Part shown: piece by piece, positions 1 to 35,698 of the stretch
Position numbering within the stretch: position 1 is the stretch's first letter
Layout of the letters: every line of letters starts with the position of its first letter
From: [Collinsella] massiliensis
Lineage (GTDB): Bacteria; Actinomycetota; Coriobacteriia; Coriobacteriales; Coriobacteriaceae
Length of the DNA: 35,698 nt
Assembly: GCA_000333815.1 (NCBI GenBank)
Contig: CAPI01000062.1
Span: forward strand, 1-35,698
Reading direction: 5' to 3'
Position numbers and translations under genes: made by a program
The notes under the pieces: model-generated
Database searches by the model: none
What the model saw: the letters and a program-made list of their open reading frames with translations, nothing else
Told to the model about the DNA's origin: nothing

Positions 1-10
1 TTGGCGGGAG

Positions 11-328
11 CTAGAACACGAGGTTCACGAGGAGCATGTAGACGATGGTGCTCGAGAGAATCGAGACGAGCATGCTGCGACGCCAGAGATACGTGCCGCC
101 GGCGATGAGGATGCCGATCGTCTCGGGTATACCATGCGCGCCGGCGAGTACGTCGACGTCTTTCAGGCAGTACACGACGAGCAGGGCGAATACCGCGCCG
201 GGGAGCGCCTGTCCCAGGTAGCGCACGACCGCAGGCGTCTCGCGTCCGGCGGGAAAGGCCAGGAAGGGGAGGGCACGGGTGAGCACGGTCGCCCCTGCCG
301 CCGAGAGGATGACGAGCACCATTTGCAT
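11..328 (-). CDS. azlD: AzlD-family branched-chain amino acid exporter subunit
   Basis: A 105-residue, very hydrophobic protein with about four membrane segments. Its size and the early TRALPF stretch (about residues 17-22) are typical of AzlD, the small partner of AzlC in two-subunit inner-membrane exporters of branched-chain amino acids and analogues such as 4-azaleucine. The start codon lies 5 bp after the azlC stop, and a GGGAGG-type ribosome site lies inside the end of azlC, so the two are translated as a pair. The stop codon is only ten bases from the window edge, so nothing can be said about what follows. The family call is firm. The substrate is inferred from the family. Confidence 0.88.
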   Translation of the reverse strand: MQMVLVILSAAGATVLTRALPFLAFPAGRETPAVVRYLGQALPGAVFALLVVYCLKDVDVLAGAHGIPETIGILIAGGTYLWRRSMLVSILSSTIVYMLLVNLVF

Positions 329-333
329 ACCGG

Positions 334-1176
334 TTACGCAGCGTCACCTCCCTGCGCAGCGACCGCGCTTGCAGGTGAGGTGCCCATTTCCGCAGCGTCC
401 CCGGATGTGCCGCCCGTGCCCGCATCCGCGCCCGCGGCCTCCGCGCTTGCGGCGGCGTACTTCGGCTCCACCTTGCGGCGCACGGCGAGCACGCCCACCA
501 AGATGAGCGCCATGGCGGGCAGAATGAACGAGTCCGCACCGAAGAGAACGAGCATCCCGGCGGAAGCGACAAGCCCTATCACCGCGCCGGCGTGACTCGC
601 ATCCTTGAGCCACTGGTCGAGGAAGATCACCACGAAGAGTGCCGTCATGGCGAACGAGATACCCTCCACTTCCATAGCGAGGGCGTTGCCGAAGATGCTT
701 CCCAGCGTGCAGCCGAGTATCCAGTATGACTGGTTGAGCACGCTCACCCAGGTCATGAACCATCCCTCGTCGACGCCTTCGGGCGCGCGGGTGGAGAAGT
801 TGATCGAGAACGTTTCATCGCACATGGCGAAGATGAGGTACGGGCGCTTGCGTCCCATGTTGCGGAACCGCTCGAGCATCGAGATGCCGTAGAAGAGGTG
901 GCGCGCGTTTATGACGAACACCATGATGAAGGTCTGGAGCGGGTTGAACGTGGCGGTGAGCATCGACGCGACGACGAACTCCGCAGACCCGGCGAAGATG
1001 CAGCAGGCCATGAGCGTCGGAACCCACCAGGGAAGTCCCAGCGAGGCGGCGTAGATGCCACAGGTTATGCCCAGAAAGAGAAAGCCGGCGAGGATGGGCA
1101 GGGTGTAGGGGAACGCGGCGCGCAAGGCCGTAAGCCGCACGTTACCAGCAGATTGCTGCACGCTCTCTTCGTCCAC
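334..1176 (-). CDS. azlC: AzlC-family branched-chain amino acid exporter subunit
   Basis: The large subunit of an AzlCD exporter. The start is taken as GTG at 1176 because AGGAGGGG sits just upstream of it; the frame is open to an earlier GTG at 1191, but that codon lies upstream of the ribosome site. The 280-residue product has several membrane segments in its first 220 residues and family-typical stretches (GITCGIYAASLGLPWW, FAGSAEFV, NARHLFYGISM). The last 45 or so residues form an Ala/Gly/Ser-rich, low-complexity cytoplasmic tail that the family does not normally have. It lies 47 bp downstream of the cyclase-family gene and just upstream of azlD, so the three genes probably form one operon. 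Role by family: export of branched-chain amino acids or toxic analogues. Confidence 0.9.
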   Translation of the reverse strand: MDEESVQQSAGNVRLTALRAAFPYTLPILAGFLFLGITCGIYAASLGLPWWVPTLMACCIFAGSAEFVVASMLTATFNPLQTFIMVFVINARHLFYGISMLERFRNMGRKRPYLIFAMCDETFSINFSTRAPEGVDEGWFMTWVSVLNQSYWILGCTLGSIFGNALAMEVEGISFAMTALFVVIFLDQWLKDASHAGAVIGLVASAGMLVLFGADSFILPAMALILVGVLAVRRKVEPKYAAASAEAAGADAGTGGTSGDAAEMGTSPASAVAAQGGDAA

Positions 1177-1223
1177 TACCCCTCCTCGCACGTGAGAATT
1201 TCCGTCCTGGACTCAGATTATCA

Positions 1224-1982
1224 CTAGAAGACCGCGACGACACGGGCGGGGAGGCCCGTCGCGCCCTCGATGTGCGGCCAGGTCACGAACACGACGGCGC
1301 CCGTGGCGGGAACCTTGTCGAGGTTCGCCATGACCTCGACCTGCAGATGCCCGTTATCGAGCACATAGCGCTCGCAGGCAAGGTCATCGGCCTCGGCGGC
1401 GAGGAACGACGCGTCCGTGTCGAACGTCTCGTGGCCGTTCATCTGGATGCCACGCTCCTCGTACAGGAACTTCAGCGCCTCCATGGACCAGCCGGGGCAG
1501 TGCTCGCCGCCCTCGGCATCGAAGTTGTTGAGCGCGTCGTTATCTGGCCAGCGCGTATACCAATCCGTGCGCAGCGCCACGAACGAGCCCTCGGGGATGC
1601 GGCCGTGCTCGGTCTCCCACGCTTCGATATCCGCGACGGTCACGGCGGTGTCCGGCCCTTCGGCGGCGACCTTGCCGGTAAGGTCGACCACGCAAAGCGG
1701 CATGGCCGTCCAGCTGCCGTCGCCCACCTCGTACGCCTCCGAGCCCACGGCGCCCGGGGTGAAGTGGCTCGGGAAGTCTACGTGCGTTCCGAACTGCCCC
1801 GGGAACTTGTACGTATGGATGCGGCGCGAGAGCATCTCTTCGTCGTAGTCGAAGACCGTGCGGCAGAGCTCGACGGAGCCCTCCGGGATGCCCGCCCAGT
1901 AGGGGCTTTCGTTCGTGAGGGGATGGGTGAGGTCGACCCAGGTGGCGCCCCTCAGCTCGTCCAGCATGTTCCACAGGCTCAT
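1224..1982 (-). CDS. Cyclase-family (kynurenine formamidase/isatin hydrolase-like) metal-dependent hydrolase
   Basis: The start is ATG at 1982, with AAAGGAG six bases upstream; the frame stays open 17 codons further but without a ribosome site. The 252-residue product is the usual length for the cyclase family (PF04199), which hydrolyses amide or lactam-like bonds in small molecules using Mn or Zn. The opening DLTHPLTNESPYW (residues 17-29) and the metal-site motif QFGTHVDFPSH (63-73) are diagnostic. His66, Asp68 and His73 are present. The usual first His of HxGTHxDxPxH is Gln63, possibly a subfamily trait. It is the first gene of a likely operon with azlCD, which suggests processing of an amino-acid-derived compound linked to export. 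Substrate unknown. Confidence 0.8.
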   Translation of the reverse strand: MSLWNMLDELRGATWVDLTHPLTNESPYWAGIPEGSVELCRTVFDYDEEMLSRRIHTYKFPGQFGTHVDFPSHFTPGAVGSEAYEVGDGSWTAMPLCVVDLTGKVAAEGPDTAVTVADIEAWETEHGRIPEGSFVALRTDWYTRWPDNDALNNFDAEGGEHCPGWSMEALKFLYEERGIQMNGHETFDTDASFLAAEADDLACERYVLDNGHLQVEVMANLDKVPATGAVVFVTWPHIEGATGLPARVVAVF

Positions 1983-2135
1983 GGTTGCTCCTTTCGCGCG
2001 GCGTTCTATGCAGGTAGGAGCATTGTACGACAACGTGGGGACTGAACTTGGGCGTTACTTCGCGTCATACGTTTGAAACGATGTCCCGGGCTCGCTTGAA
2101 CCATTCACGGTGTGATTCCTACCGTTGGCGGAAGA

Positions 2136-2225
2136 TGAACGAATCTGACCGATAATGACTGATTCTGATGATATTGTTCTACCCGTGAAGGAAATTGAAC
2201 GTTAGTGACGGAATCTGAACAGATT
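2136..2225 (+). promoter_or_regulatory. Helically phased TGA-led repeat array, probable FruR operator
   Basis: TGA-led 10-bp units begin at 2136, 2146, 2156, 2166, 2186, 2196, 2206 and 2216, with one unit missing at 2176. Several fit TGAMNGAWWY. The best 15-bp copies are at 2136, 2156 and 2206. A 10-bp period puts every unit on the same face of the helix. The array ends 50 bp before the DeoR-family gene start. Tandem direct repeats of about 10 bp are known as sites for DeoR-type fructose regulators in Gram-positive bacteria, so autoregulation of fruRKA is the likely role. I could not place the -35/-10 elements with confidence. Confidence 0.6.
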
Positions 2226-2275
2226 CGAAGTTGAGCAGATCTGGAGCCGTCGGCAGAAGTTGGGAGGGTTGCGCC

Positions 2276-3034
2276 ATGCTTGCAGAGGAACGGCTCAACA
2301 GGATCGTCGCTGTGGTGGACGAGCGGGGGACCGTCACCTCCGCCGAGCTCATGGAGCTGCTGAACGCATCGGAGTCCACCGTTCGCCGCGACCTCACGCG
2401 CCTTGCGCAGGAAGGGCGCATCGTGAAGGTTCACGGCGGTGCCGCCTCTGCGGGTGCGACGGCGGCTCGGCGCACGGTGGTCTCGGTCGACCAGGCGGTG
2501 GGTGAGCGCCACGAGCTCTATCTTGCCGAGAAGCGGCGCATCGCGCGCTTTGCGGCGACGCTTATCGGCCCCAGCGATTTCGTCTACATCGACGCCGGTT
2601 CCACCACGGGATGCCTGGCGGACGCCATCACTGAGCATTCAGCCACCTACGTGACGAACTCCGTGGAGATCGCGCACGCCCTGTTCGAAAAAGGTTGCCG
2701 CGTGCTCATGCCGGCGGGCGAGATCAAGACCGTTACCGGCGCGCTCGTGGGCGAGCAGACGGTGGAGACGCTTCGCCGCTTCCGCTTCACGATCGGGTTC
2801 TTCGGCACGAACGGCGCGACGCCTGATGCCGGCTTCACGACGCCTGAGCTGGGCGAAGCCCTGGTGAAGGAGACCGCGCTCGCGCATACGCTCAAGCCGT
2901 ACGTGCTGTGCGATTCGAGCAAGCTTTCCGCTGTATCGCCCGTCGCCTTCGCGGCGTTCGACGACGCCGTGGTCATCACCGACGCCGTACCCAGCGAACT
3001 CGACGGTTATTCGAATGTCATCGTCGTCGAGTAG
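2276..3034 (+). CDS. fruR: DeoR-family transcriptional regulator of fructose utilisation
   Basis: ATG at 2276 is chosen over the open TTG at 2231 because GGGAGGG ends seven bases before it. The 252-residue protein has the DeoR winged helix at the N-terminus (ERLNRIVAVVDERGTVTSAE, then ASESTVRRDLTRLAQEGRIVKVHGGA up to about residue 57). A sugar-phosphate sensor domain of the isomerase-like fold follows, with the conserved IDAGSTTGCLA stretch around residue 107. DeoR proteins of this kind usually repress a sugar operon and are released by a phosphorylated sugar; here fructose-1-phosphate is inferred from the fruK and fruA neighbours. It is the first gene of the operon, 37 bp before fruK, and lies directly downstream of the 10-bp repeat array. 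Confidence 0.9.
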   Translation: MLAEERLNRIVAVVDERGTVTSAELMELLNASESTVRRDLTRLAQEGRIVKVHGGAASAGATAARRTVVSVDQAVGERHELYLAEKRRIARFAATLIGPSDFVYIDAGSTTGCLADAITEHSATYVTNSVEIAHALFEKGCRVLMPAGEIKTVTGALVGEQTVETLRRFRFTIGFFGTNGATPDAGFTTPELGEALVKETALAHTLKPYVLCDSSKLSAVSPVAFAAFDDAVVITDAVPSELDGYSNVIVVE

Positions 3035-3071
3035 GACATCGACACCCCACCGTCTCCCAAGGAGGAAGCAC

Positions 3072-3980
3072 ATGATTTACACCGTAACGTTCAACCCGTG
3101 CCTCGACTACATCATCCAGGTCAACGGTCTCAAGCTCGGGCTCGTGAACCGAACCGCGCATGAGGAGATGCTGCCCGGCGGCAAGGGCGTGAACGTGTCC
3201 ATCGTGCTCAGGAACCTCGGCCACGAGAATCGTGCGCTCGGCTTCCTTGCGGGCTTCACGGGGGCGGAGATCGCGCGCCGCCTGCGCGAGACGGGCGTCG
3301 AGGCGGATTTCATCGAGGTCGCCGAGGGTATGAGCCGCATCAACGTGAAGATCAACTCCGACGGCGTTGAGACCGAGGTCAATGGCATGGGTCCCGCCAT
3401 TCAGCCGGCGGATGTCGAAGCGCTCTACGCGAAGCTCGACGAGCTCACGGCCGGCGACACCCTCATCATCTCTGGCAGCGTGCCGAGTGTGCTGCCCGGC
3501 GACATCTATGAGCGCATCATGGCCAGGCTCGAGGGTCGCGGCGTGTCTATCGTCGTCGACGCCACGCGCGACCTGCTCGTGAACGTGCTGCCGTATCACC
3601 CCTTCCTCATCAAGCCGAACAACCACGAGCTCGGCGAGATCTTCGACGTGGAGCTCCGCACTCGCGAAGAGGTCGTGCCCTGGGCGCGGAAGATGCAGGA
3701 GCGCGGGGCGCGCAACGTTCTTGTCTCCATGGCGGGCGAGGGCGCGGTGCTCGTGGCCGAGGACGGCTCGGTGCACGAGAGCCCGGCGCCGCGCGGTCAT
3801 GTGGTGAACTCCGTAGGAGCGGGCGACTCGATGGTCGCAGGCTTCGTTGCGGGCTATACCGAGAGTGGCGGCGACTACGAGCAGGCGTTCCGCATGGGCG
3901 TGTGCACTGGTTCCGCCAGCGCGTTCTCCATGCAGCTCGCCACGCGCGCCGAAGTCGAGGCACTCCTCGCCGCCCTCTGA
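3072..3980 (+). CDS. fruK: 1-phosphofructokinase (PfkB family)
   Basis: Phosphorylates fructose-1-phosphate, the product of the fructose PTS, to fructose-1,6-bisphosphate in the cytoplasm. ATG at 3072 follows AAGGAGG; a longer open frame upstream only overlaps fruR. The 302 residues match the family length. PfkB signature 1 is at GGKGVN (36-41) and signature 2 at GAGDS (249-253), with the catalytic Asp at 252. KPNNHELGEIF lies in the centre as in FruK/LacC-type kinases. LacC (tagatose-6-phosphate kinase) is the main alternative, but the flanking fruR and fructose-type PTS favour FruK. It sits between fruR (37 bp gap) and fruA (169 bp gap). Confidence 0.93.
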   Translation: MIYTVTFNPCLDYIIQVNGLKLGLVNRTAHEEMLPGGKGVNVSIVLRNLGHENRALGFLAGFTGAEIARRLRETGVEADFIEVAEGMSRINVKINSDGVETEVNGMGPAIQPADVEALYAKLDELTAGDTLIISGSVPSVLPGDIYERIMARLEGRGVSIVVDATRDLLVNVLPYHPFLIKPNNHELGEIFDVELRTREEVVPWARKMQERGARNVLVSMAGEGAVLVAEDGSVHESPAPRGHVVNSVGAGDSMVAGFVAGYTESGGDYEQAFRMGVCTGSASAFSMQLATRAEVEALLAAL

Positions 3981-4000
3981 GATGCCATTAGGGACGGCCT

Positions 4001-4028
4001 GCCATTGGGGACGGGGGATAGTGGCTGG
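4001..4028 (+). repeat. REP-like repeat copy (GGGGACGGGGG core) in the fruK-fruA gap
   Basis: GCCATTGGGGACGGGGGAT followed by AGTGGC reads as a diverged plus-strand copy of the element found twice on the other strand at 6297-6321 and 6340-6364. A partial copy (GCCATTAGGGACGG) lies just before it at 3983-3996. It falls inside the transcribed fru operon, in the 169-bp gap between fruK and fruA. It carries no reading frame. Confidence 0.5.
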
Positions 4029-4149
4029 GCGCGTCCATCGCTGTGATGCGCTCTGAACCCGTTCGATCAAGAGTCGATGTAGAACGTACGACGTCTTTCG
4101 AGGTCGTTTCATCCATCATGCGGCGTTTTGCCGAGAAAGGAGTATTGAC

Positions 4150-6138
4150 ATGAAGATCACCGGATTGCTGAAGAAGGAGGGTGTGAAGCTCGGCGTAGTC
4201 GCCGCGTCGCAGGATGAGGCCATCGATGTCCTCGTCGATTTGCAGTGCGGCATCGGGGCTGTCGCAGACCGCGACCGCTACAAGCAAGCCGTGCTCGCAC
4301 GCGAAGCTGAGTTCTCCACCGCCGTGGGCGAGGGCGTGGCGATTCCGCATGCCAAAACCGATGCTGTGAGCGAGCCCGGTCTCGTGGCGATCACCGTGCC
4401 CGGCGGCGTGGACTGGAAGGCGCCCGACGGCAAACCCTCCGACCTCATCTTCCTCATCGCCGCTCCCGACACGCAGGCGAACGTGCACCTCGAGGTGCTC
4501 GCCAAGCTCTCGGCGCTCCTCATGCACCCCGAGTTCTCGGCGGCGCTTCGCGCGGCGACGTCGGTAGACGAATTCCTTGCCGCGATCGATGCCGCGGAAG
4601 CTGCCTACGACGCCGAACAAGAGGCCAAGGCAGCTGCAAAGGCCGCTCCCGCAGCAGCCGCGCAGGACAGCGGCCTGCCGCAGATCCTTGCAATCACCGC
4701 GTGTCCCACGGGCATCGCGCACACCTACATGGCCGCCGAGAACCTCGAGAAGGTGGCGGGCGAGATGGGCTACACCATCAAGGTCGAGACCCAGGGCTCC
4801 GTGGGCACGAAGAACGCGCTCACCGCGGAGGAGATCGCTGCGTGCAAGGGCATCATCATCGCAGCGGACAAGGGTATCGAGCTCAGCCGCTTCGACGGCA
4901 AGCCGCTCTACTCCACGAACGTTTCCGCCGGCATCAACGATGCCGAGCGCCTCATCAAAATCATCGTGGACGGCGAGGCGCCCATCTGCCACGCGAAGGG
5001 CGGGTCTTCCGCTCCGGCGGCCGCCTCGGGCGACGGTATCGGCTCGCAGATCTACAAGCACCTCATGAATGGTGTCTCGCACATGCTGCCGTTCGTCGTG
5101 GGCGGCGGTATCCTGAAGGCCATCGCCTTCCTGGTGGACACCCAGGGCATGGGAACGGCTGCCTATGGTAGCTCCACGCCGCTCGCCGCGTTCTTCAACC
5201 TCGTGGGCGGCACGGCGTTCGACTTCATGCTGCCCATCCTGGCCGCGTTCATCGCCATGTCGATCGCCGACCGTCCCGGCCTCGCGCCCGGTCTGGTGGG
5301 CGGCTGGCTCGCCAAACAGGGCTTCACGCTCGGCTACCTCGCCACGGCCATGGACGCCGAGGCGCAGGGCGCCCTCATCTCGGGCGGCTTCATCGCAGCG
5401 CTCTTCGCCGGCTTCGCAGCGGGCTACCTCACGCTTGCCTTCGAGAAGGCCTGCGACCATCTGCCCAGCTCGCTCGAGGGCATAAAACCGGTGCTCTTGT
5501 ACCCGCTCGTGGCGATCTTCGGTATCGGCTTCGTGATGCTCGCGCTGAACCCCGTCTTCGCGGCGATCAACTCCTGGCTCACCGGTGCGCTGAATAGCCT
5601 CGGCACGGGCAACCTCGTGCTCCTGGGCGCTGTTGTGGGCGGCATGATGTCCGTCGACATGGGCGGTCCCTTCAACAAGGCGGCCTACGTGTTCGGCACC
5701 GGCATGCTCGCTGCTGGCACCACCTCCGCGCAGATCGTCATGGCGTCCGTCATGGTCGGCGGCATGGTTCCTCCCATCGCCGTTGCGCTTTCCACCACGT
5801 TCTTCAAGAATCGCTGGACCGAGGCGGATCGCAAGGCCGGCATCGTGAACTACATCATGGGTCTTTCGTTCATCTCTGAGGGCGCGATTCCCTATGCCGC
5901 CGCCGATCCCGGTCGCGTGCTGCCCAGCTGCATCATCGGTTCGGCCGTCGCCGGCGCGCTCTCCGCGCTCTTCGGCTGCACGAGCCCCGCGCCCCATGGC
6001 GGCGCTTGGGTCATCGCCGTCATCGGCAATCCGGTGATGTACCTTGTGGCGCTCATCGCGGGCTCCGTGATTGCCGCGCTCATTCTCTCGTTCCTCAAGA
6101 AGCCGCTTTCGGCTGAGGAATCCGGGCTCGCGAAGTAA
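4150..6138 (+). CDS. fruA: Fructose-specific PTS transporter, fused EIIA-EIIB-EIIC
   Basis: A 662-residue membrane permease that imports fructose and phosphorylates it to fructose-1-phosphate using phosphate from HPr. Domain order is EIIA (about 1-150; phospho-His67 in GVAIPHAKT), an Ala/Lys-rich linker (about 150-175), EIIB (about 177-275; phospho-Cys185 in ITACPTGIAHT) and EIIC (about 300-655, eight to ten membrane segments). The ITACPTGIAHTYMAA motif and the EIIC stretch MGGPFNKAAYVFG are characteristic of the fructose/mannitol superfamily. The ribosome site GAAAGGAG precedes ATG 4150. It is the last gene of fruRKA. It contains no HPr-like domain, so HPr and enzyme I must be encoded elsewhere. 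No frameshift seen. Confidence 0.95.
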   Translation: MKITGLLKKEGVKLGVVAASQDEAIDVLVDLQCGIGAVADRDRYKQAVLAREAEFSTAVGEGVAIPHAKTDAVSEPGLVAITVPGGVDWKAPDGKPSDLIFLIAAPDTQANVHLEVLAKLSALLMHPEFSAALRAATSVDEFLAAIDAAEAAYDAEQEAKAAAKAAPAAAAQDSGLPQILAITACPTGIAHTYMAAENLEKVAGEMGYTIKVETQGSVGTKNALTAEEIAACKGIIIAADKGIELSRFDGKPLYSTNVSAGINDAERLIKIIVDGEAPICHAKGGSSAPAAASGDGIGSQIYKHLMNGVSHMLPFVVGGGILKAIAFLVDTQGMGTAAYGSSTPLAAFFNLVGGTAFDFMLPILAAFIAMSIADRPGLAPGLVGGWLAKQGFTLGYLATAMDAEAQGALISGGFIAALFAGFAAGYLTLAFEKACDHLPSSLEGIKPVLLYPLVAIFGIGFVMLALNPVFAAINSWLTGALNSLGTGNLVLLGAVVGGMMSVDMGGPFNKAAYVFGTGMLAAGTTSAQIVMASVMVGGMVPPIAVALSTTFFKNRWTEADRKAGIVNYIMGLSFISEGAIPYAAADPGRVLPSCIIGSAVAGALSALFGCTSPAPHGGAWVIAVIGNPVMYLVALIAGSVIAALILSFLKKPLSAEESGLAK

Positions 6139-6183
6139 CGAATCGCGTGCTCCGTTCGCCCGCGGGCGGACGATACGTTCCCG

Positions 6184-6220
6184 GCGAGCCGGTCGTTGCC
6201 TTCGGGCGCGGCCGGCTCGC
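6184..6220 (+). terminator. Stem-loop after fruA, candidate terminator
   Basis: GCGAGCCGG (6184-6192) pairs with CCGGCTCGC (6212-6220), a perfect 9-bp stem 45 bp after the fruA stop. No T-run follows, so if it ends transcription it is not a textbook intrinsic terminator. Confidence 0.4.
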
Positions 6221-6253
6221 TGCATGGATGTTGGGGCGGGCGTTGGAGTACTG

Positions 6254-6364
6254 CCAAAAGGGACTGTCCCTTTTGGGACGGGGGGGGTGGATCCTCGCCA
6301 ATAACCCCCGTCCCCTTTGGCAGGGCAGAACCCGCACCAGCCAATAACCCCCGTCCCCTTTGGC
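6254..6364. repeat. Cluster of REP-like palindromic repeats between fruA and the hydrogenase gene
   Basis: Three related units are visible. At 6254-6276 there is a perfect 23-bp palindrome with arms CCAAAAGGGAC and GTCCCTTTTGG. At 6297-6321 and 6340-6364 there are two identical 25-bp direct copies, beginning GCCAATAACCCCC and ending GTCCCCTTTGGC. The palindrome is followed by a G8 run (6280-6287). The units share a GGGAC/GTCCC core and resemble REP elements, which in many bacteria are mobilised by RAYT transposases; no such gene is in the window. The rest of 6139-6512 holds no convincing reading frame. Confidence 0.75.
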
Positions 6365-6440
6365 GGGGCATTGTTGAGAAGAGGGGCGGCGGAACAGTAA
6401 AAACACTCTTACGTACCCTCGCATTTGTTTGCGTCTCCTT

Positions 6441-6446
6441 TATACT
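6441..6446 (+). promoter_or_regulatory. Candidate -10 element for the hydrogenase gene
   Basis: TATACT lies 66 bp before the ATG, inside a locally AT-rich stretch. No good -35 hexamer is found at the expected distance, so only the -10 is proposed. Confidence 0.4.
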
Positions 6447-6512
6447 AAGACGGCATGGAACAAGACGGGCGCCGCGCGGTTGCGAGCGCCCGATCCTTTG
6501 AGGGGAGAAAAC

Positions 6513-8111
6513 ATGGCAGAAGCGATGCGCGGCGTCTACACGAGCCTGACGAAGATCCGCCGCACCGTGTTCCGCGAGGTAGCTCGCATTGCGTACGAGG
6601 ACACCGACGGCGTGTACGATGAGTTCGACGACCTGCCCTACGAGATCATCTCGGGCGATGTCGCAACGTACCGCGAAAGCGTCTTCCTCGAGCGCGCCAT
6701 CGTGGGCGAGCGCATCCGTCTCGCCATGGGTCTGCCCATGCAGGGCGCCGATCGTCCGGCGAAGATTTCCGAGGGCACGGAGCTCGCGGCCAAGCCCGAG
6801 ACGTACTACGAACCCCCGCTCATCAACATCATCAACTTCGCGTGCAACGCGTGCGCTGAAGAGAAGTACGTGGTCTCGAACCTCTGCCAGGGCTGCCTCG
6901 CGCATCCCTGCAAGGAGGTGTGCCCCAGGGACGCGATTTCGTTCATCGACGGCAAGGCCCACATCGACCAGGAGAAGTGCATCAAGTGCGGCCGTTGCCG
7001 CCAGGCGTGCCCCTACACCGCTATCGCGCATTGGCAGCGCCCGTGCGCCGCGGCGTGCGGCATGAACGCGATCGGCTCCGACGAGCAGGGTCGCGCCGTG
7101 ATCGATTACGACAAGTGCGTCTCGTGCGGCCAGTGCCTCGTGAGCTGCCCGTTCGGCGCCATCGCGGACAAGAGCCAGATCTTCCAGATCATCCAGGCCA
7201 TCCGTACGGGCGAGGAGGTCATCGCCGCGGTGGCGCCCTCGTTCGTGGGGCAGTTCGGCGGCCGCGGCAACGTTGACAAGCTGCGCGAGGCGTTCAAGAA
7301 GCTCGGCTTCGCGGGCGTGGAGGAGGTCGCCATCGGCGCGGACCTTTGCGCGGTTCAGGAGGCCGGCTACTTCCTGGAGGAAGTGCCCGAGAAGATTCCG
7401 TTCATGGGCACGAGCTGCTGCCCCGCGTGGTCGGTCATGGCGAAGAAGGAGTTCCCCGAGCACGCCGGGTGCATCTCGATGGCGCTCACGCCCATGGTGC
7501 TCACCGCGCGCCTCATTCGCGAGCAGCATCCCACGGCGAAGATCGTCTTTGTGGGGCCGTGCGCCGCGAAGAAGCTCGAGGCCATGCGCAAGAGCGTGAA
7601 GAGCGAGGTCGACTTCGTGCTCACGTTCGAGGAGATGGCAGGCATGATGGAGGCCAAGGGCATCGAGTACACGAAGCTCAAGGGCGACGGCGCCTCGGAC
7701 TTCGACGTCGCGAGCGCGTCTGGCCGCGGTTTCGCCGTGGCGGGCGGCGTCGCGCAGGCCGTGGTCGACGCCATCCATAAGGACCATCCCGACATGGAGG
7801 TCAAGGTGGCGGCCGCGCAGGGCTTGGAGAACTGCCGCAAGATGATGAAGGATGCCGTGAAGGGCAAGTACGACGGCTACCTGCTCGAGGGCATGGCGTG
7901 TCCGGGCGGCTGCGTGGCGGGCGCCGGCACCATCCAGGCCGTGTCGAAGACGGCGGCGCAGGTCAAGGCCTATTCCAAGAAGTCGCCGCACAAGCTTGCG
8001 ACGGAGAACATGTACAACAAGTACCTCGACGTGCTCGAGCGTGCCGAAGACGGCATTCGTTCCGAGGACGCCGTGGCGGAAAGCCTCGAGGCCCAGAAGG
8101 GCGAGGCGTAA
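6513..8111 (+). CDS. Monomeric [FeFe]-hydrogenase, group B type
   Basis: Catalyses reversible proton reduction to H2, most likely re-oxidising reduced ferredoxin during fermentation in the cytoplasm. ATG at 6513 follows GAGGGGAG; 532 residues. Two ferredoxin-type CxxCxxCxxxCP motifs lie at Cys156-166 and Cys202-212. Further cysteines (111, 114, 125, 128, 133, 137, 178, 182) can complete one or more additional clusters. The H-cluster motifs are TSCCPAW (300-306), GPCAAKK (348-354) and EGMACPGGCVAGAG (459-472). The second motif reads GPC rather than the MPC of well-studied group A enzymes, which together with the N-terminal cysteine pattern points to group B. No maturase (HydEFG) gene is nearby. 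It is convergent with the HD-domain gene, with a 12-bp gap. Confidence 0.93.
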   Translation: MAEAMRGVYTSLTKIRRTVFREVARIAYEDTDGVYDEFDDLPYEIISGDVATYRESVFLERAIVGERIRLAMGLPMQGADRPAKISEGTELAAKPETYYEPPLINIINFACNACAEEKYVVSNLCQGCLAHPCKEVCPRDAISFIDGKAHIDQEKCIKCGRCRQACPYTAIAHWQRPCAAACGMNAIGSDEQGRAVIDYDKCVSCGQCLVSCPFGAIADKSQIFQIIQAIRTGEEVIAAVAPSFVGQFGGRGNVDKLREAFKKLGFAGVEEVAIGADLCAVQEAGYFLEEVPEKIPFMGTSCCPAWSVMAKKEFPEHAGCISMALTPMVLTARLIREQHPTAKIVFVGPCAAKKLEAMRKSVKSEVDFVLTFEEMAGMMEAKGIEYTKLKGDGASDFDVASASGRGFAVAGGVAQAVVDAIHKDHPDMEVKVAAAQGLENCRKMMKDAVKGKYDGYLLEGMACPGGCVAGAGTIQAVSKTAAQVKAYSKKSPHKLATENMYNKYLDVLERAEDGIRSEDAVAESLEAQKGEA

Positions 8112-8123
8112 GATTATTCGCTT

Positions 8124-8984
8124 CTAGCAGAGCCGTTCATCAACCCAAGCGCGAAGGTGGCCGTCCATGCGATTCATAAGCTGGGCGGTCGCCTTTTTTT
8201 CGAAGGGGCGCGTAATGCCGAACGGTCGCTCGAGGGCGCGATAGATGTACTCCTGCTCGTCGGCGATTTCGAGGCTTGTGGGATAGACGAGCTCGAAGGC
8301 AAAGCAAGCAAGGTTGACGAGGTAGTCTACCGGCGTGACGCGTTCGGAGTAGTGCGCGGTGTGGTGCTCGAAGAACGCGTCCTCGATGGCGGGGGAGACG
8401 GCGCTCGCGAGAAGCTCGTCTTCGGTTGCGTTGAGCACGGTCTCGACGGTGTCTGTGCTGGCAACCCGCAGAATGTCGAGTTTGTCTGCATCGCGGACGA
8501 CATCGCAGATGGCGTGTGTGCGAACGTTGAGGTCTTCGGGCAGCCGGTAGTCGCTATGGAAGCCTACCGCGGCGCGGATGACCTCTTCGAGCTCGTCGCT
8601 CGGGTCGATGAAGCGGTGGATGATGCCGATGGTGCCCGCGGCGCTCCCGTCATCATCGGCGACGCCCGTATCGCCCTCGTTGCCGAAAAGCACCTCGACT
8701 CCGAGCGCCGCATGTCTCGTCGATGCGGCGTCGCTAAACGTGTCCCAGCGCTGCAGCTGCTCGAAGCGGCCGATATCATGTAGAAGGCCGCAAAGCCAGG
8801 CAAGATCGACGCCCGCCGGCGTGAATCCCGCTTCGCGCGCGATGCGCTCGCAGAGTTCCGCGACGCGCAGCGTGTGCTCGACCTTGAGTGCGATGCGCGG
8901 GTTCGTTGCGTCGTATGCTGCCACATAGCTATCGAACGCCTCCCGCGCGCGGCGACGGTCGATGGTGTGCGTAAGGTCTGCCAT
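8124..8984 (-). CDS. HD-domain metal-dependent phosphohydrolase
   Basis: A 286-residue cytoplasmic protein with an HD-superfamily phosphohydrolase domain. The motif residues visible are His37 (VEHTLRV), the His69-Asp70 pair (GLLHDIGRFEQ) and His91 (STRHAALGVEVLF), as in HDOD/HD-type nucleotide hydrolases. The reaction and substrate cannot be told from sequence; nucleotide or phosphate-ester cleavage is the general family role. The start at 8984 is chosen for the GAGGG six bases upstream; the frame is open to 9104 but that stretch holds the promoter and palindromes. It is a single-gene unit, convergent with the hydrogenase gene, and its promoter is covered by a duplicated palindrome, so it is probably tightly regulated. 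Confidence 0.82.
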   Translation of the reverse strand: MADLTHTIDRRRAREAFDSYVAAYDATNPRIALKVEHTLRVAELCERIAREAGFTPAGVDLAWLCGLLHDIGRFEQLQRWDTFSDAASTRHAALGVEVLFGNEGDTGVADDDGSAAGTIGIIHRFIDPSDELEEVIRAAVGFHSDYRLPEDLNVRTHAICDVVRDADKLDILRVASTDTVETVLNATEDELLASAVSPAIEDAFFEHHTAHYSERVTPVDYLVNLACFAFELVYPTSLEIADEQEYIYRALERPFGITRPFEKKATAQLMNRMDGHLRAWVDERLC

Positions 8985-9004
8985 TGTGTCCCTCACTGAC
9001 GAAA

Positions 9005-9058
9005 CTGGTAATGTGACGTTACCAGGTAACAGGAAAACTGGTAAGAAGATGTTACCAG
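9005..9058 (-). promoter_or_regulatory. Duplicated palindromic operator over the HD-gene promoter
   Basis: Two 21-bp sites with identical arms, CTGGTAA-N7-TTACCAG, lie at 9005-9025 and 9038-9058, 33 bp apart (about three helical turns). On the minus strand TTACCA (9044-9039), a 17-bp spacer and TAACGT (9021-9016) form a plausible promoter that both palindromes overlap. The TGGT...ACCA half-site style recalls GntR-family operators, but no such regulator is encoded here. Confidence 0.7.
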
Positions 9059-9151
9059 TTGCTAGAAGCGAAGCCGGTTCGCACGAAACGACAAGCTCGG
9101 CCACTCTCCAGGGTCATCACAATGAAAACGGCGAGTCCGAATTCCCAGATC

Positions 9152-9281
9152 GCGCCAAGTGAACAGTTTTATAGGGGTTCGCTAAGTAGCAAGGGAAGAA
9201 GCGGCAAAAAGTTCGCAGGTCGCAGCCTCACGGGTTTCAGAGATACTTCGCTACCCCCCGCCAAAACCGTTCATTTGGCGC
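9152..9281. repeat. 130-bp imperfect inverted-repeat element
   Basis: The left arm 9152-9188 (starting GCGCCAAGTGAACAGTTTTA) is matched in reverse complement by the right arm 9244-9281 (ending GTTCATTTGGCGC), about 37 bp each with a handful of mismatches, around a 55-bp centre. The centre has no reading frame. It looks like a small palindromic or MITE-like element, or a structured RNA. Confidence 0.6.
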
Positions 9282-9354
9282 AATTTGTTCGAGCCGGGCC
9301 TCGAGCCCTGTGTCCCCGCATCCTCTCATTGCCGCAGCAAGGCAGAAAACGCGA

Positions 9355-9455
9355 GGAGGGATACCGCCGAGCCGGTGTTCCCTAAGCGAACATTCCGCAG
9401 CCGCGAAGCGGCGAGGACGTTCGCGTGGGAACTCCTGCTCGGCGGTGCCCCTCCC
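9355..9455 (-). terminator. 101-nt extended stem-loop downstream of purL
   Basis: Nested arms pair almost end to end: 9355-9382 with 9427-9454 (imperfect, 28 bp), GCGAAC (9386-9391) with GTTCGC (9419-9424), and GCCGC (9400-9404) with GCGGC (9408-9412) around a GAA loop. It begins 16 bases after the purL stop. On the minus strand it is followed by GCGTTTTCT, so termination of purL is plausible. It is far longer than a normal terminator, so it may be a repeat element that also terminates. Confidence 0.55.
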
Positions 9456-9470
9456 GGTTAGCGTCAAGGA

Positions 9471-12400
9471 CTATGCGAAGTACTTCACGCCGCTCTCGAA
9501 GATGGGCATGAACTTCTCGCCCGGCACGTTCTGGTACAGGCCGTCGCCGCGGCGCTCCACGTGGCCCATCTTGCCGAAGACGCGGCCGTCCGGTGAGGTA
9601 ATGCCCTCGATGGCGAGGACGGAGCCATTCGGGTTGACGGACAGGTCCATGCTGGGCGCGCCGGCCTCGTTCACGTACTGCGTCGCGATCTGACCGCCCT
9701 CGCGAAGCTGCGCGAGCACCTCGTCGTTCGCCACGAAGCGACCCTCGCCGTGGGAGATGGCCACGGTGTAGGTATCGCCCACTTCGCAGGCAGAGAGCCA
9801 GGGCGAAAGGTCGCTCGCCACGCGCGTACGCACCAAGCGGCTCTGGTGGCGGCCGATGGTGTTGAACGTGAGCGTGGGCGCGTCGGCCGTCGCGGGCACG
9901 ATATCGCCATACGGCACGAGCCCCAGCTTCACGAGCGCCTGGAAGCCGTTGCAGATGCCCAGCATGAGGCCGTCGCGGTTCTGCAGGAGGTCGCGCACGG
10001 CCTCCGTCACCTCGGGCGCGCGGAAGAACGCGGTGATGAACTTCGCGGAGCCGTCGGGCTCGTCGCCGCCGGAGAAGCCGCCGGGGATCATGACGATCTG
10101 GCTCTCGCGGATGCGGCGGGCGAGCTCGGCCGTGCTCTCGGCGACCGCCTCGGGCGTGAGGTTGTTGATGACGAGGGTATCGGCCACGGCGCCGGCGGCG
10201 GTGAAGGCGCGGGCGCTATCGTACTCGCAGTTGTTGCCGGGGAACACGGGGATGATCACGCGCGGGCGCGCGAACTTCTCGCCGGCATACACGGTTTGGA
10301 TGCGACCGGTCTCCGCGCAGCTAAAGTTCACCGTTTCGATGGCCGGCAGCTTGGCGGCTTCCTCGGCAGGTGTGCGATAGGGGAAGACGCCCTCGATGGC
10401 GGCCTCCCATGCCTCCTGCAGCTCGGCGAGATCGAGCGCTTCGTCATAGGCAGAAAGCTCGTACGCTTCGGTGGTATGGCCGAGCTCTACGACGCGAGCA
10501 CCCTCGATCTCGGGCAGCTCGGTGCCGTCTGCAAGCTCCACCATGAAGCAGCCGTAGGCGTGGTCGAACAGGTCGCGTGCCTCGGCCTCGTAGTACTCAT
10601 CGGAGACGGTGAAGCCCAGACGATTGCCCACGCATGCCTTGAAGAGCACCTCGGCGATGCCGCCGAAGCCCGGCGTGGAGATGGAAAGCGCCTTGCCCTC
10701 GCGCACAAGCTCTTCAACGGCGCCGAAGACGGCAAGCAGCGACTCGGCATCCGGCACGAGGTCGTCGTCGCAGTAGGCGGGCTCGATGAGCGCGACGCGG
10801 TGTCCCGCACCCTTGAACTCAGGTGAGACCACGCGGTCGAGTGAACCGGTCGCGACGGCGAAGGAGACGAGCGTGGGCGGCACGTCGAGGTCCTCGAACG
10901 AGCCGCTCATGGAGTCCTTGCCGCCGATGGCGCCGGCGCCCAGGTCGACCTGCGCCATGAGGGCACCGAGCACCGCCGCGACGGGCTTGCCCCAGCGCTC
11001 GGGGACGTCGCGCAGACGCTCGAAATACTCCTGGAAACTCAGGTAGGCGCGCTCATGTTCGAAGCCGGTCGCCACGAGGCGCGCGATGCTCTCCACCACG
11101 GAAAGGTACGCGCCGCGGTACTGGTCGGCCGCCATGATGTAGGGATTGAAGCCCCACGCCATGCCGGAGACCGTGGTGGTCTCGCCGTCGACCGGGAACT
11201 TCGCCACCATGGCCTGCGCGGGCGTGAGCTGCTCGCTGCCGCCGAACGGCATGAGCACGGTGGCCGCGCCGATCGTGGAGTCAAATCGCTCCGAGAGGCC
11301 CTTGTTCGAAGCCACATTAAGATCGGTTACGAGGGCGTGCATCGCGTCGGCGAAGGAGTCGACCTCCTCAGCGCCGGGTACGAGCGGCACGGTGCTCTCG
11401 AAGATGTTCTCCAGGCTGCCGAATTCGTCGAGGGCGGCCTCGGCGAGGTCGCTTTCTGGGTCGATGGGTGCGATACCCTGTGCCTCCACGTGCACTGTCT
11501 GATGCTTCGGGGCGCCGTTCGAGGCGAGGAACTCGCGCGAGAGATCCACGATGACGTCGCCCATCCAAGCCATGCGCACGCGCTTCTCGTGCGTGACCTC
11601 GGCGATGACGTTGGCCTCGAGGTTCTCCTCCGTGGCGTAGGCCATGAACTCGTCGACGTCGTCCTCGGCCACGGCCACGGCCATGCGCTCTTGGGACTCG
11701 GAGATGGCAAGCTCGGTGCCGTCGAGACCCTCGTACTTCTTCGTGACCTGGTCGAGGTCGATGTAGAGGCCGTCGGCAAGCTCGCCCACGGCAACGCTCA
11801 CGCCGCCCGCGCCAAAGTCGTTGCAGCGCTTGATGAGGCGACAGGCGTCCTCGCGGCGGAAGAGGCGCTGAAGCTTGCGCTCCATGGGGGCGTTGCCCTT
11901 CTGCACCTCGGCACCGTCTTTCTCGATGGACTCGACGTTATGCGCCTTGGACGAACCGGTGGCGCCGCCGATGCCGTCGCGGCCGGTACGCCCGCCCAAG
12001 AGGATGATCTTGTCGCCGGGCTGCGGCTCCTCGCGGCGCACGTGGCTCGCGGGGGTCGCGCCCACCACGGCACCGACTTCCATGCGCTTGGCAACGTAGC
12101 CGGGGTGGTAGAGCTCGGAGACCTGCCCGGTGGCGAGGCCGATCTGGTTGCCGTAGGAGGAGTAGCCGGCGGCGGCCGTGGTCACGAGCTTGCGCTGCGG
12201 GAGCTTGCCCTCGAGCGTCTCCGCGACGGGCACGGTTGGATCAGCCGCGCCGGTGACGCGCATGGCCTGGTAGACGTAGCTGCGGCCGGAGAGCGGGTCG
12301 CGGATGGCACCGCCGATGCACGTGGCCGCGCCGCCGAAGGGCTCGATCTCGGTGGGGTGGTTGTGGGTCTCGTTTTTGAAGAGGAAGAGCCAGTCCTGGT

Positions 12401-13316
12401 CCTCGCCGTCGACATCGACCTTCACCTTGACGGTGCAGGCGTTGATCTCCTCAGATTCGTCGAGACCGGTGAGCTGCCCCGTGTGCTTGAGCCACTTCGC
12501 GCCGAGCGTGCCCATGTCCATGAGGGTGACGGGCTTCTCGTCGCGGCCGAGCTCGTGGCGCATCGCGAGGTAGCGGTCGAAGGCTTCCTGCACCACGGCG
12601 TCGTCGATCTGCACGTCGTCGAGCACGGTGCCGAACGTCGTGTGGCGGCAGTGGTCGGACCAGTACGTGTCGATCACGCGGATCTCCGTGATGGAGGGGT
12701 CGCGGCCCTCGCCTTCGAAATACTGCTGGCAGAACGTGATGTCGGCGAGGTCCATGGCAAGGCCGCGCTCGGCGATGAACGCGGCGAGGCCGGCCTCGTC
12801 GAGCTCGCGGAAGCCATCAAGCACCTCGACAGGCTCGGGATCGGGAATCTCGGTGGCGAGCGTCTCGGGCTTCTCGAGGGCGGCGAGACGCGCCTCCACG
12901 GGGTTCACCACGTAGCGCTTGATTGCCTCGATGTCGGCGTCGGCGAGCTCGCCGCTCAAGATGTAGACCTTGGCGGAGCGCACGGTCGGCCGCTCGCCCT
13001 GGGAGATGAGCTGGATGCACTCGCTCGCGGAGTCGGCGCGCTGGTCGAACTGGCCGGGCAGGAACTCCACGGCGAACACGGCGGCGCCGGGAGCCTCAGG
13101 CAGCTCGTTATAGGTGACGTCGACCTGCGGCTCGCTGAAGACCGTGGGCACGCAGGCGTTAAAGAGCGCCTCGTCGATGCCCTCGACGTCATAACGGTTC
13201 ACGAGGCGCACGCCCTCGAGCCCGCGTATGCCCAAGATCTCGGCGAGCTCTCCTTTGAGCTGCTGAGCCTCGACGTCGAAGCCCGGTTTCTTCTCCACGT
13301 AGATGCGAGAGACCAT
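9471..13316 (-). CDS. purL: Phosphoribosylformylglycinamidine synthase, single-chain form
   Basis: Fourth step of purine synthesis: converts FGAR and glutamine to FGAM using ATP. The 1281-residue chain fuses a PurS-like N-terminal region, the two-half ATP-dependent synthetase core (GGRTGRDGIGGATGSSKA near residue 440; FGAGGVSVAVGEL near 500) and a class I glutaminase at the C-terminus. In the glutaminase, PVFPGNNCEYDSARAF is followed by the nucleophile Cys1122 (GICNGFQ) and the His1252/Glu1254 pair (KMGHVER). Length is typical of the long PurL of proteobacteria and many Clostridia/Coriobacteria, rather than the split PurSQL of Bacillus. ATG at 13316 has a purine-rich ribosome site (GGAAGGGA). 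It is monocistronic here; no other pur gene is in the window. Confidence 0.96.
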   Translation of the reverse strand: MVSRIYVEKKPGFDVEAQQLKGELAEILGIRGLEGVRLVNRYDVEGIDEALFNACVPTVFSEPQVDVTYNELPEAPGAAVFAVEFLPGQFDQRADSASECIQLISQGERPTVRSAKVYILSGELADADIEAIKRYVVNPVEARLAALEKPETLATEIPDPEPVEVLDGFRELDEAGLAAFIAERGLAMDLADITFCQQYFEGEGRDPSITEIRVIDTYWSDHCRHTTFGTVLDDVQIDDAVVQEAFDRYLAMRHELGRDEKPVTLMDMGTLGAKWLKHTGQLTGLDESEEINACTVKVKVDVDGEDQDWLFLFKNETHNHPTEIEPFGGAATCIGGAIRDPLSGRSYVYQAMRVTGAADPTVPVAETLEGKLPQRKLVTTAAAGYSSYGNQIGLATGQVSELYHPGYVAKRMEVGAVVGATPASHVRREEPQPGDKIILLGGRTGRDGIGGATGSSKAHNVESIEKDGAEVQKGNAPMERKLQRLFRREDACRLIKRCNDFGAGGVSVAVGELADGLYIDLDQVTKKYEGLDGTELAISESQERMAVAVAEDDVDEFMAYATEENLEANVIAEVTHEKRVRMAWMGDVIVDLSREFLASNGAPKHQTVHVEAQGIAPIDPESDLAEAALDEFGSLENIFESTVPLVPGAEEVDSFADAMHALVTDLNVASNKGLSERFDSTIGAATVLMPFGGSEQLTPAQAMVAKFPVDGETTTVSGMAWGFNPYIMAADQYRGAYLSVVESIARLVATGFEHERAYLSFQEYFERLRDVPERWGKPVAAVLGALMAQVDLGAGAIGGKDSMSGSFEDLDVPPTLVSFAVATGSLDRVVSPEFKGAGHRVALIEPAYCDDDLVPDAESLLAVFGAVEELVREGKALSISTPGFGGIAEVLFKACVGNRLGFTVSDEYYEAEARDLFDHAYGCFMVELADGTELPEIEGARVVELGHTTEAYELSAYDEALDLAELQEAWEAAIEGVFPYRTPAEEAAKLPAIETVNFSCAETGRIQTVYAGEKFARPRVIIPVFPGNNCEYDSARAFTAAGAVADTLVINNLTPEAVAESTAELARRIRESQIVMIPGGFSGGDEPDGSAKFITAFFRAPEVTEAVRDLLQNRDGLMLGICNGFQALVKLGLVPYGDIVPATADAPTLTFNTIGRHQSRLVRTRVASDLSPWLSACEVGDTYTVAISHGEGRFVANDEVLAQLREGGQIATQYVNEAGAPSMDLSVNPNGSVLAIEGITSPDGRVFGKMGHVERRGDGLYQNVPGEKFMPIFESGVKYFA

Positions 13317-13431
13317 CCTGCCCGTCCCTTCCCTGGGTGTGATGCCATAACGTCTCTATGATACGGCAGCGAGGGGCGGGCGGGGATGACGACCATCGCG
13401 TGCTGCCGTATCTCCCAAAATATGCGAATGC

Positions 13432-13469
13432 GGGCAGTAAGCCGCCGCGTGGGAGGGGGCTTACTGCCC
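13432..13469. repeat. Perfect 12-bp stem-loop between purL and arcD
   Basis: GGGCAGTAAGCC (13432-13443) and GGCTTACTGCCC (13458-13469) form a perfect 12-bp stem around 14 bases. It lies between two divergent genes, so it is not needed as a terminator for either. It could be a regulator site or a repeat element. Confidence 0.5.
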
Positions 13470-13479
13470 GGAATATCCG

Positions 13480-13512
13480 TGACAACGGGGACAGGTACCT
13501 TTGTTACACGAG
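13480..13512. repeat. REP-like GGGGACAGGTACC repeat
   Basis: GTGACAACGGGGACAGGTAC followed by CTTTGTTACAC has partly matching ends (GTGACAA / TTGTTACAC) around a GGTACC centre. The GGGGAC core is shared with the repeats at 6254-6364, suggesting a related family. The remainder up to the arcD promoter (13513-13614) shows no reading frame or motif I can support. Confidence 0.4.
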
Positions 13513-13614
13513 GACCGTGCCGCACCGCCCTCCCTGAGGATTTTCGTTTCGAGGCGGCGGGAGTTCCGCTCACCGACGATTTCACAACGGCCGCGGTTCT
13601 CGTGCGCATCATGA

Positions 13615-13643
13615 TTGACAGGCAAAACGCATTCACCTATAAG
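13615..13643 (+). promoter_or_regulatory. Sigma70-type promoter of the arcD-arcA-arcB operon
   Basis: TTGACA (13615-13620), a 17-bp spacer and TATAAG (13638-13643) make the best consensus promoter in the window. Transcription should start near 13650, giving a leader of about 50 nt. Confidence 0.75.
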
Positions 13644-13647
13644 TGTG

Positions 13648-13681
13648 ATTAGGTAATTAGCTAATAACCTATATACCTAAT
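13648..13681 (+). promoter_or_regulatory. Nested palindromes at the arc operon transcription start
   Basis: A 20-bp near-perfect palindrome with arms AGGTWATTAG / CTAATWACCT lies at 13651-13670. It is enclosed by a second pair, ATTAGGTA (13648-13655) and TACCTAAT (13674-13681). Sitting across the expected start site, this is a likely repressor site. It does not look like an ARG box; it has slight similarity to DtxR-type sites. Confidence 0.55.
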
Positions 13682-13701
13682 GACAAGAGAGAGGAGCTTG
13701 C

Positions 13702-15129
13702 ATGGAGGAGCGAAAAAAGCTCGGTTTCTTTCCCATGTTCGCCTCGATTCTGGCCGGCATGATCGGCTCCGGTGTCTACGACCTTTCGTACCAGCTCGGC
13801 TTGGTTGCTTCTCCTGGTGCCGTCATCATCGCGTGGGCGGTCTGCTTCATCGGCATGCTCACCTTCACGCTATCCCTCATGAACCTTCTGAACAAGGAGC
13901 CCGAGGGCGATGGCCTGTACGTCTACGCGAATAAGGCCGCCGGCCCGCTCGGGGAGTTTATGAGCGCCTGGGGCTACTGGATGAGCGGATGGATCGGCAA
14001 CATCGCGTTCGCGACCATGATGATGATTGCGCTGTCGACCTTCTTCCCCGTGCTCGGCGATACCGGCACGAGCTGGCCCGCCATCATCGTCGCCTCGGTG
14101 GTCATGTGGGCGCTGTTCTTCTTCATCAACCGCGGCGTCGAGAGCGCCATGATTATCAACTCGATCCTTACCGTGATCAAGGTCATCCCCCTCGTCCTGT
14201 TCTTCGTCGTGGTGGTCGTGAGCTTCAACTTCGGCGTGTTTACCACGGACTTCTGGACGAACTTCGCGGGCAACGTCACCCATGGCGGGTTCGACGCGCA
14301 GTCCGTCTTCGACCAGGTCACGAACTCCATCATGTCGCTGGTGTGGGTGTTCATGGGCATCGAGACCGCGGCACTCATGTCGCGCCGCGCCCAGAGCAAG
14401 AGCATCGCGGCGAGCGCCTCGATCACGGGTCTTGCCTGCGGTACGATCCTCATGTTTATCATCTCGATCCTGCCTTACGGCGTCATGACGGCCGACGAGT
14501 TCGTCGCCCTCGGCGAGCCCTCGGTCGCGCGCATGCTCGAGCTCTACATCGGCCCCATCGGCGGGCACCTCATCTCGGCTGCCATGGTGATCTCGATCTT
14601 AGGCGCGTGGATCAACTACACGCTCGGACCCACCGAGTCGCTGCTCATCCTCTCGGACCATGGCCTGCTGCCCAAGAAGTTCGGTGAGCTGAACGACCGC
14701 GGCGTGCCCACGTTCTCACTCTTCCTCACCACGCTCCTGGGCAACCTCCTGCTCATCTCCATGCACTTCACCGAGGACGCCTACAACTTCGGCTACAGCC
14801 TGAGCGCGTCGGCGATCCTCATCACCTGGGTGTTCATCACGATCTATCAGGTGAAGCGCGGGATCCAGCATCCGGACGACCCGGGGCGCGTGAAGAACCT
14901 CGTGATCGGCGTCATCGGCTGCGTGTACTTCTTCTACGCGATGTTCGTCAGCGGCATCTCCTATATCCTCCTCTGCGGCGTGCTCTACGTGGTGGGATTC
15001 TTCTTCTACTACAAGGCGCGCAAGGACGAGGGCATGGAGGCCGCCTTCAACGGTCGCGAGAAGCTCGCCGTCGCCGCCGTCGCCGTCGCCGCGGTCGTTG
15101 GCCTCGTCATGTACGTGATGGGCATGTGA
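13702..15129 (+). CDS. arcD: APC-superfamily basic amino acid antiporter, probable arginine/ornithine exchanger
   Basis: A 475-residue membrane protein with about 12 membrane segments. The first segment has the APC signature region (FASILAGMIGSGVYDL, residues 12-27). The TM6-like stretch VWVFMGIETAALMSRRAQ (about 215-232) and the later NYTLGPTESLLILSDHGLLP (about 311-330) match the basic amino acid/polyamine antiporter branch. Placed first in an operon with arginine deiminase and a transcarbamylase, it most likely exchanges external arginine for ornithine. Exchange with putrescine or agmatine cannot be excluded given the odd transcarbamylase. ATG at 13702 follows GAGAGGAG. A 279-bp gap separates it from arcA; I see no promoter or terminator there that I can support. 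Confidence 0.85.
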   Translation: MEERKKLGFFPMFASILAGMIGSGVYDLSYQLGLVASPGAVIIAWAVCFIGMLTFTLSLMNLLNKEPEGDGLYVYANKAAGPLGEFMSAWGYWMSGWIGNIAFATMMMIALSTFFPVLGDTGTSWPAIIVASVVMWALFFFINRGVESAMIINSILTVIKVIPLVLFFVVVVVSFNFGVFTTDFWTNFAGNVTHGGFDAQSVFDQVTNSIMSLVWVFMGIETAALMSRRAQSKSIAASASITGLACGTILMFIISILPYGVMTADEFVALGEPSVARMLELYIGPIGGHLISAAMVISILGAWINYTLGPTESLLILSDHGLLPKKFGELNDRGVPTFSLFLTTLLGNLLLISMHFTEDAYNFGYSLSASAILITWVFITIYQVKRGIQHPDDPGRVKNLVIGVIGCVYFFYAMFVSGISYILLCGVLYVVGFFFYYKARKDEGMEAAFNGREKLAVAAVAVAAVVGLVMYVMGM

Positions 15130-15408
15130 CGCTGAGATCCTCTCCACCGCGGGTGCCCGGGCGCCGCGCGGAGGCGTGCCCGATTCGGCTGCGATTTCAA
15201 GCCGGCTGCGGGCCGACCTCCCTCCCGACGGCGTCCCAGCCCGCGTGTGTTCAGACCCGGGCGGCCGCCATCGTCCGCTCGAACCGATTCAGGCACCTCC
15301 CGACATGTCGGAACAGGCTATCCCGTTGTGACGTCCAGCGGATACCGGCACGCATGTCGCCGTGCATCGCATCGTTTCGTTAACAACGCACGTAAGGAAG
15401 GAGTTTTT

Positions 15409-16641
15409 ATGAGCAACATCCACGTGTACTCAGAGGTTGGCCCGGTCAAGAAGATCTTGATCTCGCGCCCCGAAGGGTACTTCGACGCCGTGCGGCCGGA
15501 CTCCCGCGAGTTCCAGCTCGTCGACGACGTGGTGTGGGCCGAGAAAGCCTGCAAGGACCACGACGTCTTCGCCGGGCACCTGAAGAGCATCGGCGCCGAG
15601 GTGGTCTACCTCGAGGACTTGTTCGAGCAGTCGCTCGGCGACGAGGAGGATCGCCGCCGGTTCCTCGACGAGTACATGGACGAGGACTTCATCTACGATC
15701 CCGCCCTGCGCGAGCAGATCGCCGCGTACCTCATGCCCATGAGCGCGCACGACTTCGCCCGCGCCGTCATGGCGGGCATCGAGAAGGCCGACCTCGAGGG
15801 CACGGCGAAGCCCGCGTCGCTCGCCGACGTGCTCCCCGACGAGACGCCCGAGGATCCCTATGCGATGCATACCTCGGCGAACTTCATCATGTGCCGCGAC
15901 CCCGGCTGCTCGGTGGGATCGAACTTCACGATCAACCGCTTCGTCCAGAACACCCGCAACCTTGAGACGGTCGTGTGGAAGCACGTCTTCGAGAACGTGC
16001 CGTCCTTCGCCGGCGGCGCGCAGCTCGTGCACACGAACGACCCGCACGGCGAGACCATCGAGGGCGGCGACATCGCCATCCTCTCGCCCGAGGTCATCGC
16101 GATCGGCCATAGCTGCCGCACGCACGCGGCGGCCATCGAGGAGTTCGCCAAGAACGTGCTCGCGAGCGGCGACAGCTTCAAGAAGGTCGTGGTGTTCGAG
16201 ATCCCCAAGGGTCGTGCCTACATGCACCTGGACACCGTCTTCACCGCGGTCGACGTGGACAAGTTCACCTACTATCCCGGCATCATGGGCGGCCTCAAGC
16301 TCTACGAGCTCACCCTCGGCGCCGACGGCGAGCTCCACGCGGCGTGCACGGAGGAGGAGCTGGATGAGGCGCTCAAGCGCCTGCTGCACCTGCCTGCCGT
16401 GGATCTCATCCCCTGTGCCGGCGGGCATCCCTATTGGGCCGACTACGAGCAGTGGTCCGACGGTTCCAACACGCTCGCCGTGGCGCCGGGCGTGGTGTGC
16501 ACCTACGACCGCAATTACCGCACCAACGAGGTGCTTCGCGCGCACGACATCAAGGTGCTCGAGGTTCCCTCCGGCGAGCTCTGCCGGGCGCGCGGCGGCC
16601 CGCGCTGCATGAGCATGCCGCTCGTCCGCGAGGACCTGTAG
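15409..16641 (+). CDS. arcA: Arginine deiminase
   Basis: Hydrolyses arginine to citrulline and ammonia in the cytoplasm, the first step of the ADI pathway (ATP yield and acid resistance). ATG at 15409 follows AAGGAAGGAG. The 410 residues match the family. Catalytic elements are all present: Asp164 (CRDPG), Glu218 and Asp221 (IEGGDI), His273 (YMHLDTVFTAVD) and the nucleophile Cys400 (GGPRCMSMPL). The opening VYSEVGPVKKILISRPEG is the usual N-terminal guanidine-group modifier motif. It is the second gene of the arc operon, and 86 bp separate it from the transcarbamylase gene. Confidence 0.96.
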   Translation: MSNIHVYSEVGPVKKILISRPEGYFDAVRPDSREFQLVDDVVWAEKACKDHDVFAGHLKSIGAEVVYLEDLFEQSLGDEEDRRRFLDEYMDEDFIYDPALREQIAAYLMPMSAHDFARAVMAGIEKADLEGTAKPASLADVLPDETPEDPYAMHTSANFIMCRDPGCSVGSNFTINRFVQNTRNLETVVWKHVFENVPSFAGGAQLVHTNDPHGETIEGGDIAILSPEVIAIGHSCRTHAAAIEEFAKNVLASGDSFKKVVVFEIPKGRAYMHLDTVFTAVDVDKFTYYPGIMGGLKLYELTLGADGELHAACTEEELDEALKRLLHLPAVDLIPCAGGHPYWADYEQWSDGSNTLAVAPGVVCTYDRNYRTNEVLRAHDIKVLEVPSGELCRARGGPRCMSMPLVREDL

Positions 16642-16727
16642 GCCGCGCCCCTCTGCATCGCCCGGTTCCGCGCCGGCGCGGGGCGACCTTCCGCGCCGGC
16701 TCGCCTAGCCCCAAGAAAGGAATGGCA

Positions 16728-17819
16728 ATGATCAAGAAGAAGGACTTCATCGACGTTCAGGATTTCACCAAGGAGGAGTACCTCGAGCTTCTCGAGGTGA
16801 TCCGCGTGCTCAAGGAGGCCGACCAGAAGGGCATCCAGGTGCCGCTGCTCAAGGGCATGACGATCGCCCTCATGTTCGACCAGCCGAGCACCCGCACCCG
16901 CGTGTCGTTCGAGTCCGCCATGGACAAGCTCGGCGGCGACGCGCTCTATCTCGAGACCAAGACCATGCATGTGGGCGAGGGTCGCGAGACCATGAAGGAC
17001 ACCGCGCTCGTGATCTCGGGCATGTGCGACGCGATCGAGTGCCGCAACGAGAACCATGACGCGATCGTCGACCTCGCCAAGTGGGCGACCGTGCCGGTCT
17101 TCAACGGCATGTCCTCGGTGCACATGCATCCCACGCAGGCGCTCTGCGACCTCTTCACCGTCATGGAGAACAAGCCCGCCGGCAAGAAGCTCGAGGACGT
17201 GAAGGTCATGTGGGTGGGCGACAACTCCGCCGACACTTCCAAGGAGAACTACCACCTGGGCGGCGTGTGCCGCTCCGTGGCGCTCCTCTTCTCCATCATG
17301 GGCATCACCTTCATCTCCTGCGCGCCCGAGCGCGCCAAGATGCTGCCCGAGGACGTGGCGGCGTGCAAGGCGAACTACGAGAAGTCCGGCGGCCAGTTCA
17401 TCGAGACCGACGATCCGTACGAGTACATCGACCAGGTGGACTTCCTGTTCACCGATGCCTGGTGGTACCACGGCTCCGACGACCTCAAGCCCCAGAAGAT
17501 CGAGGAGTTCTTCCCCAAGTACTCCATCAACCAGGAGCTCATCGATGCCGCGCCCGAGTGGGTCAAGGTCATGCATCCGCTGCCGGGCAACCGCGGCTAT
17601 GAGATCTCGAATGAGGTCTGGGACGGCCCGCATTCGCTGCTCATGGAGCAGGCGGCCAACCGCTTCCACACCCAGAAGGGTCTGCTCGCCGCGTTCCTGA
17701 TCCCGCGCAAGCGCCCTGCCAACGAGGCGCTCGCAGCCTACTACACCGCTCAGGTCGAGGCGCTTACTACCGAGACTGTCGATAAGGTGGCTGGGACGCA
17801 CTTCGGTGAGTGGGTCTAG
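16728..17819 (+). CDS. arcB: Ornithine/putrescine-type carbamoyltransferase with atypical substrate motifs
   Basis: Third gene of the arc operon, so by context it should split citrulline into ornithine and carbamoyl phosphate. ATG at 16728 is preferred over ATG 16722 because AAAGGA lies six bases before it; 363 residues. The carbamoyl-phosphate site is intact: STRTR (54-58) and HPTQ (134-137). The amino-acid side is unusual. The HCLP loop of ornithine enzymes reads HPLPG (283-287), losing the conserved Cys, and the SMG motif is replaced by TDAWWYHGSDD (242-252). The RGYEISNEV stretch and the C-terminal extension of about 35 residues recall putrescine carbamoyltransferase more than classical OTCase. 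Carbamoyltransferase is certain; the amine substrate is not. The symbol is given by context. Confidence 0.8.
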   Translation: MIKKKDFIDVQDFTKEEYLELLEVIRVLKEADQKGIQVPLLKGMTIALMFDQPSTRTRVSFESAMDKLGGDALYLETKTMHVGEGRETMKDTALVISGMCDAIECRNENHDAIVDLAKWATVPVFNGMSSVHMHPTQALCDLFTVMENKPAGKKLEDVKVMWVGDNSADTSKENYHLGGVCRSVALLFSIMGITFISCAPERAKMLPEDVAACKANYEKSGGQFIETDDPYEYIDQVDFLFTDAWWYHGSDDLKPQKIEEFFPKYSINQELIDAAPEWVKVMHPLPGNRGYEISNEVWDGPHSLLMEQAANRFHTQKGLLAAFLIPRKRPANEALAAYYTAQVEALTTETVDKVAGTHFGEWV

Positions 17820-17899
17820 CCTAAGCGTGCGGTGTGAGCCTCATTTGAGAGGCGTCTGCGCATTTACGGTGGCATGACACCGAAACAACGTGACGGATA

Positions 17900-17939
17900 A
17901 AAGCCGGGGGCACGCTTTTAGGGGTGTGCCCCCGGCTTT
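17900..17939. terminator. Bidirectional intrinsic terminator between the arc operon and the regulator gene
   Basis: AAAGCCGGGGGCAC (17900-17913) pairs perfectly with GTGCCCCCGGCTTT (17926-17939) around a 12-base loop. On the minus strand the stem is followed by TTTTAT, so it should also end the convergent regulator gene that stops at 17992. Confidence 0.85.
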
Positions 17940-17991
17940 GAGCAAAGAGCGGATGGGAGAACGGGCAGCTCGAAGAGGTGTGGTTCACCGC

Positions 17992-19086
17992 CTACCGTTC
18001 ACTCGGTTCCGGCTCGAAGATTCGTGCGAGATATGCGAGGTTCGCCTGGTAGTTCTCGTTGAGAAAACGGTAGTAGACAGCGTTTTGCACGCGTTGGGGA
18101 TAAACGAGCTCGGCCTCACGCATCTGATGTAGGTGTGCCGAGATCGAGCTCGGCGCTACGCGCAGCGTCTCGGCGAGCTCCTTAGTGGTTTTGGGAGAAG
18201 CCTGGAGTTCAATGAGGATCCTGAGCTTCATGGGGCTTCCGATGGCCTTGAGGAACAGTGCGATCTCTTCCGACACTTCAACGCTGGAACGCAAGGGGAG
18301 CGATATGCCCTTGTAGATGGTAAGACAGCCTTCAACGCAGTTGACCATAAGGTCCGGGGCGATGAATGCCGAGATGATCACTACCACGTTTTCAATGTCC
18401 GTGCGGCGGTAGGAAAGTTCGACTTGCTTTTCGAATCGTATGGCACCCTGCTCGATAACGATCTGGGGATGGCAGTTTCTGATATAGCTTTCTGCACCAA
18501 TCTGCCCGAGCAGGCGACGTTCGTCTGCAAGGCAATCGAGCTCTCGGACACCGATGTCCTGCCAGAGTCGAGAGAACACCTGCTCCCAGTACACCTTGAG
18601 GAAGGTCGAGATGCGCGTGCGCACGTCTTTTTCATGTTCGATGAGCCAGCGCGCCCTCTCGACGGAAACATAATGCCGAAAAATCGGTGAGTCGGTATCG
18701 AGTGTCTCGAGATTTCCCTCGAGCGCCTCTTTGACGGTTTGACGAGGAAGCAGTCCCGAGAAGATACCGTACATGAAGTCCACGCGGTCGATGGTCTCGA
18801 TGCTCGCTATGAAGCGCTCGGCGCTGTCGATGTTGTGTCGCTCGATGTAGCAAACATAGTCCATGAGGAGATTCCACTGCATGGTGATATTGGAGAGGAA
18901 GTCGAATTCCTCTCGCGATGCAGCGTCCATCGAGGAAAGGATACTGGTCGACCAGCCCTTCCATGTGGGATGGATATCGGGGCTTGCAAGCACATGGAGA
19001 CTCGAAACCATCTCAGCCACGGGGCTGAGTTTGATCTCGACGGAGCGGAACGAAGACGCTTCCGATGCATCGCCTTTTATGAGCAT
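17992..19086 (-). CDS. ArsR-type winged-helix regulator with N-terminal DUF5937-like domain
   Basis: A 364-residue protein. The C-terminal 90 residues are an ArsR-like winged helix (about 270-350): ALFLKAIGSPMKLRILIELQ, then TTKELAETLRVAPSSISAHL with recognition-helix residues. There is no obvious metal-binding cysteine cluster. The N-terminal 250 residues resemble the DUF5937-type effector region (SPVAEMVSSLHVLASPDIHP at about 21-40). It therefore probably binds DNA and an unknown ligand. ATG at 19086 has AAAGGG upstream. It is convergent with the arc operon and shares its terminator. Whether it controls arc or a distant target cannot be told. A TCACA/TGTGA palindrome lies in its promoter region. 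Confidence 0.75.
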   Translation of the reverse strand: MLIKGDASEASSFRSVEIKLSPVAEMVSSLHVLASPDIHPTWKGWSTSILSSMDAASREEFDFLSNITMQWNLLMDYVCYIERHNIDSAERFIASIETIDRVDFMYGIFSGLLPRQTVKEALEGNLETLDTDSPIFRHYVSVERARWLIEHEKDVRTRISTFLKVYWEQVFSRLWQDIGVRELDCLADERRLLGQIGAESYIRNCHPQIVIEQGAIRFEKQVELSYRRTDIENVVVIISAFIAPDLMVNCVEGCLTIYKGISLPLRSSVEVSEEIALFLKAIGSPMKLRILIELQASPKTTKELAETLRVAPSSISAHLHQMREAELVYPQRVQNAVYYRFLNENYQANLAYLARIFEPEPSER

Positions 19087-19152
19087 GCGCGTTCCCTTTC
19101 AGCGAGGTTTCCGGATGCGCAGAAACGGTCAACGTATACTATCCTACGCTTC

Positions 19153-19165
19153 TCACATTTTGTGA
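19153..19165 (-). promoter_or_regulatory. Palindrome upstream of the ArsR-type regulator gene
   Basis: TCACATTTTGTGA is a perfect 5-bp-arm palindrome with a 3-bp centre, 67-79 bp before the start codon. On the minus strand a TAGTAT hexamer lies just downstream, so the site would overlap the -35 of a weak promoter. Autoregulation is possible. Confidence 0.4.
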
Positions 19166-19209
19166 CGCTTTCGCTGAATAATACACAGAAGCTGCTGGAA
19201 TACACGGCA

Positions 19210-19248
19210 GCGAGCGGACATCCGGCTGGGAGCCAGATGCCCGCTCGC
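19210..19248 (-). terminator. 17-bp stem-loop after the homoserine dehydrogenase gene
   Basis: Arms 19210-19226 (GCGAGCGGACATCCGGC) and 19232-19248 (GCCAGATGCCCGCTCGC) pair over 17 positions with two G-T wobbles and a 5-base loop, 25 bp past the stop codon. There is no clear T-run. Confidence 0.55.
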
Positions 19249-19273
19249 ACGCAAACTTGCTGACGCGCTATGC

Positions 19274-20605
19274 TTACTCGTTCGCCTCGGCGCCTTCTGC
19301 CCAGGCGGCGGTGTCCTCGATGCGGATGAGACTCGCCACGCGCTCGATCGTCGGCAGCTTCGCGAGTTCGGCGCAGGCGGCTTGGATGTCGCCCTCGCGC
19401 GCCTCCTCGGTGAGCACGACGATGCAGCGGCCGTCGTCCTGGACGACCTGCCGTGCCTCGGCGACGCCGATCTTGAACGCCTCGAGGGTGTCGGCGACGG
19501 CGGGGAGGGCGTCGTTGGTGTGCGTGGTGGTAAGGCGCAGGTAGTAACGGCAGCGAAGATCCTCGATCGAGCGGATCTCGAATCGGCGCTCGTAGGGCTC
19601 GGCTTCCGCCTCGGGTGCCTCGCCGCGCGAGATGGCGCGCGCAAGCTCGAGGATATCGCCCACCACGGCGCTCGCGGTGGGGAAGGAGCCCGCGCCCGCG
19701 CCGTAGAACATCGTCTCGCCCACGGAGTCGCCCACGGCGAAGACCGCGTTCATAGCGCCGTTCACGCTAGCGAGCATATGGCGCTCGGGAATCATGGTGG
19801 GGTGCACGCGCGCGTCGATCCCCGCGTCGGTCATGCGCGCGATACCGAGCAGCTTGATGACGCAGCCCATCTTGCGCGCCTCGTCGATATCGACGGGTGA
19901 GATGTCGCGGATGCCCTGCATGTACACGTCGTCCGTGGTCACGCGCGTGTGGAAGGCGATGGACGAGAGGATCGCGACCTTGCTTGCGGCATCGAAGCCG
20001 TCGACGTCGGCAGAAGGATCTGCCTCGGCGTAGCCCAGACGCTGCGCGTCGGCGAGTACATCGGCGAAACTCGACCCTTCAACCGTCATGCGCGAGAGGA
20101 TGTAGTTTGTGGTCCCGTTCAAGATGCCGGCGATGGTGAGCATGCGGTTGCCCACGAGCGAGCGCTCGAGTGTCGCCACGATGGGGATTCCGCCGCCCGC
20201 AGACGCCTCGCAGCGCAGCTGGACGCCCGCCTCGCGCGCAAGGCCGCACAGCCGTTCCATGTTTCGGCCGAGCAGCGCCTTGTTCGCGGTCACGACGTGC
20301 TTGCCGGCCTCGAACGCGGCCTCGAAGATCTCTGTCGCGGGATGCTCGCCGCCGATGAGCTCGACCACGATATCCACCGCGGGATCCGCTACCACGTCGT
20401 GCCAGTCGGTGGTGAACGCCTCCGGCGCGATGCCGAGTTCCGCCGCCCGCTCCGGCTCGAGCGCGCATGTCTTCGCGACGCGCAGGTCGACGCCGAAGGC
20501 ACGCAGGTACTCGTCGCGATTGCGCGCGATGGTGAGCGCGGTACCGCCGCCCACGGTTCCGAGTCCGATGAGTCCCACGTTCACGGTGCGCGTAGTTTCG
20601 GGCAT
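19274..20605 (-). CDS. hom: Homoserine dehydrogenase
   Basis: Reduces aspartate semialdehyde to homoserine, the branch point to threonine, methionine and (via threonine) isoleucine. ATG at 20605 follows GAGGAGC; 443 residues, the usual Gram-positive length. The NAD(P)-binding loop GLGTVGGG is at 14-21. TANKALL (about 107) and the catalytic-domain stretch GILNGTTNYIL (about 180) follow, with YAEADPSADVDGFDAASK (about 210) containing the conserved acidic and Lys residues. A C-terminal ACT domain (about 350-435) implies feedback control, typically by threonine. It is a single gene here, divergent from the liv operon. Confidence 0.95.
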   Translation of the reverse strand: MPETTRTVNVGLIGLGTVGGGTALTIARNRDEYLRAFGVDLRVAKTCALEPERAAELGIAPEAFTTDWHDVVADPAVDIVVELIGGEHPATEIFEAAFEAGKHVVTANKALLGRNMERLCGLAREAGVQLRCEASAGGGIPIVATLERSLVGNRMLTIAGILNGTTNYILSRMTVEGSSFADVLADAQRLGYAEADPSADVDGFDAASKVAILSSIAFHTRVTTDDVYMQGIRDISPVDIDEARKMGCVIKLLGIARMTDAGIDARVHPTMIPERHMLASVNGAMNAVFAVGDSVGETMFYGAGAGSFPTASAVVGDILELARAISRGEAPEAEAEPYERRFEIRSIEDLRCRYYLRLTTTHTNDALPAVADTLEAFKIGVAEARQVVQDDGRCIVVLTEEAREGDIQAACAELAKLPTIERVASLIRIEDTAAWAEGAEANE

Positions 20606-21005
20606 ATGCAGCTCCTCGTCCTTCGAATGATGAGATCCAGCCCGGCCGGTTTCCACCATGTTGGTTGCGCGCGGGCATCTACGACCATATCTGCCTGCAA
20701 TTCCGGCGTGTTTGGCGCATGAGGGGCGAAACAGAGATGTAACATGCTCCGCACAGGTGTGGAGGCCGAAGAACCCGCAGGTAGCGTTTATGCGCGAGCC
20801 GCTTTGCACGCTTTTCGCGCCTCCTGGGGAGTCCGGCTGCCCCCAGAACCCTTACGTTTCTTGCGAAAAGAGAGTAATCTAGCACGAACTACCTGTTGAA
20901 AGGTATGGGAATTTGCGTCCTTCCTGCGTGGCCGCACGCGGGGTATTGGGCGTTTGTGGGGGCTGCAGCGGTACGTCGCCGCTGCCGAATGAAGGGAGCG
21001 TTTGC
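20606..21005. other. 400-bp divergent intergenic region, hom / livK
   Basis: No convincing reading frame. A plausible plus-strand promoter is TTACGT (20852-20857), a 17-bp spacer and TAATCT (20875-20880), which would give a livK leader of about 119 nt. The leader ends in a hairpin, GCAGCGG (20965-20971) with CCGCTGC (20979-20985), just before the ribosome site. I do not recognise a riboswitch or T-box. The hom promoter could not be placed. Confidence 0.45.
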
Positions 21006-22274
21006 ATGTCGAGTCGCACTGCTATGCAAAACCTTTCCGTTAATCGTCGCACGTTCGTCGCGGGTACCGCGGGCCTTGGCCTCGTGGGCGTGCTCGCCGG
21101 CTGCTCCGGTGAGGGCGAGACGGGCGGCACCGGTTCCGCCGCGTCCGCTGGCGGTACGTTCAAGGTCGGCGGCATCGGACCCCTCACGGGCGGCGCTGCC
21201 ATCTATGGCAACGCGGTCAAGAACGGCGCACAGATCGCCATCGACGAGATCGCAGAGGCGGGCGGCGACGTCCAGTTCGAGATGAACTTCCAGGACGATG
21301 AGAACGACGCCGAGAAGTCCGTGAACGCGTATAACAACCTCAAGGACTGGGGCATGCAGATCCTCATGGGCACCGTGACCTCCACGCCGTGCGTCGCCGT
21401 GACCGCCGAGTCCAACGCGGACAACATCTTCACGCTCACCCCGTCCGGCTCCTCGACGGACTGCATCGGCGGCCAGCCCGACGCGGATGGCAACATCTCC
21501 ACGCCGCGCAAGGACAACGTCTTCCAGATGTGCTTCTCCGACCCCAACCAGGGCGCCGCTTCCGCGCAGTACATCTCCGAGCAGGGGCTCGGCACCAAGA
21601 TCGCCATCATCTACAAAAACGACGACACCTACTCCATGGGCATCCATGACACGTTCGTGAACAAGGCCGAGGAGCTCAACCTCGAGATCGTCTCTGAGTC
21701 CACGTTCACCGAGGATTCCCAGACCGACTTCTCCGTGCAGCTCAACGACGCCAAGAACGCCGGCGCCGACCTCGTGTTCCTGCCCATCTACTACACGCCC
21801 ATCTCGCTCATCCTCACGCAGGCAGATCAGATGGGTTACGCGCCCAAGTGGTTCGGCGTCGACGGCATGGACGGCCTGCTCACGGTAGAGGGCTTCGACA
21901 CTTCCCTTGCCGAGGGCTGCATGCTCCTCACCCCGTTCGTCGCGACCGCCGAGGACGAGGCCACGAAGTCCTTCGTCGAGAAGTACCAGAGCGACGATTA
22001 CGGCAAGGGCGAGACCCCGAACCAGTTCGCCGCCGATGCCTACGACTGCATCTACGTGCTCAAGCAGGCCATCGAGGCCGCTGGCGTGACGCCCGACATG
22101 GACGCGCAGTCCATCAGTGACGCCCTCAAGGAAGCCATCGTGGCCGACGACTTCTCCTACACCGGTCTCACCACGGCTGGCGAGGCAGCGACCTGGTCCG
22201 ATACCGGTGAGATCTCGAAGATGCCCATGGGCATGGTCATCCAGGACGGCGTGTACATGCCGCTCGACGCGTAA
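21006..22274 (+). CDS. livK: Branched-chain amino acid ABC transporter substrate-binding lipoprotein
   Basis: Extracytoplasmic, lipid-anchored binding protein of a Liv-type importer. ATG at 21006 follows GAAGGGAG; 422 residues. The signal sequence has a twin-arginine-like start (NRRTF, 13-17) and a lipobox LAGC with the lipidated Cys33, followed by a Ser/Gly/Thr linker. The mature part is a periplasmic-binding type I fold: KVGGIGPLTGGAAIYG at the start, then DDENDAEKSVNAYNNL, and a ligand-pocket region with TPCVAVTAESN. Ligand inferred from the family and from four downstream Liv genes: leucine, isoleucine or valine. A 203-bp gap with a large hairpin separates it from livH, as expected where the binding protein is made in excess. 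Confidence 0.92.
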   Translation: MSSRTAMQNLSVNRRTFVAGTAGLGLVGVLAGCSGEGETGGTGSAASAGGTFKVGGIGPLTGGAAIYGNAVKNGAQIAIDEIAEAGGDVQFEMNFQDDENDAEKSVNAYNNLKDWGMQILMGTVTSTPCVAVTAESNADNIFTLTPSGSSTDCIGGQPDADGNISTPRKDNVFQMCFSDPNQGAASAQYISEQGLGTKIAIIYKNDDTYSMGIHDTFVNKAEELNLEIVSESTFTEDSQTDFSVQLNDAKNAGADLVFLPIYYTPISLILTQADQMGYAPKWFGVDGMDGLLTVEGFDTSLAEGCMLLTPFVATAEDEATKSFVEKYQSDDYGKGETPNQFAADAYDCIYVLKQAIEAAGVTPDMDAQSISDALKEAIVADDFSYTGLTTAGEAATWSDTGEISKMPMGMVIQDGVYMPLDA

Positions 22275-22312
22275 GGGCTCGCGGGTTGTAGCGTGTAAAA
22301 TGACCCCAGGGA

Positions 22313-22414
22313 TCGTGTAAAAACACCCCAGGGGTTATTTTACATGCTTGTATCGGCGGACTTATGATTCAGGGTGGCTGCATGTAAAATAACCCCTGGG
22401 GTGTTTTTACACGA
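22313..22414. repeat. Perfect 35-bp inverted repeat in the livK-livH gap
   Basis: Arms 22313-22347 and 22380-22414 are exact reverse complements with a 32-base loop. Each arm contains an ACCCC/GGGGT core flanked by GTAAAA-type ends. A degenerate direct copy of part of the left arm lies just upstream (22293-22309, GTGTAAAATGACCCCAG). It has no reading frame. As RNA it would form a very stable hairpin inside the operon transcript. Confidence 0.9.
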
Positions 22415-22477
22415 CGCTACACGTATGGAGGCTGCCTGTTCGTGGGCGGCCTCCGCTTCATATGAAAGGAGGGGGGC

Positions 22478-23359
22478 ATGGAATTCCTCGCGAACGTCAT
22501 CAACGGCATGAGCCTGGGCAGTGTGTACGCCATCATCGCACTCGGCTACACCATGGTGTACGGCATCGCCAAGATGCTCAACTTCGCGCACGGCGACGTC
22601 ATCATGGTCGGCGCGTACATCTGCTTCTGCAGCGTGAGCTATCTGGGACTGCCTGTGCTCGCAGGCATCGCGCTCTCGGTGGTGGGGTGCACGGTGCTCG
22701 GCATCGTGGTGGAGCGCCTCGCCTATAAGCCGCTGCGCAACGCCCCGTCGCTAAACGTCCTCATCACGGCCATCGGCGTGAGCTACTTCCTTCAGAATGC
22801 GGCGCTGCTCATCATGGGCTCCGACCCCAAGAGCTTCTCGGGCATCCTGAGCCTGCCGGCGCTCCAGCTCTTCGACGGGCGTCTTACCATCAGCGCGACG
22901 GCAGTCATCACCATCTTGGCGTGCGTCGCCATCATGGTTGCCCTCACGTTCTTCACGAGCAAGACGAAGATGGGCAAGGCCATGCGCGCCTGCTCCGAGG
23001 ACCGCGACGCGGCGCAGCTCATGGGCATCAACGTGAACTCGACGATCTCTATGGTGTTTGCCATCGGCTCCGGTCTCGCGGCCATCGCGGGCGTGCTCAT
23101 GTGCGCGGCGTACCCCACGCTCATGCCCACCACGGGATCCATGCCCGGCATCAAGGCCTTCACGGCGGCGGTGCTCGGCGGCATCGGCTCCATCCCGGGT
23201 GCGGCGCTCGGCGGCATCCTCTTGGGTATCATCGAGATTCTCGCGCGTGCCTACATCTCCACGCAGCTCGCCGACGCAGTGGTGTTCGCGGTGCTCATCA
23301 TCATGCTCCTCATCCGTCCGGCCGGCTTGCTTGGCAAGCCCGTGAACGAGAAGGTGTAG
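22478..23359 (+). CDS. livH: Branched-chain amino acid ABC transporter permease
   Basis: One of the two channel-forming membrane subunits of the Liv importer. 293 residues with about eight membrane segments, as usual for LivH. The N-terminal NGMSLGSVYAIIALGYTMVY and the cytoplasmic loop MRACSEDRDAAQLMGIN (about 168-184), which docks to the ATPases, are family hallmarks, and the late GGIGSIPGAALGG stretch (about 235-247) is typical. AAAGGAGG precedes ATG 22478. The livM coding region starts 10 bp after its stop. Confidence 0.94.
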   Translation: MEFLANVINGMSLGSVYAIIALGYTMVYGIAKMLNFAHGDVIMVGAYICFCSVSYLGLPVLAGIALSVVGCTVLGIVVERLAYKPLRNAPSLNVLITAIGVSYFLQNAALLIMGSDPKSFSGILSLPALQLFDGRLTISATAVITILACVAIMVALTFFTSKTKMGKAMRACSEDRDAAQLMGINVNSTISMVFAIGSGLAAIAGVLMCAAYPTLMPTTGSMPGIKAFTAAVLGGIGSIPGAALGGILLGIIEILARAYISTQLADAVVFAVLIIMLLIRPAGLLGKPVNEKV

Positions 23360-23368
23360 GTGAGAGTC

Positions 23369-24460
23369 ATGGGTATCATGCAGCTTAAGCCGCAGACGCG
23401 GAAGACCATCATCACCTATGCAATCGTCATCGTGGCGTTCATCGCCGTGACCATCCTGGACGCTGTCGGGCTCATCTCGAACTCGCTTTCCGGCCAGCTC
23501 GTGCCCATTTGCGCGTACGTGTCGCTTGCCGTGTCGCTCAACCTCGTCGTCGGTGTTTCGGGCGAGCTGTCGCTCGGCCACGCCGGCTTCATGAGCGTGG
23601 GCGCTTTCACGGGCGTCGTCGTGGCTGGTTGGCTTTCGTATCTCGGTGTCGAATCCGACCTCGTGCTCTTCGCCGTCTCGGCGGTGGCGGGCGCCATCCT
23701 CGCCGGCATCGTGGGCTTTTTGGTGGGCATCCCGGTCATGCGCCTGCGCGGCGATTACCTGGCCATCGTGACGCTCGCGTTCGGCGAGATCATCAAGAAC
23801 CTGCTCAACAACGTCTATATCGGCGTCGACGGAGCGGGCTTGCACTTCGCGATGCTCTCCGATTCCTCCGCCCTCGGCATGAGCCAGGGCGTCATCCTCA
23901 TCAACGGTGCGAAGGGCGCCGTGGGCATCAGCAAGGTCTCGACGTTCGCGCTCGGCATCGTGGTGGTGCTCATTACCGTGGCGGTGGTCTTGAACCTCAT
24001 GCACAGCCGCGACGGCCGCGCCATCATGGCGGTGCGCGACAACCGCATCGCCGCAGAGAGCGTGGGCGTGAACGTGACGAAGTACCGCCTCATCGCCTTC
24101 ACTGTGGCCTCCGCCCTTGCGGGCGTGGCCGGCGTGCTCTACGCCATGAACTACTCGACGGTCGTGCCGTCGCAGTTCGACTTCAACCAGTCGATCCTCA
24201 TCCTCGTGTACGTCGTGCTCGGTGGTATGGGTAACATCTCCGGATCCATCGTCTCGGCCGCCTTCCTCACGGTGCTGCCCGAGGTGCTGCGCCCCATCAA
24301 CCAGTACCGCATGCTGCTCTATGCGATCGTGCTCATCCTCGTGATGGTCGTGCCGCACCTTTCCATCTATCAGCGCGCGACCGAGGCACTTCGTCGGCGC
24401 TTCAGCCGTGGTGCCGCCAAGCCCGCGGTAGCCACGGAGGGCGGTGAGGCCGATGAGTAA
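23369..24460 (+). CDS. livM: Branched-chain amino acid ABC transporter permease
   Basis: Second membrane subunit of the Liv importer. ATG at 23369 is chosen because GGTGAG lies just before it; GTG at 23360 and ATG at 23378 are alternatives. About 363 residues with roughly nine membrane segments. LNLVVGVSGELSLGHAGFM (about 53-71) and the ATPase-docking loop VRDNRIAAESVGVN (about 221-234) are typical of LivM, as is GGMGNISGSIV (about 285-295). Its last 8 bp overlap the start of livG, so translation is coupled. Confidence 0.93.
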   Translation: MGIMQLKPQTRKTIITYAIVIVAFIAVTILDAVGLISNSLSGQLVPICAYVSLAVSLNLVVGVSGELSLGHAGFMSVGAFTGVVVAGWLSYLGVESDLVLFAVSAVAGAILAGIVGFLVGIPVMRLRGDYLAIVTLAFGEIIKNLLNNVYIGVDGAGLHFAMLSDSSALGMSQGVILINGAKGAVGISKVSTFALGIVVVLITVAVVLNLMHSRDGRAIMAVRDNRIAAESVGVNVTKYRLIAFTVASALAGVAGVLYAMNYSTVVPSQFDFNQSILILVYVVLGGMGNISGSIVSAAFLTVLPEVLRPINQYRMLLYAIVLILVMVVPHLSIYQRATEALRRRFSRGAAKPAVATEGGEADE

Positions 24461-25334
24461 GTTCACCGATTTCGCCCAGCGCCGTCGCGAGACCACCAAG
24501 ATGGTGCCCGTGCCGAGCGTTTCGATTATGCCCGAGCGCGACCTGGGCAAGGCGCCCGCACTCGAGTGTCTGCACCTGGGCATCGACTTCGGCGGCCTCA
24601 AGGCGGTCGACGACTTCAACATCACCGTAGGCCGCACGGAGATCTGCGGCCTCATCGGTCCCAACGGCGCGGGCAAGACCACGGTCTTCAACCTGCTCAC
24701 GAAGGTGTACGCGCCCACGCGCGGCACCATTATGGTCGACGGCCAGGACACCGCCGGTATGGATCCGGCACGCGTGAACCGTCTGGGTGTGGCGCGCACG
24801 TTCCAGAACATCCGTCTGTTCAACTCCATGACCGTTGAGGAGAACGTGGCGGTTGGCCTGCACAACCAGCGTCACTGTGGTATGGCGACGAGCATCCTGC
24901 GCCTCCCGCACCACTGGAAGAGCGAGCGGTACTACCACGAGCGGGCACTTGAGCTGCTCGATATCTTCGACATGGCGGGCCTCGCCGATCACGAGGCGGG
25001 TTCTCTGCCCTACGGCGCCCAGCGCCGCTTGGAGATCGTGCGCGCGCTTGCCACGAACCCGAAGCTGCTGCTGCTCGACGAGCCCGCGGCGGGCATGAAC
25101 CCGTCCGAGACGGCCGAGCTCATGGAGAACATCGTGAAGATCCGCGACCAGTTCCAGATCGCGATCATGCTCATCGAGCACGACATGAACCTCGTCATGA
25201 ACATCTGCGAGGGCATCTGCGTGCTGAATTTCGGCAAGATCATCGCCAAGGGCACGCCTGAGGAGATTCAGCAAAACGAGGCGGTCATCGAGGCGTACCT
25301 CGGTACGCAGGCGAAGAAGGAGGTGGAGGCGTAA
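24453..25334 (+). CDS. livG: Branched-chain amino acid ABC transporter ATP-binding protein
   Basis: First ATPase of the Liv importer, on the cytoplasmic face. ATG at 24453 overlaps the livM stop and has GGTGAGG upstream; 293 residues. Walker A is GPNGAGKTT (69-77), the signature is the LivG-type LPYGAQRRLEI (about 186), Walker B is LLLLDEPAAGMNP (about 207-219), and the H-loop is LIEHDMNLV. The first 33 residues form a polar extension (SKFTDFAQRRRETTK) before the ABC domain, longer than in the E. coli protein. The stop codon is directly followed by the livF start. Confidence 0.95.
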   Translation: MSKFTDFAQRRRETTKMVPVPSVSIMPERDLGKAPALECLHLGIDFGGLKAVDDFNITVGRTEICGLIGPNGAGKTTVFNLLTKVYAPTRGTIMVDGQDTAGMDPARVNRLGVARTFQNIRLFNSMTVEENVAVGLHNQRHCGMATSILRLPHHWKSERYYHERALELLDIFDMAGLADHEAGSLPYGAQRRLEIVRALATNPKLLLLDEPAAGMNPSETAELMENIVKIRDQFQIAIMLIEHDMNLVMNICEGICVLNFGKIIAKGTPEEIQQNEAVIEAYLGTQAKKEVEA

Positions 25335-26036
<702 letters not shown>

Positions 26037-26082
26037 CGCGGGCGTGAGCCTCGCGGGCGGCTCGTTTGGGCTTGCACGGTCT

Positions 26083-26130
26083 GGCCAGCTATCGGATGCG
26101 CGGGATGCGTGCCCGGTAGCTGGCCTTTTT
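26083..26130 (+). terminator. Intrinsic terminator of the liv operon
   Basis: GGCCAGCTATCGG (26083-26095) pairs with CCGGTAGCTGGCC (26113-26125) over 13 positions with one T-G wobble, followed directly by TTTTT (26126-26130). Confidence 0.93.
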
Positions 26131-26623
26131 GTGCCGTGCGGGTGAGCCTGTGGCCAGGCGCGGGCAGCGTGCCGCGGTGGGGCGTGGCGGGATGTGGCGC
26201 GACGGGGCGAGATGGCACGGGGTGGCACAGCGCGGGACGCATCCAATAGCAGGCATTTCTCACGGCGCGCCGACTGGTTCCTACCACTTTGCGGCCTTAG
26301 GAGCCAAATCTGAGCAAGTTTTTCGCGAAAACATGCACGAAATTGGCTCCCAAGCGTGCCAGGAGGGAACGCTTCGCTCGCGCGGGCATCCCGCAGCTGC
26401 GCTTCCGCAGGCAAGCCGCCGGGCACCCTGCCTCTGTTGTTTTTGCGCGGCACGGGCGTGGCGGCGCGCGGGCGCGATGATGCCCCCTATACTGGCCTCG
26501 GCGAATCTGCTCCATCGCGGCTCTATCGCGCCCGGTATCCCCGGCGCGCCCGCGAATCGCTCACAGCTCAGTTCGAACGACAGACGCCGCTTCATGGCGA
26601 AGCGCGCGAAGACAAGGATATCC
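26131..26623. other. 490-bp non-coding stretch upstream of the DEAD-box helicase gene
   Basis: No supported gene. The first 120 bp are G-rich and repetitive in feel (many GGGGCG/GGTGGC words). At 26300-26350 there is an inverted repeat, GGAGCCAA / TTGGCTCC, enclosing the smaller palindrome GTTTTTCGCGAAAAC. A TATACT -10-like hexamer is at 26488-26493 without a good -35. A long leader is common for DEAD-box helicase genes, but I see no defined cold-box motif. Confidence 0.4.
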
Positions 26624-28288
<1,665 letters not shown>

Positions 28289-28337
28289 GCCATACCCCCC
28301 ATCACACGCTGAACCAACAATAGCTTGCATGAAAACC

Positions 28338-28366
28338 TTGCCTCTGCGGGGGTTCGGGCATATACT
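28338..28366 (+). promoter_or_regulatory. Candidate promoter of the relB/dinJ-like gene
   Basis: TTGCCT (28338-28343), a 17-bp spacer and TATACT (28361-28366). The start would be near 28373, giving a leader of about 157 nt. Confidence 0.55.
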
Positions 28367-28375
28367 ACGTATCGG

Positions 28376-28404
28376 GGTATAACTTAAGCATACTAAGTAA
28401 TACC
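28376..28404 (+). promoter_or_regulatory. Palindromic operator downstream of the relB/dinJ-like promoter
   Basis: GGTATAACTTA-N7-TAAGTAATACC, 11-bp arms with one mismatch, placed right at the predicted start site. Ribbon-helix-helix antitoxins usually repress their own promoter at such palindromes. Confidence 0.55.
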
Positions 28405-28424
28405 AACACGCAGAAACGTACTCG

Positions 28425-28494
28425 CCTGGGTATGCGGCATGCGCCGGAGTTCGGTCATTGGTAGTGCAACGTCGGCACATGCCCCATGCCCAGG
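28425..28494 (+). other. Long stem-loop in the relB/dinJ-like leader
   Basis: CCTGGGTATGCGGCATG (28425-28441) and CATGCCCCATGCCCAGG (28478-28494) pair at 15 of 17 positions across a 36-base loop, 35 nt before the start codon. It could shape translation or mRNA stability of the antitoxin gene, or be a repeat element. Confidence 0.5.
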
Positions 28495-28529
28495 TAATCG
28501 CAGCACCCACGTTCCACCAAGGATCGACC

Positions 28530-28784
28530 ATGGCAGAGCACATGACCCCGGTCGTCGCGAAGGTCCTGCCCGAGGAGAAGGCGGCCTTCGCGGCGGCGAC
28601 CCAGCGCGTGGGCACCACGCCCTCGAATGCCATCCGCATGTTCATCGCGGCGTTCAATCGGTGCGGCACCTTCCCGTTCGACATCTCGCCCACAGGCGCC
28701 TTCGGCCCGGGCGAGCAGGCGCCGCGCATGCGGGATTCGGATGATTCCGCCCTCGCGGCCGGTTGCGCCGCGCATATGCCCTAG
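28530..28784 (+). CDS. RelB/DinJ-family antitoxin, no toxin alongside
   Basis: 84 residues; ATG at 28530 follows AAGGA. The N-terminal half is a ribbon-helix-helix domain in the RelB/DinJ pattern: a beta strand VVAKVLPEEKAAF, then TTPSNAIRMFIAAFNRCGTF and the DinJ-like PFDISP (about 49-54). Such proteins neutralise a RelE/YafQ RNase toxin and repress their own promoter. The next gene (28824) is a membrane protein and no toxin-sized frame lies on either side, so it is an orphan here. The C-terminal third (GPGEQAPRMRDSDD) is not typical of the toxin-binding helix. It may act on a distant toxin or simply as a regulator. Confidence 0.75.
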   Translation: MAEHMTPVVAKVLPEEKAAFAAATQRVGTTPSNAIRMFIAAFNRCGTFPFDISPTGAFGPGEQAPRMRDSDDSALAAGCAAHMP

Positions 28785-28823
28785 AATGGTGTGCCGTCAG
28801 GCTAGCGGGTGAGGAGGCCGAGG

Positions 28824-29492
28824 GTGCAGCGCGCCAGGCAGATGTCCGATTCGATCGAGCTCGGGATCGTCCTCGCGCTCGCGGGCGGCTTCATGGACGC
28901 CTATTCCTACATCGGGCGCGACGGCGTGTTCGCCAACGCGCAGACGGGAAACATCCTGCTCACGGGCGTGCATCTCTCCGAGGGCGACTTCGCGCTCGCC
29001 GTGCGCTACCTCGTGCCGGTGCTCTGCTTCGCCGCGGGCATCGTCATCTCGGACCTCGTGCACGAGCGCGTCTCGAGCCGCTTCCATTGGCGCCAGGTCA
29101 CGGTGCTCGCCGAGGTGCTCATCTTCTGCGTCGTGAGCTTCATGGGCGCCGAGCTCAACCTCCAGGCGAACTGCCTCATCTCGTTCGCCTGCGGTATGCA
29201 GGTCGAATCGTTCCGCAAGATCCATGGCCACGGCATGGCCACGACCATGTGCATCGGCAACCTGCGCAGCGCGCTCCAGAGCGTCGACGATTTCGTGATC
29301 ACGCATGAGCGCGGCTTTTTGGAGAACAGCCTGCTGTATTTCGGCGCGATCCTCTGCTTCGTGCTCGGCGCGGTGCTCGGCAACTGGTGTCTCGATATGC
29401 TGGGGCTCCGGGCGACGCTCGTGTGCGCCGGCCTGCTCATGATCGCGTTCGCGCTCATGCTCATCGACCGCGAGAAGGCGGCGCGCTCCTAG
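28824..29492 (+). CDS. YoaK/DUF1275-family membrane protein
   Basis: 222 residues with about six membrane segments. The start is GTG at 28824 because GAGGAGG lies six bases before it; ATG 28842 is the alternative. The DUF1275 hallmarks are AGGFMDAYSYIGRDGVFANA with QTGNIL just after (about 20-45) and the central GMQVESFRKIHGHGMATTMC with IGNLRSA (about 126-152). The function of the family is not established; a transport role has been guessed from the membrane topology. It follows the antitoxin gene by 39 bp, so the two could be cotranscribed, but nothing else links them. Confidence 0.85.
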   Translation: MQRARQMSDSIELGIVLALAGGFMDAYSYIGRDGVFANAQTGNILLTGVHLSEGDFALAVRYLVPVLCFAAGIVISDLVHERVSSRFHWRQVTVLAEVLIFCVVSFMGAELNLQANCLISFACGMQVESFRKIHGHGMATTMCIGNLRSALQSVDDFVITHERGFLENSLLYFGAILCFVLGAVLGNWCLDMLGLRATLVCAGLLMIAFALMLIDREKAARS

Positions 29493-29556
29493 CGCGAGAT
29501 TGTGCCGAAGTGCTCCGCCTGGGCGTGCTACGCTACTGCGCGGGTATCATGTTGCG

Positions 29557-31626
29557 ATGATTGGTTCGGGGGTAGCCGTGGAACAGGGCGGACGTCACTT
29601 CAAGCAGCGCGTGTCTACATTCAAGGGGGGGGGTTCCGCTCTAAGGCATAGCGCCGTCGTAGTTGCCGCGCTCTGGTTCGTTCTCCTCGTCGTGCCCGTC
29701 ACTCGGGCGTTCTCCATCCGGCTCGCGGGGTTCGTGGGCTTCTGGGGAGTCGTCGCGGCGCTGCTCATTCCCACGAGCACCTGGCGCGCCGCTCTGCGCA
29801 TGCCCCGTGCCGCGCTCGCGGGCATCGTCGCCGTTACCGTGCTCTTCGCGGCCTTCACTTGGTTCTACCTCGCGCGATACAGCTTCGCGCCCACCTGGGA
29901 CGAGCAGACGTACTGGTACTACACGCTGGACTTCAACGACGTACTCCGCCGCTCGGTCATCGAGGCGTTCCACGAGCTCGTCGTCTCCATCTTCTACATG
30001 AACTACAACTACCTCATGAGCTGGGTGCTCTCGCTGCCGGTAGCCATTGCGCAGGGCTGGTCACCGAGCATGTTCGCGCTCGTCCTGCTCTTCCTCGTGC
30101 CCGCGGCACTCATGGTCACCGCTTTCGTGGGACGGCTCGCCGGCCTGCTTTCCGAGGGGGAGGGTGCGGCCGATGGGAATGCCGCCCGCGCCGACGATCG
30201 CGCGACGGGCGTGGCTGCGCGCTCGGCGCTCATCGTCGCGCTCTTCACTCTCGTGCTGTGCGCGCCCGTCGTGCTGCACCCGGCGTTCGACGGCCTTATG
30301 GACGCCCCGGCATACGTGCTCTTCCTTGCCGTGACCATCGCCCTCGTCGACCGCGGCTTCACGGCGTCGCCTGCACGCGCGCTCGCTGTGGGCATCGGCG
30401 TGTGCGGAACCTTCCTTTTGCGCCGGTACTTCTTCTACGGCGTCATGGGGCTCGCCGTGGGCGCGGTCGTCCTGTGGGTGTGGCGGCTCGTCCAGGTCAA
30501 GGCGGGGGAGCGGGGCGCGCTCTTCAAGCGGCTGCTTCGGGGCCTGGGAATCATCGTCGCGGTCTTCCTCGCGGTGGCGGTGGTGTTCTACAAGTTCATC
30601 TACATGTCGCTCTTTGGCGGTCAGACGACGGCCTACCAAGCGTACTTCCGCTTCGACTCCCTTGCAGACCGCCTGAGTGAGATGGCATCGTCGCTGGGGA
30701 TCGCCGTGATCGTGCTCGCGCTCGTCGCGATGGTCGCGCTCCTGGTGCGGGGCAAGCGGCATCGGGGCGACGCGCGGGCGGACGCCAGCGGCTCGCAGGG
30801 TGTGGGCGAGGCGCTGCCCGTCTGGGTCTCTTGCCTGCTTATGGCGGTCGTGACGCTCGGCATGTTCTGGCGCACGCAGGATCTGGGCATGCAGCACTGG
30901 TACCTGTTCATCGGCCAGGCGTTCGTGGTCCTGTTCGCGCCCCTCTTCGCTTGCCTGCGCCTTGTATGCGCGCGCGGCAGCCGCCCTGCTGTCGCCTTCG
31001 GCGCCTCCACTGCGCTCGTTGTCATCGCGGTGGCCGGTCTCGCCCAGAGCTTCACGCTCATCCCGTTCGTGCCCGGCATCTCGGCTGTGCTGCCCATGCG
31101 TTTGCAGGAGCCGCGCATCGAGGCCGACCTCGACGAGCGCCGTGCGCTCATCTCGTACCTCACCGACATCACGGGCGGCGTCGATACGGTGTACTTCACC
31201 TGCGCGAGCTGGGAGATCAACTCGACGCTGCCCATCGGGGTCGTGCTGCCCGCATCCACGGAGTACCCCATCGAGACCGCGGACGCCGACGTCGATCTGC
31301 GCGACGGCTTCAACACCGCGTTCTTCGACGCCTCTTACGTCGTGGCGACCAACCCTGTGCAGACACACCTCGTGGACGGCACCGAGCGCATCGTCGAGAC
31401 GCTGAACCGCCTCGTTCAGGATCCAGACGGGGTGATCGGCGCGCACTACGAGCTCCTGCGGACGTTTGCGTTCGCGGATGGGCTCGAGGTCTACGTCTAT
31501 GAGCGGGTGGAGCCGTTCTCGGCGGATGATGTGGCTTATGTGCAGGGCATCTTCGACGAAATCTACCCGGAGCACCCGGAGCTGTTCCATGACCGCTTCG
31601 AGGAGTACCTCGAGGAGCTCGGGTAA
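29557..31626 (+). CDS. Large polytopic membrane protein, possible GT-C-type glycosyltransferase
   Basis: About 689 residues. The start is uncertain: ATG 29557 lies about 7 bp after a TATCAT hexamer (29545-29550), which would make the mRNA leaderless; GTG 29578 has a GGGGG stretch five bases upstream. Roughly ten to twelve membrane segments fill residues 30-500, and a soluble C-terminal domain of about 190 residues follows. After the second segment is the acidic motif APTWDEQTYWYY, the place where GT-C enzymes carry their catalytic Asp/Glu. That is suggestive, not proof; lipid-linked sugar transfer to a surface polymer would be the role. The N-terminal coding region contains a G9 run (29625-29633). 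No sugar-related neighbours. Convergent with mnmA. Confidence 0.6.
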   Translation: MIGSGVAVEQGGRHFKQRVSTFKGGGSALRHSAVVVAALWFVLLVVPVTRAFSIRLAGFVGFWGVVAALLIPTSTWRAALRMPRAALAGIVAVTVLFAAFTWFYLARYSFAPTWDEQTYWYYTLDFNDVLRRSVIEAFHELVVSIFYMNYNYLMSWVLSLPVAIAQGWSPSMFALVLLFLVPAALMVTAFVGRLAGLLSEGEGAADGNAARADDRATGVAARSALIVALFTLVLCAPVVLHPAFDGLMDAPAYVLFLAVTIALVDRGFTASPARALAVGIGVCGTFLLRRYFFYGVMGLAVGAVVLWVWRLVQVKAGERGALFKRLLRGLGIIVAVFLAVAVVFYKFIYMSLFGGQTTAYQAYFRFDSLADRLSEMASSLGIAVIVLALVAMVALLVRGKRHRGDARADASGSQGVGEALPVWVSCLLMAVVTLGMFWRTQDLGMQHWYLFIGQAFVVLFAPLFACLRLVCARGSRPAVAFGASTALVVIAVAGLAQSFTLIPFVPGISAVLPMRLQEPRIEADLDERRALISYLTDITGGVDTVYFTCASWEINSTLPIGVVLPASTEYPIETADADVDLRDGFNTAFFDASYVVATNPVQTHLVDGTERIVETLNRLVQDPDGVIGAHYELLRTFAFADGLEVYVYERVEPFSADDVAYVQGIFDEIYPEHPELFHDRFEEYLEELG
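29625..29633 (+). repeat. G9 homopolymer inside the N-terminal coding region
   Basis: Nine consecutive G bases encode the end of a Lys codon and Gly-Gly-Gly about 24 codons after the proposed start. Length change by one base would shift the frame of the whole membrane protein. Confidence 0.95.
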
Positions 31627-31682
31627 GGGCGGGATCCCGGCCGCGTGTGCGAGCGGTACACGCCTACGGTCGCCGCGGTATC

Positions 31683-32873
31683 TCAGACGGCGCGGACGAT
31701 CCTGCCGCCACCGAGGACGGTATCGCCGTCGTAGGCCACGACGGCCTGGCCGGGGGCGATGGCGCGCTGCGCGTCGGCGAAATCGATGCGGAGGGCCTCG
31801 CCCGTGCAGCCCGCGCGCTCGGCGTCGCCCGCCCGCTTGAGGCAGGCCGCCTGGCCCTGTTGATGGTAGCGGATGCGCGCGGACACCGGCAGGCCCGCGT
31901 CGCCCGCGCGGTCGAGCGCGGCCTCCAGCTCCGTCGCGGGCACGCTCCACGTCCACGCGTCCGCGATGAGCGCGCCGGCCATGAGGTCGGCCTCCTCGCT
32001 GAGCGTCACGGTGTTCGCCCGCGCGTCGATGCGCGTGACGTAGAGCGGGTGCGCGGCGGCCACGCCGAGCCCCTTGCGCTGGCCGACGGTGTAGCGGATG
32101 GCGCCGCGATGCCGTCCGAGCAGCGTCCCCGCGGTGTCCAGGACATCGCCTTCGGGGAGCGCCTGCCCGCGCCGGCGCTCGATGAACGAGGCGAAATCAT
32201 TGTCCGCCACGAAGCAGATGCCCTGGCTGTCGCGCTTCGCGGCGGTCTCGAAGCCCTGCTCGCGCGCGATGCGCCGCACGTCGCCCTCCTTGGTGAGGTC
32301 GCCTAAGGGGAAGAGCACGTGGGCGAGGACGTCCTGCGTGAGGCCGTAGAGGAAATAGGATTGGTCCTTCGAGACGTCCTGCGCGCGGCGCAGCTCAAAG
32401 ACGGGCGCACCCCCGGCGTCCCCCGCACGGCGTGCCACGCGCGCGTAGTGGCCGGTTGCGAGGTAGTCGCAGCCGAGCTCCCGGGCATGCTCCAGGAGCG
32501 CCCCGAACTTGATGCGGCGGTTGCAGATGGCGCACGGGTTGGGGGTGAGCCCCGCCTCGTAGGCGCGGACGAAGGGCTCGATGACGTCGCGCTCGAAGCG
32601 CGCTCGGCAGTCGATGACGGTGAACGGTATGCCCAGGCGCTCGGCCACGGCGCGCGCGTCCTCGATGTCGGCGCGGTTGCCGCATGCGCGGGCGGTGCCA
32701 GCGCTGCCGGAAAGCTCTGCCCCCGCCGCGCCGGCACCCGCGTCCTCGCCGTCGTACAGCCGCATGGTCGCCCCCAGGCACGTATAGCCCTGCTGCTTGA
32801 GCAGCCATGCCGCGACGCTCGAATCGACGCCGCCGCTCATCGCGACGAGCACGCGCCTGCCTTCATGAGCCAT
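31683..32873 (-). CDS. mnmA: tRNA-specific 2-thiouridylase
   Basis: Inserts sulfur at C2 of the wobble uridine in tRNAs for Lys, Glu and Gln, using ATP and a sulfur carrier. 396 residues. The PP-loop SGGVDSSV is at 13-20. The two catalytic cysteines are Cys117 in NPCAICNRRIKFG (112-124; Cys114 is also present) and Cys220 in SQGICFVAD. The C-terminal beta-barrel part reads HRGAIRYTVGQRKGLG. An Ala/Gly-rich insert (about 42-66) follows the first strand region and is longer than usual. The start at 32873 lies 14 bp after the cysK stop, so cysK-mnmA is an operon with the cysteine-forming gene first. Confidence 0.94.
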   Translation of the reverse strand: MAHEGRRVLVAMSGGVDSSVAAWLLKQQGYTCLGATMRLYDGEDAGAGAAGAELSGSAGTARACGNRADIEDARAVAERLGIPFTVIDCRARFERDVIEPFVRAYEAGLTPNPCAICNRRIKFGALLEHARELGCDYLATGHYARVARRAGDAGGAPVFELRRAQDVSKDQSYFLYGLTQDVLAHVLFPLGDLTKEGDVRRIAREQGFETAAKRDSQGICFVADNDFASFIERRRGQALPEGDVLDTAGTLLGRHRGAIRYTVGQRKGLGVAAAHPLYVTRIDARANTVTLSEEADLMAGALIADAWTWSVPATELEAALDRAGDAGLPVSARIRYHQQGQAACLKRAGDAERAGCTGEALRIDFADAQRAIAPGQAVVAYDGDTVLGGGRIVRAV

Positions 32874-32887
32874 GGCGTCCCGTTTCC

Positions 32888-33829
<942 letters not shown>

Positions 33830-33978
33830 GGTGCCTCCTTCGATGCGGGATTTCTGCGGCGAGCCCGCGTGGCGCGCCGCTCCTCTGCCCCTTGTACCCA
33901 CACCGCCGCCCGCGTTTCCGGGTCGGTTGTGGGCATCTGGTGACGCTCCAGCGCGATAAAGCGCCGTGCCCGCTGTGC

Positions 33979-33984
33979 TACACT
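33979..33984 (+). promoter_or_regulatory. Candidate -10 of the yerC-type gene
   Basis: TACACT preceded by TGTGC, 27 bp before the ATG. The -35 region is not recognisable. Confidence 0.4.
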
Positions 33985-34010
33985 CGATGCGACGGAAGAG
34001 GAGGTCGCCC

Positions 34011-34310
34011 ATGAATATCGAGTCGCTGTTCGCGCGCGGGGACGTGCAGCAGCTGGTCCATGCGTTTTCCCTGGTGGAAGGCGAGGAAGAGATCAAGGAT
34101 TTCCTCACGGACCTGTGCACGCCGCGCGAGGTGTGCGACCTGGCGCAGCGCCTCGAGGTGGCGCGCGGCCTCGACGAAGGCGATTCCTATCTCGAGGTGC
34201 AGGCGAAGACCGGCGCCTCGTCGACCACGGTGAGCCGCGTGTCGAAGGCGCTCAACGGCGAATACGGGGGCTACCGCCGGGTCATCGTCCGGTTAGAGGA
34301 TGCGGAGTGA
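34011..34310 (+). CDS. YerC/YecD-family TrpR-like DNA-binding protein
   Basis: A 99-residue, all-helical protein of the TrpR superfamily. GAGGAGG lies seven bases before ATG 34011. The family pattern is clear: [20 protein letters not shown] (30-49) followed by the helix-turn-helix [20 protein letters not shown] (59-78) and the closing [12 protein letters not shown]. Unlike TrpR itself, YerC/YecD proteins have no established ligand or target. The gene is probably cotranscribed with the acetyltransferase gene 5 bp downstream and is divergent from cysK. Confidence 0.9.
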
Positions 34311-34315
34311 GGCGG

Positions 34316-34825
34316 ATGGCAGAGGCTCGGTTCGAACAGGTGACGGAAGAGGGCACCGAGGAGCTCGCCGAGCTGGCGAGCGCGATCTGGCATGAGTACT
34401 GGCCGGCGCTCATCGGCGCGGCGCAGACGGACTACATGGTGGGGCAGTTCCAATCGCTGCCCGCCATCGAGCGCGACATGCGCGAGCACGCCTACGAGTA
34501 CTGGTTCATCCACGCGGGGGACGACGACCGCGTGGTGGGCTACACGGGCGGCCACGTCGAGCCGGAGACGAACCGCTTCTTCATCTCGAAGATCTACCTG
34601 CGCGCCGACGAGCGCGGCAAGCACTTCGCGAGCGCGGTCATCCGCTTCTATGAGGAGCTATGCCGCGACCGCGGGCTCCAGGCGATGTACCTCACCGTGA
34701 ACAAGGGCAACGAGCTGGGCATCCGCGCATACGAGGGCAACGGGTTCACGACGATCGACGCCGTCGAGACCGATATCGGCTCCGGGTTCATCATGGACGA
34801 CTACATCATGGAGAAGCGGGTCTAA
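34316..34825 (+). CDS. GNAT-family N-acetyltransferase
   Basis: 169 residues. ATG 34316 starts 5 bp after the yerC-type stop, with the ribosome site GGAGTGAGG overlapping that stop. The GNAT core is visible: strand GYTGGHVEPETNRFFISKIY (about 78-97), the acetyl-CoA loop with RADERGKHFASAVIRF (about 99-114), and the late NKGNELGIRAYEGNGFTTID (about 129-148). The VxxxxxxxxGKH loop is a variant of the usual Q/RxxGxG/A. The acceptor (protein, amine or antibiotic) cannot be told. Confidence 0.87.
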   Translation: MAEARFEQVTEEGTEELAELASAIWHEYWPALIGAAQTDYMVGQFQSLPAIERDMREHAYEYWFIHAGDDDRVVGYTGGHVEPETNRFFISKIYLRADERGKHFASAVIRFYEELCRDRGLQAMYLTVNKGNELGIRAYEGNGFTTIDAVETDIGSGFIMDDYIMEKRV

Positions 34826-34830
34826 GGCCC

Positions 34831-34894
34831 GAGGTGCCACGTGGGGCGGAGCGACCGCCCGCCGCGCGCTCGGAGTGCGCAGGGCGGGCACCTC
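34831..34894 (+). terminator. Stem-loop between the acetyltransferase gene and the last gene
   Basis: GAGGTGCC (34831-34838) pairs with GGCACCTC (34887-34894), and the enclosed 48 bases contain further GGGGCGG/CCGCCC pairing. A short CGTTTTG follows about 8 bases later, so partial termination is possible. Confidence 0.5.
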
Positions 34895-34968
34895 TCCGTC
34901 CCGTTTTGTCCGGACGCGCGGGTACCATGCATGCAACGCGATTCCTCGAGCACATGGGGTGGAGTGAC

Positions 34969-35698
34969 ATGGCGATACGCATCGCGGTGGGTGCCCTCGG
35001 CACCGGGTTGACACGGGAAGAGACGACATGGCTTCAGCGCGCGCTCGCCGGGACGGGGCGGGCGACGCTCATCGTGCCGAGCTTCGCGGTGCGCGACGCG
35101 TGCCGCCGCGAGCTCGCGCGGGCGGGGATGGGCGTCGGGGTCGATGTCCTCACGCTCGGCGCGTGGGTCGCATCGCTCTGGGAGCTTTTGGGCGATGGGC
35201 GGCGCCTCGTGGGCGGCCTCGAGCGCAAGCTCCTCATGGCTCAGGTGCTCGCGGGCGCACCGGAGGCGGGGGAGGGGGACGCGCCGCGCGCGCTCACGCC
35301 GGGCATCGTCGCCCTGCACGCCCGGGCGGCCGCCGAGAGCCTGCCCTATATCGAGCGCGCCGGGGAGGCTGCCGCGGCGCGCGAGGGCGACGCTGTCGCG
35401 CCCGTGCTCTCCGCCGCGGAGCGCGCGCTCGTCCAGGCGCTCGCGCGCTATGGCGAGGAGCTCGACGCGCGCGGCCTCACCGAGCCGTCGGTCGCCGCGC
35501 GGCTGATCGCGGATCAGGTGCGCGCCCTCGCGCCGGCGTGCGCGCGCGCCGTGGCGGTCCACGGCGTCCCGGAGCTTCCCGAGTACGCGCTCGAGCTGCT
35601 CGAGGCCTGCGCCGGTGCGGGCGAGGTGCTCCTCTGCGTCGATGCGGGCATGGCCGGCATGGCGGCGCAGCTTGGACGGCGCCTCGGTGCGGCCGTGG
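34969..35698 (+). CDS. AddB/RexB-like recombination nuclease subunit, N-terminal part (cut by window end)
   Basis: An open frame from ATG 34969 (GGAG six bases upstream) runs to the window edge: 243 residues without a stop. The start MAIRIAVGALGTGLTREE, then TLIVPSFAVRDACRREL and GVDVLTLGAWVASLWELLGD, resembles the N-terminal domain of AddB-type helicase/nuclease subunits. In actinobacterial members this region has lost a clear Walker A, and none is seen here. The expected partner (AddA/RexA) and the C-terminal nuclease with its Fe-S cysteines would lie beyond the edge. The call rests on a short region and is provisional. High-GC, Ala-rich composition like the neighbours. Confidence 0.55.
   Translation, partial: MAIRIAVGALGTGLTREETTWLQRALAGTGRATLIVPSFAVRDACRRELARAGMGVGVDVLTLGAWVASLWELLGDGRRLVGGLERKLLMAQVLAGAPEAGEGDAPRALTPGIVALHARAAAESLPYIERAGEAAAAREGDAVAPVLSAAERALVQALARYGEELDARGLTEPSVAARLIADQVRALAPACARAVAVHGVPELPEYALELLEACAGAGEVLLCVDAGMAGMAAQLGRRLGAAV

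Follow-up and report, generated by a model that had tools for sequence, protein, structure and literature searches.

We found that the window (the whole stretch of DNA analysed here: 35,698 nt, contig CAPI01000062.1 of [Collinsella] massiliensis, assembly GCA_000333815.1) encodes a carbamoyltransferase whose acceptor site is, as far as its sequence tells, unlike that of any characterised carbamoyltransferase compared here. This protein, called the HPLP enzyme after one of its altered motifs, is by its sequence a member of a lineage on the side of the putrescine carbamoyltransferases (PTCs) that has been set into an arginine deiminase (ADI) operon, and not an ornithine carbamoyltransferase (OTC) with lost motifs. 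We consider it probable that it is a catabolic carbamoyltransferase of this PTC-like lineage, recruited into the ADI module and acting on the ureido-amino acid supplied by its partner deiminase. The genes concerned are the following:

13702..15129, + strand: ArcD-type APC amino-acid antiporter, first gene of the module (TIGR03810, 463 bits, below the cut-off of 591; PF13520)
15409..16641, + strand: divergent arginine deiminase, 410 aa (PF02274, 306.7 bits; TIGR01078, 373.9 bits, below the cut-off of 489.1)
16728..17819, + strand: HPLP-type carbamoyltransferase, 363 aa (PF02729 and PF00185; AF2 model; fold matches)
17992..19086, - strand: ArsR/SmtB-like regulator with DUF5937, downstream and on the opposite strand, homologues of which accompany the module in each of the five genomes that carry it

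The antiporter, whose solved relatives are AdiC, and the ADI lie upstream of the carbamoyltransferase on the same strand, which agrees with the arc operon setting named in the initial annotation. Judged by gene neighbours alone, the operon would read as 'arginine fermentation', yet the carbamoyltransferase and the deiminase both miss their family cut-offs. Scans for promoters and terminators gave matches no more frequent than in shuffled sequence. Farther along the window (19274-25500), reading of the ORFs by eye suggests a homoserine dehydrogenase-like gene (19274-20809, - strand), then a LivK-type binding protein and branched-chain amino-acid ABC transporter-like genes.

The carbamoyltransferase ORF is unbroken from its ATG, preceded by AAGGAATGGCA, to its TAG. 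In the profile scan, no NCBIfam model takes in its product at its cut-off: the PTC model TIGR04384 gives 343.6 bits (cut-off 500), the OTC model TIGR00658 stays narrowly, by about 5 bits, under its cut-off (275.9 against 280.85), the aspartate carbamoyltransferase (ATC) model reaches 160 of 237 bits, and the models of the knotted family fall far lower (AOTC, 96 of 288 bits; YgeW, 60 of 500). The closest solved relative by sequence is the E. faecalis PTC, which is also the top fold match of the AF2 model (pLDDT 88.4; 4a8p_A, TM 0.86/0.91). The features on which the assignment turns are:

16881..16901, + strand: Gln52-Pro-S-T-R-T-R58, carbamoyl-phosphate motif, in which a PTC-like Gln replaces the carboxylate-pairing Lys of OTCs
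16983..16985, + strand: Arg86 of the 80s loop (His83* in PTC, Lys in OTC), the Arg being limited to the HPLP clade
17127..17138, + strand: HPTQ, carbamoyl-binding motif, unbroken
17229..17264, + strand: insertion of about 11 residues (ADTSKENYHLGG) after GDNS, at the site of OTC Asn167 / PTC Gln164
17454..17483, + strand: acceptor loop D243AWWYHGSDD252, replacing DxxxSMG (OTC) or DVWYGLY (PTC)
17574..17585, + strand: HPLP, residues 283-286, in place of HCLP
17724..17768, + strand: C-terminal helix, residues 333-347, in the AF2 model, a PTC-type extension that OTCs do not have

The carbamoyl-phosphate motifs are all present (STRTR 54-58, R106 and HPTQ 134-137), and the motif positions, together with the orthologs, confirm the initial reading of an unbroken carbamoyl-phosphate site accompanied by HPLP for HCLP and WWYHGSDD for the SMG loop. 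HPLP is otherwise the ATC form of the motif. None of the three OTC motifs, namely the Lys of FxKxSTRT, DxxxSMG and HCLP, occurs in any of the five HPLP enzymes, which carry Gln52, DAWWYHG and HPLP instead. Among the PTC traits, the window enzyme has the Gln before STRT (FDQPSTRT) and the C-terminal helix, and lacks HCLP and the 230-loop signature (Y/W)(G/W)(V/L/I)X, which W246-Y247-H248-G249 breaks at positions 2 and 3. The ATC traits FxExSTRT and RxQxER are likewise absent, with Gln where FxExSTRT has Glu and WWYHG where RxQxER would be expected.

Four orthologs were recovered at 77-85% identity, one from the same genus (G063) and three from another family of the order (G239, G223 and G291), and all of them keep FDQPSTRT, DAWWYHG and HPLP. 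No others turned up in the samples of the order (299 genomes) and of the class (398, overlapping with the former), and the phylum sample of 396 genomes held no further one; a contig scan with a two-sequence alignment returned just the G063 ortholog and distant relatives, because the two peptide patterns of that scan do not fit the Eggerthellaceae-side orthologs. A sequencing or frame artefact is ruled out by the identity of HPLP and DAWWYHG in these four other genomes and by the pairwise dN/dS values of the carbamoyltransferase (0.01-0.31); those of the ADI are 0.02-0.18. The five genomes, from two families, share the entire module: the antiporter, orthologs of which (58-61%) adjoin every HPLP enzyme, the divergent ADI (79-90% identity to that of the window), the HPLP enzyme and the ArsR/DUF5937 regulator. 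In G223 and G291, arcC directly adjoins the carbamoyltransferase.

Descent was analysed on a maximum-likelihood tree of 41 rows, without ATCs and with the P. furiosus OTC, for which the E. faecalis PTC and the E. coli, V. vulnificus and P. furiosus OTCs, like the solved ADIs of the deiminase comparison, were taken from HMMER alignments. It replaced an earlier tree whose root lay on ATC branches of great length and in which the HPLP clade was basal; the EcATC row served for no more than distant outgroup or comparison purposes and is absent from the rebuilt tree. There, the HPLP enzymes form a single clade (100/99) nested within a 15-row clade (100/99) of uncharacterised PTC-like Coriobacteriia enzymes, and two separate clades, each at 100/99, hold the OTCs (10 rows) and the canonical PTCs (9 rows). 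Forcing the HPLP enzymes together with the OTCs was rejected (AU p=0.00043, delta lnL 41.3), as was forcing them together with the canonical PTCs, including the E. faecalis enzyme (AU p=0.0017). Of the relatives examined in the range of 41-48% identity, all those without HPLP adjoin an agmatine-deiminase-type gene; some of these partner deiminases lie far under the agmatine deiminase cut-off of 382 bits (105 bits at most, or without any match) and others reach it. The tree thus places the HPLP enzyme on the PTC side, on a branch close to the putrescine enzymes that has hardly been studied, and all five HPLP enzymes adjoin an ADI.

The initial annotation was thus correct in seeing no standard OTCase and in noting the missing ornithine-site motifs, on which motif, family-model and tree evidence agree. 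Its picture of an OTCase that lost its motifs does not stand, because the protein falls outside the OTC clade and within a PTC-like lineage, with classical OTCases elsewhere in the genome, and the phylogeny that it proposed as a check did not return a placement inside OTCases. An ordinary catabolic OTCase by descent, with a diverged acceptor loop, would suit the genomic position and an OTC model score only 5 bits short, but with three ornithine motifs absent, the OTC clade rejected and a C-terminal helix foreign to OTCs, we hold this to be highly improbable and regard OTCase descent as largely refuted. It is also improbable that the window enzyme is a diverged PTC that stands next to an ADI by coincidence or for regulatory reasons: the best family model and the best solved structures are those of PTC, and the Gln before STRT and the C-terminal helix are PTC traits, but HCLP and the 230-loop signature are missing, the model score is 343.6 against 500 bits, the PTC clade is excluded (p=0.0017), and the neighbour conserved in five genomes of two families is an ADI, not an agmatine deiminase (AgDI).

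The geometry of the pocket was deduced by alignment to published PTC residues. In OTCs, the Lys two residues ahead of STRT neutralises the ornithine carboxylate; in the E. faecalis PTC, Tyr233 lies tile-like at the place of that carboxylate and makes up a roof together with Glu236 and two residues of the adjacent subunit, Gln79* and His83*, and the use of ornithine rises when the 230 loop is altered in the direction of SMG (PMC3282769). In the HPLP clade, Gly249 aligns with Tyr233, His81 with Gln79, Arg86 with His83 and Asp251 with Glu236, and the acceptor-loop Asp is kept (Asp243 aligns with PTC Asp227). The PTC roof pair H83*-E236 would therefore be matched by R86-D251, the roof salt bridge being kept as Arg-Asp. 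Since the putrescine cap is lost, and the salt bridge and the acceptor-loop Asp appear to be retained, we infer that an acceptor with an additional carboxylate would suit the site better than putrescine. Among the rows compared, R86, N174, H176 and several more residues, some of them in the insertion, occur only in the HPLP clade. Shorter forms of the insertion are seen in the related PTC-like clade, and its region is modelled less surely (block pLDDT 66-84, AF2).

The partner ADI and its four orthologs form their own deep clade (100/100), and two of its segments (P. aeruginosa numbering) bear on its substrate:

15880..15900, + strand: pocket segment NFIMCRD (classical NLYFTRD), with F163M and T164C; N160 and D166 kept
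16573..16611, + strand: nucleophile segment GELCRARGGPRCM, with R401 and C406 kept, G400A and a Cys at 398

All five orthologs retain N160, D166, R185, E224, R243, H278, D280, R401 and C406, residues with established catalytic or substrate-binding roles in ADIs. As the catalytic and carboxylate-binding residues are kept, the partner ADI should still handle a guanidino-alpha-amino acid. At position 163, the module ADIs have Met and all 20 other ADIs compared have Phe; at position 164, they have Cys where the others have Thr or Ser; at position 400, Ala where the others have Gly, with one Ser; and Cys at 242 and 398 is found in no other ADI row. These changed pocket neighbours hint at a substrate other than plain arginine. 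Literature searches on homoarginine/homocitrulline, canavanine/canaline and ADI Phe163 yielded nothing naming a substrate.

Classical ADI and OTC genes, the latter with HCLP and SMG, are also present in all five HPLP genomes. The source genome has two further ADI-OTC operons, one on contig C42 (ADI, OTC with DVWVSMG and HCLP, and a YfcC-type transporter) and one on contig C130 (YfcC-type transporter, two ADIs, OTC with DVWVGMG and HCLP, and a further ADI-like gene), as well as two carbamate kinases on contig C66. These two operons with ordinary OTCases add to the initial annotation, as do the loss of the OTC Lys (Gln52), the PTC-like C-terminal helix and the changed ADI pocket. The further ADI-like gene adjoining the ordinary operon of C130 (L099:16642-17931, - strand) has a Ser aligned to the catalytic Cys (segment GFGGPSSLCM), and its product is possibly inactive or regulatory. 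One more sampled genome, G229, has an ortholog of the module ADI and lacks the carbamoyltransferase; at this locus (L163:8857-12278), the antiporter has an internal stop, the regulator match is split between frames and the ADI is still open, and the classical ADI-OTC-ArcC operon of the genome is unbroken. G229 was considered as a natural experiment on the acceptor and set aside, since the module is decaying there and so does not reveal it.

In the proposed pathway, the antiporter would import a guanidino-alpha-amino acid, which the partner deiminase would hydrolyse to a ureido-amino acid; phosphorolysis of the latter by the window enzyme would release an alpha,omega-diamino acid along with carbamoyl phosphate, carbamate kinase (encoded by the adjacent arcC in two relatives and elsewhere in the source genome) would make ATP, and the antiporter would export the diamino acid. 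The catabolic direction, the amino-acid acceptor and the ATP yield via carbamate kinase are all inferred, and the acceptor would carry an alpha-carboxylate held by new residues. Most likely, the module stands beside the two classical operons as a third fermentation system of the deiminase/carbamoyltransferase type, and a specialised one. Of the single acceptors, ornithine ranks first, at a little under an even chance, although the known OTC contacts to ornithine (Lys, Ser-Met, Asn and Cys) are absent and its binding is therefore presumptive; lysine, canaline or another relative derived from an arginine analogue are, taken together, nearly as likely. The initial annotation, in setting a rebuilt ornithine site against another amine, named the right pair of alternatives, between which sequence cannot choose.

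That the module ferments an arginine analogue (e.g. homoarginine with lysine as the product, canavanine with canaline, or some other guanidino-amino acid), both enzyme pockets having changed together, is a serious possibility, although we would not put it at even chances; it amounts to a more pointed version of the main reading, with ornithine left out. It would account for pocket positions that are changed in both enzymes and invariant within the module, and for the classical ADI and OTC kept for arginine in all five genomes, which would make any additional arginine-to-ornithine system redundant. The antiporter of the module stays under its arginine/ornithine family cut-off, which also speaks against arginine and ornithine, and in the source genome it is of another class than the YfcC-type genes of the classical operons; the module moreover has its own regulator, and in G229 it decays while the classical operon is unbroken. 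On the other hand, the sequence points to no natural substrate, the ADI retains every one of its ligands for carboxylate and guanidinium, and multiple arginine operons are common in the group, as in G060 with its three OTCs and at least four ADIs. Similarly tentative is the broader proposal that the module serves specifically to gain energy from a non-arginine guanidino-amino acid, with both enzymes of new specificity, and one of several such pairs with diversified acceptor sites in gut Coriobacteriia. If the site binds ornithine, a PTC-like scaffold would have acquired ornithine recognition anew; if another compound is bound, gut Coriobacteriia would draw ATP from a source with which they have so far not been credited.

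Further acceptor types occur among the PTC-like enzymes of Coriobacteriia (surveyed at loci L042, L087-L098 and L103-L106, in G063, G109, G189, G094, G142, G131, G148, G227, G129, G247, G023, G297, G273 and G199), with HCLP, HCMP, HYLP or HFLP and the loops DVWTYYG, SSVMWYDG, TGVVNYHK, TGVTWYYD, DAFCEGSDE and GEVFTFKG. All of these variants adjoin agmatine-deiminase-type genes, some of them far under the agmatine deiminase model, and the set looks like a range of guanidino-compound pathways. One relative, G109b (L087:9185-10240; about 46-48% identity), shares FDQPSTRT and DAWWYHG with the HPLP clade but has HCLP, adjoins a deiminase-like gene matching no NCBIfam model at 1e-8, and may share its acceptor with the HPLP clade. 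Another odd carbamoyltransferase type (L087:12539-13594, L148, L152 and L156, in G109, G060, G291 and G223) carries FEWGSTRTR or FEMESTRTR, a TTEEWEY or similar loop and HELP or HMLP, and falls under every family cut-off where scanned. In E. lenta, a second 'agmatine' operon is not induced by agmatine, and a related compound was suggested (PMC10234575), which makes the Coriobacteriia carbamoyltransferases without an assigned substrate a real, testable question. That a single enzyme family of gut Coriobacteriia has acceptor sites of several types may be of more consequence than the window gene itself.

Among known systems, PTC (E. faecalis; TIGR04384; PDB 4a8h, 4a8p and 3txx) resembles the window enzyme in giving the top family score and fold match, in the Gln before STRT, in the C-terminal helix and in the Asp opening the acceptor loop. 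The window enzyme departs from it by HPLP for HCLP, WWYHG for YGLY (Tyr233 to Gly), Arg86 for His83, the insertion of about 11 residues, a partner that is an ADI and not an AgDI, and a position outside the PTC clade. With ArcB (TIGR00658) it has in common the ADI, the ArcD-type antiporter, the carbamate kinase seen in two relatives, the carbamoyl-phosphate site and the acceptor-loop Asp; unlike ArcB, it lacks the FxKxSTRT Lys, SMG and the HCLP Cys, has an extra C-terminal helix and belongs to a different clade. The AgDI-associated PTC-like Coriobacteriia enzymes (G109b, G063a/b, G131a/b and G189a/b) share its clade (100/99) but have HCLP, HCMP, HYLP or HFLP and lie beside agmatine-deiminase-type genes. 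ATC shares HPLP, whereas the RxQxER loop and the Glu before STRT are missing from the window enzyme. Finally, the OTC-like enzymes of Trichomonas vaginalis, likened here by their published description only, likewise combine variant acceptor motifs (DxxxSYH, NCLP) with an arginine dihydrolase organism (PMC4581275), although the motifs themselves are different.

Follow-up and report, generated by a model that had tools for sequence, protein, structure and literature searches.

In TIRtrons, genes of Y1 transposases are flanked by non-GTAG inverted repeats, some of which are self-complementary and dispersed in dimers; such dispersed self-complementary dimers were described in Stenotrophomonas maltophilia K279a, and a GGGGWSAS motif is common to only some of the TIRtron repeats (PMC3733652, in part). 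Most TIRtron transposases belong to subclass 2.1, and the excerpted text of the classification reports no REP-like sequences beside these genes and only subclass 1.1 in Actinobacteridae (PMC6006769). In the Pseudomonas REPIN-RAYT system, REP doublets are inverted, intergenic and hairpin-forming, lie about 70 bp apart and form one family per transposase, with copies that flank the transposase gene (PMC3116915, in part).

The inverted repeat between livK and livH analyzed here is very likely one member of a REPIN-like family of inverted self-palindromes of 29-31 nt; a Y1/HUH transposase of the RAYT/TIRYT kind probably dispersed this family. The family shares the above features of the Pseudomonas system. 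However, its unit is a 29-31-nt near-symmetric palindrome, singlets dominate and GTAG is absent from most units (compared with PMC3116915, in part). E. coli REP/BIME palindromes also lie near gene 3' ends (PMC3733652 and PMC8266576, both in part), but the family here has neither a GTAG tag nor a conserved bulge and goes with a different transposase group. As in TIRtrons, inverted repeats that lack the GTAG tag lie on either side of the Y1 gene, whereas the repeat sequence is another one, not GGGGWSAS (PMC3733652, in part). Judged from its sequence, the family was filed as a new one of the REPIN/TIRtron kind. In the literature searched, which was available in part, no REP/TIR-transposase system in Coriobacteriaceae (Actinomycetota) was found described.

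The inverted repeat between livK and livH

The window, i.e., the whole stretch of 35,698 nucleotides that was analyzed, contains a livK-like gene followed by livH and by genes matching livM, livG and livF (Table 1). The initial annotation had placed a perfect 35-bp inverted repeat between the binding-protein gene and the first permease gene, and both statements were borne out: a repeat search found two arms of 35 nt, 100% complementary and separated by a 32-nt spacer, in the interval between livK and livH. No inverted repeat in the window was longer (spacers of up to 200 allowed), and 100 mononucleotide shuffles of the window produced none above 15 nt. Each arm contains the palindrome TGTAAAAACACCCCAGGGGTTATTTTACA, and the self-palindromic 29-nt unit of each arm is TGTAAAANNACCCCWGGGGTNNTTTTACA, the right-arm unit being the reverse complement of the left-arm unit. 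Within the window, the unit matched the two arms only (0 expected). The two arms form an inverted, REPIN-like REP doublet. An Rfam scan of the window returned no family at its threshold, and a promoter scan of the element gave one sigma-70-like match (22339-22368), with 0.6 expected by chance.

Table 1. Features of the livK-livH region (positions in the window) and palindromes beside two sister transposase genes (loci named)
Feature	Position	Strand	Remark
livK-like substrate-binding protein gene	21006..22274	+	start from own ORF caller; family matches
Partial extra left-arm copy	22292..22311	+	22 nt upstream of left arm; read as local tandem duplication
Left arm of REP doublet	22313..22347	+	unit proper 22316-22344, central base A
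Loop separating arms	22348..22379	.	32 nt; poorly conserved across species
Right arm of REP doublet	22380..22414	-	unit proper 22383-22411, central base T
Separate conserved stem-loop	22425..22456	+	precedes livH ribosome-binding site; occurs with and without REPIN
livH permease gene	22478..23359	+	own ORF caller; family matches
Sister-gene palindromes, L061 (G000:C51)	2963-2993 and 3782-3812		
Sister-gene palindromes, L057 (G000:C99)	beside 2604-3344		

A REP palindrome also lies between the binding-protein and permease genes malE and malF of E. coli. By analogy, the hairpin might protect livK mRNA from 3' decay, lower livHMGF and have been kept for that purpose, which we consider unlikely. 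Its position between binding-protein and permease genes is in favor of such a stabilizer, and so is the fold of the livK-livH spacer, predicted at -107.2 kcal/mol as RNA (z -9.1; as DNA, z -9.5). If the element is transcribed, the liv mRNA would carry a very stable hairpin, and a side effect on livK mRNA is therefore plausible. The 35-bp stem, once transcribed, would be a plausible substrate of RNase III, so that cutting by this enzyme or decay from the 3' end of livK could plausibly be influenced as a by-product.

The dispersed units and their probable Y1 transposase

In its own genome (G000; 2.33 Mb, 135 contigs), the 29-nt unit was found at 104 places with up to 3 mismatches, while a backwards-read control gave 0. 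The initial annotation had suspected a mobile repeat, a view that a lack of other copies in the genome would have contradicted; such copies do exist, and the 104 units, together with those flanking a transposase gene, support this view, the repeat being probably mobile. Flanks were examined for 77 of the 104 units, which grouped in 55 clusters. None of the 55 was located within a called gene: the neighboring genes were tandem for 32, convergent for 11 and divergent for 9, and 3 clusters were at contig edges; all clusters placeable relative to genes were intergenic. According to distances that rest on our own dicodon ORF caller, 36 of 54 gene 3' ends were within 20 nt of a unit and 19 of the 54 had the stop codon inside it, but only 7 of 50 gene 5' ends were that close. 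GTAG REPs have the same gene-end habit and often supply the stop codon (PMC3733652, in part). Upstream genes here often get their stop codon from units (e.g., L087 3063-3091), so that C-termini may have been shortened or changed by insertions.

The unit is a near-perfect symmetric palindrome with nearly every position fixed; its consensus has a CCCC/GGGG core, an A-rich 5' side and a T-rich 3' side. A strongly conserved palindrome that is intergenic wherever it can be placed could be the operator of a global DNA-binding regulator, and about 100 promoters would then have it as a transcription-factor site. However, the units crowd gene 3' ends and not 5' ends, more positions are fixed than an operator needs, and the occurrence is patchy even in one genus, with 104 and 144 units in two of five genomes and 0, 2 and 0 in the others; we regard an operator as extremely unlikely. 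The location at gene ends and the core with its A-rich and T-rich sides would also suit AT-flanked GC hairpins acting as a bidirectional transcription terminator or attenuator. But the GC stem is only about 4 bp, the T side is paired into the stem, no intrinsic-terminator-like site was called in 20800-23500, and tight sequence identity with clade-limited occurrence is ill-suited to a terminator, making this reading very unlikely.

The doublets show the REPIN arrangement (PMC3116915, in part). Among the 77 units of G000, 13 doublets were 50-95 bp apart and singlets prevailed; 11 of the 13 were inverted, with the central A first and the central T second. Over the loci examined in five genomes, 24 of 29 doublets at 50-95 bp had the A centre followed by the T centre, and 5 were arranged otherwise. 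Arms were perfect in 14 of the 29 (5 of 13 in G000, the window element among them). Mismatches between arms averaged 2.15 within doublets of G000 compared with 3.65 for random unit pairs (resampling P 0.0006), and 1.93 compared with 4.42 in the five genomes. Doublets elsewhere, some between convergent genes, had equally perfect arms, so this perfection is not special to the liv operon, which argues against a stabilizer. A conserved unpaired GTAG/GTGG tag 5' of the hairpin was absent outside the palindrome in the 77 units, an internal TGTAGA foot occurred in 9 of the 77, and the unit consensus contained no GGGGWSAS motif.

G000 has six genes with a Y1_Tnp domain. One of them, G000:C29:2668-3453 (locus L056; minus strand, 261 aa), is flanked by units at 2623, 16 nt past the stop, and at 3466, 12 nt before the start, and its orthologues in G050, G044 and G004 have unit copies in their flanks too. 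An earlier guess of IS256-type terminal repeats, made from the GTGTAAAA ends, was dropped once this gene was found flanked by units. The C29 protein scored 46 bits against Pfam Y1_Tnp (cut-off 23). REP_Tyr_transpos was the only NCBIfam family matched, with 68.7 bits, below the curated cut-off of 80, and the match to the E. coli TnpA-REP structure 4er8 was weak (E 1.3e-4). The motifs NHVH, FQ and YVHINP (Y-V-H-x-N-P) were read by eye against the published subclass table, and by motifs only the protein resembles subclass 2.1, for which the published features include the Y motif Y-[IV]-H-L-NP and a C-terminal HTH (PMC6006769, in part). HTH_23 matched two sister proteins and gave no match in the C29 protein. 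The difference from the published subclass 2.1 is that about 100 units accompany such a gene here, in Coriobacteriaceae (PMC6006769, in part). In the proposed mechanism, the Y1 protein would recognize the unit when it is folded into a hairpin in single-stranded DNA.

Other palindromes, TGATAAAA-N15-TTTTATCA, of which G000 has 77 (at most 1 mismatch), flank the sister Y1 genes of contigs C51 and C99. Their cores are CCAGACAGGCTGG or GGTGTCAGTCACC, and these two core types match the two genes. The flanking palindromes at C29, C51 and C99 thus indicate that at least three of the six genes each have a repeat family of their own. In a palindrome scan beside 23 Y1 loci, 20 genes were located and self-palindromes were near at least six of them, at least two with the 29-nt unit; the filter was strict and missed some known palindromes, so these figures are no count of absence. 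In two other family genomes, the Y1 genes of L179 (1501-2250) and L182 (1468-2250) are beside other self-palindromes, AATGCGCCATTTAGGGTC... and TGTGCGATTTGGGGTC..., respectively, which suggests that Coriobacteriaceae have many transposase-repeat pairs. Inverted repeats of the form GGGGACGGG..., which recall the published GGGGWSAS repeats of TIRtrons, are found downstream of L060 3773 (G000:C43) and at L153, about 7219-7361. At L106 2987-3015, G000 has a single unit, and the matching G004 site (L073 2625-3632) holds another Y1 gene.

Of the 65 family genomes compared, 5, G000 included, encode a protein with 69% identity or more to the C29 transposase (the four others at 71, 69, 70 and 70%); the next protein was 55% identical. 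These five genomes have 104 (G000), 73 (G049), 144 (G004), 16 (G050) and 13 (G044) units, and the remaining 60 have 0, 1 or 2 each. Since Y1 proteins less like C29 are present in 53 of the 65, the link between the C29 gene and the repeat is drawn from the flanking copies together with this co-occurrence, which is confined to one liv clade and therefore reflects few independent events. The variants of the unit go with the transposase: next to the transposase gene of G050 and of G044 stands a unit of the CCCTAGGGA type, to which most units of these genomes belong. When 84,980 species, represented by one genome each and perhaps excluding the own genome, were scanned for exact matches, 18 stretches were obtained, all of them in three Coriobacteriaceae assemblies: an uncultured Coriobacteriaceae, an uncultured Collinsella and Collinsella tanakaei ET10, a species of the Actinomycetota, Coriobacteriia.

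Age of the livK-livH insertion and identity of its arms

livH loci were fetched for 29 genomes, and that of G044 was taken from a contig end; in G021 and G025, the pattern used gave no livH start, leaving 28 spacers, with 35 of the 65 family genomes outside this comparison. The doublet was present in five of the 28, namely in G000, G004, G044, G049 and G050, the same five that carry the transposase. Its complete retention in all five could be taken in favor of a stabilizer, but it was absent from the other 23 spacers examined. Spacers of the non-carriers were 70-104 nt long, four g4 lengths ending at an early ATG, except for G045 (181) and the distant G037 (206), both of which lack the unit.

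The database classification splits the five carriers into two genera, g1 and g3, the latter comprising G049, G050 and G044. Independent insertions at one hotspot in the two lineages, as opposed to a single old insertion, would be compatible with this split, with g1 and g3 loops that are hardly alignable, and with different starts of the left unit, spacer nt 20 for the g3 genomes and nt 27 for G004. However, a tree of the 3' part of livK and of livH unites the five carriers in one clade (ultrafast bootstrap 93, SH-aLRT 98), so the insertion looks old and single. In addition, the livK-livH unit of G050 and G044 retains the CCCCAGGGG form, though most units there are CCCTAGGGA, which marks it as an old copy. 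The partial copy of G000 also starts at about nt 20, the position of the left unit in g3. We consider the hotspot reading rather unlikely. Given this shared start, the partial copy is best accounted for if 22 bp of the left arm were duplicated in tandem. The initial annotation was right that an extra copy exists (90% identity to 22314-22333), but a separate insertion accounts for it less well. Likewise, its suggestion that the element may be recent is not supported, as the doublet occupies the same place in five species of one clade. The single old insertion would have taken place in an ancestor shared by the five carriers, about 20 nt past the stop codon of livK, and then been kept.

Few other copies are shared in this way. 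For 142 clusters across the five genomes, both flanks were common to g1 and g3 at three sites only (livK-livH; the transposase locus; L078:6133 with L120 and L231), although the comparison covered part of each genome and may miss shared sites. In a direct comparison of G000 with G004, the livK-livH doublet was kept, the counterpart of L085 had units of another subtype, that of L087 was only a remnant with 6 mismatches, and those of L094, L109, L111 and L056:2123 had no units. Exact insertion borders were not readable at these sites, since the G004 sites empty of the G000 element were too diverged in their flanks.

In four species, the arms aligned as 35 pairs with 99.3% of cells paired; six pairs had changed on both sides, and one G-U was seen among 136 cells. 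The loop and flanks, by comparison, drifted between species. The changed arm sequence of G050 is found nowhere else among its 16 listed units, indicating that both arms changed in place and were not replaced from another copy. These patterns suggest that one arm was recopied from the other at the DNA level, within a DNA hairpin. Gene conversion, which the initial annotation had listed among the ways of keeping the arms identical, fits the concerted changes between species. Selection on arm pairing is possible, but over mRNA-level selection specific to this operon we favor a mechanism in which hairpin formation would allow one arm to be recopied from the other.

The second stem-loop and significance of the family

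A second stem-loop, GGAGGC..GCCTCC, lies just before the livH ribosome-binding site. It was found in 27 of the 28 spacers: a pattern search detected 25, variants in G000 and G045 could be aligned, and G037 had none. In the alignment (19 distinct sequences from 27 genomes), 98.7% of cells in 12 pairs were paired and three pairs had changed on both sides; 268 of 500 shuffles reached this number of pairs, and 0 of 500 reached the covariation score. G-U cells, the usual mark of RNA-level selection, numbered about 20 of 228 here but 1 of 136 in the REPIN arms, which is another argument against the REPIN as stabilizer, though the alignments are of unequal depth and the contrast is only indicative. 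The stem-loop is followed by UUU or UUUU in most species and only by UUCA in G000 and G004. It is possibly an attenuator or the 3'-end hairpin of livK mRNA. Because it is kept in nearly all spacers with or without the REPIN, it fits a role of the malE-malF type better, and would be the better candidate for such an analogue, independent of the REPIN. Of the two hairpins, this stem-loop, not the REPIN, would more likely be the one devoted to controlling the livK:livHMGF ratio. A combined reading can also be framed, in which a true REPIN population of Coriobacteriaceae is driven by a transposase like those of subclass 2.1 (group 1/TIRYT) and the livK-livH copy was domesticated: while the five species diverged, it would have been retained as an entire doublet with co-corrected arms, to set the binding protein:permease ratio on top of the older stem-loop. 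We consider this unlikely.

The REPIN-like family, as probably spread by its Y1 transposase, would extend REP/TIR-transposase systems to Coriobacteriaceae (Actinomycetota), and it would link a repeat of high copy number with a kind of transposase beside which REPs are said to be absent. The livK-livH copy, present in five species with arms that change together, may serve as a natural test of how hairpin arms remain identical. It also indicates that a hairpin may stand out in an operon and yet not be what regulates it: what nearly all relatives keep is the inconspicuous neighboring stem-loop.
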